From contig NZ_CBRF02000010.1 of NCBI RefSeq assembly GCF_000470315.2, positions 1-64,000 of the forward strand: DNA of 64,000 nucleotides, given 5' to 3'. Numbering within the stretch: the stretch's first letter is position 1; the number at the start of each line of letters is the position of its first letter. Positions 1 to 64,000 of this stretch are shown one piece after another. The stretch comes from Psychromonas sp. SP041 (lineage in GTDB: Bacteria > Pseudomonadota > Gammaproteobacteria > Enterobacterales > Psychromonadaceae). Below the pieces are notes generated by a model, which saw only the letters and a program-made list of their open reading frames with translations, was not told the DNA's origin and ran no database searches. The position numbers and the translations under genes were made by a program.

Positions 1-1
1 T

Positions 2-208
2 TTCACTGCTGCCATTTGTATTATAGATACACAAATAAGAGCCTATGCACTATCAGGTAATGGGACTATTCCGAAAAAACTTCAACTTATGCGAGAAGAT
101 GTTAAGCATTTTATTTTACCCAAAAAAAGAAAACACCGAACGTTTTCACGTTCAGTGCTCTATATTCCATCTAGATATCCGTTAAGATATAAGCCTAAAA
201 TCTCTTAA
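2..208 (+). pseudogene. C-terminal end of an IS4-like transposase (5' part outside window)
   Basis: An open frame enters from the left window edge and ends at TAA 206-208, giving 68 residues. The residues GTIPKKLQLMREDVKHFILP, followed by a basic KKRKHR stretch and a YP near the end, have the pattern of the extreme C-terminus of IS4-family (DDE) transposases. The family match is from memory of that C-terminal pattern; the catalytic residues would lie outside the window. It cannot be told here whether the element is intact or a remnant. It lies on the strand opposite to lpdA and ends about 55 bp from the lpdA stop, so the element's right end probably falls between 209 and 262. Confidence 0.6.
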
Positions 209-262
209 CCGAACGGCATTGGCTCAATGAGCTGCCTTAGTATTAACAATTAGCTTGTTAAA

Positions 263-1693
263 CTATTTACGTTTTACCGCTTTTGCATTTGGTAAATCAG
301 TAATTGAACCTTCATAAATCTCAGCCGCTAAGCCAACTGATTCATGTAATGTTGGATGTGCATGAATTGTTAATGCAATATCTTCAGCATCACAACCCAT
401 TTCAATTGCTAGGCCGATTTCACCTAGTAATTCACCAGCATTAGTACCAACAACAGAACCACCAAGAATACGATGCGTATCTTTATCAAAGATAAGCTTA
501 GTCATACCATCTGAACAATCAGATGCAATTGCGCGACCAGAAGCAGCCCAAGGGAATACTGATTTTTCGTAGTTAAGACCTTGCTCTTTCGCTTCTTTCT
601 CTGTCACACCAACCCAAGCCATTTCTGGCTCAGTGTAAGCGATTGAAGGAATTGTTTTAGGATCAAAGTAATGCTTTTTACCAGCAATAACTTCAGCAGC
701 AACATGCGCTTCGTGCACGCCTTTATGTGCAAGCATTGGTTGACCAACGATATCACCTACAGCATGGATATGCGGTACGTTAGTATGCATTTGCTTATCA
801 ACTTCGATAAAACCACGTTCAGTTACCGTAATACCTGCTTTTTCAGCATCTAGCGATAGACCGTTTGGTACACGACCAACTGCCACTAAGACTGCATCGT
901 AAGCTTTTGCTTCTGCAGGTGCATTTTTACCTTCAAAAGAAACGTATAACGCATCTTCTTTAGCTTCAACGCCAGTCACTTTAGTTTCAAGCATGATATT
1001 GAATTTATTTTTTACTTTCTTAGTATAAACTTGCACGATATCTTTATCGGCAGCAGGTACTAATTGGTCAGCAAACTCAACAACATCAACATCTGAACCT
1101 AGAGATTTATACACTGTACCCATTTCTAGACCGATGATACCACCACCTAATACAAGTAAACGTTTTGGAACAGATTTAAGCTCTAGAGCATCTGTTGAAT
1201 CCCAAACACGTGGGTCATCATGTGGAATGAATGGTAATTTGATAGGACGTGAGCCTGCCGCGATAACTGCGTTGTCAAACGTAATAGTCGTTACTTCACC
1301 ATCAAGATCTGTTGCTTCAATCGTATTTGGACCAGTGAAACGACCCATGCCAGTAACAGATGTTACTTTACGCATTTTAGCCATGCCTTGTAGGCCACCG
1401 GTTAACTGTGAAACTACTTTTTCTTTCCAGATACGGATTTTATCGATATCTGTAGAAGGCTCACCAAATAATACACCGTGCTCAGAAAGCGCTTTTGCTT
1501 CTTCAATTACTTTAGAAACATGTAGAAGTGCTTTTGATGGGATACAACCTACGTTTAAACAAACACCGCCTAATGTGCTGTATTTTTCGATTAGAACAGT
1601 TTCTAATCCTAAATCTGCTGCACGAAATGCTGCAGAATACCCTGCAGGGCCAGAACCTAATACAACAACCTGCGTTTTAATTTCTTTACTCAT
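263..1693 (-). CDS. lpdA: Dihydrolipoyl dehydrogenase (E3)
   Basis: FAD-dependent E3 subunit of the pyruvate and 2-oxoglutarate dehydrogenase complexes; it reoxidises dihydrolipoyl groups and passes electrons to NAD+. The start is the ATG at 1693 (MSKEIKTQ), with AGAGG 6 bases upstream, rather than an in-frame upstream codon; this gives 476 residues against 474 in E. coli. Visible features are the N-terminal FAD motif GSGPAG, the redox disulfide in GGVCLNVGC (Cys45 and Cys50), the NAD-binding GGGIIGLE, and HAHPTLHE near the C-terminus carrying the catalytic His/Glu pair. It is the last gene of the pdhR-aceE-aceF-lpdA cluster, about 106 bp after aceF. No strong terminator is seen after it, only a short TTAACAA inverted repeat at 243-261. 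Confidence 0.97.
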   Translation of the reverse strand: MSKEIKTQVVVLGSGPAGYSAAFRAADLGLETVLIEKYSTLGGVCLNVGCIPSKALLHVSKVIEEAKALSEHGVLFGEPSTDIDKIRIWKEKVVSQLTGGLQGMAKMRKVTSVTGMGRFTGPNTIEATDLDGEVTTITFDNAVIAAGSRPIKLPFIPHDDPRVWDSTDALELKSVPKRLLVLGGGIIGLEMGTVYKSLGSDVDVVEFADQLVPAADKDIVQVYTKKVKNKFNIMLETKVTGVEAKEDALYVSFEGKNAPAEAKAYDAVLVAVGRVPNGLSLDAEKAGITVTERGFIEVDKQMHTNVPHIHAVGDIVGQPMLAHKGVHEAHVAAEVIAGKKHYFDPKTIPSIAYTEPEMAWVGVTEKEAKEQGLNYEKSVFPWAASGRAIASDCSDGMTKLIFDKDTHRILGGSVVGTNAGELLGEIGLAIEMGCDAEDIALTIHAHPTLHESVGLAAEIYEGSITDLPNAKAVKRK

Positions 1694-1799
1694 GACGACC
1701 TCTATAAATAAGAACACTCGAATAGGATTTGTAGTCTATTCAAATGTTAATAGAATGTAAATAAATGGTCGACATAACTGCCGACCTGCTTAACAAAGA

Positions 1800-3377
1800 T
1801 TATAGGATTAACGTACGTAAATCAGATAAGTGCTTATTAACGGCAGTAATAAAGCGTGCACCGTCAGCACCATCAATTACACGATGGTCATATGAAAGAG
1901 CAAGAGGAACCATCATACGAGGTTCAAATTCTTTACCATTCCATTGTGGTTTAATTGCTGATTTAGACACACCTAAAATAGCAACTTCTGGCGCGTTCAC
2001 GATTGGTGTAAATTGAGTACCACCGATACCACCAAGGCTAGAGATAGTCATACTACCACCTTGCATATCTTTAGATGTTAATTTACCAGCACGTGCTTTC
2101 TTAGAAATTTCAGCGATGTCACGACAGATATCAAAAATACCTTTGTTTAGTACATCTTTAACGACTGGTACAACTAGACCATTTGGTGTGTCTACTGCGA
2201 TACCAATATTGAAGTATTTCTTAAGAATCAAGCTTTGACCATCTTCAGATAGAGATGAATTAAAGTTAGGGTATTGTTGTAATGCTTTAGCTACTGCTTT
2301 CATCATAAACACTAATGGGCTAATTTTAACACCCAGATCTTGTTTAAGCGCAATTGCATTTTGTTCTTTACGGAACTCTTCTAATTCAGTGATATCAGCT
2401 TCATCGAATTGTGTAACGTGTGGGATAGTTACCCAGTTACGGTGTAGAGCAGGACCAGAGATTTTTTGGATGCGAGAAAGTTCTTTCACTTCCACTTCAC
2501 CAAATTTAGCAAAATCTACTTTAGGTGAAGCTGCAACAGCTAGACCACCGCCGCCGCCAGATTTAGCCGCTTGTAATTGTGCTTTAACGTATTTTTGTAC
2601 GTCATCTTTTGTTGTGCGTCCTTTAGGACCAGTAGAAGCAATTACATTTAAGTCTAAATCGAATTCACGTGCGATACGACGAACTGATGGAGAAGCTTTA
2701 ACGTCTTTGTTTACAACAACTTCAGCTTTAGCTGCTTTTGCAGGAGCTGGAGCCGCTGCAGGTGCTGCTTTAGGTGCTTCTGCTGTTGGAGCAGCTGCCG
2801 CTACAGGTGCCGCAGCGCCTTGAGCTTCAATCAATAAAATTAATGTGCCTTCAGACACTTTATCGCCAGTCGCGATTTTAATTTCTTTAACAACACCACC
2901 GAATGGAGCAGGTACGTCCATTGATGCTTTATCGCCTTCAACAGTGATGATATCTTGGTCTTCAGTGATCGTATCGCCAACAGCAACTAGAATGTCAGTC
3001 ACTTCAACTTCATCACCACCGATATCTGGAACGCATAGTTCTTTAACTGCAGTCGCTGCTTGTGCAACGGGCGCAGCAGCTTCAACTGGTGCAGCTGGTG
3101 TTTCAGCAGCAGGAGCTTCTGCAGGAGCGGCAGCTGAACCAGCTACTTCAACGATTAATACTAAGTTACCTTCAGAAACGCTGTCACCAACATTTACTTT
3201 GATTTCTTTAACAACACCAGCAACTGATGAAGGTACGTCCATTGACGCTTTATCGCCTTCAATCGTTAATACATCTTGGTCTTCAGCGATAGTATCGCCG
3301 ACTGCAACTAAGATATCAGTAATATCAGCCGCATCAGCACCAATATCAGGTAGTAAAAATTCTTTTAATTCAGACAT
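1800..3377 (-). CDS. aceF: Pyruvate dehydrogenase E2, dihydrolipoyl acetyltransferase
   Basis: Core E2 subunit that transfers the acetyl group to CoA. ATG at 3377 ([10 protein letters not shown]) is preceded by AGGAAA; an upstream in-frame codon is ignored. In 525 residues there are two lipoyl domains, with the lipoylated lysines in GDKASMDVP at Lys43 and Lys150. Ala/Pro-rich linkers separate them. A peripheral-subunit-binding domain follows ([18 protein letters not shown]), and then the acetyltransferase domain with the active-site signature [14 protein letters not shown]. coli AceF has three lipoyl domains (about 630 residues), so this is a two-lipoyl version. It sits 57 bp after aceE and is cotranscribed with it by position. 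Confidence 0.97.
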
Positions 3378-3434
3378 AATAATTTTCCTAATCAATAAAA
3401 GTCGGTGTTAGCTTTTACTAACACCGAGACTGAT

Positions 3435-6095
3435 TTATGCAAATAATGGGTTGATTTTGTTTACATCGATATCAAACTTAGCAATCGCTTCAGTAACGAC
3501 TTTACGTTCAACATCACCACGTTTTGCTAACTCAGTTAGCGCAGCTACAACAACGTAACCCGCATTAACTTCGAAGTGACGACGTAAGTTTTCACGGCTA
3601 TCACTACGGCCGAAACCATCAGTACCAAGTACTTTGTATGAATCAGCAGGAATAAACGCACGTACTTGCTCAGCATAGTTTTTCATGTAATCCGTTGCAG
3701 CAATTGTTGGCTCATCACCTAATACAGACGTAATGTATGGTGTTTTTTGCTCTGCTTCAGGGTTTAACATGTTGTAACGTTCAACGTCTTGACCATCGCG
3801 TGTTAATTCATTGAATGAAGTAACAGAGAAGATGTCAGAAGCAACGCCATATTCTTCACTTAGTATCGTCGCAGCAGCACGTACTTCGTTCATAATAGTA
3901 CCTGAACTTAATAGTTGTACTTTGCTCTTACCTGGTAGTGAAGCAAACTTGTAAATACCTTTACGAATACCTTCTTCAACGCCTTCTGGCATTGCTGGCA
4001 TTGCGTAGTTTTCATTCATTACTGTTAAGTAATAGAACACATTTTCTTGTTTCTCGCCGTACATGCGCTCAATACCATGTTGAACGATAACTGCTAGCTC
4101 ATAAGCAAATGTAGGGTCGTAAGAAATACAGTTAGGGATAGTATTTGCTTGAATATGACTGTGGCCATCTTCATGCTGTAGACCTTCACCATTTAGCGTA
4201 GTACGACCAGCCGTAGCGCCTAATAGGAAACCACGTGCTTGTTGGTCGCCTGCCATCCATGCCATATCACCAATACGTTGGAAACCAAACATAGAGTAGT
4301 AGATGTAGAATGGAATCATTGGTAAGTCATTCGTACTGTAAGATGTTGCAGCAGCAACCCAAGAAGACATTGAACCTAGTTCATTAATACCTTCTTGCAG
4401 TACTTGACCCGATGTTGCTTCTTTGTAGTAAGAAACCACGCCGCGGTCTTCAGGTGTGTATTCTTGACCGTGTGGGTTATAGATACCCACTTGACGGAAT
4501 AGACCTTCCATACCAAATGTACGCGCTTCATCGGCAATGATCGGCACGATGTTTTTACCAATACCTTTATCTTTCAACAATACATTTAGGATACGTACGT
4601 AAGCCATAGTTGTTGAAATTTCACGTTTCTGCTCACCTAATAGTGCTGAGAATTTATCTAATTCAGGCACGGCTAGTTTTTCAGTAAACTTAGGTAGACG
4701 CTTAGGTGTGTAACCTAATAACGCTTCACGTTTACCGTGTAAGTAGTTGTATTCTTCAGAACCTTCTTCAAGTGTTAAGTAAGGTAGTGTTGCCGCTTGC
4801 TCATCACTTAATAAATCTTGTAGACCTAAACGATCACGTAAGGTTTCGATATGCTCTTCAGTCATTTTCTTCACGCCGTGAGCAATATTTTTACCCTCAG
4901 CCGCTGCGCCCATACCGTAACCTTTAACAGTTTTAGCTAAGATGACAGTAGGTTTACCCGCTGTATCTTCTGCGTTTTTAAATGCAGCGTACAGTTTAGA
5001 TGAATCATGACCACCACGCTTAAGTGCGAAGATTTGTTCATCTGTCATGTCTGCAACTAGTGCAGCTGTTTCAGGGTATTTACCGAAGAAATGTTCACGA
5101 ACGTAAGCACCGTCTTTAGATTTGAATGTTTGGTAATCACCATCAACAGTTTCTTCCATTAATTGTAATAATTTACCAGACGTATCTTTAGCGATTAGTG
5201 AATCCCAGTTGCCACCCCAGATAACTTTAACAACATTCCAACCAGCACCTGTAAATAGGCCTTCTAGTTCTTGAATGATGCTACCGTTACCCATTACAGG
5301 TCCATCTAGACGTTGTAAGTTACAGTTAACCAAGAAACATAAGTTATCTAGTTTTTCACGTGAAGCGAATGATAATGAACCACGAGATTCTGGCTCATCC
5401 ATTTCACCATCACCTAAGAACGCGTAAACACGTTGCGCAGATGTTGGTTTTAAACCACGACCGTCAAGGTATTTTAAGAAACGTGCTTGGTAAATAGCAG
5501 CGATTGGACCAAGACCCATCGATACCGTAGGGAACTGCCAAAATTCAGGAAGTAGTTTTGGATGCGGGTAAGATGGTAAACCTTTACCGTCTACTTCTTG
5601 GCGGAAGTTATCTAACTGCTCAGCAGTTAAACGACCTTCAAGAAATGCACGAGCATAAATACCAGGAGAAATGTGGCCTTGGTAATAAACTAAATCACCG
5701 CCATCTGTTTCATTTGGTGCACGGAAGAAGTGGTTAAAACATACTTCGTAAAATGCAGCGGCAGACTGATAAGAAGCCATGTGGCCACCCAAGTCTAAAT
5801 CTTTCTTAGAAGCGCGCATAACGATCATGATCGCATTCCAACGAATAATTGAACGAATACGTTGTTCTATTTTCAGATCGCCAGGATAAGCAGGTTGCTC
5901 ACTTGTAGGAATAGTATTCACGTAGTTAGTGTTAATGCCAGTCGGCAAGTTAACACCTTCAACGCGTGCTTTTTCAATCACTTGTTCAAGGACAAATTGA
6001 GCACGTTCAGAGCCCTCATCTTCAAGAATGGTTGCTAATGCTTCAAGCCATTCAGAAGTTTCTTGTGCATCAATATCTTTTAAGATGTCAGTCAT
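3435..6095 (-). CDS. aceE: Pyruvate dehydrogenase E1 component (homodimeric type)
   Basis: Thiamine-diphosphate-dependent E1 that decarboxylates pyruvate and reductively acetylates the E2 lipoyl groups. At 886 residues it is the same size as E. coli AceE (887). The ThDP/Mg motif is visible as GDGEMDEPES (GDG at 228-230), ending with NCN at 257-259. It starts at ATG 6095 with AAGGAAAG upstream. It is the first structural gene after pdhR (196 bp spacer). I see no clear PdhR operator in that spacer, so the complex may be expressed mainly from the pdhR promoter, though a weaker internal promoter cannot be excluded. Confidence 0.98.
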   Translation of the reverse strand: MTDILKDIDAQETSEWLEALATILEDEGSERAQFVLEQVIEKARVEGVNLPTGINTNYVNTIPTSEQPAYPGDLKIEQRIRSIIRWNAIMIVMRASKKDLDLGGHMASYQSAAAFYEVCFNHFFRAPNETDGGDLVYYQGHISPGIYARAFLEGRLTAEQLDNFRQEVDGKGLPSYPHPKLLPEFWQFPTVSMGLGPIAAIYQARFLKYLDGRGLKPTSAQRVYAFLGDGEMDEPESRGSLSFASREKLDNLCFLVNCNLQRLDGPVMGNGSIIQELEGLFTGAGWNVVKVIWGGNWDSLIAKDTSGKLLQLMEETVDGDYQTFKSKDGAYVREHFFGKYPETAALVADMTDEQIFALKRGGHDSSKLYAAFKNAEDTAGKPTVILAKTVKGYGMGAAAEGKNIAHGVKKMTEEHIETLRDRLGLQDLLSDEQAATLPYLTLEEGSEEYNYLHGKREALLGYTPKRLPKFTEKLAVPELDKFSALLGEQKREISTTMAYVRILNVLLKDKGIGKNIVPIIADEARTFGMEGLFRQVGIYNPHGQEYTPEDRGVVSYYKEATSGQVLQEGINELGSMSSWVAAATSYSTNDLPMIPFYIYYSMFGFQRIGDMAWMAGDQQARGFLLGATAGRTTLNGEGLQHEDGHSHIQANTIPNCISYDPTFAYELAVIVQHGIERMYGEKQENVFYYLTVMNENYAMPAMPEGVEEGIRKGIYKFASLPGKSKVQLLSSGTIMNEVRAAATILSEEYGVASDIFSVTSFNELTRDGQDVERYNMLNPEAEQKTPYITSVLGDEPTIAATDYMKNYAEQVRAFIPADSYKVLGTDGFGRSDSRENLRRHFEVNAGYVVVAALTELAKRGDVERKVVTEAIAKFDIDVNKINPLFA

Positions 6096-6291
6096 GACAC
6101 TTTCCTTCTATATCACTAGATAATCTCAGCTCGAAAGCTAAGCGTTTTGTTATAATTATTTACATTAACCACTACCTGCTTTACAGCACGTTTGCATGCC
6201 ATTTCGGCAATAAGTAATCTAAATAGTTATGTCTATAAGTATGTTCCACATTGTTGATTGTGTCCGCCACACTATAAAACGGAGGTTACTT

Positions 6292-7041
6292 TTAAAAACC
6301 GCCTAACTCACGTTTAAAGGCACTTTCTTCGCGCAACATAACCAAGCGCGTTTCTTCAATATAATTAAGATGCTTATCCGACGCTTCTTTCGCTTTCATT
6401 GGTTGCTTAGATAAAATAGCATCCACCAACTGTAAACGATGTTCATGTATTTTTTTCGCGACTTCTGGATACAAATACAACTGTTTAACGTTGTCTGAAA
6501 TATTCTTTTGTAACAGAGGTTTAATGCCGCGTGCTAAATGCAAAAAGACCACATTATGCGATGCTTCGATGACGGCTAAATAAAACTCCGCAACAGATGC
6601 TATTTCAAGTTCAATATTACCAGTTGTGTTTGCCATATCAATAGCACCGAAACTTGTTTTTATTTTTTTAAAATCTTCAGAAGTACCACGTAAAGCAGCG
6701 TAATAAGCAGAGAATCCTTCAATAGCATGACGAAATTCTAATAGGTCATATTTAGATTCAGGGTGTGAATTTAATAATTCAAATAAAGGATCGGTCAATT
6801 GCTCACGCAATTCTTCTTTAACGTACGTTCCACCGCCTTGGCGACGTGTTAGTAGACCTTTTGACTCTAAACGTTGAATGGCTTCACGTAATGAAGGACG
6901 TGAAACATCAAATTGTTTAGCTAACTCTCGCTCTGGTAATAACTTTTCGCCAAGCTCTAAACTACCTTCTAAAATCATGCTCTCAAGTTGTGATTCGATC
7001 ACATCAGCAAGTTTAGGTTGTTTAATTTTTGCGTAAGTCAT
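6292..7041 (-). CDS. pdhR: Pyruvate dehydrogenase complex repressor PdhR (GntR/FadR family)
   Basis: Pyruvate-sensing transcription factor. The N-terminal winged helix includes KQFDVSRPSLREAIQRLESK and the GGGTYV wing; an all-helical FCD ligand-binding domain fills the remainder. Its 249 residues are close to E. coli PdhR (254). ATG at 7041 has AAGG upstream. Position directly before aceEF-lpdA supports the assignment. A near-perfect PdhR operator lies about 62 bp upstream of its own start, consistent with autoregulation and pyruvate induction of the whole cluster. Confidence 0.96.
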   Translation of the reverse strand: MTYAKIKQPKLADVIESQLESMILEGSLELGEKLLPERELAKQFDVSRPSLREAIQRLESKGLLTRRQGGGTYVKEELREQLTDPLFELLNSHPESKYDLLEFRHAIEGFSAYYAALRGTSEDFKKIKTSFGAIDMANTTGNIELEIASVAEFYLAVIEASHNVVFLHLARGIKPLLQKNISDNVKQLYLYPEVAKKIHEHRLQLVDAILSKQPMKAKEASDKHLNYIEETRLVMLREESAFKRELGGF

Positions 7042-7360
7042 AACAGCCTTAATTTAGTTAAACTTGATACATTATTGCAGCGAACAAATAACAGTAAATG
7101 TAAAATGGTATTACCAATTTAATATTTAGCCATAGAAATTAACAAAATTAGCGATTTATGTCTAGATTTTTATCATTTTAAATAACCTCATAAAGTTGAT
7201 GGTCATTGCGTTAATCACCAATATGAGCGGTTTTAATATTGAGTTTCATAGGGGCAATTAAAAACCCACTATTTCATCCATTTAATATGTATGACTTAAT
7301 AACCAATTTTTGCTTTTAATTAAATAAAAGATTCATTTTTTAAAAAACAATCAAAACAAA
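7042..7360. other. pdhR-ampD intergenic region without genes
   Basis: This AT-rich spacer of 319 bp holds the presumed pdhR promoter and the operator at 7103-7119. The rest (about 7125-7360) shows no credible ORF, RNA gene or repeat. In enterobacteria ampE lies between ampD and pdhR; no trace of it is visible here. Confidence 0.7.
7103..7119. promoter_or_regulatory. PdhR operator
   Basis: The 17-bp sequence AAATGGTATTACCAATT matches the PdhR consensus AATTGGTnnnACCAATT at 13 of 14 defined positions. It lies about 62 bp upstream of the pdhR start codon, the usual place for an autoregulatory site. Confidence 0.85.
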
Positions 7361-7906
7361 CTAATCAGTTAATAGCTTAAAATAGTAATCCCAATCAAAG
7401 CCACTACCAGGGTCAGTTTTACGACCAGGCGCGATATCACTGTGCCCGACAATACGTTCACGTGTAATTAAAGGGTAACGAGTTTGAATATACTTAGTCG
7501 TTTCAGCTAAGGCTTGATATTGATATTCAGTATAAGCACTACAATCAGTCCCTTCCATTTCAATACCGATAGAGAAATCATTACATCCTTCTATACCTTG
7601 AAAAGAAGACACGCCTGCATGCCATGCACGTTGCTCAAAGGGAACATACTGCTCTATTGCACCGTTTCGACGAATCACACAGTGAGCAGACACTTCTAAA
7701 CCTTGTAAGTCGGCAAAACTAGGGTCAGCGGAGCAATCTAGACACCCAGTGAATAAGTTTTTAATATGCTCTGTTGCAAACTGCCCTTCTGGCAAACTAA
7801 TACAATGGATCACCAGTAAACTAATTTCAGACTGATTTGGTCGTTGATTATAAAAAGAACTTTTAATAAAAGTAGCATTACTCAGCAAACCAAATGTATC
7901 GATCAT
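7361..7906 (-). CDS. ampD: 1,6-anhydro-N-acetylmuramyl-L-alanine amidase AmpD
   Basis: Cytoplasmic zinc amidase that cleaves the stem peptide from anhydromuropeptides during cell-wall recycling. The 181 residues contain the expected zinc and catalytic residues at family positions: His34 (VIHC), Glu116 (FSIGIE), His155 (GHSD), and Lys163 and Asp165 in GRKTDPG. It starts at ATG 7906 after AAGGAAA. It lies downstream of guaA, separated by a terminator, and upstream of pdhR; ampE and nadC, often beside it, are absent from the window. Confidence 0.94.
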   Translation of the reverse strand: MIDTFGLLSNATFIKSSFYNQRPNQSEISLLVIHCISLPEGQFATEHIKNLFTGCLDCSADPSFADLQGLEVSAHCVIRRNGAIEQYVPFEQRAWHAGVSSFQGIEGCNDFSIGIEMEGTDCSAYTEYQYQALAETTKYIQTRYPLITRERIVGHSDIAPGRKTDPGSGFDWDYYFKLLTD

Positions 7907-7941
7907 TATTTTTCCTTATCAAAACTTAAGAAGTTAAAAAC

Positions 7942-7971
7942 AAAAAAAGGCGGCAAATAAGCCACCTTTTT
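7942..7971 (-). terminator. Intrinsic terminator after guaA
   Basis: An 8-bp stem (AAGGCGGC/GCCACCTT, one G-U wobble) with loop AAATAA is followed on the minus strand by a run of U. It lies about 45 bp beyond the guaA stop and just before the ampD start. Confidence 0.85.
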
Positions 7972-8017
7972 ATATTAAACCACTGCTTTAATTTAAACAG
8001 TCATTATCTATTGATGA

Positions 8018-9598
8018 TTATTCCCATTCAATAGTAGCAGGTGGTTTACCCGACACATCGTACACAACTCGTGAGATACCATCAATTTCGTTGATAATAC
8101 GGTTAGAAACGTGACCGATTAACTCATACGGTAAGTGAGACCAACGTGCCGTCATAAAGTCGATAGTTTCAACACAACGAAGTGAAACAACCCAATCATA
8201 TTTACGGCAATCACCCATTACACCCACAGAGCGTACCGGTAAGAACACAACAAATGCTTGGCTTACTTTATGGTATAAATCAGCTTTGTGTAGCTCTTCA
8301 ATGAAGATAGCATCTGCACGACGTAATAAGTCACAGTACTCTTTCTTCACTTCACCTAACACACGAACACCTAAACCAGGCCCAGGGAACGGGTGACGGT
8401 ATAACATGTTATATGGCAAACCAAGTTCTAAACCAATTTTACGCACTTCATCTTTAAAGAGCTCACGTAAAGGTTCAACTAATCCCATTTCCATATCATC
8501 AGGTAAACCACCTACGTTATGGTGAGATTTAATCACATGTGCTTTACCATTTTTAGAAGCCGCAGATTCGATAACATCGGGGTAAATAGTCCCCTGTGCT
8601 AACCATTTTGCATTAGCTAGTTTTTTAGATTCTTCATCGAAGATCTCAACAAAAACACGACCAATTATTTTACGCTTAGCTTCTGGATCATTTTCACCAG
8701 CCATTTGATCAAGGAAACGGTGCTCAGCATTAACATGGATAATGTTTAATCCAAATTTATCACCGAACATTTCCATTACTTGTGCGCCTTCGTTCAAACG
8801 TAATAAACCGTTATCAACAAATACACACGTTAACTTATCACCAATAGCACGTTGCAATAACATCGCCACAACAGATGAATCTACACCACCAGATAAACCA
8901 AGGATAACTTCATCATCACCTACTTGCTCTTTCATTCGAGCAACGGCATCGTCAATAATTGATGCAGGTGTCCATAATGTTTCACAACCACAAATATCGA
9001 CAACGAAGTTGCGTAACATACCTTCGCCTTGCGCGGTATGTGTTACTTCTGGGTGGAATTGAACACCATAAAAACGTTTTTCTTCATTAGCGATAACAGC
9101 AAATTGACACGTAGCCGTGTTAGCAACGGTAGTGAAATCAGCAGGAATAGCCGACACTTTATCGCCATGACTCATCCATACATCTAATAATGGTTTTCCG
9201 TCTGCAGATAATGCGTCTTGGATGCCTTTAAGGAATGCAGATTCAGCTTGCACTTCAACTTTAGCATAACCAAACTCGCCTTCGCCTTCACCTTTGATGA
9301 CTGCTCCACCTAATTGGTGAGACATAGTTTGCATACCGTAACAGATACCCAACACTGGCACGCCAGCTGTAAATACGTATTCAGATGCGCGTGGAGATCC
9401 TTCTGCTATAACGCTTTCAGGGCCACCAGCAAGAATAATACCGTTAGGATTAAACTCTTTGATGTCCTCTTCATTAACATCCCAGCTCCAAAGTTCACAA
9501 TAAACACCAATTTCACGGATACGACGCGCAATTAATTGTGTGTATTGAGAACCAAAATCTAATATTAGAATACGCTGTTCATGAATGTTCTTACTCAT
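8018..9598 (-). CDS. guaA: GMP synthase (glutamine-hydrolysing)
   Basis: Converts XMP to GMP using ATP and glutamine-derived ammonia. The N-terminal class-I amidotransferase carries Cys86 (GICYGMQ) with His182 and Glu184 (FHPEV). The ATP-pyrophosphatase domain starts with SGGVDSS (236-242), and the C-terminal dimerisation domain ends in the conserved PPATIEWE. 526 residues (E. coli 525). ATG at 9598 follows AAAGGA. It lies downstream of guaB as in the usual guaBA operon, but a large palindrome occupies the 183-bp spacer. Confidence 0.98.
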
Positions 9599-9638
9599 TA
9601 TATTGTCCTTTAATTTTCTTTATTCAGTTTCTAAAAAT

Positions 9639-9668
9639 AATAAAAGACGATATATATCGTCTTTTATT
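9639..9668. repeat. 30-bp perfect palindrome between guaB and guaA
   Basis: The sequence is centred on ATAT with arms AATAAAAGACGATAT and ATATCGTCTTTTATT, a perfect inverted repeat. It lies downstream of guaB and 41 bp before guaA. T-rich sequence flanks both sides, so it could act as an AT-rich terminator/attenuator or as a protein-binding palindrome; sequence alone does not decide. Confidence 0.75.
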
Positions 9669-9781
9669 TATAACTTAAGGAAGCTGAGCTAAGTGCTTAT
9701 TTACAAAAAGATTTATCAATAAAACTTTTTATTCTCAATAGATAGTTACATTTCCATTTGCACATTAAACTCATTATCTAC

Positions 9782-11248
9782 TTAGCCACCACTACGGTAG
9801 TTAGGTGCTTCTTTAGTAATAGCAACATCATGTACATGGCTTTCACCCATACCTGCGCTTGTGATTTTCACAAACATTGCTTTTGTATTCATTTCTTTAA
9901 TCGTTGCACAACCCGTTAGGCCCATAGATGAACGCACGCCACCCATTTGCTGATGGATAATTTCTTTTACTTTACCTTTATAAGCAACACGACCTTCAAT
10001 ACCTTCAGGTACTAATTTGTCTGCTGCATTATCAGATTGGAAGTAACGATCAGATGATCCTTGAGACATCGCGCCTAAAGACCCCATACCACGGTATGAT
10101 TTGTACGAACGTCCTTGGAATAAAATAATTTCACCAGGAGACTCTTCCGTACCAGCAAACATACTACCCATCATGACACATGATGCACCCGCTGCTAATG
10201 CTTTTGCAATATCACCAGAAAAACGGATACCGCCATCGGCAATCACTGGGATACCAGTACCTTCTAATGCATCAACCGCATCAGAAATAGCCGTAATCTG
10301 TGGTACACCTACACCCGTAACAATACGAGTTGTACAGATTGAACCAGGGCCGATGCCGACTTTAACTGCACTACAACCCGCAGCCACTAATGCTTTTGCA
10401 CCATCGCCAGTGGCAACGTTACCACCAATAATTTCTAAGTTAGGGTAAGCAGCGCGTGTTGCTTTAATGCGATCTAATACACCTTGAGAGTGACCGTGTG
10501 ATGAATCAATTAATAATACATCAACACCCGCTTCTACTAATGCATCAACACGTTCTTCATTACCTGCCCCAGCGCCAACAGCCGCACCTACACGTAAACG
10601 ACCTAACTCGTCTTTACATGCATTTGGTTTTTGTTCTGCTTTACGGAAATCTTTAACTGTGATCATACCTTTCAATTTAAAGTTATCATCAGTTAATAAT
10701 ACTTTTTCGATGCGGTGCTTGTGCATTAACGCTTCAATTTCATCACGCGGTGTATTTGATTTAGCAGTCACTAACTCAGCTTTTGGTGTCATTACCGCAG
10801 AAGCAGGTCGTGACATATCAGTTTCAAATAAAACATCACGTCCCGTAATGATACCCACTAATTCGCCTGATGCTTCAACAACAGGATAACCTGCAAAGCC
10901 ATGTTGCTCAGTGAGTTCTTTGATTTCACCTAAGGTAGTAGATGGTGAAACAGTTACAGGCGTAGCAACAACACCGCTTTCATGGATTTTTACTAGACGA
11001 ACTTGTTCAGCTTGTATTTCGATAGACATGTTTTTATGAATAAAACCAATGCCGCCTTCTTGGGCCAAAGCAATAGCAAAACGCGCCTCTGTTACCGTAT
11101 CCATTGCAGCGGAAACAACAGGGATATTTAACGAGATATTTTCTGTTAATTGGGTTCTTAGATCGGCAGTGTTTGGTAGTACAGTCGAATGGGCTGGCAC
11201 TAATAATACATCGTCAAATGTTAACGCATCTTTTGCGATTCTTAGCAT
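9782..11248 (-). CDS. guaB: Inosine-5'-monophosphate dehydrogenase
   Basis: NAD-dependent oxidation of IMP to XMP, the first committed step of GMP synthesis. The 488 residues form the TIM barrel with an inserted pair of CBS domains (about 95-205). The catalytic cysteine is in [13 protein letters not shown], and the flap and K+ loop regions are present. The start [20 protein letters not shown] matches E. coli exactly in register, although the Shine-Dalgarno is weak (GTGAGA). Divergent from xseA, as in many gammaproteobacteria. Confidence 0.98.
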
Positions 11249-11285
11249 TGCAATATCTCACTTATAGTTGGGAGCATTTTTAGAT

Positions 11286-11307
11286 ATACCCAAAATAGCT
11301 TGGGTAT
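11286..11307. repeat. Inverted repeat in the guaB-xseA divergent promoter region
   Basis: Arms ATACCCAA and TTGGGTAT are separated by AATAGC, 38 bp upstream of guaB and 120 bp upstream of xseA. It could be an operator for guaB or a hairpin in its leader; no known consensus was recognised. Confidence 0.6.
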
Positions 11308-11426
11308 GATATTGCGGTGGGATTTTAATCGTAATCAGCAATAAGTACAATACTATTTATGTTTTTATACTGAGTTTTTACTGTGTTAATATTTAGGCCC
11401 TGATTTATTTGGTAAAAAACTCTGTT

Positions 11427-12758
11427 ATGGCGACTCAAAACAAAAATATATACAGTGTAAGTTCACTTAACCGCGCTGCAAAATCCTTACTTGAAACTGG
11501 ATTAGGTGTTATTTGGTTATCCGGTGAGATTTCAAATCTGACTATCGCGGTTTCAGGGCATTGGTACTTCACACTCAAGGATCATAGTGCTCAAATAAAA
11601 TGTGCTATGTTTCGAGGCAATAATAGCCGAGCAGGGTTTACACCTAAACACGGCCAACAAGTATTAGTGCGTGCAAAACTCAGTTTGTATGAAGCACGTG
11701 GTGATTATCAACTGATTGTCGAAACAATGGCGCCAGAGGGTGATGGTTTATTAAAGCAGCAATTCGAAGAGTTAAAATGCCAATTAGCAGCACAAGGTTT
11801 GTTTTCTGAATCTTTAAAAAAACCATTGCCTGAAATAATCAAACGTGTCGGTATCATTACCTCTTCAACGGGTGCGGCTTTACATGACATATTGAGCGTA
11901 TTACAGCGTCGAGATCCGCGTTTACAAGTTATTATCTACCCAAGCCAAGTTCAGGGGCAAGGCAGTGCATTATCAGTTGCATCACAAATAGCATTAGCAA
12001 ATGCTCGCCATGAATGTGATGTGTTAATTGTAGGGCGTGGCGGCGGCTCTTTAGAAGATTTATGGTGTTTTAATGAACCTGAAGTGGCTTATGCTATCCA
12101 TGATAGTCAATTACCAGTGATCAGTGCCGTAGGGCATGAGATAGATGTGACTATTAGTGACTTTGTTGCCGACGTACGAGCAGCAACCCCTTCTGCGGCT
12201 GCTGAACTCGTTAGCCAACACAAAACCTTTGTTTCTGCTCAGTTAACAACGTTAGTTAATCGTCTTAAACAATCTATGCTTAATACCATGCAACATAAAA
12301 CCCACCAGCAAAGTGTATTAAAGCAAACCTTATTACAACACGATCCAAAACATAAGTTACAACAACAAGTTCAACACCTAGATGAGTTAAGTTTGCGCTT
12401 ACAATATGCCATGCAGCAAAAAATGCAGGTTCAGAATAACTTAACCACACAACTGAAGAATCGATTGCTGCAAGCCAGTCCAGGTCATCACATTAATATT
12501 GAATTACAAAAACAACAGCAATTAAGTCGACAATTAACACAAGCGATGACGGCGAAGTTAACTCATTCAGAGCAAAATCTACATCATCAAATACAACAGC
12601 TTAATGCCTTTAGTCCATTAGCAACACTGGCTCGTGGTTACGCGATTGTTAAAGATGAAAATGGTAAAGTCAGCACTGACCCGGCAACACTTAAAGTGGG
12701 CGAAACGATTCAAGTAACATTGGATAAAGGTCAATTTAATGCGCAAGTTATTGAATAA
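11427..12758 (+). CDS. xseA: Exodeoxyribonuclease VII large subunit
   Basis: Large subunit of ExoVII, a single-strand-specific exonuclease. An N-terminal OB-fold is visible (WLSGEISNLT, SGHWYFTLKD), followed by the catalytic domain with GRGGGSLEDLWCFNEP and ISAVGHEIDVTISDFVADVRAATPS in two adjoining blocks, then a long Gln-rich coiled coil (about residues 265-405). The chosen start is ATG 11427 (443 residues); a TTG 18 bases upstream is possible. Neither has a strong Shine-Dalgarno. Plus strand, divergent from guaB and convergent with proA. Confidence 0.95.
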   Translation: MATQNKNIYSVSSLNRAAKSLLETGLGVIWLSGEISNLTIAVSGHWYFTLKDHSAQIKCAMFRGNNSRAGFTPKHGQQVLVRAKLSLYEARGDYQLIVETMAPEGDGLLKQQFEELKCQLAAQGLFSESLKKPLPEIIKRVGIITSSTGAALHDILSVLQRRDPRLQVIIYPSQVQGQGSALSVASQIALANARHECDVLIVGRGGGSLEDLWCFNEPEVAYAIHDSQLPVISAVGHEIDVTISDFVADVRAATPSAAAELVSQHKTFVSAQLTTLVNRLKQSMLNTMQHKTHQQSVLKQTLLQHDPKHKLQQQVQHLDELSLRLQYAMQQKMQVQNNLTTQLKNRLLQASPGHHINIELQKQQQLSRQLTQAMTAKLTHSEQNLHHQIQQLNAFSPLATLARGYAIVKDENGKVSTDPATLKVGETIQVTLDKGQFNAQVIE

Positions 12759-12832
12759 ACGCTAAGAATAACAAGGTTAATCATCCTCTAATATGCGAAC
12801 GATGAATGACAGACCTTAAATCAATAAGTATA

Positions 12833-12869
12833 AAAAAGGGCTTGATACACACTGTATCAAGCCCTTTTT
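12833..12869. terminator. Bidirectional terminator between xseA and proA
   Basis: A perfect 17-bp stem (arms AAAAAGGGCTTGATACA and its complement) with loop CAC ends in U runs on both strands. It serves the convergent xseA and proA transcripts. Confidence 0.95.
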
Positions 12870-12921
12870 AGTATTTTAGCTTGTTAAGCTAGTTAACTAA
12901 AACAATTGGTAAGTAGTTAGC

Positions 12922-14169
12922 TTAAGAACGAATTAAATTATCGCCGATACCAATCCATTTATAAGTAGTTAGCTCAGGTAATCCCATTGGGCCGCGTGCA
13001 TGTAACTTTTGAGTTGATACCGCTACTTCAGCACCTAAACCAAATTGGCTACCATCAGTAAAACGCGTACTTGTATTGACATAAACTGCAGCAGAGTTAA
13101 CTGCATTGATAAACTTGTTAGCCACTGTAAAGTCATTAGTCAAAATACCGTCAGAATGCTCTGAACTATGTTCACGTATATGCGCTAATGCTTCACTTAA
13201 ATCAGCAACGACTTTTACCCCTAGATTTAGAGATAACCATTCACGAGAAAAGTCACCTTCTTGTGCAAGTTGTGCGTCATCACCTAATATTGCTTTTGCT
13301 TTTTCTTCCGCGACTAACGTGACACCTAATGGTAATAAGTGTGCTGCTAGTTTAGGTAAAAATGTTTCAGCAATGTCAGCATCAACTAACAATGTATCTA
13401 AAGCATTACAAACACTTGGACGTTGTACTTTTGCATTTTCAATAATCGCTAATGCTTTTTCAACATTTACGGTTTTTTCAGCAAATAAATGACAAATACC
13501 AATACCACCAATAATCACTGGAATAGTACTATTTTCTTTACAGAATTTTTGCAAGCCAGAGTTACCACGAGGAATAATCATATCCACATATTTATCTAGT
13601 TTTAATAACTCACCGACTAATGCTCGGTCTGTATTTTCAATGTACTGTACTGACGTAGTTGGCAAGCCTACTTTTTTTAATGCCGCTTGAATCAATTTAA
13701 CCAACACAAGGTTAGAATTAATGGTTTCTTTACCGCCACGTAAGATACTTGCGTTACCTGTTTTTAAGCTTAATGCCGCAATGTCGATGGTTACATTCGG
13801 GCGAGCTTCATAAATAACACCCAATACACCTACCGGTACACGGCGTTTACAGAGTTTTAAGCCATTTTCTAATACTTTGCCATCGAACTCTTCGCCAACA
13901 GGATCTGAAAGTCCTATTACGCTGCGTAGATCAGCGATCACACCCGCTAAACGTTCTTCGTTTAATAACAGGCGATCTAATAACGCATCAGTTAAACCTG
14001 CTGCTTTACCTGCTTCAATATCTTTATTATTTGCTTCAACTATTTCCGCAACATTAGCTTCTAGTTCAATTGCAATTGCCTCAAGAGCGGCATTCTTCGT
14101 AGTCGTATCAGTGATTGCCAACTCGTAACTTGCATCTTTCGCTTGTTGACCTATTTGTTGTAAATTCAT
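12922..14169 (-). CDS. proA: Gamma-glutamyl phosphate reductase
   Basis: Second step of proline synthesis, reducing gamma-glutamyl phosphate to glutamate-5-semialdehyde with NADPH. 415 residues of the aldehyde-dehydrogenase superfamily. The catalytic Cys lies in [11 protein letters not shown], and [11 protein letters not shown] and [20 protein letters not shown] are typical ProA blocks. ATG 14169 has a strong AAAGGAG. Follows proB after 42 bp, with a hairpin in the spacer. Confidence 0.97.
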
Positions 14170-14185
14170 TTCTACTCCTTTGAAC

Positions 14186-14208
14186 AGATCCTACAGTAGA
14201 TAGGATCT
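14186..14208 (-). repeat. Hairpin in the proB-proA spacer
   Basis: AGATCCTA/TAGGATCT arms with a 7-base loop lie between the proB stop and the proA ribosome-binding site. No U tract follows, so it is more likely an mRNA processing or translation-coupling element than a terminator. Confidence 0.6.
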
Positions 14209-14211
14209 TAA

Positions 14212-15321
14212 TTATAAAATAACTAGGTCATCTCGGTGTATTACCACTGTGCCATGTTCATAACCTAATATTTCTTCAATTTTATCTGAGTGCTGACCTT
14301 TTATTTTTTCGATATCTTCGCTTTTATAACGAACGATACCACGTGCGATCTCTTTACCTTTTTGATTATTAACTGAAACAACATAACCACGTAAAAAGTG
14401 AGATTTAATAGATAGAATACCTTTAGCGAGTAAACTACTACCATCATTAAGAATGGCTTTCTCTGCACCTTGATCAACCACTAAAACACCTGCAGAACGA
14501 GATCCTGCAAATATCCAATTTTTTCTAGCTTCTAAACGGTTATTTTCAGACACAAATCGTGTGCCAACCGACATGCCATTTGCCGCATCAATGATAACAT
14601 CTTTACGCTGCCCAGAAGCGATCACCACTTCAATACCAGCTCGGTTAGCGACAGTAGCAGACTCTATTTTTGTCGCCATGCCACCAGTGCCTAAACCGCC
14701 AACGCTTCCACCAGCAAGGTTATGAATCGCATCGGTTATCTCAGTGACTTCTGTAATTAATTTAGCATCAGGATTATTGCGTGGATCAGCTGTAAATAAA
14801 CCTTGCTGATCGGTCAGTAATATAAGTTGGTCTGCATCGGCTAATAACGCAACCAATGCTGATAAATTATCATTGTCGCCCACTTTGATTTCACGGGTAG
14901 CAACGGCATCATTCTCATTTATTAATGGAATAATACGGTGCTTTAACAATGTATTAAGTGTGTCACGCGCATTAAGAAAACGCCCTTTATCACCTAAATC
15001 AGCACGTGTTAATAACATTTGACCAACATGCAAACCGTATATTTTAAACAGATTTTCCCATTCTCTTATTAATTGCCCTTGACCAACAGCTGCTAGCATT
15101 TGTTTATTAGCAACGGTAGGTTCAATATCTGGCATATTGAGATGTTCTTTACCGGCAGCAATTGCACCAGAGGTAACAACAATAATGGGATGCCCTTGTT
15201 TATGCAACATTGCACACTGTCTAACAATTTCGAGCATTTGAGCTCGGTCGAGCTTAGTGGTTCCACTCGTTAAAACACTAGTTCCTAATTTAACTACAAT
15301 TGTTTTTTTATTCGCATTCAT
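14212..15321 (-). CDS. proB: Glutamate 5-kinase
   Basis: First and feedback-inhibited step of proline synthesis. 369 residues: an N-terminal amino-acid-kinase domain ([35 protein letters not shown]) and a C-terminal PUA domain (about 275-360). ATG at 15321 has only a weak ribosome-binding site. About 30 bp upstream, the arms GCTCAAT (15354-15360) and ATTGAGC (15391-15397), followed by a U-rich tract on the minus strand, could form an attenuator-like hairpin, but its 30-base loop makes this speculative. Confidence 0.96.
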
Positions 15322-15400
15322 TCGTTTATGCTTCGTTTCAAAAAATAAAAAAGGCTCAATTTATCAAGAGATGTATTAATAATAACTGCTATTGAGCTCA

Positions 15401-15432
15401 AAAAAAAACAGCAACTAAGTGAGTTGCTGTTT
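15401..15432 (-). terminator. Intrinsic terminator after crl
   Basis: An 11-bp stem (AAACAGCAACT/AGTTGCTGTTT), loop AAGTG, is followed on the minus strand by a run of U (plus-strand A8). It is 80 bp beyond the crl stop, and separates crl from proB. Confidence 0.85.
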
Positions 15433-15512
15433 CTAGTATACCATTATTGCAGAAATGAAAGAGTCAAAATAAATATTCACTTTCATCGTACTAAACAATA
15501 TCAATTAAATGT

Positions 15513-15884
15513 CTAAATAGGTTTTAGTTCGCAACCTACTTCTACATCTATTAAATCCGTTAATTTTGTGACAAAGAGATCAAAAGACTCATCAAGCTGT
15601 TTCATTTGCTTCTTATTTATTTTTTTAGCGATCCAGTTAGCTTCAATATCATACATTCCATTGAACCGTTCATAGGAAAATTTGTTATCGTCCCGCGTTA
15701 CAATCATCCACCAACCAAAAAAGACTCTATTTTCAGGCTCTTCTTCTACATCGACACAGATTTCTAAACAGTCAAAAAAAAATTTATTTTCATCGGACTG
15801 TAATTTACGGAAATAAGGTCCCATATCAGTAAATAACTTAAACAAACGACCACGCGATGGCCCTTTTATTAAGATCTCAGGCAT
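15513..15884 (-). CDS. crl: Sigma-S-binding transcription factor Crl
   Basis: Small activator that favours sigma-S (RpoS) holoenzyme assembly. The 123-residue protein aligns with E. coli Crl in the hallmark stretches SRGRLFKLFTDMGPYFR, FFFDCLEICV and FFGWWMIV. The neighbours (frsA upstream, proB downstream) reproduce the enterobacterial frsA-crl-(phoE)-proBA order without phoE. ATG 15884 follows AAAGGAA. This implies that the organism has an RpoS regulon. Confidence 0.92.
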   Translation of the reverse strand: MPEILIKGPSRGRLFKLFTDMGPYFRKLQSDENKFFFDCLEICVDVEEEPENRVFFGWWMIVTRDDNKFSYERFNGMYDIEANWIAKKINKKQMKQLDESFDLFVTKLTDLIDVEVGCELKPI

Positions 15885-15937
15885 ATCAGAAGATTCCTTT
15901 CATTGTTTTTATGAATAGTAAATAGTTTACCTATCAT

Positions 15938-17197
15938 TTACTCTTGTAAATGTTTTGTCAACCATTTAGCAGAGTATTCTAAAGATTGTAGGTAAGAATC
16001 AAAAATAGGCGGCTTATTAATAATCTTCGATTCACTTTCATAGCTTGCTCTGGCAATCAATTTTAAATCCTGTTCATTGCACATAAGGTCTTCAGCATGA
16101 CCAATGCTTAATAGTGGTGTTTGAATACGTTTTCGCCCAAGTAACCCTTGTTTAATCAGTGAAAATGGCACGCAAAGCTGATATAAATGATTTACATCTG
16201 AATGGTTTAATTGCATTCGGCTAGCTAAACAATCTAAGGTCATCGCAGGTAACTTATTAAAATTGTCAAGGCTATCAAAGATACTACCAACAGCGGCACC
16301 AACACTCACTCCAGCTCTAACGAGTTTCGGCTCAACGTAAGCAAGACGCGTTAATGCATTGCCGCCCATACGCATCCCCATCAAAGCAACGCGAGATTGA
16401 TCAACCCAAGGCACTTCTGCCATATACTTTAAAACGGCTTGATGTAAACGAGAGGTATCTTGATCTAATTTTAAGTGGTTAGAAAACCCAACACCTGGCA
16501 TATCAACCGTTAACATTGCAATACCTGCAGGTTTAAGCAGCTTTTCAAACAAAGGTAAAACATCGCATTGCAGAGCATCAAGCCCTGAGCTAACAATTAC
16601 AACGGGATGAATAACATCATCATTTGGCAAGTGTAAGTAACAACGAATGCTTTTACCTTCAAACGGCACTTCAACTTCTTTTAATAAAACACTTTTATCA
16701 TTATCGAATGACTTTCGATAATTACTATGAGCCAACGTCTGAGCTTGAATACTATTCTCATCCCCTTTTAAATGCGGATAACTCGCGACACTGTAATATT
16801 GTGATGCAAGGTAATAATATTTTTTAGCTTTGTCTTTATTGCCATCGTTAGCAAACTCATTCGCTTGCTTCTGATATTGCATGGCTTTTTTAGACCATTC
16901 GTAACTCCAATTACCAGAGCGAAATCCAATCACTGTATCTAATAATTCAGGGTCACTACGCTTGTTAGTAGAAGCGCTTATTTTTGCCAAGACTTCATAA
17001 CAGTCAATAATATCTAAACCTTGCCAAGCCCATTGTAATAATTTGAGTAATCTATACCAACCAGCTTGCTCTCCACCATCCATTGTTGAGTTATGCAATT
17101 TTGTATTCTTTTTAGAACAGCTGTTTGCAATGAGAGTGGAGGTTTCTTGCATATTAAATTTTTCAGAAAAGAGAACTTCAGATAGGTTTTTCGACAT
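15938..17197 (-). CDS. frsA: FrsA/YafA-family alpha/beta-hydrolase-like protein
   Basis: 419 residues. The N-terminal helical region is followed by an alpha/beta-hydrolase fold (VVIVSSGLDALQCD, TVDMPGVGFS). At the nucleophile elbow the sequence is GMRMGG (274-279), with Arg276 where a serine would sit; E. coli FrsA likewise lacks a Ser there. Reported roles of the family (fermentation/respiration switch, binding to EIIA-Glc) come from enterobacteria and vibrios and are not proven by this sequence. ATG 17197 follows GAGGAA. It lies 53 bp upstream of crl and diverges from nnrS. Confidence 0.88.
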   Translation of the reverse strand: MSKNLSEVLFSEKFNMQETSTLIANSCSKKNTKLHNSTMDGGEQAGWYRLLKLLQWAWQGLDIIDCYEVLAKISASTNKRSDPELLDTVIGFRSGNWSYEWSKKAMQYQKQANEFANDGNKDKAKKYYYLASQYYSVASYPHLKGDENSIQAQTLAHSNYRKSFDNDKSVLLKEVEVPFEGKSIRCYLHLPNDDVIHPVVIVSSGLDALQCDVLPLFEKLLKPAGIAMLTVDMPGVGFSNHLKLDQDTSRLHQAVLKYMAEVPWVDQSRVALMGMRMGGNALTRLAYVEPKLVRAGVSVGAAVGSIFDSLDNFNKLPAMTLDCLASRMQLNHSDVNHLYQLCVPFSLIKQGLLGRKRIQTPLLSIGHAEDLMCNEQDLKLIARASYESESKIINKPPIFDSYLQSLEYSAKWLTKHLQE

Positions 17198-17278
17198 AAG
17201 TTCCTCGTTAAATAATAGGGTTTAACTTATCATTTGAATCTAAGCGATATAAGTCAGTTCAGTAAGGTAGAGAATAAC

Positions 17279-18472
17279 ATGATCCACATAAGCGACAATG
17301 CTAAAGAACAACAATTAATACCTGTATTTAGATTAGGTTTTAGACCTTTTTTCTTAGCGGGCACAATTTTCAGCGTCATTAGTGCATTAATATGGGTTGC
17401 ATTATTGACTGGTAAAACCACTTTACCTTCGCAAATCCCTCCTAGTTTTTGGCACGCTCATGAGATGTTATTTGGCTTTACTGGCGCAATCATACTTGGC
17501 TTCTTATTAACAGCAGTACAAAACTGGACAGGTACTCCGGGCTTAAAAGGCAAAAAATTAGCAATACTATTTACAATATGGTTACTTTCACGCTTAGCTT
17601 TATTTTTCCTTCCCCCATCATTATTTTGGATCACCTTTATACTGGAAGTAAGCTGGATGCCACTGGCCACCATTGCCTTAGCAAAATCAGTTATTTCAGC
17701 AAAACAATGGAAGAATTTATTTTTTGTTCCTCTTCTTATTATCATGAGCACATTGAATGCAATTAGCTTATTGGCAGTACATTCCTATCAATATATAACA
17801 TCGCAACAAGCAATTTGGAGTATGTTCTTTTTAGTCTTATTTATTATTGCAGTAATGGGTGGGCGCGTTATTCCCTTCTTTACAGCAAAAGGAACTAACA
17901 CTGAGAAACCTGTTGTTATATTAGGCTTAGAATATTTATGCCTTGCGCCATTATTATTACTCGCGATTATCATTTGGTTTCCATCATTATCCGCTTTCTC
18001 TGTACCGTTAACATTATCATGCGGACTCGCTCATTTAATAAGACTGTTACGTTGGAAGCCGTTAACAACCCTTCCTGTACCTTTATTATGGTCATTACAT
18101 TTAAGCTACTTTCTACTTGCCTTAGGGTTGATTTTTTATCCTTTAGGCATATTACTGCCTGGATTAGACAGCACCAGTATGATTCACTTATCTGCTATTG
18201 GCGGGATTGGAGGGGTGATATTAGCGATGATAAGTCGTGTATCTTTAGGTCATACTGGCAGACCTTTAAATCCGTCTAAATGGATGAATATAGCTTTTAT
18301 TGCAACAGCCCTCTCTGCGTTAGCGCGCGGATTTTTACCCTACTTATTACCTGATTTACCTTTAATGGCTTATGCAATTAGTGCGCTTTTTTGGTGTAGT
18401 GCATTTGTATTGTTTATTATTTTTTATGCAAAAATGTTATTTTCAGCTCGCCTTGATAAACGCCCAGGTTAA
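17279..18472 (+). CDS. nnrS: NnrS family membrane protein (heme/copper, NO-stress associated)
   Basis: A highly hydrophobic polytopic protein, about 12 membrane segments over 397 residues. The typical NnrS opening FRLGFRPFFLAG, the PPSFWHAHEMLFGF block, GGRVIPFFTAKG and the SLGHTGRP motif near the C-terminus all identify the family. Conserved His residues are candidate heme/Cu ligands. NnrS proteins relieve nitrosative stress in Vibrio and Rhodobacter relatives. ATG 17279 with AAGGTAGAG was chosen over an upstream TTG at 17234. It diverges from frsA over 81 bp; no clear NsrR or FNR site was recognised there. Confidence 0.9.
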   Translation: MIHISDNAKEQQLIPVFRLGFRPFFLAGTIFSVISALIWVALLTGKTTLPSQIPPSFWHAHEMLFGFTGAIILGFLLTAVQNWTGTPGLKGKKLAILFTIWLLSRLALFFLPPSLFWITFILEVSWMPLATIALAKSVISAKQWKNLFFVPLLIIMSTLNAISLLAVHSYQYITSQQAIWSMFFLVLFIIAVMGGRVIPFFTAKGTNTEKPVVILGLEYLCLAPLLLLAIIIWFPSLSAFSVPLTLSCGLAHLIRLLRWKPLTTLPVPLLWSLHLSYFLLALGLIFYPLGILLPGLDSTSMIHLSAIGGIGGVILAMISRVSLGHTGRPLNPSKWMNIAFIATALSALARGFLPYLLPDLPLMAYAISALFWCSAFVLFIIFYAKMLFSARLDKRPG

Positions 18473-18520
18473 GTTCAATACTACTTTTAAGTGCTTGTTT
18501 TTCAATCGACAATTTGAGCT

Positions 18521-18564
18521 CCTTTTAAATACAATGAAGCATTGTGTTTCATTGTATTTAAAGG
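18521..18564. repeat. Long AT-rich inverted repeat after nnrS
   Basis: The arms CCTTTTAAATACAATGAA and TTCATTGTATTTAAAGG (one extra T in the left arm) flank a 9-base loop. It lies 48 bp past the nnrS stop. No long U tract follows, so it may stabilise the 3' end or terminate weakly. Confidence 0.65.
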
Positions 18565-18743
18565 ATAGTTAGCGAATCTCGATTTAATGCCCCAAATTAA
18601 ACTAACAGTTAAATAAAAAAAAGCGTAAAACCTTACCTTTATTAAAAATATAAATCACAAAACCCACCTCAAGCAACTGATTTAAATGAAAATATAAAAA
18701 AACAATACAAATAACTCTTTTGAATTAGATCGAAATGACCTTT

Positions 18744-18765
18744 TTCATGCCTAAATTGGCATGAA
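18744..18765. promoter_or_regulatory. Palindrome upstream of the GGDEF gene (possible operator)
   Basis: TTCATGCC and GGCATGAA are separated by TAAATT, about 75 bp before the GGDEF ATG. The symmetry and position suit a repressor or activator site; the cognate factor is unknown. Confidence 0.4.
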
Positions 18766-18838
18766 TATAGCTTAACTACAGATAGATATTAACAAATGCC
18801 AAATTACTGTCATTAACGCTATTAAGAAAGGAAATGAT

Positions 18839-19732
18839 ATGGAAACTATCCATAATAATAAACACAGTACCCTAGGACATCGCACTCCGGTATTCACTGT
18901 ATTTTCTAATGACCCCTTACTAAGCGTTAAAGATAAACTACTAACACTAGAAACATTACAACAAAGTTTAGATTTAAAAGAGATGATGGACAATTTTGCC
19001 ACCCTAGTGGCAACATTTAACCGCCCTTTAAATATCCGCTTTCAATCTGCTTTTGGTTTTTTTAGCTTGCCAAAATTGCAACAAAATAACTTTACTAAAA
19101 ACTTTAATTTAGGCTCTTCAGGACAGTCACCAAGATTGGGCACAATGACCTATCAAAGTGAGACGCCCTTTACTGTCAATGAAGATAAACTATTAACCGA
19201 ATTACATACGTTATTATTACCTAACTTAAAACATGCCTTAAAATTTTCTGAACTAAATTCTATGGTCTACAAAGATTATTTAACGAATATAGGCAATCGA
19301 GCGTATTACGAAGAAACTATCTTCCATGCGATTGAGCAAAGTAACCGTGCTAATTTAGGCTTGTCATTGATGGTATTAGACATTAATCACTTCAAAGCGA
19401 TTAATGATACTTATGGTCACTTAAAAGGCGATCAAGTTTTAAATAGCTTTGCACAAGTATTAACAAAAAGTATTCGGACATCAGATATCGTATTTCGATT
19501 AGGTGGAGATGAATTTGTGGTTATTTTACAGCCATCAGCACCTTGCTCAATTGATAAGGTTCATCAGCGTATTAAAGAAGAAATAGACAACAATCCAAGC
19601 TTAAAAGAAATTAACTTTTCAACAAGCATTGGTTATAGCCATTGGGAAATAGGGACTAGTGCAACGCAGTTATTTGAGTTAGCAGATCAAAACCTTTATG
19701 AAAATAAAGCCCTAGCGAGAATACAACGATAA
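18839..19732 (+). CDS. GGDEF-domain protein, probable diguanylate cyclase
   Basis: 297 residues. The C-terminal GGDEF domain (about 140-297) has DINHFKAINDTYGHLKGDQ and an intact active-site RLGGDEF (GGDEF at 222-226). The motif RTSD (213-216) lies exactly five residues before GGDEF, the position of the RxxD inhibitory c-di-GMP site, so the enzyme is likely active and product-inhibited. The N-terminal 140 residues have no signal peptide or membrane segment and match no domain I recognise; they may be a cytoplasmic sensor. ATG 18839 follows AAAGGAAATGAT. Its 3' end overlaps the convergent tilS by 21 bp. Confidence 0.88.
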   Translation: METIHNNKHSTLGHRTPVFTVFSNDPLLSVKDKLLTLETLQQSLDLKEMMDNFATLVATFNRPLNIRFQSAFGFFSLPKLQQNNFTKNFNLGSSGQSPRLGTMTYQSETPFTVNEDKLLTELHTLLLPNLKHALKFSELNSMVYKDYLTNIGNRAYYEETIFHAIEQSNRANLGLSLMVLDINHFKAINDTYGHLKGDQVLNSFAQVLTKSIRTSDIVFRLGGDEFVVILQPSAPCSIDKVHQRIKEEIDNNPSLKEINFSTSIGYSHWEIGTSATQLFELADQNLYENKALARIQR

Positions 19733-21169
19733 GTCCATTACAGGAATATTTGATACAGTAGAGGCATTAGGTTGGCAGCGCCATAAACCGACAGCCTCAA
19801 TTAACTGATTATCCACCAAGATAAATACAACTTGGTCTCGTAACCATGGCGGTACTTGGTATTCATGTAGCAATTTTTTAATACTTCTTGCTTTATTACG
19901 CCCTTCAGGCAAACACGTTAACTTTGCGTCAAGGTGTTGACGTAAACAACACTGTATTTGATGTTGTTTAGCCACAGCAGGATCTACCTGAGAAAAATCA
20001 ACTCCTAACCGATCTTTATCCAACCATAAAAAAGACTCACCTGACCAAGTTAAAGGCTCTTTAAGTGTTTTTATCGATGGTATAGGAACAATGTAAAGCG
20101 CCTCTTGATAACGACAAATCGTATTCGATTCTAACTGTAACTTAGGTTGTTTATCGGCGTCAGCAAGCGCAACTTCCTGCCATAATATAGTCAGCTGTTT
20201 ACTACTTGGATATTGTAATCCATTAGACTTAAGCCAAAAGCGGATAATGTTATTACGCCTTACGTTGCTATAAACTGAAAGCAAGGCAATATCTAATGCT
20301 TGGTAAGACGACCGATTAATTAAGCCTTTACCTTCCTTTAATAGATATTTATTTAATAAGCATTCTTGTAAATCTTGTTGTGCTATTTCATCTAATAAGC
20401 TTTGCTGATCTTGACATAACAGTGCAGTTCGAGAAACAGATTGAGCCATTGCAGGCCAACGCTGTGTTAATAGAGGTGATATTTGATGGCGAATAAAGTT
20501 ACGATCAAAATCTATATCTTGATTACTTTCATCTTCAATCCATTGCAGTTGATAAAACTCTGCATAATCGGTTAATGCTTGGCGAGAAAAAATTAATAAC
20601 GGCCTAACTAAGTGCCCATTAAAAAAAGGCTGAGTACTTCTAATGCCTTGCAATCCAGTACTGCCTGAACCTCTTTTTAGTGCTAATAATAAGGTTTCAA
20701 GTTGGTCGTCTTGATGATGCCCTGTCAAAATAACATCGTTTCCTAACATGTGATCTTTAAAACATTGGTAACGAGCATCCCGTGCAAGCGCCTCTAGACT
20801 ACTTCTTGATTTTTTTTCAATCTTAACGGTAGAGCTTATAAACGGAACCTTTAATTTTTGGCAAAGTTCAGCACAAAACATCCCCCAATGATCTGCATTT
20901 TCACTCAGTCCATGATTAACATTATGTGCTATAACACTATAAGTAGGATGACATTTTTTAAAGTTTGCAAGTAAATGTAATAGCACAACTGAATCAACGC
21001 CACCACTCAGTGCAACGACAAGTTGTGGTGCTTCATTTACTGGCGTTTCTGATAATAGCTTTTCAGATGAAGAGACTGGAAAGTGCTCCAATATTGAAGT
21101 ATTTTCAGGCAAGAGGTCTAATAACGCCTTCAAATGTAGATTAAATTTGGCCTCCATCTTATTGTGCAT
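19712..21169 (-). CDS. tilS: tRNA(Ile)-lysidine synthase
   Basis: Modifies C34 of the AUA-reading tRNA-Ile to lysidine. The PP-loop SGGVDS is at residues 55-60, followed by HNVNHGLSENADHW and GHHQDDQLETLLL. The C-terminal substrate-binding domains follow. ATG 21169, 7 bp after the dnaE stop with AAGG overlapping it, is preferred over an in-frame TTG at 21190. The 485 residues include about 35 extra before the P-loop relative to E. coli. It is the last gene of the long minus-strand cluster. Confidence 0.94.
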   Translation of the reverse strand: MHNKMEAKFNLHLKALLDLLPENTSILEHFPVSSSEKLLSETPVNEAPQLVVALSGGVDSVVLLHLLANFKKCHPTYSVIAHNVNHGLSENADHWGMFCAELCQKLKVPFISSTVKIEKKSRSSLEALARDARYQCFKDHMLGNDVILTGHHQDDQLETLLLALKRGSGSTGLQGIRSTQPFFNGHLVRPLLIFSRQALTDYAEFYQLQWIEDESNQDIDFDRNFIRHQISPLLTQRWPAMAQSVSRTALLCQDQQSLLDEIAQQDLQECLLNKYLLKEGKGLINRSSYQALDIALLSVYSNVRRNNIIRFWLKSNGLQYPSSKQLTILWQEVALADADKQPKLQLESNTICRYQEALYIVPIPSIKTLKEPLTWSGESFLWLDKDRLGVDFSQVDPAVAKQHQIQCCLRQHLDAKLTCLPEGRNKARSIKKLLHEYQVPPWLRDQVVFILVDNQLIEAVGLWRCQPNASTVSNIPVMDLSLYSR

Positions 21170-21176
21170 TATTCGC

Positions 21177-24100
21177 TTAACCTTGATCAAAATGTAAGAC
21201 TACGTTTGCTTCACCTAATAAACGTCCAAGTTCAAATAACAGATCGTCACTAGGTGTAATAGACCACTCAATACCAAGTTCAATTTCTGTCTGTGCTTGA
21301 TGGTTTTGGTAATTAATAAACACAGGGCATAAACCACCAGAAGCAGGCGTTAAAATACTTTTTAAACGAGACTCAAATTCTGGCATTGATTGATGTTGTA
21401 AGATATTTGATGAAATATTCAAACGTAATTTACTCGCAAAGCGCTCCCTTGCTTGGTCAATGCTCATTACTTCACGCGCATTCATTTTCAAACCGCCATT
21501 GAAATAATCTTCACTGACTTGCCCCTGCAATACCACGATATTATCAGTAAATAACAACGCTTCATGTTGGTCTAACAGATCAGCAAAAACAGTGACATCC
21601 ATACGTGCACTTTTATCGTCCAGGGTCAAAATACCCATGCGTTTACCGGCTTTTGTAACCATCACACGCATCGCTAAGACGAGTCCGCAAACACGGCTAT
21701 TTTGACCTCGTCCATTAACTGCTAAATTAACTAACTTTAGACAGTTAATTGAACGTAAATGAGGTTCATATTGATTGATAGGATGACCGGTTAAATATAA
21801 ACCAAGTGTATCTTTTTCGCCTTTTAACCATTGTTTTTCAGGCCACTTTTCTACCACTGAAAACTTGTTCTCAATTTCATCATCATCAGTCGTTAATACG
21901 CCAAACAAATCAGATTGGCCTGATGATTCTGCTTTTTTATACTGAGAAGCGGCCGTTAATGCATCACTTAAATTCGCCATTAATGCAGCACGATGCGGCC
22001 CTAGGTTATCTAACGCACCAGCAAGAATAAGTTTTTCAATAATACGTTTACCACAACGCTTTAAATCAACACGAGTACAGAAATCAAATAAGTCTTTAAA
22101 TTTTCCACCTTCAGTTCTCGCTTCGATAATGGCATCAATCGGTCCTTCACCTACCCCTTTAATAGCGCCGATACCGTAAATAATGCGTAGATTTTTATCG
22201 ACATTAAATTTAAATAAACCTTCATTCACATCAGGTGGGCATAGCGTTAATCCCATATTCTGACATTCATCGACTAAGATAACGACTTTATCAGTGTTAT
22301 CCATGTCGGCAGACATAACCGCAGCCATGAAATAAGATGGATAAAAGGTTTTCATCCATAGGGTTTGGTAAGACACTAATGCATAGGCAGCAGAGTGAGA
22401 TTTGTTAAATCCGTAACCGGCAAACTTCTCTACTAAGTCAAATATTTTCATGGCAAGCTCGCCATCAATACCATTCTCAATCGCACCAGATTCAAAAGTA
22501 GCACGTTGTTTTGCCATTTCTTCTGGTTTTTTCTTACCCATCGCACGACGTAACATATCGGCGCCACCCAGCGTGTAACCAGATAATACCTGTGCAATCT
22601 GCATAACTTGTTCTTGGTATAAAATAATACCGTAAGTGGGTGACAGAATTTCTTTTAGTGACTCATGCTGCCATTTTTCATCTGGATACGATACCACCTC
22701 ACGACCATGCTTACGTTCGATGAAGTTATCTACCATGCCTGATTGAAGTGGACCTGGACGAAACAAGGCCACTAATGCGATCATATCTTCAAAACAGTCA
22801 GGCTGTAGGCGGCGAATAAGATCCTTCATACCGCGAGACTCTAACTGGAAAACAGCCGTTGTTTCATAACGCTTTAGCAGTTCAAAACAAGCCGGCTCAG
22901 TAAGATCTATTTTTTCGATATAAATAGGTTCTTCACCACGGTCATGTTTGTGTGCATTCGCCATATCTAATGCCCACTGAACGATGGTTAATGTTCTTAA
23001 GCCTAAGAAGTCGAACTTAACTAAACCAGCGGTTTCAACATCATTTTTATCAAATTGTGTGACAGGGTTATTACCTTCATCATCACAATATAATGGTGCA
23101 AAGTCTGTAATAGTGGTTGGCGATATAACCACACCACCAGCATGCTTACCAGCATTACGGATAGTCCCTTCAAGAGTACGACACATGTCAATTAAGGCGC
23201 GTACATCTTCACTTCCATCATAACGTTCTTGTAAACGAGGCTCTTCTTCAAATGCTTTAGTTAAAGTCATGCCCGGTGTGGGTGGAACTAACTTTGAAAT
23301 ACCATCAACAAAACCATAGGCATGGCCTAATACACGACCTACATCGCGGATAACCGCTTTCGCAGCCATCGTACCAAAGGTAATGATTTGCGATACGGCA
23401 TCTCGTCCATAAAGTTCTGCAACATGGTCGATTACTTCATCACGTCTATCCATGCAGAAGTCGATATCAAAATCGGGCATAGAAACACGCTCAGGATTTA
23501 AGAATCGTTCAAAAAGCAACTCGAATTCTAATGGGTCTAAATCGGTAATTTTTAATGCATAAGCCACCAATGAACCAGCACCTGAACCACGGCCGGGCCC
23601 GACTGGAATATTGTTATCTTTACTCCATTGAATAAATTCCATTACGATCAAGAAGTAACCAGGGAATCCCATTTTGTTAATAACGCCTAATTCAATCTCT
23701 AAGCGCTCATCGTAAGGTTTTCTTATTGCAGCAAACTCTGGGCTGTCTTTATCGAACAGGAATTCTAGGCGCGCTTCTAGCCCCTCACGTGATGCTTCAC
23801 AGAAGAACTCATCCATCGGCATGCCGTTGGTTGGGAAATCAGGTAAAAAGTACTCACCTAAGCGTAAAGTAACGTTACAACGTTTGGCTATTTCAACACT
23901 ATTTTGTAGTGCTTCAGGAATATCAGAGAAGAGTTCACACATTTCTTCTTCGCTACGTAAATATTGCTCTGGACTGTAATCTTTAGGACGTTTCTCATCA
24001 CCTAGGGCATAACCTTGGTTAATACAGACTCGAATATCATGTGCATCAAACAACGTTTCATCTGCAAAAATAACTTCATTCGTGGCAACAACTGGTAGAT

Positions 24101-24719
24101 CTTGCTGGGCAGCTAAATCAATGGCTAGATGTAAATAATTCTCTTCGTTTACTCGATTAGTGCGAATTAACTCTACATAATAACGATTTGGAAAATGTGT
24201 TTTATAAAATGCAGTGATTTCAGCAATGGCAACTTGGTTCCCTTTTAATAGCATTTTACCTAGGTCACCATCTTTGGCTCCCGATAATAAAATAACACCT
24301 TCTTGATGCTCTATTAACCAAGATTGCTCTATTACTGCTCGCCCTTTAACATGTCCGCGTAAATAAGCTTTAGAGATAAGCTCAGTCACATTTTTATAAC
24401 CTTCGGCATTCATTGCTAATGCTGTTAAACGAAATTGTTGGTCGCCTAACAACTCACTCTTAACCCAAAAATCGGCACCAATAATAGGTTTAACACCTGC
24501 ACCATGCGCAGCACTATAAAATTTGACTAAACCGCAAAAGTTAGTTTGATCGGTTATCGCAAGCGCCGGCATTTTTAGTGCAGCCGTTTTTGCAACGAGC
24601 GGTTTAACTTTAGTTAAACCATCAACCATTGAAAAGTCACTATGCACTCGTAGATGTACAAATTTAGGTGCGTTTTCCGATGTAGTTATTATAGATACTT
24701 CATTGCTCATTTCTGGCAT
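21177..24719 (-). CDS. dnaE: DNA polymerase III alpha subunit
   Basis: Replicative C-family polymerase, 1180 residues (E. coli 1160). The N-terminal PHP domain opens with [16 protein letters not shown] and [18 protein letters not shown]. The catalytic [15 protein letters not shown] and [16 protein letters not shown] blocks lie in the polymerase core; HhH, OB-fold and tau-binding regions follow. ATG 24719 (MPEMSNEV) was chosen; Met4 is an alternative. It starts 7 bp after rnhB. The lpxB-rnhB-dnaE order is the standard gammaproteobacterial one. Confidence 0.98.
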
Positions 24720-24725
24720 AACACT

Positions 24726-25337
24726 CTACTTTGAAGTCAAAGCTAAAATAGCTTTAACTGGTTTAAAACTTTGTCGATATTCATCAGTGACACCATGAGT
24801 TTCTATCGCCTCAAAATGTGCTTTTGTTGGATAACCTTTATGTTTGGCAAAACCATATTGAGGGTAAAGCTTATCTAACTCAACCATTTCACGGTCACGT
24901 GTCACTTTAGCAATAATAGAAGCAGCACTTATTTCAGCGACGCGTAAATCACCTTTAACAATAGCTTCGCTTGGCATTGCCAAAGCTGGGCAACGATTCC
25001 CATCAATAAATACAAAATCAGGCGTAACAGAAAGACCTTCTACTGCTCTTTGCATTGCTAACATAGTGGCATGTAGAATATTTAACTGATCTATTTCTGA
25101 TGGAGAAGCTCGTCCGATACTAACAGCTAATGCATTTTCATTAATAGCATCAAATAATAGCGCTAACTTTTTTTCACTTAGTTTCTTTGAATCCGTTAAA
25201 CCTATAATCGGTTTATTAGGATCTAAAATAACCGCAGCGGTAACAACATCGCCAACTAATGGGCCACGCCCTACTTCATCAACTCCAGCAATATATTGTA
25301 AGTCAGGGTAAATAACGTCGGGAAAATCTACTTTCAT
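24726..25337 (-). CDS. rnhB: Ribonuclease HII
   Basis: Removes RNA from RNA/DNA hybrids and single ribonucleotides from DNA. The motif [15 protein letters not shown] carries the catalytic Asp-Glu pair, and further acidic residues are in VFIDGNRCP. From ATG 25337 ([11 protein letters not shown]) it is 203 residues (E. coli 198). A TTG 15 bases upstream is in frame but less likely. It lies between lpxB and dnaE. Confidence 0.96.
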
Positions 25338-25379
25338 TTCTGGCGGTCTCAATTTTTAGGGCAAATATTTATTAAAAGA

Positions 25380-26519
25380 TTAACGGTTTAATAGCTTAAT
25401 CACAGCATTGGCTGCTTGTGTATCAGCGTCACAGCGAATTAACTGATGTAATTCAGTAAAAGTATCAATCATCTTCTGCGCATCATGATCAATTAACCGT
25501 TGTAGCTCATCTACAATTTTATCAACAGTACAGTCATGTTGATTTAATTCTTTTACCACTTCTTTATCTGCGATTAAATTAGGCAGTGACGTATATTTAA
25601 TATTAGCTAATGATTTAGCAATTAAATACGTAATAGGTTTTACTTTATAAGCTACAACCATCGGCGCTTTCGCTAACATCGCTTCTAATGCTGCGGTACC
25701 AGAAGCTAATAAAACCATATCCGCAGATTGTAAAATAGCACTAGATTGTCCATCAAATAAAGTAATTGGCAATGCAGGTGTAAATTCATTTATTTGTGCT
25801 TGAAATTGCTCTTTACGACGATCATTGACCATTGGTACTGTAAATCGATAATCAGGGTATTTTTGATGAATAATCTCAGCAGCTTGTAAAAAGATAGGAC
25901 CAAGCATTTCAATTTCGGCTTTACGGCTACCAGGTAAAATAGCTAAAACTTTATCATTTAGTGGAATATTAAGTTGCTCTCGTGCACCTGATTTATCACG
26001 AATGAGAGGTAACTGATCAGCAAGTGTATGACCAATGAATTGGCATGGCACATCAAATTTATCGTAGAAAGCTTTTTCAAAAGGTAAGAATGCTAACACC
26101 AAATCGGTGGCTTTTGCTATTTTATGAATACGCCATTGCTTCCAAGCCCACACAGAAGGACTAACATAATGGATAGTTTTAATGCCTTTTTGTTTTAATT
26201 TAAGCTCCACCGTTAAATTAAAATCAGGTGCATCGATGCCAATAAATATATCAGGTGGATTACTAATGAAATGTTGGGTAATTGATTTTCGAATGCGCAA
26301 AATACTACGTAATTTACCTAACACTTCAACAAAGCCCATCACCGATAAAGCTTCGAGAGGATGCAAAGCAGTACAACCTTGAGCAATCATTCTAGGACCC
26401 GCAATTCCTTCAAAAATAGCATCAGGATATTGTATTTTAAGTGCTTTAATTAAACCTTCACCCAGAATATCACCGGATGTTTCACCTGCTATTAATCCAA
26501 TACGTAATGGTTTAGTCAT
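25380..26519 (-). CDS. lpxB: Lipid-A-disaccharide synthase
   Basis: Glycosyltransferase that joins UDP-2,3-diacylglucosamine and lipid X. ATG 26519 (MTKPLRIGLIAGETSGD) gives 379 residues, matching E. coli (382); an upstream extension of 28 hydrophobic residues is rejected because the conserved N-terminus and an AAGAAG ribosome-binding site fit the inner ATG. Family blocks such as IAGPRMIAQGC and LPGSRKAEI are visible. A terminator lies between it and lpxA, so lpxB-rnhB-dnaE-tilS may need their own promoter in 26520-26587. Confidence 0.97.
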   Translation of the reverse strand: MTKPLRIGLIAGETSGDILGEGLIKALKIQYPDAIFEGIAGPRMIAQGCTALHPLEALSVMGFVEVLGKLRSILRIRKSITQHFISNPPDIFIGIDAPDFNLTVELKLKQKGIKTIHYVSPSVWAWKQWRIHKIAKATDLVLAFLPFEKAFYDKFDVPCQFIGHTLADQLPLIRDKSGAREQLNIPLNDKVLAILPGSRKAEIEMLGPIFLQAAEIIHQKYPDYRFTVPMVNDRRKEQFQAQINEFTPALPITLFDGQSSAILQSADMVLLASGTAALEAMLAKAPMVVAYKVKPITYLIAKSLANIKYTSLPNLIADKEVVKELNQHDCTVDKIVDELQRLIDHDAQKMIDTFTELHQLIRCDADTQAANAVIKLLNR

Positions 26520-26586
26520 TATTTTCTTCTTTTGTATAATTAACGCAACAGCGTATTTACTTTCATATATTAAAATAAAAATCAGG

Positions 26587-26612
26587 TAAAAAAAAAGGCT
26601 CAAAAGAGCCTA
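26587..26612 (-). terminator. Intrinsic terminator between lpxA and lpxB
   Basis: The stem AGGCTC/GAGCCT with loop AAAA is followed on the minus strand by about nine U. It lies just beyond the lpxA stop, within a cluster usually read as one operon. Confidence 0.8.
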
Positions 26613-26638
26613 GTTTTTAGACGCTATAAGCAAATGCT

Positions 26639-27427
26639 TTAACGAACAATACCGCGATTTTCATCTGAAATAAAATCTAAAAGGATTTTTAATTCAGGAC
26701 AATCAGCAACATTTTCTGCAATTTCAGCTTTTGCTTCCGCTAGCGTATTACCGTTACGACATAGTGATTTATAAGCACGTTTGATTTCCATAATCGTCGC
26801 ACTACTAAATCCATGACGCTTCAAACCTACAGAGTTAATGCCTTGTGCTTGCACATAATTACCTGACGCCATAAAGTAAGGAGGAATATCTTTATTCACA
26901 GCAGAACAACCTCCTATCATTGCATACTCACCTACACGAGTGAATTGGTGCAACGCAGTTAACCCGCCAATAATAACATTATTAGCCAGTTTACTATGCC
27001 CCGCTAACGTTGCATTATTTGACAAGATAATATTATTACCAAGTATGCAATCATGAGCGACATGTACGTAAGCCATTAACAAACAATTATTACCAATTTT
27101 AGTCAGACTTTCATCTTGAGCAGTACCACGATGAATAGTACAACTTTCACGAAAAACATTATTATCGCCAATTTCTAAAAAAGTTGTTTCGCCGTTATAT
27201 TTTAAATCTTGGCAATCTTCGCCCACTGAAGCAAATTGGTAAATTTTATTACCTTTGCCCATTTTAGTGGTGCCTTTAACGACAACATGTGGACCAATCC
27301 AGCAATCATCACCAATTTCAACATTATCGCCGATGATGCTATAAGGACCGACCTCTACGTTCTTTCCAATAATCGCATTCTCATGAATTATTGCAGTTGG
27401 ATGAATTTTTGCTGTTGAATCAATCAT
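26639..27427 (-). CDS. lpxA: UDP-N-acetylglucosamine acyltransferase
   Basis: First enzyme of lipid A synthesis. 262 residues, the same length as E. coli, starting [15 protein letters not shown] at ATG 27427. Its ATG shares one base with the fabZ stop codon (TAATG), so translation is coupled. Left-handed beta-helix hexapeptide repeats (such as IIGKNV, VEIGDD) occupy about residues 1-190. The catalytic His lies in YVHVAHDC. Confidence 0.98.
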   Translation of the reverse strand: MIDSTAKIHPTAIIHENAIIGKNVEVGPYSIIGDNVEIGDDCWIGPHVVVKGTTKMGKGNKIYQFASVGEDCQDLKYNGETTFLEIGDNNVFRESCTIHRGTAQDESLTKIGNNCLLMAYVHVAHDCILGNNIILSNNATLAGHSKLANNVIIGGLTALHQFTRVGEYAMIGGCSAVNKDIPPYFMASGNYVQAQGINSVGLKRHGFSSATIMEIKRAYKSLCRNGNTLAEAKAEIAENVADCPELKILLDFISDENRGIVR

Positions 27428-27879
27428 TAAATCTCTCTTCTTGCGCACATAATCATTGCTTGGCAGACTATGTCACCGTCAACTTTTGCAACACATTCAA
27501 ATTTACCCATTCCACGTCGTTCTTTAAGGTAAATAACTTCTAAGTCAAGTCTATCACCAGGTACAACTGGTTTTCTAAAGCGCACTTTATCAATAGATGC
27601 TAAAAAATATAATTCATTTTCAGCTGGTTTACCATAAGTTGCAAAAGCTAAGACACCTGTTGCTTGTGCTAAGGCTTCTACGATCATTACACCAGGAAAA
27701 ACTGGCGTGCCTGGAAAATGCCCTGTGAACTGAGGTTCATTAAAAGAGACATTTTTGTAACCTGATAATGTTTCACCAGGTACATAATCAACTACGCGAT
27801 CGATTAATAAAAATGGGTAACGATGCGGTAGAAGATCCATGATCTCCTTAATATCAAGACTATTTAATTCGTTAGACAC
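27427..27879 (-). CDS. fabZ: 3-hydroxyacyl-[acyl-carrier-protein] dehydratase FabZ
   Basis: Dehydrates beta-hydroxyacyl-ACP in fatty acid synthesis. 150 residues. The hot-dog-fold active site is in [22 protein letters not shown], with the catalytic His and Glu. The start codon is GTG (27877-27879), preceded by AAGGAA. Its 3' end overlaps lpxA by one base and it follows lpxD by 11 bp. Confidence 0.97.
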
Positions 27880-27890
27880 GATTGATTTCC

Positions 27891-28913
27891 TTAGTTTTTA
27901 TCTTCAATTTGTTTCTCAAGTGACTTAACTCGCTTGAATAACTCTTCAATTTTTAATGTATAAGCCGTGGTTTTACGCCACGTCTTATTTTCTTGGGCAG
28001 GAACACCTGAAGAGTAAACCCCTGCTTTTTTAATACTACGCATAACCATACTGTCACCAGTAATGATGACATTATCAACGACGCTAATATGGCCATTCAT
28101 TGCCACACTGCCACCAACAATACAATTTTTACCAATAGTTGTACTACCTGCAACATTGCTGCCGCCAGCAATAGCGGTATGCTCACCAATTTGTACGTTA
28201 TGTGCAATTTGACATTGGTTATCAATTTTAACACCCTTACCAATGATCGTATCTGATAACGCGCCTCTATCAATTGTAGTACATGACCCAATCTCAACAT
28301 TATCGCCGATAATCACTTTACCAATTTGTGGGATTTTAACCCAAGTTCCTTGATAAGGGGCATTACCAAAGCCATCTGAACCGATAACAGAATTAGCATG
28401 GATAATAACACCACTGCCTATTTGGCTATCATGATAGATAGAAACATTTGGATAAATCTTACAACCTTCACCTAACTCTGTCCCTTGTGCGATCACAGTA
28501 TTAGCAAAGAGTTGGCTGTTATCGCCAATCTTAACATTCGCGCCAACGACCACATTTTCAGCAATCGCTACATTTTCACCGATGATCGCAGATTCATGTA
28601 CCTGAGCCGAATCGGCAATCACTACCGAAAGGTTTGGTGTGGTATCAAATAAACGCGCTAACATTGCATAACCCACATAAGGGTTATCCATAAATAAAGC
28701 ATTGCCTTGGTAAGACTCTTTTAATGCCGTAGGTAAAACAATAGCACTCGCTTGACACTCATCTAAACGAGTTAATAATTTTTTATCCGAGACAAAAGTA
28801 ATGTCTCCTTGTTTAGCACCATCAAAGGTAGCTAAACGCAGTATCTCTAACTCTCCGTCACCACCTAATTGAGCTGATAACTGAGTTGCTAAACTTGCTA
28901 ATGAATAAGCCAT
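27891..28913 (-). CDS. lpxD: UDP-3-O-(3-hydroxyacyl)glucosamine N-acyltransferase
   Basis: Third step of lipid A synthesis. 340 residues: an N-terminal uridine-binding domain (1-100), a long left-handed beta helix of hexad repeats (about 100-305) with the catalytic His near [12 protein letters not shown], and a C-terminal helical tail. ATG 28913 follows AGGT, and the gene starts 8 bp after the skp stop. Confidence 0.97.
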
Positions 28914-28921
28914 AATTAAAC

Positions 28922-29431
28922 CTATTTAGTACTGATTTCTTGAATAACTTTGTCTGAAATATCTAAACCTGGTTTTGAGAATACAATTTGTTCTCCATTT
29001 AAAATAAGATCATATTGACCTTCTTTAGCAATGGTATTAATAACATCACGAACGACTGCTAACGACTTTTGTTGCTCTTCACTTTGACGACGACGTTGGT
29101 CTTCTTCAAATGCTTTACGGCTTAATTTGTACTCAGATACTTTAACTTCAATTTGACGCTGTAAACCTGTCACTTCAGTCTTACCTAATAATTCGCCATC
29201 TTTTTTGATTTTAGTTTGTAGTTTTTTAATGTCTTTTTCTAAAGATTGAAGCTTTTCGTAACGGCCTTTAAATTCAGACTCTAACTTTTTAATGATACGT
29301 TCGCGTTGTGGAGACTCTTGCATCACTTTTGATGGAAATACCACACCAATTTTTTGTACATCAGCAGCATTAGCCGCAGAAATTGTACCCATTGCAGTTG
29401 CTAATGTAATAACTTTAAAAAAGGTCTTCAT
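28922..29431 (-). CDS. skp: Periplasmic chaperone Skp/OmpH
   Basis: Chaperone that carries unfolded outer-membrane proteins. 169 residues with a signal peptide cut after ANA (about residue 22). Long charged coiled-coil arms (about 45-125: [19 protein letters not shown]) are typical of the Skp tentacles. ATG 29431 follows GGAG. It lies between bamA and lpxD as in E. coli, but a terminator precedes it. Confidence 0.94.
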
Positions 29432-29471
29432 GTTGTAACTCCGTATTAATAATATTGTTATTTAAATAGAT

Positions 29472-29498
29472 AAAAAGAAGTGCGCAATAAAGCACACT
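29472..29498 (-). terminator. Probable terminator/attenuator between bamA and skp
   Basis: The stem AGTGCGC/GCACACT (one wobble) with loop AATAAA is followed on the minus strand by UUCUUUUU. It lies 31 bp past the bamA stop and could reduce skp-lpxD readthrough. Confidence 0.65.
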
Positions 29499-29529
29499 AT
29501 TTAGATTTACTGTTTAGTTAAGAACCTAA

Positions 29530-31947
29530 CTAAAATGTATCACCGATATTAAATGAGAATACTTCAGTCGTATCACCAGCATAATCTTTTAATGGTACCG
29601 CTAAAGTAAATACTAAAGGTCCTAAAGGAGAAACCCAAGTTAACTGAGTACCCAATGACGCACGAATACGTCCAGGTTTAGAAAAATCACCTGCAAAATC
29701 ACAATTGAATGAACAAATGTCTTTATAGGCATCATAATCAAATTCGGTATCCCACACTTCACCAGCATCAATAAACAAACTACTTCTAACTTGACGAGAA
29801 TAAGCTTCATCTAAGAACGGTACAGGGAAAATAAGTTCCGCACTTAATGTATATTTTGCATTCCCTCCTATCGAACTATCTGTATAACTTGCAGTTGCAT
29901 TACCGCTATCTGTCCCAGTATTAATAGCACGAGGACCGATACTATTGCTCGCAAAGCCACGGACGGTACGATAACCACCTACATAATAGTTTTCAAAGAA
30001 AGGTAAAATTTGATCACTACCTTCAAATTTTCCATAACCATTTCCGTAACCTAGACTACCTCTTAATAAGGTTGTCCAATCGCCATCATCGCTCAAACGT
30101 TGATAATTACGAATATCAAAATTAAGTTTAAAGTACTGAAGGTCAGACCCAGGCACTGTTACTTTAGCGCGTAAGGTATGCGACATCCCTTGGGTAGCAA
30201 GCTGCCCTCTATCGAGATTATTACGTGTCCAAGTTCCTGTTAGATCAAAGTTTTTAAAGTTTGCACTACCATCTGAATCTTGTAGTGAACCATAAATATC
30301 CCAAAACTTATCTAATTGAGCAAAACCATTTACTTGTGAAATACCATTATTTTCCCATCCAACACTAAGGCCTAAACGGTTAATTTCATTGATAGGGAAA
30401 CCCGAGCTAAGACGTAATCCATAAGTTGTATTAGTAAAGTCTACGATATTAGCGTCGGCAGCTTCGAACTTATCATAGTAAAGACGAACCCCACCACTGA
30501 CACCATCTTTAGTCAGATAAGGCGTATCATAGCTAAGGTCTGTACTCACGCTAAAATCATTGAATTTTGTTTGTAATGAAACTTTATCACCACTTCCTAA
30601 GAAGTTACTTTGTTGGATACCACCGCTTAAACTAACACCAGAATCAGTACCAAAACCTACACCTGCATTAAAACTACCAGATGACTGTTCTTCAACATTT
30701 ACATTAACATCCACTAAATCATCACTTATACGGTCAGTGTTAATATCTACTTTAGAAAAGAACCCTAAACGATTTAAACGAGCACGGGAAGTTTCAAGCG
30801 CTTCGCTAGATAACCAACCGCCTTCCATTTGACGCATTTCTCGACGTAATACAACATCTTTTGTTGTTGTATTACCCGATATATTGATATGTCGAACGTA
30901 ACCTCTTTGACCAGGATCAACAGAAAAGTTCACAACAACGGTATTAGTTTTATCATCAACTTCTGGATAGGTATTGATTTCAGGAAAAGCATAACCTAAG
31001 CGACCAAAATATTTGCGAATACTTTGTTCAGAAGCAGATACATCAGATGCGGCATAAATATCACCTTTAGCGAATGCAACTAAACTTTTAATATCTTCAT
31101 CATGTCCAAGTAAATCACCAATGAAAGTAGTATCTTTAACTTTGTAAATATCGCCTTCATTGATATTTACAGTGACATAAACCCCCTTTTTATTAGGTCG
31201 TAATGACACCTGTGTTTCATCAATTTTAAAACGAATATAACCTCGATCTAAGTAATAACTTTTAATAACTTCCAAATCACCCGCTAGCTTTTGTTTCTGA
31301 TAATTATCATCAGCGAATAGATCCCACCAACCACCAGAGTCACTCAACGTTAATCGTTTCAATAATTGCGTATCTGAATAAACATTATTACCAACGATAT
31401 TAATTTGTTCTATTTTTGCGGTTAGACCTTCACGAAATACAAACTGTACCGAAACTCGATTTCTTGGTAAAGGTGTAATAATAGTTTCAACTTGTGCGCT
31501 ATATTTACCCACACTGTGATAAAAATCTTCTAAACTTTTTTCAATACTACTTAATGTTGTTCTATCAAGCGCATCACCCACTTGAATAGATGAAGATTTA
31601 AGTGAGTCTAATATTTGCTCTTCAGATAATTTATCATTCCCCGTCAACTCAATGGCACTGATCGTAGGGCGTTCTTTAACTTTAAAAATAAGAACAGAGC
31701 CATCTCTAAATAGTTGAATAGATTCAAAGTAGCTTGTGCTATATAATTTTTTAACTGCTTGTGATAAATCATAATCATCGACCACATCGCCTTCACGTAT
31801 TGGTAAACTTAACAAGGCAGCCCCAGTAGTAACGCGTTGAAGTCCTTTAAACTGTAAATCAGAGACAGTAAATTCTTCCGCCGAAGCAAGACTCGTAAAG
31901 CACCCTGTGACCGTTAACGTCATAGCCAATAAATATTTCTTAAACAT
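29530..31947 (-). CDS. bamA: Outer membrane protein assembly factor BamA
   Basis: Essential outer-membrane protein insertase. 805 residues: a signal peptide cut after ASA (about residue 23), five POTRA domains (about 24-420, starting [14 protein letters not shown]), and a 16-strand beta-barrel. The conserved VRGF appears in [16 protein letters not shown]. The C-terminus ends in Phe (FSFNIGDTF), the usual outer-membrane signal. ATG 31947 lies about 11 bases after AAAGGA. It is flanked by rseP and skp in the canonical order. Confidence 0.98.
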
Positions 31948-32016
31948 TATTTACAAAATCCTTTAGTGCACTTTGTGCAAAATAATTAAAATGCACTCGT
32001 AATAGAGCTAAAAACC

Positions 32017-32056
32017 AACACAACCAAATGATAACAGTTATCATCATGATTGTGTT
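32017..32056. repeat. Nested inverted repeat between rseP and bamA
   Basis: Outer arms AACACAA/TTGTGTT enclose perfect inner arms ATGATAA/TTATCAT around CAG. On the minus strand a GGUUUUU follows the outer arm, so it may act as an attenuator 7 bp after the rseP stop. The core TGATAACAGTTATCA also resembles the Fur consensus TGATAATnATTATCA (12 of 14 defined positions). Confidence 0.6.
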
Positions 32057-32062
32057 CGTATT

Positions 32063-33439
32063 TTATAATAAATTAAAGTCGTTCAGCAGTGCAATTGACA
32101 TAAATGTCATTAATACAGCTGCTCCTATTTTAAAGCCAACTTCTTGTATTTTTTCAGAAACAGGTTTCCCTGTTATTGCTTCAATAAAGTAATACATTAA
32201 GTGTCCGCCATCTAACACCGGTAATGGAATTAAATTCATAATGCCTAAGTTAACACTAATTAAGGCAATAAAACCTAGGAAGTAAGCTAACCCATAATCA
32301 GCACTCATTCCAGCACCTTTTGCAATGCCAACCGGGCCACTTAAGTTTTTAACAGACAAATCACCCGTTACTAATTTAACAAGAGTAGAAAAAGTTAATT
32401 CTGTTAGTTGCCATGTTTTATCAAGGCCTTTAGTAAACGCTTCTACTACACCATATTTTAAACTAACTCTGAACTCATCAGGATATACATCTACCTTTGG
32501 CGCTAACCCTATATAGCCTTGAAGTATGCCATCGGCAGTTTCACGAGAATCCGGCGATAAAGCTAAAACTTGTTCATCACCTTTTCTTTCAATGGTCAAT
32601 TTAAGTGAATTATTAGCATTTTTTTGAATAAGTTTAACAAACTGTTGCCAGTCATTTAACTCGATGCCGTCAATTGAAATAAGTTTATCGCCTACCATTA
32701 AACCGCTGCGTTGAGATGCACTATCATCAGCAATAGAGTCAGCTACAAGGTACACTTTAGGAGAGTAAGGAACAAAACCTAAGCTTCTGATAACAGATTC
32801 TTTTTTGGGATCAAATTTCCAATTGTTTAATGAGACTGTATAAGTTTGGCTTGGTTCATTAACTATTTGTGAGTCAGTACTCATAAATGGTGTAATGCGT
32901 AGTTCGAAATTAGATTCACCAATTTGATCAACAAGTAGCAGATTTAAAGCTTCCCAGTCGTTAACAACATGTCCGTTTACTGATGTTATTTGAAATTGTT
33001 TTTGTTCGGAGATAACACTTGCAGGTGAATTGTCAGCAACATGGCTAATAATAGGCTTAGCACTGTTTACACCAATAGTATACATCAAGAAAAATGCAAC
33101 AATTGCTAATAAGAAGTTGGCAATAGGCCCTGCAGCAACAATCGCAATGCGTTGCCAAACTGTTTTTTTATCAAAGGCAAATTCAGACAATTCATCTGAT
33201 ACCTCTTCGACACGTCCATCAAGCATTTTAACATAGCCGCCTAATGGAATAGCAGCAATAACAAACTCAGTGCCATGCTTATCTAATTTTTTAAAAAGTA
33301 CTTTACCGAAACCAATAGAAAAACGGTGTACTTTCACATTACAACGACGAGCTACCCAGAAATGACCATATTCATGAATCGCGACTAAGATGCTTAAAGC
33401 AATAATAAATGCAGCAGTATTCCAAATAAAATCTAACAA
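32063..33439 (-). CDS. rseP: Site-2 intramembrane protease RseP
   Basis: Inner-membrane zinc metalloprotease that cleaves RseA and remnant signal peptides in the sigma-E response. 458 residues with the zinc motif HEYGH (22-26) in the first membrane segment, two PDZ domains in the periplasmic loop, and PVLDGGHL (LDG motif) in a C-terminal membrane segment. The start is TTG at 33439, supported by AGAGGT upstream and by the conserved N-terminus MLDFIWN. It overlaps the dxr stop by 7 bases. Confidence 0.96.
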
Positions 33440-34632
33440 ACTGTACCTCTATTAATAAATCCAACAGCAGAATCTCTTGCCATTTTATCTATAACTAACA
33501 ACTCGTCAATTGAAGATACAGCTTGATGCGTTAATTGATTTAACACATGGTCGACAACAGTTGGAATACCTGTAAATTTAATACGTTCATCTAAAAAGGC
33601 TTGTACTGCTATTTCATTAGCGGCATTAAGTGTAGTGGTTGCATGTTGCCCTTCATAACAGGCTTGTATTGCTAATTTCAAACATGGGTAGCGATTATAG
33701 TCCGGTTCAACAAAAGTAAAGTTAGCACTATTGAAGAAATCAAAGCCTTCTGCACCACTTATAATTCGCTTTTCTCCTCCCATCACATGAGCGATAGGGA
33801 TTCTCATATCGGCATTACCCATTTGAGCAATAACGCTACCGTCTTTATATTGAACCATTGAGTGAATAACTGATTGAGGATGGATGATCACTTTTAGCTG
33901 ATCTTTATTCGTATTAAATAGCCACCTTGCTTCGATGTACTCAAGGCCTTTATTCATCATTGTCGCAGAGTCGATAGAAATTTTAGGTCCCATCGACCAA
34001 TTAGGATGTTTAATAGCAGCATCAGGCGTAATCGCACTAAATTCATTTAATGGTTTATTTAAGAATGGTCCGCCAGATCCCGTTAATAAGATCTTTGAAA
34101 CACCACCTAAACTTAAGTCGCAATGCCCAATGTTATCTTGTAACGTTGGTGACATAGATTGAAAGATGGCATTATGTTCGCTGTCCACTGGCCATAATTT
34201 GGCACCAGACTGCTTCACTGCATCAATAAACAATGCACCGGACATGACTAATGATTCTTTATTCGCTAAGAAAATTTCTTTCCCTGCATAAACTGCAGCA
34301 AGTGTTGTTTGCAAACCTGCTGCGCCTACAATTGCAGCCATAACAGAATCTATTTCAGCACTACCTAATAAAGAAAGTACTTCAGTTTCAGGTAACACCT
34401 GGCAATTGAGTTTGTGATCTTTTAATTGTTGTTTTAACTTTAATGAAGCTAGCTCATTAGATAACGCGACATAAGCAGGTTCAAATTCGATGCACAGTGC
34501 TAACATCTTATCGACATTAGTTGCTGCATATAAAAACTGAACATTGTATAAACCAGGGTTATGACGACATACACTTAACGTGCTATCACCAATAGACCCT
34601 GTCGCACCCAATACCGCTAGATTTTTCATCAT
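33433..34632 (-). CDS. dxr: 1-deoxy-D-xylulose 5-phosphate reductoisomerase
   Basis: Makes 2-C-methyl-erythritol 4-phosphate in the non-mevalonate isoprenoid pathway. 399 residues. NADPH-binding [11 protein letters not shown] lies at the N-terminus, and the metal and substrate residues are in [11 protein letters not shown] and [13 protein letters not shown]. The ATG overlaps the cdsA stop as TAATG; the second Met (one codon later) is an alternative. Confidence 0.98.
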
Positions 34633-35483
34633 TAAATTAGCCAGTAGATATAGATAAAGGCAAATACCGGAACAGCAGCTGTTAAGCTATCAATACGATC
34701 TAATATGCCGCCATGTCCTGGTAATAAATTACTACTGTCTTTCAAGCCAGCTTCTCGCTTAAACACACTTTCAGTTAAATCACCTAAAGCTGAGACTAAA
34801 GTCGTGATGACTGAAGCAGCAAAAAACAATGTCATTTTATCAGACGATATAGCAAAGAAAGAGCTCGCGAAATAAGCAACAATAAGCGCACTTAATAAAC
34901 CACCAAGCAATCCTTCAATTGTTTTACCAGGGCTCACGTTAGGGGCTAATTTACGTTTACCAAATTTTCTGCCAGCAAAGTAAGCACCAGAATCTGCAGA
35001 CCAGACCAATAAACACACGTACATTACGAGTTGTGCACCAAAATAAAAGTCATGATGCATATTCATTGAACGTAATACAACGAGTCCCCAAAAAAATGGA
35101 ATTAACGTTAATAAGCCAAAAATACTTTTGATCACTTTATTTGATCGCCAAAGTGTTGCCGAGGTTGGGTAGCGAACGACCATGACTAAAGCAATACACC
35201 ACCAAACAGCAGCAACAGAAAGTCCATAAATAATATATTGATTTGGTAACTCACCAGCCCAAATAGCATTTACTGGCATTAACATTAACGTAATACCCAG
35301 TATTAAACCAAAAATATAAAGAATGGCAGAAGAAGGTTCTTTACTCACAAAACCAGCCCATTCTTTACTTGCAAGTAAAAACACACCAGCGGCAAATAAC
35401 ATAAAGAATTTAAGTGGTAAAAAGAAAATAGCCGCAATGGCTAATGGCGCTAATACAAGCGCAGTTATAATTCGTTGCTTCAC
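34632..35483 (-). CDS. cdsA: Phosphatidate cytidylyltransferase
   Basis: Integral membrane enzyme that makes CDP-diacylglycerol. 283 residues with about eight membrane segments. The family signature appears as [20 protein letters not shown] followed by GGILDRIDS. The start codon is GTG at 35483, after GGGAA. It lies 50 bp after uppS and is translationally coupled to dxr. Confidence 0.96.
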
Positions 35484-35533
35484 AGAAAATTCCCGTTTTT
35501 TATCTGTAGGCTATAAAGTTGCTTCCGGTAAAA

Positions 35534-36262
35534 TTAGCAGTTCACTTGCGCGCTAGTTTGTCCAAAACGTCGCTCTTTACCTGAAAATACATCTAATGCT
35601 AATTGGAAGGCTTCGCCATCAAAATCTGGCCATAATACATCAGTAAAATACATTTCAGCATAAGCAAGTTGCCACAATAAAAAGTTACTAATACGATAGT
35701 CACCGCCAGTACGAATCATTAAATCAACATCGGGTAAATCACCTAATGTTAATGTATGACCGACTAACTCTTCATCAATATCATCAATATTTAATTCGCC
35801 ATTTTGAACCTGAGTTGCAATCTTTCTAGTCGCATTAGTCATATCCCAACGACCACCATAGTTCGCAGCAACATTTAATGCTAAACCAGTATTATTTTTT
35901 GTTAACTCTTGGCCTTCATGTACTTTTTTTTGTAATCTGTCACTAAAACCAGATATGTCACCAATAATGTTTAGCTTGATATTACTTTTATGCAGTTTTT
36001 TTATTTCGCGCCCTAACACAATAAAAAACAACTCCATTAACATACTGACTTCTTGTTCAGGACGTTTCCAATTCTCACTACTAAAAGCAAAAATAGTCAA
36101 CGCTTCAAGTTTACTATCTCTTGCAAAAGTAATTGTTTTACGCAGCGCTTTTACACCGTGTTTGTGTCCAAAAATACGGTGTTTTCCTTGCCTTTCAGAC
36201 CAACGGCCGTTGCCATCCATAATGATAGCAACATGCTTAGGGAAATTATTTTCAGGCGTCAC
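35534..36262 (-). CDS. uppS: Undecaprenyl diphosphate synthase (cis-prenyltransferase)
   Basis: Makes the C55 lipid carrier for peptidoglycan and O-antigen. 242 residues. The catalytic Asp is in IIMDGNGRWSERQGK, and the C-terminal signature is DLMIRTGGDYRISNFLLWQLAYAE, quoted as two contiguous motifs DLMIRTGGDYRISN and FLLWQLAYAE. Start codon GTG at 36262, preceded by AAAGGA. It lies between frr and cdsA. Confidence 0.97.
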   Translation of the reverse strand: MTPENNFPKHVAIIMDGNGRWSERQGKHRIFGHKHGVKALRKTITFARDSKLEALTIFAFSSENWKRPEQEVSMLMELFFIVLGREIKKLHKSNIKLNIIGDISGFSDRLQKKVHEGQELTKNNTGLALNVAANYGGRWDMTNATRKIATQVQNGELNIDDIDEELVGHTLTLGDLPDVDLMIRTGGDYRISNFLLWQLAYAEMYFTDVLWPDFDGEAFQLALDVFSGKERRFGQTSAQVNC

Positions 36263-36334
36263 AGTAATCCTTTACAAAAAATAAAATGCACCAAATACGA
36301 GGTAAAGGTGCATAAATTGAATATGAACTAAAAA

Positions 36335-36892
36335 TTAAACTTCTAATAATTCAGCTTCTTTAACAGCTAAGACTTCGTCTACTTTTTTGATGCTCTCATT
36401 AGTTACTTTCTGCACTAATTCTTCACCTTGACGTTGTTGATCTTCACTGATTTCTTTTTCTTTTTCTAGCTCTTTAAAATCGCCATTTGCATCACGACGA
36501 ATATTACGGATAGCAACTCGAGTACTTTCAGCTTCTCCGCGAACAACTTTGATCAAATCTTTACGACGCTCTTCTGTTAATGGCGGTAAAGGAATACGAA
36601 TCACAGTACCGGCAGACATAGGATTTAAACCTAAGTTAGAACCCATGATTGCTTTTTCTACCGCTGCAATTAATGTTGCGTCAAATACAGTAATCGTTAA
36701 TGTACGAGCATCTTCTGTCGATACATTACCTACTTGACGTAGCGGTGTATTTGAACCGTAATATGGCACCATAATACCATCCAATAAACTTGGATGAGCA
36801 CGACCTGTACGGACTTTCGCTAATTGACTCTTAAATGACTCAATACTTTTATTCATACGCGTTTGAGCATCATCTTTGATTTCATTAATCAT
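36335..36892 (-). CDS. frr: Ribosome recycling factor
   Basis: Splits post-termination ribosomes together with EF-G. The 185 residues are the family length, with [20 protein letters not shown] at the N-terminus and [15 protein letters not shown] in the middle. ATG 36892 follows AGGAAA. The rpsB-tsf-pyrH-frr-uppS order is conserved. Confidence 0.98.
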
Positions 36893-36976
36893 ATTCTACT
36901 TTCCTAACTTATTAGATCATTATTAGATTTTGTTACGTACTTGGGCAACAATAATTCTTGATAGTTATTTATTTAA

Positions 36977-37717
36977 TTAAATATTTTCTGCTGCATGAGT
37001 GATCGTTGTACCTTCATCACCACCTAATACTACACGGCTTAATGCACCTGGTTTATTCATGTTAAATACACGAATCGGCAGACTATGGTCTCTTGCAAGC
37101 GTAAAGGCAGCTAAGTCCATTACTTGTAATTCTTTTTCTAAAACCGTCTGGTAATCTAAAACACTATACAATTTAGCATCTGGATTTTTAACTGGGTCTG
37201 CATCATAAACACCATCTACTTTTGTACCTTTAAGTACAGCATCGGCTTCAATCTCAATACCACGTAAACAAGCAGCAGAGTCAGTCGTAAAGAATGGATT
37301 ACCTGTACCAGCGGCAAAAATAACAACCGTACCTAGTTTCAAGTATTTAATCGCTTCAGCCCAGTTATAATCGTCACAAACGCCATTTAATGGAATTGCA
37401 GACATTAAACGAGAGTTTACATGTGAACGGTGTAATGCATCACGCATTGCTAGTCCATTCATCACTGTTGCTAACATTCCCATGTGATCACCAACAACGC
37501 GGTTCATACCAGCTTGTGCTAGACCTGCACCACGAAATATATTACCACCACCAATAACTAAACCAACTTGCACACCAGATTCGATTAAAGATTTAATCTC
37601 TAATGCCATGCGATCCAATACTTTAGGATCAATACCGAACCCTTCTTCACCAACGAGTGCTTCGCCACTCAATTTCAATAAAATACGACGATAAGCAGAT
37701 TTAGGGTTAGTGCTCAT
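36977..37717 (-). CDS. pyrH: Uridylate kinase
   Basis: Hexameric UMP kinase. 246 residues of the amino-acid-kinase fold, with [25 protein letters not shown] and the acceptor-site [15 protein letters not shown] 37717 follows AAGGAA. It lies after the tsf terminator, so it probably has its own promoter in 37718-37833. Confidence 0.98.
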
Positions 37718-37833
37718 AATTTCATTCCTTAAGTTGAAATAATACCGATTTTTTAAAAAAATTATAAAAATAAATTTAAAAAATAGGTCTTAAATTGGCC
37801 ATTAAACAGGCAAATTATCTTACTTTTTAATAT

Positions 37834-37866
37834 AAAAGAACCGCAGCTATGCCGCGGTTCTTTTTT
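37834..37866 (-). terminator. Terminator after tsf
   Basis: An 11-bp stem (AAAAGAACCGC/GCGGTTCTTTT) has a 9-base loop; U-rich sequence follows in both directions. It lies about 50 bp beyond the tsf stop. Confidence 0.88.
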
Positions 37867-37916
37867 ACAACGGATCAATGCTAAAAAACATCACCTATTG
37901 TGTCTGAATAAAATTA

Positions 37917-38783
37917 CTTAGCAGCGGCCATTGTAGCAGCAACTTCAGCAGCAAAATCTTCAGTTTTCTTTTCAATACCTTCACCAACTTCTAAACGGAT
38001 GAAAGAGACAACGTCTGCATTCGCACCTTTAAGAAGTTTAGCAACAGAGATTGATGGGTCTTTAATGAAAGATTGACCAGTTAAACTTACTTCACCAGTA
38101 AATTTAGCCATACGACCATTAACCATCTTCTCTGCGATCTCAGCAGGCTTACCGCTTTCGATTGCAATTTGTAATTGAATTTCTTTTTCTTTAGCAACTA
38201 CGTCTGCAGGTACATTTTCAGGTTTAACAAACTGAGGAGATGCTGCAGCAACGTGCATTGCGATATCTTTAGCTAGGTCAGCGTCGCCGCCAGTTAACAC
38301 AGAGATAACACCGATTTTACGGCCATGTACGTAAGCGCCAAGGTTTTCGCCTTCAACGATTTGTAAACGACGTACAGAAATGTTTTCACCAATTTTAGCC
38401 ACTAAAAGTTCACGTGCTTCTTCAACTGTAGAATCGTCAAATGCTTGTGAGCTAAGTGCTTCAACTGTATCAATTTTGTTTGCAAGTGCGATATCAGCTA
38501 CTTTTTCAGCAAATGCTAAGAAGCTTTTATCCATAGCAACGAAGTCTGTTTCACAGTTAACTTCGATGATTAGCGCAGTAGCACCATTTGTTTTTGCAAA
38601 AATAGCGCCTTCAGCAGCAATACGGCCTGCTTTTTTAGCTGCTTTGATTGCACCTGATTTACGCATATTTTCAATTGCAAGCTCGATGTCGCCATCTGCT
38701 TCAACTAATGCTTTTTTACAATCCATCATACCCGCAGCTGTGCGGTCACGAAGTTCTTTAACTTGCTGAGCTGTAATAGCCAT
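37917..38783 (-). CDS. tsf: Elongation factor Ts
   Basis: Nucleotide exchange factor for EF-Tu. ATG 38783 ([19 protein letters not shown]) with AGGAAA upstream gives 289 residues; a 20-residue upstream extension in the same frame is not supported. The UBA-like N-terminus with MDCKKAL and the core motif CETDFVA are visible. It follows rpsB after an intercistronic hairpin terminator. Confidence 0.97.
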
Positions 38784-38809
38784 TGTTTGATTTCCTATTT
38801 TAATTCTAT

Positions 38810-38834
38810 AAAAAAAGGGGTCATATAGACCCCT
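38810..38834 (-). terminator. Intercistronic terminator between rpsB and tsf
   Basis: The stem AGGGGTC/GACCCCT, with loop ATATA, is followed by seven U on the minus strand. E. coli also has a partial terminator between rpsB and tsf, so this probably lowers tsf relative to rpsB expression. Confidence 0.85.
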
Positions 38835-38883
38835 GATAACCAACCAATGATTGGTTAATAAGAGCTTCTATTATTAGAAGAAC

Positions 38884-39615
38884 TTATTTTTCAGCTGTTT
38901 CTTCTTCAACGAAGCCTTCAGCTACTACTACTTCTACAGTACGGCCTTCTTTAACAGCTTCAGCAGCTGCATTTAAGTAAAGCTTAACTGCACGGATAGC
39001 ATCATCATTACCAGGTACGATGTAATCGATGTTATCAGGACAAGAGTTAGTATCTACAACAGCGATAACAGGAATTCCTAGGTTATTCGCTTCTTTAATT
39101 GCAATGTGCTCGTGATCAGCATCGATTACGAAGATTACATCTGGGATACCGCCCATGTTTTTGATACCACCAAGTGTTTTTTCAAGTTTCTCTAATTCAC
39201 GAGTACGCATAAGCGCTTCTTTCTTAGTTAACTTGTCAAAAGTACCGTCTTGGCTTTGAACTTCAAGATCTTTCAAACGCTTGATTGATTGACGAACTGT
39301 TTTCCAGTTAGTCAACATACCACCTAACCAGCGGTGATCAACGTAGAATTGGTCACATGCGATTGCAGCTTCTTTAACAGCTTCTGAAGCTGCGCGTTTA
39401 GTACCAACAAAAAGGATTTTACCTTTTTTAGATGCTTTAGCTTCTAGGAAGTTAAGCGCTTGGTTAAACATAGGAACTGTTTTTTCAAGGTTGATGATAT
39501 GAACTTTATTACGAGCACCAAAAATGAATGGTTTCATTTTTGGGTTCCAGTAACGAGTTTGGTGACCGAAGTGAACGCCTGCTTGTAGCATATCGCGCAT
39601 TGATACTGTTGCCAT
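38884..39615 (-). CDS. rpsB: 30S ribosomal protein S2
   Basis: 243 residues starting [20 protein letters not shown], with [11 protein letters not shown] and the [17 protein letters not shown] block; near-identical in register to E. coli S2 (241). ATG 39615 follows AAGGAAA. Expressed from the strong promoter at 39828-39856 through a leader of about 200 nt, the region where S2 autoregulates in gammaproteobacteria. Confidence 0.99.
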
Positions 39616-40014
39616 TTGAATTTCCTTTTAGGGGGTTAGGCCTCCACACATCCCATACACTCGACCATTAATTTCTTAAACAGAAAAAGGCACCCCGAGT
39701 GACGTGTCGATGCGTGTGTGTTATTTAAGTAATAATCCTTTAAATTCAACACATTAAATATGATGAATGGATTATCCTGATTATTTAAGAAAGCGACTAA
39801 AAAATTAATCTATCAATCTCGGAGCGCTTTATACCACAGCGAAGCAAATATCTCAATAAATAGTGTATTAATTACCATATTTTTAAACATCCTTTTCTGA
39901 GATGAAATCCACGTTCGCTGTGAGGGTTTGTTAGTGTTATTTTATCTAGCACCAGAGACTAAAACTCTTTATAGTTACGGTATAAACATTTTATTCAAAG
40001 TATAGAGATATGAC
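39616..40014. other. rpsB-map divergent intergenic region with rpsB leader
   Basis: This 399-bp spacer holds the rpsB promoter, the rpsB 5' leader and the map promoter region. In the leader, CACTCG (39695-39700 region, minus-strand sense) can pair with CGAGTG nearer the start codon, compatible with the S2 feedback element known from E. coli; the fold itself was not computed. No ORF is supported. Confidence 0.6.
39828..39856 (-). promoter_or_regulatory. rpsB promoter
   Basis: On the minus strand TTGAGA (-35) and TATAAA (-10) are separated by 17 bp. The -10 is preceded by TGTGG, and a GC-rich discriminator (GCGCTCCG) follows, as expected for a stringently controlled ribosomal promoter. Confidence 0.85.
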
Positions 40015-40803
40015 ATGTCTGGACTAATTAAAACTGCTCAAGAAATAGAAAAAATGCGTATTGCTGGCCAACAAGCTGCAGATGTATTAACCATGATTGA
40101 ACCTTATGTTAAAAAAGGGGTTACCACTAACGAACTAAATCAACTATGCCATGATTTTATTGTTAATGAGCAAGGAGGGATTCCAGCTCCATTGAATTAC
40201 CACGGTTTTCCTAAATCTATTTGTACTTCATTAAACTATGTCGTATGCCATGGCATTCCCAACGATAAACCGTTAAAAGAAGGTGATGTATTAAATATTG
40301 ATATCACTGTTATTAAAGATGGTTATCACGGTGACACGTCTAAAATGTTTATGGTTGGAAAACCATCTATCTTAGCTGATCGTTTAGCGCGTGTAACACA
40401 AGAATGTTTATACATCGGTATTAAAATGGTTAAGCCTGGTGCTCGTTTAGGCGATATCGGTGCGGCTATCCAAAAACACGCAGAAAATCACAACTATTCA
40501 ATCGTACGTGAATATTGTGGACACGGTATTGGCGCTGGATTCCATGAAGAACCGCAAGTATTGCACTACGGTAAGAAAGGCACTGGCGAAGTATTAAAAG
40601 CGGGTCAATGTTTTACTATTGAACCAATGCTTAATGCCGGTAAACGTGATTGTAAAGTATTAAAAGATGAATGGACTGTTGTAACCAAAGATAAAAAATT
40701 ATCTATGCAATGGGAGCATACATTATTAGTGACTGAAACAGGTGTTGAGATTTTGACACTGCGCCCAGAAGAAACAATTGAGCGTATCATTAACCCAGAA
40801 TAA
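40015..40803 (+). CDS. map: Methionine aminopeptidase
   Basis: Removes the N-terminal Met of nascent proteins. 262 residues (E. coli 264). Metal ligands are visible in NIDITVIKDGYHGDTSKMF (two Asp), CGHGIGAGFHEEP (His), FTIEPML (Glu) and the Glu of QWEHTLLVTE. ATG 40015 follows TAGAGA. Divergent from rpsB, and 60 bp upstream of glnD, the common gammaproteobacterial layout. Confidence 0.97.
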   Translation: MSGLIKTAQEIEKMRIAGQQAADVLTMIEPYVKKGVTTNELNQLCHDFIVNEQGGIPAPLNYHGFPKSICTSLNYVVCHGIPNDKPLKEGDVLNIDITVIKDGYHGDTSKMFMVGKPSILADRLARVTQECLYIGIKMVKPGARLGDIGAAIQKHAENHNYSIVREYCGHGIGAGFHEEPQVLHYGKKGTGEVLKAGQCFTIEPMLNAGKRDCKVLKDEWTVVTKDKKLSMQWEHTLLVTETGVEILTLRPEETIERIINPE

Positions 40804-40863
40804 ATATGAATTAAGCCTGCTTTCTTAACGTAAGTAATGCAGGCTTCAACATTGAGGCTTTAA

Positions 40864-43476
40864 ATGGACTTTGAACACTATTCCCCGCTACATATTCAGC
40901 AACAAGATCTCACCATTTCTTTTATCAAACAACACCTACAACAATTTTCAGACTGGCAACTTGAACAATTCAAAGCTAAAAAGCACATTAATGATATCGT
41001 ATCAATGCGTGCACTTTATGTGGACGAATTATTAAGCCGTTTATGGGATCTAGTTGGGTTAAATGAAAGCTTTGATTTAAGTCTACTTGCGGTTGGCGGA
41101 TATGGTCGAGGTGAATTACATCCAAAGTCTGATATCGACTTATTAATTTTATCTGATCATGGTTTTAGTAAAGAGTCTGAAGAAAAAATAGGACAACTGA
41201 TCACCCTACTATGGGATTTAAAACTTGATGTTGGTAATAGTGTTCGCACAATAAATGATTGCATAGAACAAGGTAAAGCAGACATTACCATCGCAACCAG
41301 CATGATCGAATCACGCTTAATTAAAGGTAATGAAAAAACCTTTGAAAAATTACAAAACGTCATTGGTGAAAGTGACTTCTGGCCATCAGCACAATTTTTT
41401 ACCGTAAAAAAAGAAGAACAGTTTGGACGTCATAAAAACTGCCGAGGCGATGGTTACAATCTAGAACCTGATATTAAAAATGGCTGTGGTGGACTACGTG
41501 ATATACAAACTATTGCGTGGGTTTCAAAACGTCATTTTGATGCACATAGCCTTTTAGAGTTAACGTCATATGGTTATATTACTCAGGCTGAATATCATGA
41601 AATAAGTGATTGTCAGTCGCAATTATGGACAATTCGATTTGCCCTGCATACTGTTACAAACCGCCCTGATAACCGTTTACTTTTCGATTTCCAAAGTGAT
41701 GTTGCTAAACTGCTAGGTTATACCGGTCAACGTAATGAAGCCGTAGAACAAATGATGAAAATGTTCTATCAAACCATTCGCCGAGTGAAAGAGCTTAATG
41801 AAATGTTATTACAATATTTTAATGAGGCTATTTTAGGTAATGTCGCGACAGAGTTTCATGAGATAGATGAACACTTTAGAATCCGAGGTAATAAGATAGA
41901 GCTAACCTCTTCTGGTTATTTCCAGGATAACCCTGAATCTATTTTACAATTATTTGTACACATTGCCGATGATAAACGCATTAAAGGAATTTACTCGAGC
42001 ACTTTACGTGAGCTTCGAGAAGCAAGACGTTGTTTAACACACTGGCTACAAAATATTCCAGAGTGTCGCACTATTTTTATGGAAATTATTAAGCATCCTC
42101 GCGGTATGGGACTGCCTTTCACATTAATGTATGAATACGGTGTATTAGCCGCTTATATCCCACAGTGGAGCCGTATTGTGGGGCAAATGCAATTTGATCT
42201 ATTCCATGCTTATACCGTAGATGCGCATACACATAAACTTGCTAAATTTATTTATAATTATCCAAAAAGTAAAAGCGATCACCCTTTAGCACATGAAATA
42301 TTTCGATCATTAGAAAAACCTGAGTTATTGTTTTTAGCGGCTATATTTCATGATATTGCCAAAGGGCAACAAGGCGATCATTCAACTTTAGGTGCCGTCG
42401 ATGCACTCGCCTTTTGTGGGTTGCATGGCCTTAGCCGTTATGAAAGTAAAGCGGTTGCTTGGTTAGTTGAACATCACTTAACCATGTCAGTGACTGCTCA
42501 ACGTCGAGATATTAGTGATCCAAATGTGATCATTGAATTTGCTAAAACAGTCAGAGATGAAAAACACCTTAACTTATTATATTGCTTAACCGTTGCCGAT
42601 ATTTGTGCAACCAATGAAGACACATGGAATAGTTGGAAAGCTTCTCTATTAAGAGATTTATATTATAAGACACTCACCATGTTACGACGTGGTTTAGAAA
42701 ACCCACCAGATATTCGCGATCGTATTCGCGATCGTCAGCTTAAGGCGCTTGGTATTTTAGCAGGGTTAGGGATTAGTGAAGATAAAGTTAAACCGTTGTG
42801 GAAACGTTTTAGATTAAACTACTTTTTCCGTTATACCTCGGCACAAATTTGCTGGCACACGCAGCACTTGTTAGAGCATAAAGATCATAGCAAGCCTATG
42901 GTATTAATAAGTACTAAAAATGCACGCGGTGGTAGCGAGATCTTTGTCTATCATAAAGATATGCCGATCTTGTTCTCTTCTGTTGTGACTGAAATCGATA
43001 ATAAAAAGCTCAGTGTTCATGATGCAAAAATTCTATCCAGTCGAGATAACTATGCGCTAAGCACTTTTACAGTATTGGAAGAAGATGGCGAACATATTGA
43101 TGACGATAAAATCCAACGTTTACGTGAAGCCATTATTGATACATTATTAAAACCTGATGTGATTAACTCAAACTTAATTCGATTAGAGCGTGTTAAACGT
43201 CCCTTTAAATTTGAACCTAAAATCACCTTCTTACCAACGCGTCGTAAACGTACACAAATCGAAGTTGTCGCATTTGATGCACCAGGTATTTTAGCCAATA
43301 TTGGAACGGTTTTTGTAGATCATGGTTTAATGCTTGATACCGCGAAAATATCGACTATAGGTGAACGAGCAGAGGATTTATTTATTGTCTCTACAGCTGA
43401 TGGCGATTCATTAACTAAAGAGCAAGAAGAAAGTTTAAAAGCGAGTTTGATGTATGAATTGAGTCCAAGCACTTAA
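40864..43476 (+). CDS. glnD: Bifunctional [protein-PII] uridylyltransferase / uridylyl-removing enzyme
   Basis: Senses glutamine and modifies PII to control nitrogen assimilation. 870 residues: a nucleotidyltransferase domain (VGGYGRGELHPKSDIDLLIL, Asp90 and Asp92), an HD hydrolase domain (FHDIAKGQQGDHS), and two C-terminal ACT domains (starting near SSVVTEIDNKKLSVHDA and EVVAFDAPGILANIG). ATG 40864 follows TGAGGC. It ends at a bidirectional terminator shared with the iron ABC operon. Confidence 0.97.
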   Translation: MDFEHYSPLHIQQQDLTISFIKQHLQQFSDWQLEQFKAKKHINDIVSMRALYVDELLSRLWDLVGLNESFDLSLLAVGGYGRGELHPKSDIDLLILSDHGFSKESEEKIGQLITLLWDLKLDVGNSVRTINDCIEQGKADITIATSMIESRLIKGNEKTFEKLQNVIGESDFWPSAQFFTVKKEEQFGRHKNCRGDGYNLEPDIKNGCGGLRDIQTIAWVSKRHFDAHSLLELTSYGYITQAEYHEISDCQSQLWTIRFALHTVTNRPDNRLLFDFQSDVAKLLGYTGQRNEAVEQMMKMFYQTIRRVKELNEMLLQYFNEAILGNVATEFHEIDEHFRIRGNKIELTSSGYFQDNPESILQLFVHIADDKRIKGIYSSTLRELREARRCLTHWLQNIPECRTIFMEIIKHPRGMGLPFTLMYEYGVLAAYIPQWSRIVGQMQFDLFHAYTVDAHTHKLAKFIYNYPKSKSDHPLAHEIFRSLEKPELLFLAAIFHDIAKGQQGDHSTLGAVDALAFCGLHGLSRYESKAVAWLVEHHLTMSVTAQRRDISDPNVIIEFAKTVRDEKHLNLLYCLTVADICATNEDTWNSWKASLLRDLYYKTLTMLRRGLENPPDIRDRIRDRQLKALGILAGLGISEDKVKPLWKRFRLNYFFRYTSAQICWHTQHLLEHKDHSKPMVLISTKNARGGSEIFVYHKDMPILFSSVVTEIDNKKLSVHDAKILSSRDNYALSTFTVLEEDGEHIDDDKIQRLREAIIDTLLKPDVINSNLIRLERVKRPFKFEPKITFLPTRRKRTQIEVVAFDAPGILANIGTVFVDHGLMLDTAKISTIGERAEDLFIVSTADGDSLTKEQEESLKASLMYELSPST

Positions 43477-43523
43477 TTTTCTAAATAACTTATTTAAATG
43501 AAAGCGTTTAGTTCAAATCACAA

Positions 43524-43560
43524 AAAAAGCCCATTATGTTTTCCACATAACGGGCTTTTT
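43524..43560. terminator. Bidirectional terminator between glnD and fbpC
   Basis: A 16-bp stem with one A-C mismatch (AAAAAGCCC...GGGCTTTTT) has a 5-base loop and U runs on both strands, between convergent genes. Confidence 0.93.
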
Positions 43561-43583
43561 AATGATGAATCATTTCATTAATA

Positions 43584-44651
43584 TTATTCAGTATTAGTTT
43601 CAGACTCAAAGGTTACAAAGTCATGGTTTAAGACAGTTAAAGTGACTTTATCACCAACCTCAAACTGTAAACAATCATTACAGTGATTACTATGCCTAAC
43701 AATGAAACTCTGTTGATTAAACTGAACCGTAATTTGTTGCATTGCCCCTTGAAAATCGACTTGTTTAACCATCGCCAATCCATTTAAATCAGGCATAATA
43801 TTAATATGCTCCGGACGAAGTAATAAACGCAGTTGTTTACCAATACTATGCTCAATGACACTATTACTGCCTAATAAACCAAAACAGCCTTGATAACTGA
43901 ATTTATCAACGACAGTGACATCAATATAATTTGATTGCCCCATAAAGTCAGCAACGTACGCTGAACTAGGTTGACGATATAACTTTTGTGCCGTATCTAT
44001 TTGTACAATTTTCCCCGCTTGCATTAATGCAATACGATCCGCAAAAGCAAAACCTTCTTCTTTCGAGTGGGTAACAAATAATGCACTCATTTGATGTTGT
44101 TTAAATAGTTGGCGGATTTCATTAATAAGTTGAAAACGAACATGTTGATCTAAGTTAGAAAAGGGTTCATCTAATAACATTAATTCAGGTTGGTAAGCGA
44201 GAGCTCGTGCAATAGCAATACGTTGTTGTTGCCCACCCGATAACTGATGTGGAAAGCGTTTAGCCAACTCACTCAATTGAACTAATGATAAAACACTGTC
44301 AACACGCTGCTGTTTCTCTGCTTTAGAGAGCTTATTAGTCAATGAGAAAGCCACATTATCAAATACATTTAAATGCGGGAAAAGTGCATAATCTTGAAAG
44401 ATCAGCCCTATTTTTCTTTGCTCTGGTGGTGTATAAGTTTTTTCATCGTTTAACACTTTTTGTCGAATGCTAATTTTGCCTGTTAGTTCTGTTTGTAAGC
44501 CGGCAACAGCTCTTAGCAATGTTGTTTTCCCGCAGCCACTCTCACCCAATAAACACACTATTTCATTATCATTTAAAGTTAAATCTAAGGCTTCTAAAAC
44601 AGCTGTTTTTTGATATGAACAACTGAGGTTTTCAATTTTTAACGCACTCAT
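43584..44651 (-). CDS. fbpC: Ferric iron ABC transporter ATP-binding protein
   Basis: ATPase of an FbpABC/AfuABC-type Fe3+ importer. 355 residues: Walker A GESGCGKTT, Q-loop FQDYALFPHLNV, signature LSGGQQQRIAIARAL, Walker B MLLDEPFSNLD, H-switch VTHSKEE, and a C-terminal regulatory TOBE-like domain (about 235-350). Its ATG overlaps the permease stop as TAATG. Iron as substrate is inferred from the neighbouring binding protein. Confidence 0.93.
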   Translation of the reverse strand: MSALKIENLSCSYQKTAVLEALDLTLNDNEIVCLLGESGCGKTTLLRAVAGLQTELTGKISIRQKVLNDEKTYTPPEQRKIGLIFQDYALFPHLNVFDNVAFSLTNKLSKAEKQQRVDSVLSLVQLSELAKRFPHQLSGGQQQRIAIARALAYQPELMLLDEPFSNLDQHVRFQLINEIRQLFKQHQMSALFVTHSKEEGFAFADRIALMQAGKIVQIDTAQKLYRQPSSAYVADFMGQSNYIDVTVVDKFSYQGCFGLLGSNSVIEHSIGKQLRLLLRPEHINIMPDLNGLAMVKQVDFQGAMQQITVQFNQQSFIVRHSNHCNDCLQFEVGDKVTLTVLNHDFVTFESETNTE

Positions 44652-46285
44652 TAACGCTTTTTCTCCAGCAAACGATTCACAACAATAAATGGAATTAAGC
44701 CTAATGCGATTATCATCAAAGCAGGCAATGCTGCGTATTCTATCATTTCGTCAGAAACAAATTGATAAACATAAGTTGCTAATGTTTCAAAATTAAATGG
44801 GCGCAAAAGTAACGCGGCAGGTAACTCTTTCATTGCTTCGATAAATACCAAAATAAATGCGGTTAACATACCTTTTTTAATTAAAGGAATATTAACTCGC
44901 CACAATGTTTTAATAGGTCCATTGCCTAATGTTCTAGAAGCCAGTTCCAGAGAAGGTGAAACCTGCACTAAACTACTATCCACACTGCCTACCGCAATTG
45001 CGCTGAAGCGTACTAAATAACCAAGTACTAAAATAACTAATGAACCTGATAGTATTAAGCCTACGGGAGGTAAATCCCAACTTAATAAGAAATCGTTTAA
45101 CAATAAATCAAAACTGGTTAACGGTATCAAAACACCAATCGCAACGACCGTGCCAGGTACGGCATAACCAAGAGAAGATAAGCGTATCGCTGATTTAGCA
45201 GCAAACCCGGGGCTTAAACGTTGATAAAAATTAACAATGAGTGCAACTGCTAACGCTAAGATAGCGACGAGAAAAGCGAGCCATAAACTGTTCATCGTAT
45301 AATGAATTAAGTCATCATTTAACGACTCTGTAAAATAGTGAACGGCATAATATACTAAAGTAGCAATAGGAATAAACAGCGAAAAACTGACTAAAGACCA
45401 AGTAAAACCCAATACGCCCCACTTCTTCCAACCGGTTAAGGTAAAACGAAGGTCTACACTGCCATTACTATTACGTTGATAAACTTGTTGTTTACGGCGA
45501 CTATAGTTTTCTAAAGAGATAAGAACCACAATAGCTAATAACATCATTGAAGATATTTTGGCAGCCGTAGTTAAACTTCCGAGTTCCAACCAAGTGTCGT
45601 ATATTGCAGTGGTTAGAGTATGCACAGCAAAATAATTCACCGTCGCAAAATCACCTAAGGTTTCCATCGCAATTAATGAAACACCAACCGCCATAGCAGA
45701 ACGAGAGAGAGGAATACTGACTCGCCAAAATGCTTGGATTGGAGATAAACCCAGTGTTCTAGCCGCTTGAAACAAGCCTGCAGATTGCGTTAAAAAAGCA
45801 CTACGTAATAACAAATATAAATAAGGGAAAAGTGATAACGCCAAAATGACAGAAGCACCAAAAATGGTGCGAATATCAGGAAAGTAATAATCATCAATAG
45901 ACTGCCAACTAAACAGCCTTCGTAAAGTCAGTTGCACGGGGCCGGTGAAATCTAATAAATCAGTATAAACGATAGCAATAATATAAGGCGGCATAGCCAG
46001 AGGCAACATTAATGCCCATTGTAGTTTTTTACGTGTGGGGAAATCACAACAAGCGACAAACCAAGCACTGGGCATGGCGAATAGAATACTCAGTAGCACA
46101 ACGGATAAAATAACCAGAATGGAATTGCTAATGTAGGTGAATAAAACGGTATCAACAAGGTGTGAAAAACTGCCACTTTCATCGATGACAAAAGCACTTA
46201 AGAAAATAGCAATTATTGGACATAATAAAATACAAGTTACTACCCAAGGCAGTAACTTGTATAAGTTTGAAGACTTAGAGATCAA
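44651..46285 (-). CDS. fbpB: Ferric iron ABC transporter permease (fused double domain)
   Basis: 544 residues with about 12 membrane segments in two homologous halves. Each half has an EAA-type coupling loop (RTLGLSPIQAFWRVSIPLSR and RTLGNGPIKTLWRVNIPLIK). The only possible start is TTG at 46285, since an in-frame stop lies two codons upstream; it overlaps the fbpA stop by 11 bases, which implies translational coupling. Confidence 0.92.
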   Translation of the reverse strand: MISKSSNLYKLLPWVVTCILLCPIIAIFLSAFVIDESGSFSHLVDTVLFTYISNSILVILSVVLLSILFAMPSAWFVACCDFPTRKKLQWALMLPLAMPPYIIAIVYTDLLDFTGPVQLTLRRLFSWQSIDDYYFPDIRTIFGASVILALSLFPYLYLLLRSAFLTQSAGLFQAARTLGLSPIQAFWRVSIPLSRSAMAVGVSLIAMETLGDFATVNYFAVHTLTTAIYDTWLELGSLTTAAKISSMMLLAIVVLISLENYSRRKQQVYQRNSNGSVDLRFTLTGWKKWGVLGFTWSLVSFSLFIPIATLVYYAVHYFTESLNDDLIHYTMNSLWLAFLVAILALAVALIVNFYQRLSPGFAAKSAIRLSSLGYAVPGTVVAIGVLIPLTSFDLLLNDFLLSWDLPPVGLILSGSLVILVLGYLVRFSAIAVGSVDSSLVQVSPSLELASRTLGNGPIKTLWRVNIPLIKKGMLTAFILVFIEAMKELPAALLLRPFNFETLATYVYQFVSDEMIEYAALPALMIIALGLIPFIVVNRLLEKKR

Positions 46286-47294
46286 ATTTCACTTCATCCA
46301 TTAACTTAATAGCCGTTTTATGTTGCGCAGCGATATCAGACAATTTGATATCGTCTTGTTTAAATTCGCCCCAAGATGCAACTAACTTAGAAGGTTTAAC
46401 ATCTTCTTTAACAGGATATTCATAGTTAATTTCAGCGTACATACCTTGTGCTACATCACCTGATAAAAATTCCATCAGTTTGATAGCATTCTCTTTATTA
46501 GGAGAGTATTTAGCTAAAGAAACACCACTTACGTTTACGTGTGTACCCGTTGTAGCTTGGTTCGGGAAGTTGATGTGAACCGCTTCAGCCCAAGAAACTT
46601 GTTTAGGATCGTTTAACATTTTGCCTAAGTAATAGCTGTTAGTTAACGCGTAATCACATAAACCTTCTTTAACCGCTTTCACTTGAGCACGGTCATTACC
46701 TTGTGGTTTACGTGCTAAATTAGCTTTTAAACCTTCTAACCATGTTTTTGCATTCGCTTCACCTTCGTGAGCAATGATAGAGGCTAATAATGAGATATTG
46801 TAAGGATGTTTACCAGAACGCATACATACTTTACCTTTAAAAGCAGGAGTTGCTAGATCTTGGTAAGTAATATTTGGTGTAGGACCAACACGCTCAACTG
46901 AAGAATAAATGCTACGAGCTCGGCTAGTTAATGCAAACCATTCTTTTGTCGCACCGTGGAATTTACTTGGGATATTTTTATCTAATATCTCACTTTCAAC
47001 TGGTTGTGCTAAGCCATCTTCAGTAAATAAAGCTAAGCGACTGAAGTCTGACGTTAACATAAGGTCAGCTTGAGACAAATTGCCTTCACGCTTAATACGT
47101 TCGATTAAACCTTTCTTAGCAAATAAAATATTTACTTTGATGCCAGTTTCAGCAGTAAACTCTTTCATCATTGGTTCAATTAAAAACGATTGACGGTAAG
47201 AGTAAACATTGACTTCTTCTGCAGCAAAAGACATTGAACTTGTTAGTACTGATGCACCTGCAAGTAAGACAGTTAAACCTTTTTTAATAAACAT
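46275..47294 (-). CDS. fbpA: Periplasmic ferric iron-binding protein
   Basis: Substrate-binding protein of the transferrin-like Fe3+-binding family. 339 residues with a signal peptide cut after FA (about residue 24: SSMSFA-AEEV). YSYRQ near the mature N-terminus and the tandem tyrosines of NSYYLGKM (Tyr221-Tyr222) fit the Fe-coordinating residues of FbpA/FutA proteins. The start ATG is at 47294. A Fur-like box about 48 bp upstream indicates iron repression. Confidence 0.93.
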   Translation of the reverse strand: MFIKKGLTVLLAGASVLTSSMSFAAEEVNVYSYRQSFLIEPMMKEFTAETGIKVNILFAKKGLIERIKREGNLSQADLMLTSDFSRLALFTEDGLAQPVESEILDKNIPSKFHGATKEWFALTSRARSIYSSVERVGPTPNITYQDLATPAFKGKVCMRSGKHPYNISLLASIIAHEGEANAKTWLEGLKANLARKPQGNDRAQVKAVKEGLCDYALTNSYYLGKMLNDPKQVSWAEAVHINFPNQATTGTHVNVSGVSLAKYSPNKENAIKLMEFLSGDVAQGMYAEINYEYPVKEDVKPSKLVASWGEFKQDDIKLSDIAAQHKTAIKLMDEVKFDL

Positions 47295-47341
47295 AAATTA
47301 ATCCTTTAAATAACCATAATTATTAAGAGCAAGCATTGTAA

Positions 47342-47356
47342 TGATAACAATTACTA
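47342..47356. promoter_or_regulatory. Putative Fur box upstream of fbpA
   Basis: TGATAACAATTACTA matches TGATAATnATTATCA at 11 of 14 defined positions and lies about 48 bp upstream of the ATG of a ferric-iron importer operon. Confidence 0.65.
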
Positions 47357-47498
47357 TTTACAAGCTTAATATTTATAACTATTTATGATAAGAAATAATA
47401 TAAAAATATCGACAAACCTAAACAATGCAAAAGTAATAACATTAGTGCCAATGCTCAACGTTCGAGCTATAAAATATAGTTTTTCTTATTTATAATTA

Positions 47499-47543
47499 TT
47501 GATTATTGTTTATTGTTTATTGATTATTGTTTATTGATTGTTG
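47499..47543. repeat. Heptanucleotide tandem repeat after flrC
   Basis: Six consecutive 7-bp units (TTGATTA, TTGTTTA, TTGTTTA, TTGATTA, TTGTTTA, TTGATTG) plus a partial TTG lie 19 bp beyond the flrC stop, between flrC and the fbpA promoter region. No coding role is visible. Confidence 0.85.
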
Positions 47544-47561
47544 TTTTAAAAATCAAAAGAC

Positions 47562-49118
47562 TTAGGCAGGTAAAGCAATACCTTGCTCCTTCATACGTGC
47601 TATTTTATAACGTAAAGTACGAGGGCTAATACCTAACAATTCAGCGACGTCTTTACGTTTGCCTCGACAAGTTTGTAATGCATCTAAAATAATTTGTTGT
47701 TCTTGTTGCTTTAACCCTTTACCTAAGACTTCCTCGATAATCGGTTTAATTCCTTCAGTGACCTTAACTGTAGAATCACTATTTATACTCTTTTTATCTG
47801 TTACATTAAATTCAATCTCTGTCATTTCGTCGGCAGCACTATGAACTTCAGTAATACTGGCTTCTCCGGTACCATTGCTTACCGAGTTTTGAATAGAGTG
47901 ACTACTATCAATGACTTCCTCAAAACAAGTTTGATCACTCATTGATTGCAAAATATGTTCAAACTGCTGATCTTCTAAAATGAGAGCATCACAATCAATG
48001 ACCTGATTATTTGATAAAATTAATGCACGTTGCATGGCATTATCAAGTTCCCGCACATTACCAGGCCAAGCATAAGTCGATAAACGCTGCTTCGCTTGTT
48101 CAGATAGCACAGGAATAGCCGATGATTGCTCCATCGCATGATGCGCTAGCAAATGCTCAGCAAGTGGAAGAATATCGCCTTTGCGCTGTTGTAATGGTAA
48201 CCACTGTAGTGGGAATACATTAAGACGATAATATAAATCTTCACGAAAAGTGCCCGCTTCGACGGCTTTTTTTAGGTCTCGGTTACTTGTCGCTAACACT
48301 CTCACATTTAATTTAATGGTTTTACGAGAACCTAAACGTTCTACTTCTTTTTCTTGTAAAACCCGTAATAATTTAACCTGAAGTTCTAACGGCATTTCTG
48401 TAATTTCATCTAATAAAATAGTGCCGTTTTGTGCCTGTTCAAACTTACCAGGACACGCTTGAATAGCACCGGTAAAGGCACCTTTTTCATAACCAAATAA
48501 AGTAGATTCGAGCATAGTATCTGGGATCGCACCACAATTAATCGCTACAAATGCTTGATCATGTCGTGTCGATTTATCATGTATGTATCGAGATAAAACC
48601 TCTTTACCAGAACCACTAGGCCCAGTAATCATTACGGAAGCATCTGTTACAGCGACTTTATCTGCCACTTTAAATAGCGCAGCTGTACTTGAATCGCCAA
48701 ACACGGGTGTTTGTGACAAAACTTTATAGACAGGTGCATAACGACTAACTTGATTTAACAACACTTCAGGAGAAAAAGGCTTTGCAAGATAATCGATCGC
48801 ACCATCGCGTATTGCTTTGACTGCATCGTCGATCGTGGCATAAGCAGTCATAAGCAATACAGGGGTGTCAGGGTATTTACTTTTAATGTTTTTTAATAAG
48901 GTTAAGCCGCTCATCCCCCCCATTTGTATATCGCTAATCACTAAATCGTAATGTAATTTATTGAGCGCTGCATTATTAAGCTCAACTAACGCAGATTCCG
49001 CACTATCAACTTCTTGGCAGTCATAGCCTGCTAATAATAACGTATCAATTAAGGCTTCACGTAAACCCGCATCATCTTCAACAACTAATAATTTACCCTG
49101 TGCCTTCGCATTCAACAT
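47562..49118 (-). CDS. flrC: Flagellar sigma-54 response regulator FlrC (FleR-like)
   Basis: Response regulator that activates hook, basal-body and filament genes with sigma-54. 518 residues: a receiver domain with LVVEDD, phosphoacceptor Asp63 (ISDIQM) and LAKPFS; an AAA+ domain with Walker A GPSGSGKE (166-173) and GAFTGA (213-218) for sigma-54 contact; then a linker of about 90 acidic, low-complexity residues (about 385-475), and a Fis-type HTH (RKDVAELLGISPRTLRYKI). ATG 49118 follows AGGAGC, one base after the flrB stop. The cognate kinase is FlrB. Confidence 0.94.
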   Translation of the reverse strand: MLNAKAQGKLLVVEDDAGLREALIDTLLLAGYDCQEVDSAESALVELNNAALNKLHYDLVISDIQMGGMSGLTLLKNIKSKYPDTPVLLMTAYATIDDAVKAIRDGAIDYLAKPFSPEVLLNQVSRYAPVYKVLSQTPVFGDSSTAALFKVADKVAVTDASVMITGPSGSGKEVLSRYIHDKSTRHDQAFVAINCGAIPDTMLESTLFGYEKGAFTGAIQACPGKFEQAQNGTILLDEITEMPLELQVKLLRVLQEKEVERLGSRKTIKLNVRVLATSNRDLKKAVEAGTFREDLYYRLNVFPLQWLPLQQRKGDILPLAEHLLAHHAMEQSSAIPVLSEQAKQRLSTYAWPGNVRELDNAMQRALILSNNQVIDCDALILEDQQFEHILQSMSDQTCFEEVIDSSHSIQNSVSNGTGEASITEVHSAADEMTEIEFNVTDKKSINSDSTVKVTEGIKPIIEEVLGKGLKQQEQQIILDALQTCRGKRKDVAELLGISPRTLRYKIARMKEQGIALPA

Positions 49119-49119
49119 A

Positions 49120-50226
49120 TTAAGCTCCTATCGCTTTATTAAGTTGAGCGTTGAATTGCTTAGATTCACCGATACGATGCAATGGCAAAACGAGTGTAAA
49201 GCAACTACCTTTCCCGACTTCAGACTTCACTTCAACATTGCCTTTATGTGACTGAACCACCCCTTGTACCACTGCTAAACCTAGACCAGTGCCCTGCGCT
49301 TTGGTGGTATAAAAAGCTTCCATTACTTTTGCTAAGCGTTGTTTTTCAATGCCTGGGCCATTATCCATAACCGATATTTCTACCTTATCTTCCCCTCTTT
49401 GTACTGCACTAATATAAAGCTGAGCACCTTTTCCAGTCGCTTCAACTGCATTAGAGATGAGATTAGTCATTGCACTCGTTAAGGCATTTTTATTGGCTAA
49501 AATAAACAAATCTGGGTTAGGCAATTTACATTGTAAGTTACCTTCAACATGACTGATCATCGCATCACTTGCCTCTTGTACTTGTTCTAACAATGTTGCG
49601 ACAGAGACTTCCTCAACTATTTTTTGATCACCACTTCGAGCAAATAACAACATGTCGTTTACCTGTGTTTCTAAATCTTGCAAACGATTCATTAACTTAC
49701 CTTGAAAACGTAAACGAGAACTTTCATTAAGGGTTTTATTCGCTAAATTAGCACCATATAACATAGCGGCTGACAATGGAGTACGGATTTGATGAGCTAA
49801 CGATGCCACCATTTTACCTAGAGAAGATAAACGTTTTAAGGTAGCAACATGTTCTTGTAGTTGACGTGTATGTGTTAAATCCGTTAATAGAATAAGCTGG
49901 CCTGGTTGACCTTTTAATGAAGAAATTGATAATTGAATACGACGACCATTTTTTAATGATATTTCATGGCCATCATCATTTTTAGGGCTAAATGAGCGTT
50001 TAATGATATCGCTCCAGCGCATATTTTCTAGCGGCTCACCTAATAATTGCACGGCAACACGGTTTGCTTGACCAACAATGCCATTCCCATCAATAACAAT
50101 AAGTCCTGAAGGTAATTCATTATACAATTGCCCCATGTAGTTAGCTTGGGCACGTAATTGCTGAAGCTCGCCGACATAGCTTTCTGTTTCTAATGATGGA
50201 TTCTTCGTTGATTGATGGATTGTCAT
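49120..50226 (-). CDS. flrB: Flagellar sensor histidine kinase FlrB (FleS-like)
   Basis: Soluble two-component kinase that phosphorylates FlrC. 368 residues without membrane segments: a PAS domain (about 33-120, LIVIDGNGIVGQANR), HisKA with SLAHQIRTPLSAAMLYGANL (His145), and HATPase with NLISNAVEA, DNGPGI and GTGLGLAVV. ATG 50226 follows TTAGGT. A sigma-54 element lies about 37 bp upstream, placing flrBC under FlrA control as in Vibrio. Confidence 0.95.
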   Translation of the reverse strand: MTIHQSTKNPSLETESYVGELQQLRAQANYMGQLYNELPSGLIVIDGNGIVGQANRVAVQLLGEPLENMRWSDIIKRSFSPKNDDGHEISLKNGRRIQLSISSLKGQPGQLILLTDLTHTRQLQEHVATLKRLSSLGKMVASLAHQIRTPLSAAMLYGANLANKTLNESSRLRFQGKLMNRLQDLETQVNDMLLFARSGDQKIVEEVSVATLLEQVQEASDAMISHVEGNLQCKLPNPDLFILANKNALTSAMTNLISNAVEATGKGAQLYISAVQRGEDKVEISVMDNGPGIEKQRLAKVMEAFYTTKAQGTGLGLAVVQGVVQSHKGNVEVKSEVGKGSCFTLVLPLHRIGESKQFNAQLNKAIGA

Positions 50227-50262
50227 AGCAACACCTAAAAATGAGTATAGATATCACTACTA

Positions 50263-50278
50263 AGCACTTATTATGCCA
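50263..50278 (-). promoter_or_regulatory. Sigma-54 promoter of flrBC
   Basis: On the minus strand TGGCATAATAAGTGCT has the diagnostic GG and GC separated by exactly 10 bp, and matches TGGCAY...TGCW. The predicted transcript start leaves a leader of about 25 nt before flrB. Confidence 0.85.
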
Positions 50279-50347
50279 ATCAAAAAATACTATTACTTAA
50301 CAGTAAGATAACAGAAAAATAAAAGTAACCCGCCATAAAAATGACAG

Positions 50348-50386
50348 AAAAAAACCGTGTAATCTATTAACATTACACGGTTTTTT
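50348..50386. terminator. Terminator after flrA
   Basis: A perfect 15-bp stem (AAAAAACCGTGTAAT and its complement) has an 8-base loop and ends in U on both strands. It lies about 50 bp after the flrA stop, making flrA monocistronic and separating it from the flrBC promoter. Confidence 0.93.
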
Positions 50387-50433
50387 AGATGTATTTTTAG
50401 GTCTATTTTTAGAGATGAAAAAAGGTAAGTGAG

Positions 50434-51879
50434 CTAGCCTTCTTTATTTAATCCATACTTTTTCATTTTTTCGACTAACGTCGTACGGCGCATAGATAAC
50501 AACTCAGCAGCATGTGATACCACACCATCTTGTGAATCAATTGCTTGACGAATCATTTCCATTTCAAATTCAACCAATTTATTTTTTAAATTCATTCCTT
50601 CAGCAGGTAAATTCCCTAAAAAACCTTGCGACTCTTCGTCACTTTCGTCAGATAAAATCGGCGCATCTCCAAACATACCCGACAAAGCATCACGTTCCAG
50701 TAGTGCTTCTTCTTCAGGGTTATATTGAACATGTTCAACCATTACGCCTTGATCATCAAGATAGCGATATTTAACAGGTAACTCATTAATATCAATAATC
50801 TTATTGCTATGTAATATCAGCAAGCGCTCTAATAAGTTAGATAATTCACGTATATTACCAGGCCAACTATGTTGCATTAACGACTCTAACGCACGCTGAG
50901 TAAAACGCAATGTTGCTTTATGTTCAACTTCTAAGCGAGATAATAACTCTTGTAAAAGAAGTGGAATATCTTCTTGGCGATCTCGTAATGCAGGTTTTTC
51001 AATTGGGAATACATTTAAACGGTAGAATAAGTCTTCTCGGAATGTTCCAGCGATGATCATATCTTCCAAATTACGATGTGTCGCAGCAATAATACGCACA
51101 TCAGCTTGTAATGATTTAGTACCACCAACACGTTCAAAAGTTCTTTCTTGTAGCACTCGTAACAATTTAACTTGCATGGGCATTGGCATATCACCAATTT
51201 CATCCAAAAACAGCGTACCGCCTTCAGCTAGTTCAAAACGACCTTTACGAGCAGTAAATGCACCTGTAAAAGCCCCTTTCTCATGACCAAATAATTCACT
51301 TTCTAATAACTCAGCGGGTATGGCACCACAGTTAACAGGTACAAAAGGACCTTTGTTACGATTAGAGACTTCATGAATTGCGCGAGCAACAACCTCTTTA
51401 CCTGTTCCTGATTCACCCAACACTAAAACATTCGCATTACTTTCTGCCACTTGTTCCACTAAATAGCGAATTTCTTGAATACGTAAACCTTTACCAACTA
51501 AAGAAGAAATCAAATATTTATTGGCTTTATTTAATTGATGATTAGGGATTTGAAAAGTTTGACAGTAATGCAATAACTGCGTTAATTCAGAATAAACAAT
51601 AGGTAAATTAAGCACGCCAATATGGTTACTATTAGTATTGTCTACTTCTCCAGCTAAACTAATAAATGGCACCTTCGGGAAATTGGCAACAATTGAAGAA
51701 AGGTTATTCTCTTGGTTACTATAAATCACCGCTGAAGGGGATAATTGATTTACGTGTTTACCTAGTTCCTCAACATTAACAGTTAGATAAGATTCACCTA
51801 CAAAGTGTAAAACAGTTTGTAATATTTCAGTTTGTTGCGTTGTTGTATCAACTAAATAAATAGGCTGTCTTTGCTGCAT
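50434..51879 (-). CDS. flrA: Master flagellar regulator FlrA (FleQ-like, sigma-54-dependent)
   Basis: Top activator of the polar flagellar cascade. 481 residues from ATG 51879 ([11 protein letters not shown]); a TTG two codons upstream is in frame. The N-terminal domain (1-125) has a receiver fold lacking the phosphoacceptor (SAVIYSN where Asp is expected), as in FleQ. The AAA+ domain has GESGTGKE (155-162) and GAFTGA (202-207), and the C-terminal HTH is [20 protein letters not shown]. FleQ-type proteins bind c-di-GMP, so the GGDEF gene at 18839 could feed into it, but that link is speculative. Confidence 0.95.
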
Positions 51880-51946
51880 AATCAATATCCATAAAAATTA
51901 AACTAGCATCAGTGTAGAGTATTTTTTTATATTTGTATTAAAAATC

Positions 51947-51960
51947 GTCAAAAATATGAC
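51947..51960. promoter_or_regulatory. FlrA/FleQ-like box, flrA side
   Basis: GTCAAAAATATGAC has the GTCA-N6-TGAC architecture of FleQ boxes from Pseudomonas and lies 68 bp upstream of the flrA start, suitable for autoregulation. Confidence 0.5.
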
Positions 51961-52042
51961 AATGACTATAAAATGGCACATTAATTTTAGCATTTAATAA
52001 AATACTTCTAAAGTAATAGGTAAAATAACCGATAAAAATAAT

Positions 52043-52058
52043 AGGCTCAAATATTGCT
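52043..52058 (+). promoter_or_regulatory. Putative sigma-54 promoter of fliS
   Basis: AGGCTCAAATATTGCT has GG and GC separated by exactly 10 bp and a good TTGCT -12 half; the -24 half has A instead of T before GG. The leader to fliS would be about 160 nt. Confidence 0.5.
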
Positions 52059-52084
52059 TAGTTAATAGTATTGCTATTTATATT

Positions 52085-52098
52085 GTCATAAAGGTGAC
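52085..52098. promoter_or_regulatory. FlrA/FleQ-like box, fliS side
   Basis: GTCATAAAGGTGAC is the second GTCA-N6-TGAC palindrome in this spacer, 27 bp downstream of the sigma-54-like element and inside the predicted fliS leader. Confidence 0.45.
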
Positions 52099-52229
52099 GA
52101 TGTTGAACAATTAAGTAAGCGAGAGATCAAAGAATCTCAAAAATAAAAAACAATAATAAATAAAAGTGCATTTACAAACTGTAAAAGCATGCTGATAACA
52201 ATAGATTAATTTTTTTCAAGGAAAGTACT

Positions 52230-52625
52230 ATGCGCGGCTCGGTCCAAAAATACCAAAACTCAAACTTAAATAATATCGAACAAGCAGATCCACATACTTT
52301 GATTTCTTTAATAATGCAGCATATACAAGGAAATTTAGCCGGTGCTAAAGGAGCGATTGAGCGTAAAGACATAGAAAATAGAAATAAAATGTTAACCAGA
52401 GTTATCGGTTTAATAGGCGAGTTACAAAACAGCTTAGATATGAAGAAAGGAGGTGAAATATCAACGAACCTTTATGACTTATACGCTTATATGATACGTC
52501 AAGTTAACCAAGCAACACGAAAAAACAGTGCAGATCCTTTAACCGAGGTCCTTAAACTAATCACAGAAATAAAATCGGGTTGGGATGGTATTCCTCTGGA
52601 TATACGTCAACAATATAGTCGTTAA
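52230..52625 (+). CDS. fliS: Flagellin export chaperone FliS
   Basis: 131-residue helical chaperone that holds flagellin before export. The family opening RGSVQKYQNS and the core DPHTLISLIMQHIQGNLAGA, then YDLYAYMIRQVNQA, match FliS. ATG 52230 follows AAGGAAA. It is on the plus strand while flagellin, fliD and flrABC are on the minus strand, and it is followed by a FliT/FlaI-like gene after 55 bp. Confidence 0.92.
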   Translation: MRGSVQKYQNSNLNNIEQADPHTLISLIMQHIQGNLAGAKGAIERKDIENRNKMLTRVIGLIGELQNSLDMKKGGEISTNLYDLYAYMIRQVNQATRKNSADPLTEVLKLITEIKSGWDGIPLDIRQQYSR

Positions 52626-52680
52626 CAGTAACATCGTTCAAAAGAATCATCGCTAACAAAGCGCGTTAGTAGAGGTAACA

Positions 52681-52980
52681 ATGACGAATATCCAAGCCAA
52701 AATTGAAATCTTATTCGAGTTTGATAAAAAGCTAAATCAACTACTTGATGATGAAGAGCATGAACTTTTTTTGCAACAGCAAAATCTTTTTGGAGATCAA
52801 GTTAAAGACTGTTTAAATAGCTACTCAGAAGAGGACTTATTAACCGTCATTGAGTCATTGAAACGTTTGAAAGTAATGGTAAAAGAGTTACAAAATAGAG
52901 CAGACCAATGCACCAAGCAACTTAAAGAAAAATCATTAATGTTGCAACGTAACAAAAAGAAGATAAAAGCCTATAAATAG
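52681..52980 (+). CDS. Putative FliT/FlaI-like flagellar chaperone
   Basis: A small (99-residue), highly charged, mostly helical protein with no cysteine-rich or membrane features beyond one Cys pair. It is predicted to form coiled coils, with KVMVKELQNRADQCTKQLKE near the end. Size, composition and position beside fliS fit the FliT/FlaI group of type III chaperones (FliD binding); the sequence family is too divergent for certainty. ATG 52681 follows AGAGG. Convergent with fliD. Confidence 0.65.
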   Translation: MTNIQAKIEILFEFDKKLNQLLDDEEHELFLQQQNLFGDQVKDCLNSYSEEDLLTVIESLKRLKVMVKELQNRADQCTKQLKEKSLMLQRNKKKIKAYK

Positions 52981-53120
52981 TATTGTTTTACTGTGTTTTG
53001 AATATATTAAAAATCCAATGCTAATTTTAATATTAAATACGAGTAAAGGGAATGAATCAATATTTATTGCCCCTATAAATAATTGTCTTTACTCGTTTTA
53101 TCTAATTCGCCAAAAAACGA

Positions 53121-55181
53121 TTAATTATTATTTGTATAGCCAGGTAATGAGTCTAAAGCCGAATCTAAGTAATCCATTAACGAGTTTAAGTTAGACACCG
53201 CAATATCCATGGCATTAAACTGCGTATATAAACGTTCTTCCAAGTTATCCATTCTATAATTTAAGGTGACCTCTTGCTCTTCCAATGAGGTAATTTCTTT
53301 GTATAACGAATCTAACTTACTATCAATAGTCGAACCACTACTACTGATATCACCATCGGTTGCACTGACATTAGAGTCAATAATGCCATCTAACGTATTG
53401 TCTAATAATGAACTTATTCCTTGAGAATAAGAAACAGTTCCTCTATTACCTAAGCCGCCACCAGTAATAACGGCTTGCAGGCCTTTTGAATCGCCTATAT
53501 CAGATAACAGCGACTGGCCATCACCTAATGCAACATTTCCATCAATTAACCCTTCTACATCCTCACCATTAATGCCTCCAGCAACAGATAAACCTAATGC
53601 TGAAGCAAAAAAGCTAGCATCTTCAATTTCGGTTATTGCAACCGTTGAAGAGGAGCCGTAACTATTGGAGGTCATTGACAACATACCTGCACTTTCAAGA
53701 ATGCTTGCATTGAGCCCATTCTCTACAAAATTAGTATCTGAATTAATTTTAGATTGAAGCTCAGTGGTAAACTCTTCAATGGTGTTATACGTCTTCGACG
53801 TTAACGTAATATCATCAGATAAAAAGCCATCTAAACGCATTTTAAAAGTATCATTACTTGAATCTATCGTTAATGGCACAGAGAAAGAAGATGACCCCGT
53901 TAATGCACCTTGAGTCGCTAATTTAGTAACCTCGATATCGTAGGCGCCTGGTATCGTAAAGCTACTTTTACTTTCATAATCAATAAATGAATCTGATGCG
54001 CCACCTGACGCAGTAAAAAATTCGGCAAGGCTTTCCATATCAGAAGCCATCACATTACTTAATGTTTCCGAATCGATTGATAACGTTCCATCTCGATTGG
54101 TTAGCATGCCGATATCAGCAAAACTACGCACTGCACCATCAAGATGAGATATAGAAGTATTTAAAATACCACGCATTTGATTTTTAATATTACGTACCGT
54201 TGAATCGCCACTTAGTATGCCATTGCTTTCTGAGTCCGCACCATAGGCGCTCAAGGTATTCATTTGTGCGATCGTGCTATTATAGTTTTCAACAAATGCA
54301 TTAATTTGCTCTTCAACGGTACTGTTATCTGGGCTAATAGTTAAAGAAACAGTGCTTCCCACTTCAGTTTTACCACCAACGTTGAGCGTTACCCCTTCAA
54401 TCACGTTTGCTATATCATTGGTTGGTCGAGTAATTTCAATGCCATTCATCATGATTTTAGCATCTTGAGCGACAGTGGTTTCGTCCATATGCTTGACACT
54501 ACTAGAGTAAGTCAACGAAGAAAGACCTGAGGCATCTACATTATCACCATCATCATCAGCAACGGTTATTTGCAGAGCGTTCTCTGCGCCGGTTTCTTTA
54601 TTGGTTAATATTAAACGGTAATTAGTACCATCATTGATAATAGAAGCTGACACACTATAATCACCCTCGTTAATCGCATCTCGCATTTTATCAAGCGAGT
54701 TATTAGCGGGATCAATGGTTAAGGTTTCAACCGCTTTATCAGGGTTAATTGAGAAAGAACCATCATCTTCATAAGTGCCGTAGCTAAAACTAATGGTGCC
54801 AGTGCCAATTTCAGACGTTGCTTCAGAATAAGAATTGGCAGACGAGGAAACAATACTTTGTGCTTGAGCTTGTTGTTCAACCTCAAAACTCCAGCTACCC
54901 GTTGCAGCACCGATACCGAGTGTTGCACTTATAATAGACTCATCACTACTCGTTGAACTAGTAGCAGAAAAAGTGGACGCTCGAGACAGGTCTGAATAGG
55001 AATCTTGAAAATCAGACAACGCACTGTTAATAGTACCAAAAGCTGAAATCATTTCGGTCGCTTCAGTGGCATCCGCTAATAAAGAAGCGGCAGCGGGATC
55101 TTGCTCGGCAGCAACAATGGCTGTGACAATACTATTGATATCAAGTCCAGAGCCTAAACCTGTTGATGTAATTGAAGTCAT
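53121..55181 (-). CDS. fliD: Flagellar filament cap protein FliD (HAP2)
   Basis: Cap protein that folds flagellin at the filament tip. 686 residues, longer than E. coli FliD (468). The N-terminal SITSTGLGSGLDINSIVTAI is the FliD signature. The middle contains flagellin hook-IN-type segments (for example ANVIEGVTLNVGG), and the C-terminal coiled coil (about 625-670) ends LNSLMDYLDSALDSLPG. ATG 55181 follows AAGGAA. A sigma-54 element lies about 118 bp upstream. Confidence 0.95.
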   Translation of the reverse strand: MTSITSTGLGSGLDINSIVTAIVAAEQDPAAASLLADATEATEMISAFGTINSALSDFQDSYSDLSRASTFSATSSTSSDESIISATLGIGAATGSWSFEVEQQAQAQSIVSSSANSYSEATSEIGTGTISFSYGTYEDDGSFSINPDKAVETLTIDPANNSLDKMRDAINEGDYSVSASIINDGTNYRLILTNKETGAENALQITVADDDGDNVDASGLSSLTYSSSVKHMDETTVAQDAKIMMNGIEITRPTNDIANVIEGVTLNVGGKTEVGSTVSLTISPDNSTVEEQINAFVENYNSTIAQMNTLSAYGADSESNGILSGDSTVRNIKNQMRGILNTSISHLDGAVRSFADIGMLTNRDGTLSIDSETLSNVMASDMESLAEFFTASGGASDSFIDYESKSSFTIPGAYDIEVTKLATQGALTGSSSFSVPLTIDSSNDTFKMRLDGFLSDDITLTSKTYNTIEEFTTELQSKINSDTNFVENGLNASILESAGMLSMTSNSYGSSSTVAITEIEDASFFASALGLSVAGGINGEDVEGLIDGNVALGDGQSLLSDIGDSKGLQAVITGGGLGNRGTVSYSQGISSLLDNTLDGIIDSNVSATDGDISSSGSTIDSKLDSLYKEITSLEEQEVTLNYRMDNLEERLYTQFNAMDIAVSNLNSLMDYLDSALDSLPGYTNNN

Positions 55182-55487
55182 TGTTGTTCCTTAATCATTC
55201 ACTGAATCTAATGTATTATTTCTTTGTGCGTTATTGATGTTATTAACGCTTTATAGTTTATGCTTATAAAGCAGTTAAGTTATTAACTTAATATGAAATG
55301 CAAAAAACAAGCCATCTTACTAACTGTAAAGTCAATTTAACTTAGTTCAGTAAACGAATTAACGAATTAATATAAACGCTTAATATAGGTAGTTAATATA
55401 GCGCTGTAATATCAAACCAAGGTAAAAACTAAAATCTATCGCATAAAATAACTAAGAGAAATGAAAGCTAAAACGTAATGCTAAAAG
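55182..55487. other. fliD upstream region
   Basis: This 306-bp AT-rich spacer has no ORF. It contains the sigma-54 promoter (55299-55314) and inverted repeats in the likely leader: GCTTTATA/TATAAAGC (55248-55272) and TTAAGTTA/TAACTTAA (55275-55291), the second overlapping the expected transcription start. Confidence 0.65.
55299..55314 (-). promoter_or_regulatory. Sigma-54 promoter of fliD
   Basis: On the minus strand TGGCTTGTTTTTTGCA has GG and GC spaced by exactly 10 bp, with TTGCA as an ideal -12 half. This matches the class expected for fliD in vibrio-type cascades. Confidence 0.8.
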
Positions 55488-55922
55488 TCAAACCTTAGTA
55501 TCAAATAAAATACCGGCAACATCATCCATTTTTTTACGTAATACCATTAAATCTTCTGATGGAATCTGGCGAATAACTTCATCATTTTCAGTGTCTTTAA
55601 CCGTAATAACATTTTTACCTAAATCCTCATCCACCGAAAAAGATAAGTTTCGCTTCATTTCCTGTAAAAAACTATTCATCTCTTCTACTGTTTCAGATAT
55701 TTCATCTGCAGTGAGCACCTTGGTTTCTTCATTATTTTCACGCTGATCAGAAGCAGCAGTCGCTTTTTCTATTTTATCTACATCATTACCTATTGTTAAA
55801 ACGGAAGATGCAGCAGATTCTTTTGTCGATGATGCTGTTGATTGTATTGTAGCGTCTATTGGTTTTTCGGTGTTTACCGTTTGATTTCCCATGACAGGAT
55901 TAGTGATATTGAGTTCTGACAT
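55488..55922 (-). CDS. flaG: Flagellar protein FlaG
   Basis: 144 residues from ATG 55922 (MSELNITNP), after AAAGAGG; an in-frame TTG two codons upstream is less likely. The N-terminus is Ser/Thr/Ala-rich and disordered; the conserved C-terminal FlaG domain reads LSFSVDEDLGKNVITVKDT followed by EVIRQIPSEDLMVLRKKM. FlaG proteins affect filament length in vibrios and Pseudomonas. It lies between the flagellin and fliD, just after a terminator, so its transcription depends on readthrough. Confidence 0.93.
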   Translation of the reverse strand: MSELNITNPVMGNQTVNTEKPIDATIQSTASSTKESAASSVLTIGNDVDKIEKATAASDQRENNEETKVLTADEISETVEEMNSFLQEMKRNLSFSVDEDLGKNVITVKDTENDEVIRQIPSEDLMVLRKKMDDVAGILFDTKV

Positions 55923-55952
55923 AATCAACCTCTTTCAGTATCTCTATTAAGC

Positions 55953-55981
55953 AAAAAAGCCCCCTATCACTAGGGGGCTTT
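55953..55981 (-). terminator. Terminator after the flagellin gene
   Basis: A strong 11-bp stem (AAAGCCCCCTA/TAGGGGGCTTT) with loop TCAC is followed by U6 on the minus strand, 30 bp past the flagellin stop and 31 bp before the flaG ATG. Confidence 0.92.
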
Positions 55982-56010
55982 AAATCAATTACTTAGCTTA
56001 CCCTAGTGGC

Positions 56011-57684
56011 TTAACCAAGTAGTGAAAGTACACTTTGTGCAGATGAGTTAGCTTGTGAAAGGATTGACGTACCCGCTTGTTGTAAGATTTGCGCTTTACT
56101 CATGTTAGAGGTTTCAGCAGCAAAATCGGCATCTTGAATACGAGAGTTAGAGGCAGATAGATTTTGAGAAACATTCTCTAAGTTAGAGATAGTTGAATCT
56201 AAACGGTTTTGAATCGCACCTAGACCCGCACGTGAAGCACTGATTTGAGCTAACGCATCATCAACTTTAGTGATCGTACTTGAAGCACCAGCCATCGTTG
56301 ATACGTTTGTGCCTAATGAATCTATTTGTTTACCACCCATTTCAGTTGTCAATCCAAGCTTAGCCAGTGCAGCTGTACGTTCAGTTTGAGTTGCCGCATT
56401 TGAGCCGATTTCGATTCCCTTACCAGGTTCAGCTGAGAATGTTAAAGCATCAGCACTTAATGTAACACCTGTTTGATCACTATATGAATTTATATGTGCA
56501 GCTATATCCGCAGGAGAAGCAGCAGTAGAAGCTGCGATTTCAACACCATTAATAGTGAGTGCATCAGCATCAGTGAAAGCACCAGCACCGGCAGTTGCAA
56601 CTACCATTGAGTCTGCACCATTTGATTTTTCAAATCCACCAACAGCTAAACCTGCAGCAGTACCTGTAACAGCAATTGGTTCATCAGAAACACTATCTAA
56701 AGCTAGATAACCACTATATGTACCAGCTGCAATACCAGAACCGGCAATATCGCCTCCCGTTCCCACAGCAACAGTGATATCTTCCCCTGTATCATTAGTC
56801 ATAATGAGTTCACCATCATCACCTATAGAAGCATTCACCCCCTCTACATCACGATTAATCGTTTCTACTAAGTTATCCATAGAAGACGTTGCCCCTAGTT
56901 CAACTGCTGCACCAGTCCCAACTTGAATCGACATACCACTTGTAATACCATCAACAGTAGTACTTTCATGGTCACCTTGAACAACGTTGTATGCGCTTGC
57001 TGTAACACCACTTTCAGCAGTATCTAAGTTAATCGCTTTAGCAATATCAGTTGCAGAAGCGCTGTCAGAAGCAGCCACATCAACACCATTAATTAATAGA
57101 TCGCCAGCAGTACCCGTTGTTACTGCAGTAACACGTCCACTATTTAATTCATCTTTGTTTAAACCACCATTCAAACCAAGATCATTTGTTGTTACAGAAT
57201 CAATTGAAAAACTCAATGTTTGACCTTCGTTAGCACCAATTTGTAAGGTAGTTGACCCCATAGTACCATCTAGTAATTTCTTACCATTAAACTCTGTTGT
57301 ATCTGCAATACGGTCAAGTTCTTGGTGTAGTTGATCGACCTCTTCTTGAATTGCACCACGGTTTTCTGCAGAGTTTGTATCATTGGCAGATTGAACCGAT
57401 AATTCACGCATACGTTGTAGGATATTGGTCATTTCATCCATCGCACCCTCGGCAGTTTGTGCCATTGAGATACCGTCATTTGAGTTACGTACTGCTTGAT
57501 TCAAACCTGTGATTTGAGAATTCATATTGGTTGAAATCGCAAGGCCGGCTGCATCATCTTTTGCGCTGTTAATACGCAAACCAGAAGATAGACGTTCCAT
57601 TGCTTCGTTAGACGCCATTTGTGTTTTGCCTAATTGACGTTGTGCATTAAGCGACATTACATTTGTGTTTACTACTGATGCCAT
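56011..57684 (-). CDS. fliC: Flagellin
   Basis: Filament subunit, 557 residues, the only flagellin in the window. Conserved D0/D1 ends are visible: NTNVMSLNAQRQLGKTQ, RLSSGLRINSAKDDAAGLAI and, at the C-terminus, AGTSILSQANSSAQSVLSLL. The central region (about 165-455) is long for vibrio-type flagellins (about 375-380 residues). It contains two copies of a flagellin-IN-like module (about 196-231 and 376-411). ATG 57684 follows AAGGAG. Transcribed from a sigma-28 promoter through a leader with a stable hairpin. Confidence 0.97.
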   Translation of the reverse strand: MASVVNTNVMSLNAQRQLGKTQMASNEAMERLSSGLRINSAKDDAAGLAISTNMNSQITGLNQAVRNSNDGISMAQTAEGAMDEMTNILQRMRELSVQSANDTNSAENRGAIQEEVDQLHQELDRIADTTEFNGKKLLDGTMGSTTLQIGANEGQTLSFSIDSVTTNDLGLNGGLNKDELNSGRVTAVTTGTAGDLLINGVDVAASDSASATDIAKAINLDTAESGVTASAYNVVQGDHESTTVDGITSGMSIQVGTGAAVELGATSSMDNLVETINRDVEGVNASIGDDGELIMTNDTGEDITVAVGTGGDIAGSGIAAGTYSGYLALDSVSDEPIAVTGTAAGLAVGGFEKSNGADSMVVATAGAGAFTDADALTINGVEIAASTAASPADIAAHINSYSDQTGVTLSADALTFSAEPGKGIEIGSNAATQTERTAALAKLGLTTEMGGKQIDSLGTNVSTMAGASSTITKVDDALAQISASRAGLGAIQNRLDSTISNLENVSQNLSASNSRIQDADFAAETSNMSKAQILQQAGTSILSQANSSAQSVLSLLG

Positions 57685-57709
57685 GATGAGCTCCTTGGTT
57701 TATTTGTTC

Positions 57710-57734
57710 CCTAACTTCGCTGAGTGAAGTTAGG
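57710..57734 (-). repeat. Hairpin in the flagellin 5' leader
   Basis: Perfect 9-bp arms CCTAACTTC/GAAGTTAGG enclose a 7-base loop, ending about 12 bp before the Shine-Dalgarno of the flagellin gene. It lies downstream of the sigma-28 promoter and so near the 5' end of the mRNA. Confidence 0.8.
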
Positions 57735-57762
57735 ATTAAGTATTTGTTGGTGCATATATTCT

Positions 57763-57789
57763 TTATCGACCGCTTAAAAAATAACTTTA
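57763..57789 (-). promoter_or_regulatory. Sigma-28 (FliA) promoter of flagellin
   Basis: On the minus strand TAAAGTTA-N11-GTCGATAA matches the FliA consensus TAAAGTTT-N11-GCCGATAA with two mismatches and exact spacing. Confidence 0.92.
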
Positions 57790-57792
57790 ATG

Positions 57793-57844
57793 TTTTTCAA
57801 CTATTTTTTTAAACTATGCTTTTAAACTATGTTTTTAAACTATT
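57793..57844. repeat. Short AT-rich tandem repeat upstream of the flagellin promoter
   Basis: Three close copies of TTTTAAACTATG (plus a degenerate TTTTTCAACTAT) with 12-14-bp spacing lie immediately upstream of the sigma-28 -35 element. Confidence 0.7.
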
Positions 57845-58001
57845 GTTTATTTTGCTTACTTTCTGTTGTTGATATTAATGAAGTAAAGCAACGGTTCATT
57901 TTTAAAACAGTCGATGTTCAGACTTAATAACTGTATCGACTCGCTCAATAATTTCTTTAGGGCTTTTTGGAAATAAAGTGGTATTTTTTTAGAGGTAATA
58001 A

Positions 58002-58036
58002 AAAAGGCGTTAGATCTTATCGATCTAACGCCTTTT
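58002..58036. terminator. Terminator after the MaoC-like gene
   Basis: A perfect 15-bp stem (AAAAGGCGTTAGATC and its complement) with a 5-base loop has a U run on the minus strand. It lies 58 bp beyond the stop of the hydratase gene. Confidence 0.93.
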
Positions 58037-58093
58037 AAAAATAAGTTTATATTAATTTAACTTATTGAATTAAAATAGCTTATTTTAATTAGT

Positions 58094-58780
58094 TTAGAAG
58101 TAAACTCGCACAACAGATACGGCAACACAGCCAGGGCGACGTGTGCCTTGTATTTCAACTGAGATCTCTTTTTCAATCTCTAAACCACGTTTGATAGGTG
58201 AAACTTTAATTAAACGACTGTGCGCGCGTATCACACTACCCGTTTTAACAGGATACGGAAAACGTACTTGGTTAAGGCCATAATTAACGGTCATTTTAGC
58301 ATTCGCATAAGCGGGGCGGCTTGCATCAACGCTATCGGTTAAGTAAGGCAATAAAGATAACGTTAAAAATCCATGCGCAATAGTAGTTTTAAAAGGCGAT
58401 TCTTTTTCAGCGCGTTCAACATCATTATGTAACCATTGATGATCTCGGGTGACATTTGCAAACTGGTCAACACAATTCTGGCTGATCGTTAACCACTCAC
58501 CCACGTGCACTTCATCACCAATTCTTGATTGAAGGCATAAATAGAGTTCACGCGCTTCCGATGAAACTTGAATAGGTTTTTGAGCAACTTTAACTGAGCG
58601 ACCATTTTCTAAAACTGAATATTCTTTCACCCATGACAATAAATGAGCACGTTTATAGTGCGCATTTTTAAGAAAAAGAGAGTAATAGTCACGAACTGCA
58701 GGAGACATCCACTGCTTAAAATCAAAAGCAAACTTTTGCATAAAGTCCGCTTTGTATTTAGTAATATCAAGTTTTTTCAT
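58094..58780 (-). CDS. MaoC-like dehydratase/hydratase family protein
   Basis: 228 residues. The C-terminal hot-dog domain (about 85-228) carries the hydratase-2 motif in VTRDHQWLHND, with the catalytic pair Asp113 and His118, followed by TTIAHGFLTLSLLP. The family hydrates (R)-specific enoyl-CoA or related acyl substrates; the actual substrate is unknown. The first 80 residues are basic and helical and match nothing I recognise. ATG 58780 follows AAGGAAAG; it lies 31 bp downstream of pyrF on the same strand and may be cotranscribed with it. Confidence 0.85.
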   Translation of the reverse strand: MKKLDITKYKADFMQKFAFDFKQWMSPAVRDYYSLFLKNAHYKRAHLLSWVKEYSVLENGRSVKVAQKPIQVSSEARELYLCLQSRIGDEVHVGEWLTISQNCVDQFANVTRDHQWLHNDVERAEKESPFKTTIAHGFLTLSLLPYLTDSVDASRPAYANAKMTVNYGLNQVRFPYPVKTGSVIRAHSRLIKVSPIKRGLEIEKEISVEIQGTRRPGCVAVSVVRVYF

Positions 58781-58810
58781 AAAAAAGGATCTTTCCTTAA
58801 CTCTCTGACA

Positions 58811-59515
58811 TTAATTCAATGATGCATTAATATCGTTTAGTACTGCAACAGGATCTGTTGCTTGTGTTATAGGGCGACCAATCACTAAATAATCAGAACC
58901 ACTATCGATTGCTTGCTTTGGCGTTTTAATACGACGTTGATCACCTGCATCTGATCCCGCGGGGCGAATACCAGGTGTAATTAATTTAAATGAGGCACCT
59001 AATAACGCTTTAAGTTCTTCCGCTTCATGTGAAGAACAAACAACACCATCTAAGCCTGATGACTTAGTTAATGTAGCAAGACGCTTCACTTGCTCTGCAG
59101 GTGTCAGGTTGATGCCTAACTCTGTTAGATCACTTTGATCCATACTGGTTAAAACAGTGACCGCAATTAGTAAAGGAGCTTTATCGCCATAAGGTTCTAA
59201 AATTGCTTTAGCTGCTTCCATCATACGGCGCCCACCACTGGCATGTACGTTAACCATCCATACACCAAGATCAGCTGCCGCTTTAACGGCTTTAGCCACT
59301 GTATTTGGAATATCATGAAATTTTAAATCTAAAAATACGTCAAATCCTTTTGCGACAACAAGCTGTACAAATTCAGGTCCAAAATGTGTAAACATTTCTT
59401 TACCGATTTTTAGGCGACATGTACTTGGATCTAATTGCTCTATAAAAGCCAATGCTTGTTGTTTGTCATCATAATCTAATGCGATAACAACTTTAGGATC
59501 AGTTAGCTGATTCAT
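58811..59515 (-). CDS. pyrF: Orotidine 5'-phosphate decarboxylase
   Basis: Last step of UMP synthesis. 234 residues of a TIM barrel, with the catalytic block [20 protein letters not shown] and the phosphate loop LVIGRPIT near the C-terminus. ATG 59515 follows AGGAAAA, which lies between the start and the first repeat unit. lapB-pyrF adjacency is conserved, but here 409 bp of mostly tandem repeat separates them. Confidence 0.98.
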
Positions 59516-59534
59516 TTTTTTTCCTATCTAAACA

Positions 59535-59914
59535 GTTTGTAAGCAATATTAAGTTTTGTAATCAATACTATGTTGTGTCATCAATGTTACGTTTTGTCAT
59601 CAATGTTACGTTTTGTCATCAATGCTACGTTTTGTCATCAATGCTACGTTTTGTCATCAATGCTACGTTTTGTCATCAATGCTACGTTGTGTCATCAATG
59701 CTACGTTGTGTCATCAATGCTACGTTTTGTCATCAATGCTACGTTTTGTCATCAATGCTACGTTTTGTCATCAATGCTACGTTTTGTCATCAATGCTACG
59801 TTGTGTCATCAATGCTACGTTGTGTCATCAATGCTACGTTGTGTCATCAATGCTACGTTGTGTCATCGATGCTACGTTTTGTAATCAATGCTACGTTTTG
59901 TAATCAATGCGACG
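59535..59914. repeat. Minisatellite: 20 tandem copies of a 19-bp unit
   Basis: The unit TTTTGTCATCAATGCTACG is repeated without interruption for 380 bp, exactly 20 x 19. Eight inner copies are identical to the unit and six differ only by G at position 3 (copies starting 59687, 59706, 59801, 59820, 59839, and, with a T at position 15, 59573); the copy at 59858 has both the G and a CATCGATG variant. The outer copies are degenerate: those at 59535, 59554, 59877 and 59896 carry GTAATC or GTAAGC instead of GTCATC. The array fills nearly the whole lapB-pyrF spacer. There are no spacers between units, so it is not a CRISPR. Confidence 0.97.
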
Positions 59915-59924
59915 TTACAATATT

Positions 59925-61097
59925 TTATTCGCCGTCTAAGCCTCTGATCGGCTTAATTCTTCCCCAACTTTTACAGGATGGACATTGCCAAAATAGCTTT
60001 TTAGTCGAATAACCGCATTTTTGACAACGATATTGTGGCCTCAATGTAATTTGTTCACTTACTAGCTTATGCAAAAACACTAAACTTTCTTTTTCGTTAT
60101 CAGACTGTGCTAGTTGCAAATGATAGGTCATTAAATGATTAAAGCCTTTCATGGTCGGATTACGGCGTAATTCTTGTAGCATAAAATTTTGTGCTTTTTC
60201 GACACTATTAAACTCAGCAATTAATTTAGCCAATAGTATGACCGCGCTGGCCCCTGCCCCTAAATTAACAATACGTTGTAAATAGGTAATTAATTCTTGT
60301 TCTGTCTTCAGTTGTTTATGTAGCGCATATAAGTTTTCTAAAATGACTTCTGTGAAGTCAATATCTAACTCAGGTACTTGTTCTAGGATACTAAGCGCTT
60401 TTTCTGGTTGCTGGTTTTGTTCATAATATTCAGCCATCGCTAAACAGGCGCGGATACACTTAGGAAAAGTCACTAATGCTTTTTGATATAGCTTAATGGC
60501 TTGTTTTTGTTGTTCTGGTTTTTTCATTTCGCAAGCTAAACTGCAGTACAAATAAGATAGCGTTCTAGGTTTCGCTTTTGATTTATCGATCTTATTCATT
60601 AATTCGGTGCAATTAATTGCTTCTTGCCAATCTTTTAATTGTTGGTAAATAAGCAATAAATTTTCTAGTGCTGCTTGTTTATATTCAGGTGACTCTTTAA
60701 GTTGAATGAAGATTTCTTCACTACGATCAAACAAGCCTGAATGATAGAAGTCTTTTCCTAATTGAAACATCGCTAAATCACGCTGCTCTAATGTCAAAGA
60801 CGGACGAGCAATAAGATTTTGATGGATACGTATAGCACGATCTACTTCGCCGTTTTGACGAAATAAGTTACCTAATGCGAGATGCGTTTCAATAGTTTCA
60901 TCATCCACATCGAGTAAAGCAATAAAATGGTCGACGGCTTTGTCAGGTTGTTCGTTTAATAAAAAGTTTAAACCTTGAACGTAATCTCGACTTAATTGGT
61001 TGCCTTTTTTTTGCTTTTTTTGATAAACGCTACGCACACCCATATACCAACCATAAAAGGCAGCAACAGGTAACAATAAGAAAAAAATCTCTTGCAC
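59925..61097 (-). CDS. lapB: Lipopolysaccharide assembly protein B (LapB/YciM)
   Basis: Membrane-anchored TPR protein that controls LpxC turnover, and so LPS level. 390 residues (E. coli 389): an N-terminal membrane anchor (IFFLLLPVAAFYGWYMG), TPR repeats (about 35-345), and a C-terminal rubredoxin-like zinc site with CQKC (358-361) and CPSC (372-375). The start is GTG 61097, set by alignment to the conserved N-terminus. Six bp after lapA. Confidence 0.96.
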   Translation of the reverse strand: MQEIFFLLLPVAAFYGWYMGVRSVYQKKQKKGNQLSRDYVQGLNFLLNEQPDKAVDHFIALLDVDDETIETHLALGNLFRQNGEVDRAIRIHQNLIARPSLTLEQRDLAMFQLGKDFYHSGLFDRSEEIFIQLKESPEYKQAALENLLLIYQQLKDWQEAINCTELMNKIDKSKAKPRTLSYLYCSLACEMKKPEQQKQAIKLYQKALVTFPKCIRACLAMAEYYEQNQQPEKALSILEQVPELDIDFTEVILENLYALHKQLKTEQELITYLQRIVNLGAGASAVILLAKLIAEFNSVEKAQNFMLQELRRNPTMKGFNHLMTYHLQLAQSDNEKESLVFLHKLVSEQITLRPQYRCQKCGYSTKKLFWQCPSCKSWGRIKPIRGLDGE

Positions 61098-61103
61098 TAA
61101 GAG

Positions 61104-61391
61104 TTAATCTTTTTCAATGCTATCACGTAGATCATTAAGCTCTCTACGTTGCTTTACATTCAATTTAGTTAGTTGACGAATTTTCATTTTCTGCGCCAAG
61201 TAAAAGTAACTCGCAAAACATAATGCAATAGCAAATCCAACGGAGAATATAATCGCCATTAAAGTGGATAGACGTAATTCATTTTGCGCAATGAGGTAGT
61301 TTATTGTGACAAGTTGTTGGTTTTGTAAACCCAAGACAATCACGACAATAAAAAACACCACTGTGATTAATATAGTTAGAAAACGTTTCAT
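61104..61391 (-). CDS. lapA: Lipopolysaccharide assembly protein A (LapA/YciS)
   Basis: 95 residues from ATG 61391 (MKRFLTILITVVFFIVV), after TAGGT; an extension of 16 residues upstream is not supported. Two membrane segments (about 4-24 and 42-65) and a charged C-terminal helix fit the DUF1049/LapA family. It is paired with lapB and acts with it in LPS assembly. Confidence 0.92.
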   Translation of the reverse strand: MKRFLTILITVVFFIVVIVLGLQNQQLVTINYLIAQNELRLSTLMAIIFSVGFAIALCFASYFYLAQKMKIRQLTKLNVKQRRELNDLRDSIEKD

Positions 61392-61551
61392 ACTGATACC
61401 TACACAAGAATAAGAAGTAATGAGTGTATTATAAATCAATCAGGGAATAAATCATTGAAATGAATCGTTTAACATTATTGACTCAGATAGTGATCAAATT
61501 GGTATAGTTAGATGATAAATACTCAGAAAAGAGTAGATAGAAATTGAAGTT

Positions 61552-61579
61552 AAAAAAATGGTGCTTTTCAGCACCATTT
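61552..61579 (-). terminator. Terminator after ihfB
   Basis: A 10-bp stem (AAATGGTGCT/AGCACCATTT), loop TTTC, is followed by seven U on the minus strand, directly after the ihfB stop. The lapA promoter should then lie in 61392-61551. Confidence 0.88.
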
Positions 61580-61583
61580 ATAT

Positions 61584-61871
61584 TTAGACATTTAACGCAT
61601 TAACACGTTCTCTCAATGCTTTACCCGGTTTGAAGTGAGGAACATATTTACCGCCTAGCTCAACCTTATCACCTGTTTTAGGGTTACGGCCAACGCGTGG
61701 AGCACGGTAATGTAGTGAAAAACTACCAAAACCTCTAACTTCAATTCTTTCGCCAGAAGCAAGAGAATTGGTCATTAGCGTTAACGTTTCTTTCACGCTA
61801 TCTTCAACTTCTTTAACCGACAATTGAAAGTGTTTGCTGGTTAGTCTTTCGATCAAATCAGACTTAGTCAT
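61584..61871 (-). CDS. ihfB: Integration host factor beta subunit
   Basis: Half of the IHF heterodimer, a DNA-bending architectural protein. 95 residues, matching E. coli IhfB (94), with the DNA-binding arm [20 protein letters not shown] and the tail [20 protein letters not shown] 61871 follows GAGGTAA. Downstream of rpsA as in E. coli. IHF typically assists sigma-54 promoters such as the flagellar ones here. Confidence 0.98.
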
Positions 61872-61926
61872 AACTTACCTCGTATTATGTGAATACAAAT
61901 TAAAAAGACTCCAGTTAATGCTTTAA

Positions 61927-61948
61927 ATGTGGCCGTTACCAGCCACAT
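61927..61948 (-). terminator. Weak hairpin after rpsA
   Basis: ATGTGGC/GCCACAT arms with an 8-base loop lie directly after the rpsA stop and are followed on the minus strand by only UUUAAAG. It is probably a partial terminator or an mRNA-stabilising stem before ihfB. Confidence 0.5.
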
Positions 61949-61952
61949 CTAA

Positions 61953-63623
61953 TTATTTGCCTTTAGCAGCGTTAAACGCGTCAAGCATTGCATTACCCAT
62001 GCTTGCTTCGTCTTGTTGCTTCAAGCTATCGATAGCATCTTTCTCATCTGCTTCATCTTTAGCTTTGATAGACAAGCTGATTACGCGGTTTTTGCGATCA
62101 ACACCAACGTATTTAGCTTCAACAGGCTCACCAGCTTTTAATACTGTAGATGCATCTTCGATACGATCACGTGAGATATCAGCAACACGGATGTAACCTT
62201 CAACGCCTTCAGTAAGAGTAACAGTTGCACCCTTAGCATCAACTTCAGAAATAGTACCATTAACAATAGTACCTTTCTTGAATTCTGCTAGGTAGTTGTT
62301 GAATGGGTCAGCAGCAATTTGCTTGATACCTAGAGAGATACGTTCGCGCTCTGGGTCAACTTGTAATACAACAGCTTCGATTTCGTCGCCTTTTTTGTAA
62401 TCAAGTACTGCTTTTTCGCCTTCAACTTCCCAGCTAATGTCAGAAAGGTGAACTAGACCGTCGATGTTGCCATCAAGACCGATGAAGATACCGAAGTCAG
62501 TGATAGATTTAATCTTACCAGAAACTTTTTGACCTTTATCGTGTGTTGAAGAGAACTCTTCCCACGGGTTAGCTTTACACTGTTTAAGACCTAGAGAGAT
62601 ACGACGACGTTCTTCGTCGATGTCTAGAACCATAACTTCAGCCATATCACCTAAGTTAACAACTTTAGATGGGTGGATGTTTTTGTTAGTCCAATCCATT
62701 TCAGAAACGTGAACAAGACCTTCTACGCCTTCTTCAATTTCTACGAAACAACCGTAATCAGTTAAGTTTGTCACTTTACCAGTTAGACGAGTTGATTCTG
62801 GGTAACGCTTAGCGATTGCAACCCATGGATCTTCACCTAATTGCTTAAGACCTAGAGATACACGAGTGCGCTCACGGTCAAACTTAAGGATTTTAACGTT
62901 GATTTCTTCACCAACAGTTACGATTTCACTTGGGTGTTTAACACGCTTCCAAGCCATATCTGTGATATGTAATAGGCCGTCTACGCCGCCTAAGTCTACG
63001 AATGCACCGTAGTCAGTAAGGTTCTTAACGATACCTTTAACTTCTTGACCTTCTTGAAGATTTTCAAGAAGTTCATCACGTTCAACACTGTTTTCAGTTT
63101 CGATAACAGCACGACGAGATACAACAACGTTGTTGCGTTTTTGGTCTAGCTTGATCACTTTGAATTCAATATCTTTGTTTTCAAGGTGAGCAGTGTCACG
63201 TACCGGACGTACGTCAACTAATGAACCAGGTAGGAAAGCACGGATACCGTTTAATTCAACAGTGAAACCACCTTTAACTTTACCGTTGATAACACCGATA
63301 ACAGTTTCTTGGTCTTCGTACGCTTTTTCTAACTGGATCCAAGCTTCGTGACGTTTAGCTTTTTCGCGAGAAAGTTTAGTTTCACCGAAACCATCTTCTA
63401 CAGCGTCTAGAGCTACATCACAAACATCGCCAACTTCAACTTCAATTTCGCCAGCAGCGTTCTTGAATTCTTCAACTGGGATAGCAGCTTCAGATTTAAG
63501 ACCAGCATCAACGAATACTAAATTATTGCTAATACGTACGATTGTACCTTTAACAATTGTTCCTGGGCGAGTTTCTACTTGTTGAAGAGATTCTTCAAAT
63601 AGTTCAGCAAAAGATTCCATCAT
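61953..63623 (-). CDS. rpsA: 30S ribosomal protein S1
   Basis: 556 residues with six S1 (OB-fold) repeats at roughly 20-90, 105-170, 190-260, 275-350, 362-435 and 450-520; repeats 3-6 bear the typical [18 protein letters not shown] and [20 protein letters not shown] patterns. The start is ATGATG at 63623 ([13 protein letters not shown]); the first Met is preferred by alignment to MTESFAQLFEESL. No Shine-Dalgarno is visible upstream, as is known for E. coli rpsA. Between cmk and ihfB, the conserved order. Confidence 0.98.
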
Positions 63624-63726
63624 CTATTTATTCACACTTATTTTATACAACCACATACAATCCATTCGTACGGGAGGCAAGAAAGATTACCACTTCATCC
63701 ATAAAGTAGTTTTAGTAAACAACTGA

Positions 63727-64000
63727 TTATTCAGTTGAAATTTTTAATTTAAGTTCAGTTAAAGTCAGGATTTGTTCGACCACTTCATTAATAGTTAATT
63801 CAGTAGAATCGATAACAAATGCATCATCTGCAGGCTGTAATGGAGCAATTGCTCGGTTACGGTCTCGATAATCACGTTCTTTAATCTCGCTTAAAATTTG
63901 CGCGATGCTAACATTAAAGCCCTTATCTTGCAACTGATTAAAACGGCGTTGGGCTCGCTCTTCAGCACTCGCATCGAGGAAAATTTTAACTTTAGCCTCA
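63727..64000 (-). CDS. cmk: Cytidylate kinase (N-terminal part outside window)
   Basis: The C-terminal 90 residues of CMP kinase, running off the right edge. The visible sequence contains [19 protein letters not shown], the LID-region [20 protein letters not shown] and the terminal [17 protein letters not shown], all characteristic of Cmk. Upstream of rpsA, with 103 bp between. Confidence 0.96.

Follow-up and report, generated by a model that had tools for sequence, protein, structure and literature searches.

Intergenic minisatellites are already known in bacteria, according to passages of three reports (PMC6749651, PMC2884548, PMC3899988), and in two of these their birth is ascribed to anomalies of replication (PMC6749651, PMC3899988). 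In M. tuberculosis, the longer the repeat located in the rnc-fpg1 spacer, the higher the level of fpg1 mRNA, as stated in the excerpts of the report on that locus (PMC2734929). Of the genes that concern us here, lapA and lapB are co-transcribed in E. coli, and the passages of the source do not place pyrF in that operon (PMC7730581). The papers listed on Psychromonas tandem repeats and on the lapB/pyrF operon, covered mostly at the level of titles and abstracts, contained no report of the array described below.

The window, the whole stretch of 64,000 nucleotides of Psychromonas sp. SP041 that was analysed, holds a tandem array in the spacer between two minus-strand genes: lapB, encoding a lipopolysaccharide assembly protein (59925-61097; NF008756, E 2.7e-164), and pyrF, encoding orotidine-5'-phosphate decarboxylase (58811-59515; NF001273, E 1.3e-99). 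Along the minus strand the neighbours are rpsA, ihfB, an ORF of 111 amino acids, lapB, pyrF and then a gene with a partial match to the PaaZ model. The 111-aa ORF between ihfB and lapB gave no NCBIfam match and is, by its position, presumably lapA; we take the gene with the partial PaaZ match to be MaoC-like. The order rpsA-ihfB-lapA-lapB-pyrF is the usual one. Among the 24 Psychromonas genomes searched, lapB was present in 23 (that of the window, G000, and 22 of the 23 others, the single miss being G012, which is 51% complete), and in all 23 of these pyrF is the next gene after lapB.

The spacer from the lapB stop to the pyrF start (59516-59924) measures 409 bp and, read from lapB to pyrF, consists of 8 bp after the lapB stop (59917-59924), 20 units of 19 bp (59537-59916, minus strand) and a flank of 21 bp before pyrF (59516-59536), in which a Shine-Dalgarno-like AGGA was assigned by inspection. 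In this transcript register the unit consensus on the transcript strand is AACGTAGCATTGATGACAA, with A or C at position 19. The 20 units of 19 bp claimed in the earlier note are obtained when the + strand is cut from 59535, and Tandem Repeats Finder (TRF) agrees (59553-59916, period 19, 19.2 copies, 95% matches, zero indels); the exact count comes from a draft assembly in 121 contigs. The best self-identity over 200 bp reaches 0.985 at lag 19, 0.97 at twice that lag (38) and 0.965 at three times (57), and is at most 0.46 anywhere in the window for all remaining lags from 10 to 59. None of 300 dinucleotide shuffles of the spacer matched the periodicity. The tandem array in the lapB-pyrF spacer is real. 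It is made, as minisatellites are, of head-to-tail copies of a unit longer than 10 bases (period 19), and its location is non-coding, between the stop of one gene and the start of the next, with + frames that are not kept in the sister species.

The spacer of the window is the longest of 23 in the genus, the second having 242 bp, where the start of pyrF was placed by extending the protein match and lengths are approximate in the most distant rows. The same lengths, from 10 to 242 bp, were found in 16 Psychromonas records (L032-L047) whose genomes overlap those counted. In the sister species G019, with a LapB 98.7% identical, the spacer has 124 bp, partitioned as 8 + 5 x 19 + 21, and its five units are degenerate, with a mean pairwise identity of 0.716. 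In G020 (LapB 92.3% identical) it has 46 bp, composed of 8 bp, one 17-bp unit and 21 bp. The 21-bp flank on the pyrF side is identical in the three of them. The next genomes by LapB identity, G018, G014 and G002, have spacers of 48, 48 and 51 bp in which no unit could be made out by eye, and inspection of the 23 genus spacers revealed the unit in just three, those of the window, G019 and G020. Spacer length differs ninefold among these three close relatives, and the earlier proposal that lapB-pyrF spacing changes holds between species (46, 124 and 409 bp). In a tree of the LapB and PyrF proteins the window pairs with G019 (support 100/98), and both fall with G020, G018 and G014 in a clade of five rows (97/97) made of three branches whose order is open. 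A periodicity test applied to the 25 of 30 spacers of at least 40 bp gave low shuffle counts, besides the window and G019, for G006 (0 of 300 shuffles as periodic), G005 (2), G011 (3) and G021 (5), which with 25 spacers tested is suggestive at most. The spacer of G011 (L008; Psychromonas sp. SA13A, of another clade) displays a weak 21-bp periodicity, as strong in 3 of 300 shuffles, which is not seen in G003, a close relative of G011 (118 of 300).

The units of the window differ in a regular manner. Unit position 15 is G in all 16 inner units (59575-59878; mean pairwise identity 0.954) and T in four of the 20, namely the two at the lapB-side edge (59879-59916) and the two at the pyrF-side edge (59537-59574); T is also the base in the five units of G019 and in the unit of G020. 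The GTAA-type variant that had been noticed in the outermost units was found precisely in the first two and the last two. The final pyrF-side unit ends in GCTTAC, as do the last unit of G019 and that of G020. What is directly observed is the series of one, five and 20 units in orthologous spacers, the base that the edge units share, and the derived state of the inner ones. At four-fold sites the window and G019 differ by 36% in lapB and by 24% in pyrF, while inner units are 95.4% identical among themselves; hence most copies arose later than the split between the two, or were homogenised after it. As edge units keep the base of the outgroup and inner units carry the derived one, the array has grown from the inside, after that split or with later homogenisation. 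The growth from the inside put forward in the earlier note is thus supported, now polarised by the position-15 states of the relatives. Edge units 1, 2, 19 and 20 have identities of 0.63-0.84 with single G019 units and the best match is not always at the corresponding end; without one-to-one pairing by identity, edge-by-edge orthology rests on few bases. Positions 7 and 15 are combined in all four ways among the units, which fits exchange within units (gains or exchanges in differing registers) or repeated mutation. The T/G blocks at position 3 of the + strand were recovered as described (G1, T5, G2, T4, G4 and T2 across units 3-20), in 7 runs over the 20 units, whose clustering is not significant alone (permutation p 0.094). 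The block duplication that had been read from them is compatible with the run pattern but undemonstrated at that value.

From this evidence, the array is very likely a local intercistronic minisatellite of the lapB-pyrF spacer, in which a single stretch of about 19 bp was duplicated and later expanded from the interior to 20 copies. A single ancestral stretch of about 19 bp would have been copied a few times before the window species and G019 separated, and in the window species these few would have become 20 by growth from the interior through replication slippage or unequal exchange. Either process is presumably the engine of the expansion; the two are indistinguishable from present sequences. 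One unit is the simplest ancestral state suggested by the sequences. Since G020 and the window-G019 pair form an open fork in the tree, a contraction in G020 is possible; we infer that its state is the ancestral one. The array would be transcribed as an untranslated spacer of a lapB-pyrF mRNA and, because the ribosome-binding region of pyrF is untouched, its effect on the cell would be small. The array is probably near-neutral.

In the samples of the genus, short tandem arrays are a common feature. Arrays with a period of at least 8 and at least 3 copies amounted to 19 in 462 kb of the window's genome (window included), 24 in 400 kb of G019 and 29 in 400 kb of G006, with 12 in 400 kb of G024, from a different family of the same order; block-shuffled controls, three per genome set, gave 0 arrays each. 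The lapB-pyrF array tops the sample of its own genome with 19.2 copies, the runners-up at these periods having 7.0, 6.3 and 6.2, and is therefore atypical of that background. G024 holds an 18-bp array with 25.1 copies. Other long arrays of the window's genome have units of 81 bp (5.5 copies; L068:546-1002, C8) and 45 bp (6.2 copies; L062:19581-19869, C2), both periods being multiples of three. Within the window, a 7/14-bp tandem array at 47495-47546 is absent from the orthologous place of G019. The stretch at 57747-57926, upstream of a flagellin gene, is identical to G019 in 179 of 180 bases despite the divergence of 24-36% at four-fold sites of lapB and pyrF, and contains a 13-bp array (57790-57848) of 4.5 copies, also 4.5 in G019. 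It is partly matched in seven of the 20 lapB loci (L032, L035, L036, L038, L039, L040 and L047), not all of which extend that far, and it resembles a leader or promoter of flagellin that is under constraint. Hence, some local arrays come and go and others are kept.

The unit itself is confined to its place. In its own genome it is found in tandem only at the lapB-pyrF array; with up to 3 mismatches it is matched 16 times elsewhere, just as often as the reversed pattern (16), and the degenerate 19-mer has 12 outside the array against 21 in the control. A dispersed repeat family of the MIRU or REP kind was rejected, as matches outside the array do not exceed those of the reversed-pattern control. 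The degenerate 19-mer was searched over 24 genomes, for some of which the result consists of match counts without positions. Four matches in G006 (C1:2189191-2189624), with 3 mismatches each and 138-139 bp apart, belong to a different, longer repeat.

Other explanations of the array concern its count, its coding content and the proteins that might bind to it. Near-identical units of 19 bp are easily miscounted and the draft is in 121 contigs, so that the copy number could be an artefact of assembly. However, an artefact would not create degenerate edge units with the state of the outgroup, and G019, on a 2.49-Mb contig, carries an array of five units of its own at the corresponding position; such an artefact, which would concern the exact number 20 and not the existence of the array, is highly improbable. 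The units could also encode a repetitive protein on the + strand, where three ORFs with open frames of 96-145 aa cross the array and the inner units carry no stop in any frame. Nonetheless, the unit length of 19 bp is not divisible by three, each of the three frames is interrupted by stops in the G019 array, and the Pfam matches of two of the ORFs are far below the cut-off (best E 0.0049, 17.3 bits against 27). With the stops of G019 and these sub-cut-off matches, a hidden + strand protein was rejected, its likelihood being practically nil. The direct repeats and their constant spacing would suit a multi-site array for protein binding, either iteron-like or a cluster for a nucleoid protein or regulator. 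Iteron units cover a range of lengths that includes 19 bp, and ihfB lies 1.7 kb from the array, although in an ordinary gene order. Against it, the DnaA-box consensus TTWTNCACA had 0 matches in 3651 bp around the array, a weak test as 0.74 were expected; there was no match in plasmid or phage collections; none of the six neighbours scanned, five with family matches and one with none, is an initiator; and the unit is not kept at the locus in most species. The IHF consensus, with up to one mismatch, occurred 15 times in the locus, a count that 20 of 200 shuffles also reached (expectation 9.8), with only one site inside the array, in an edge unit; an array of IHF sites was rejected, as the array is not enriched in them. 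The iteron-like possibility raised in the earlier note is unsupported, given the lack of an initiator among the neighbours scanned, of a DnaA box around the array and of any match in plasmid or phage collections, with the unit recognised in 3 of 23 genus spacers; protein binding in general, rejected on the same grounds, is hardly credible.

It may also be considered that the length of the array would tune the mRNA level, stability or translation of pyrF (or lapB), the gain or loss of units acting as a slow volume control. The array lies between two same-strand genes that are adjacent in the 23 genus genomes bearing lapB, the spacer varies ninefold among three close relatives, and a precedent exists in M. 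tuberculosis, where mRNA rises with the length of the rnc-fpg1 spacer repeat in the passages of that report (PMC2734929); by this analogy, a length effect on pyrF would be possible. On the other side, the flank next to pyrF stays the same whether 20, 5 or 1 units precede it. A crude consensus scan of both strands placed neither a sigma-70-like promoter nor a terminator-like site within the array; over the whole stretch it gave 1 promoter-like site, as compared with 11.9 in shuffles. The fold of the spacer transcript is no better than chance (z -0.65, 26 of 100 shuffles as good) and no Rfam family overlaps the array, the lone sub-threshold match of the searched stretch being at 58725-58780; an array of structured RNAs or terminators was rejected on these results. 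Tuning by length is accordingly regarded as unlikely, and its stronger form, in which a length-variable spacer would set the ratio between expression of LPS control and of pyrimidine synthesis in this Psychromonas lineage and would have expanded under selection, as very unlikely.

The minisatellite of the lapB-pyrF spacer shares with plasmid iterons the length of the unit and its direct orientation, but differs from them in being beside core genes and not conserved, with no initiator among the neighbours scanned and no DnaA box. With bacterial minisatellites and satellites in general it shares a unit of more than 10 bases, head-to-tail arrangement, unique sequence and a period that is not a multiple of three, according to passages of the reports on them (PMC6749651, PMC3899988). 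The array points to no new mechanism; it clearly exemplifies a repeat of an ordinary kind, and nothing so far indicates that it serves a dedicated function. It is probably an intercistronic minisatellite close in kind to the intergenic VNTRs of M. tuberculosis and, with one genome per species compared, a candidate VNTR. In the excerpts describing these (PMC2734929), the intergenic VNTR and MIRU loci, such as VNTR3239 (ETR-F) between rnc and fpg1, are likewise tandem arrays between two neighbouring same-strand genes, with a nearly invariant downstream gene and a motif limited to one lineage. The M. tuberculosis units have 55 and 79 bp as against 19 bp here, and it is there that variation among isolates and a link to mRNA level were measured (PMC2734929). 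The array might find use as a typing marker, or be taken as a natural experiment on whether the distance between cistrons matters. Unlike minisatellites in general, it offers an unusually clean growth series, with 1, 5 and 20 units visible at the same place in the orthologous spacers of close relatives, where outgroup sequences separate old from new unit variants.
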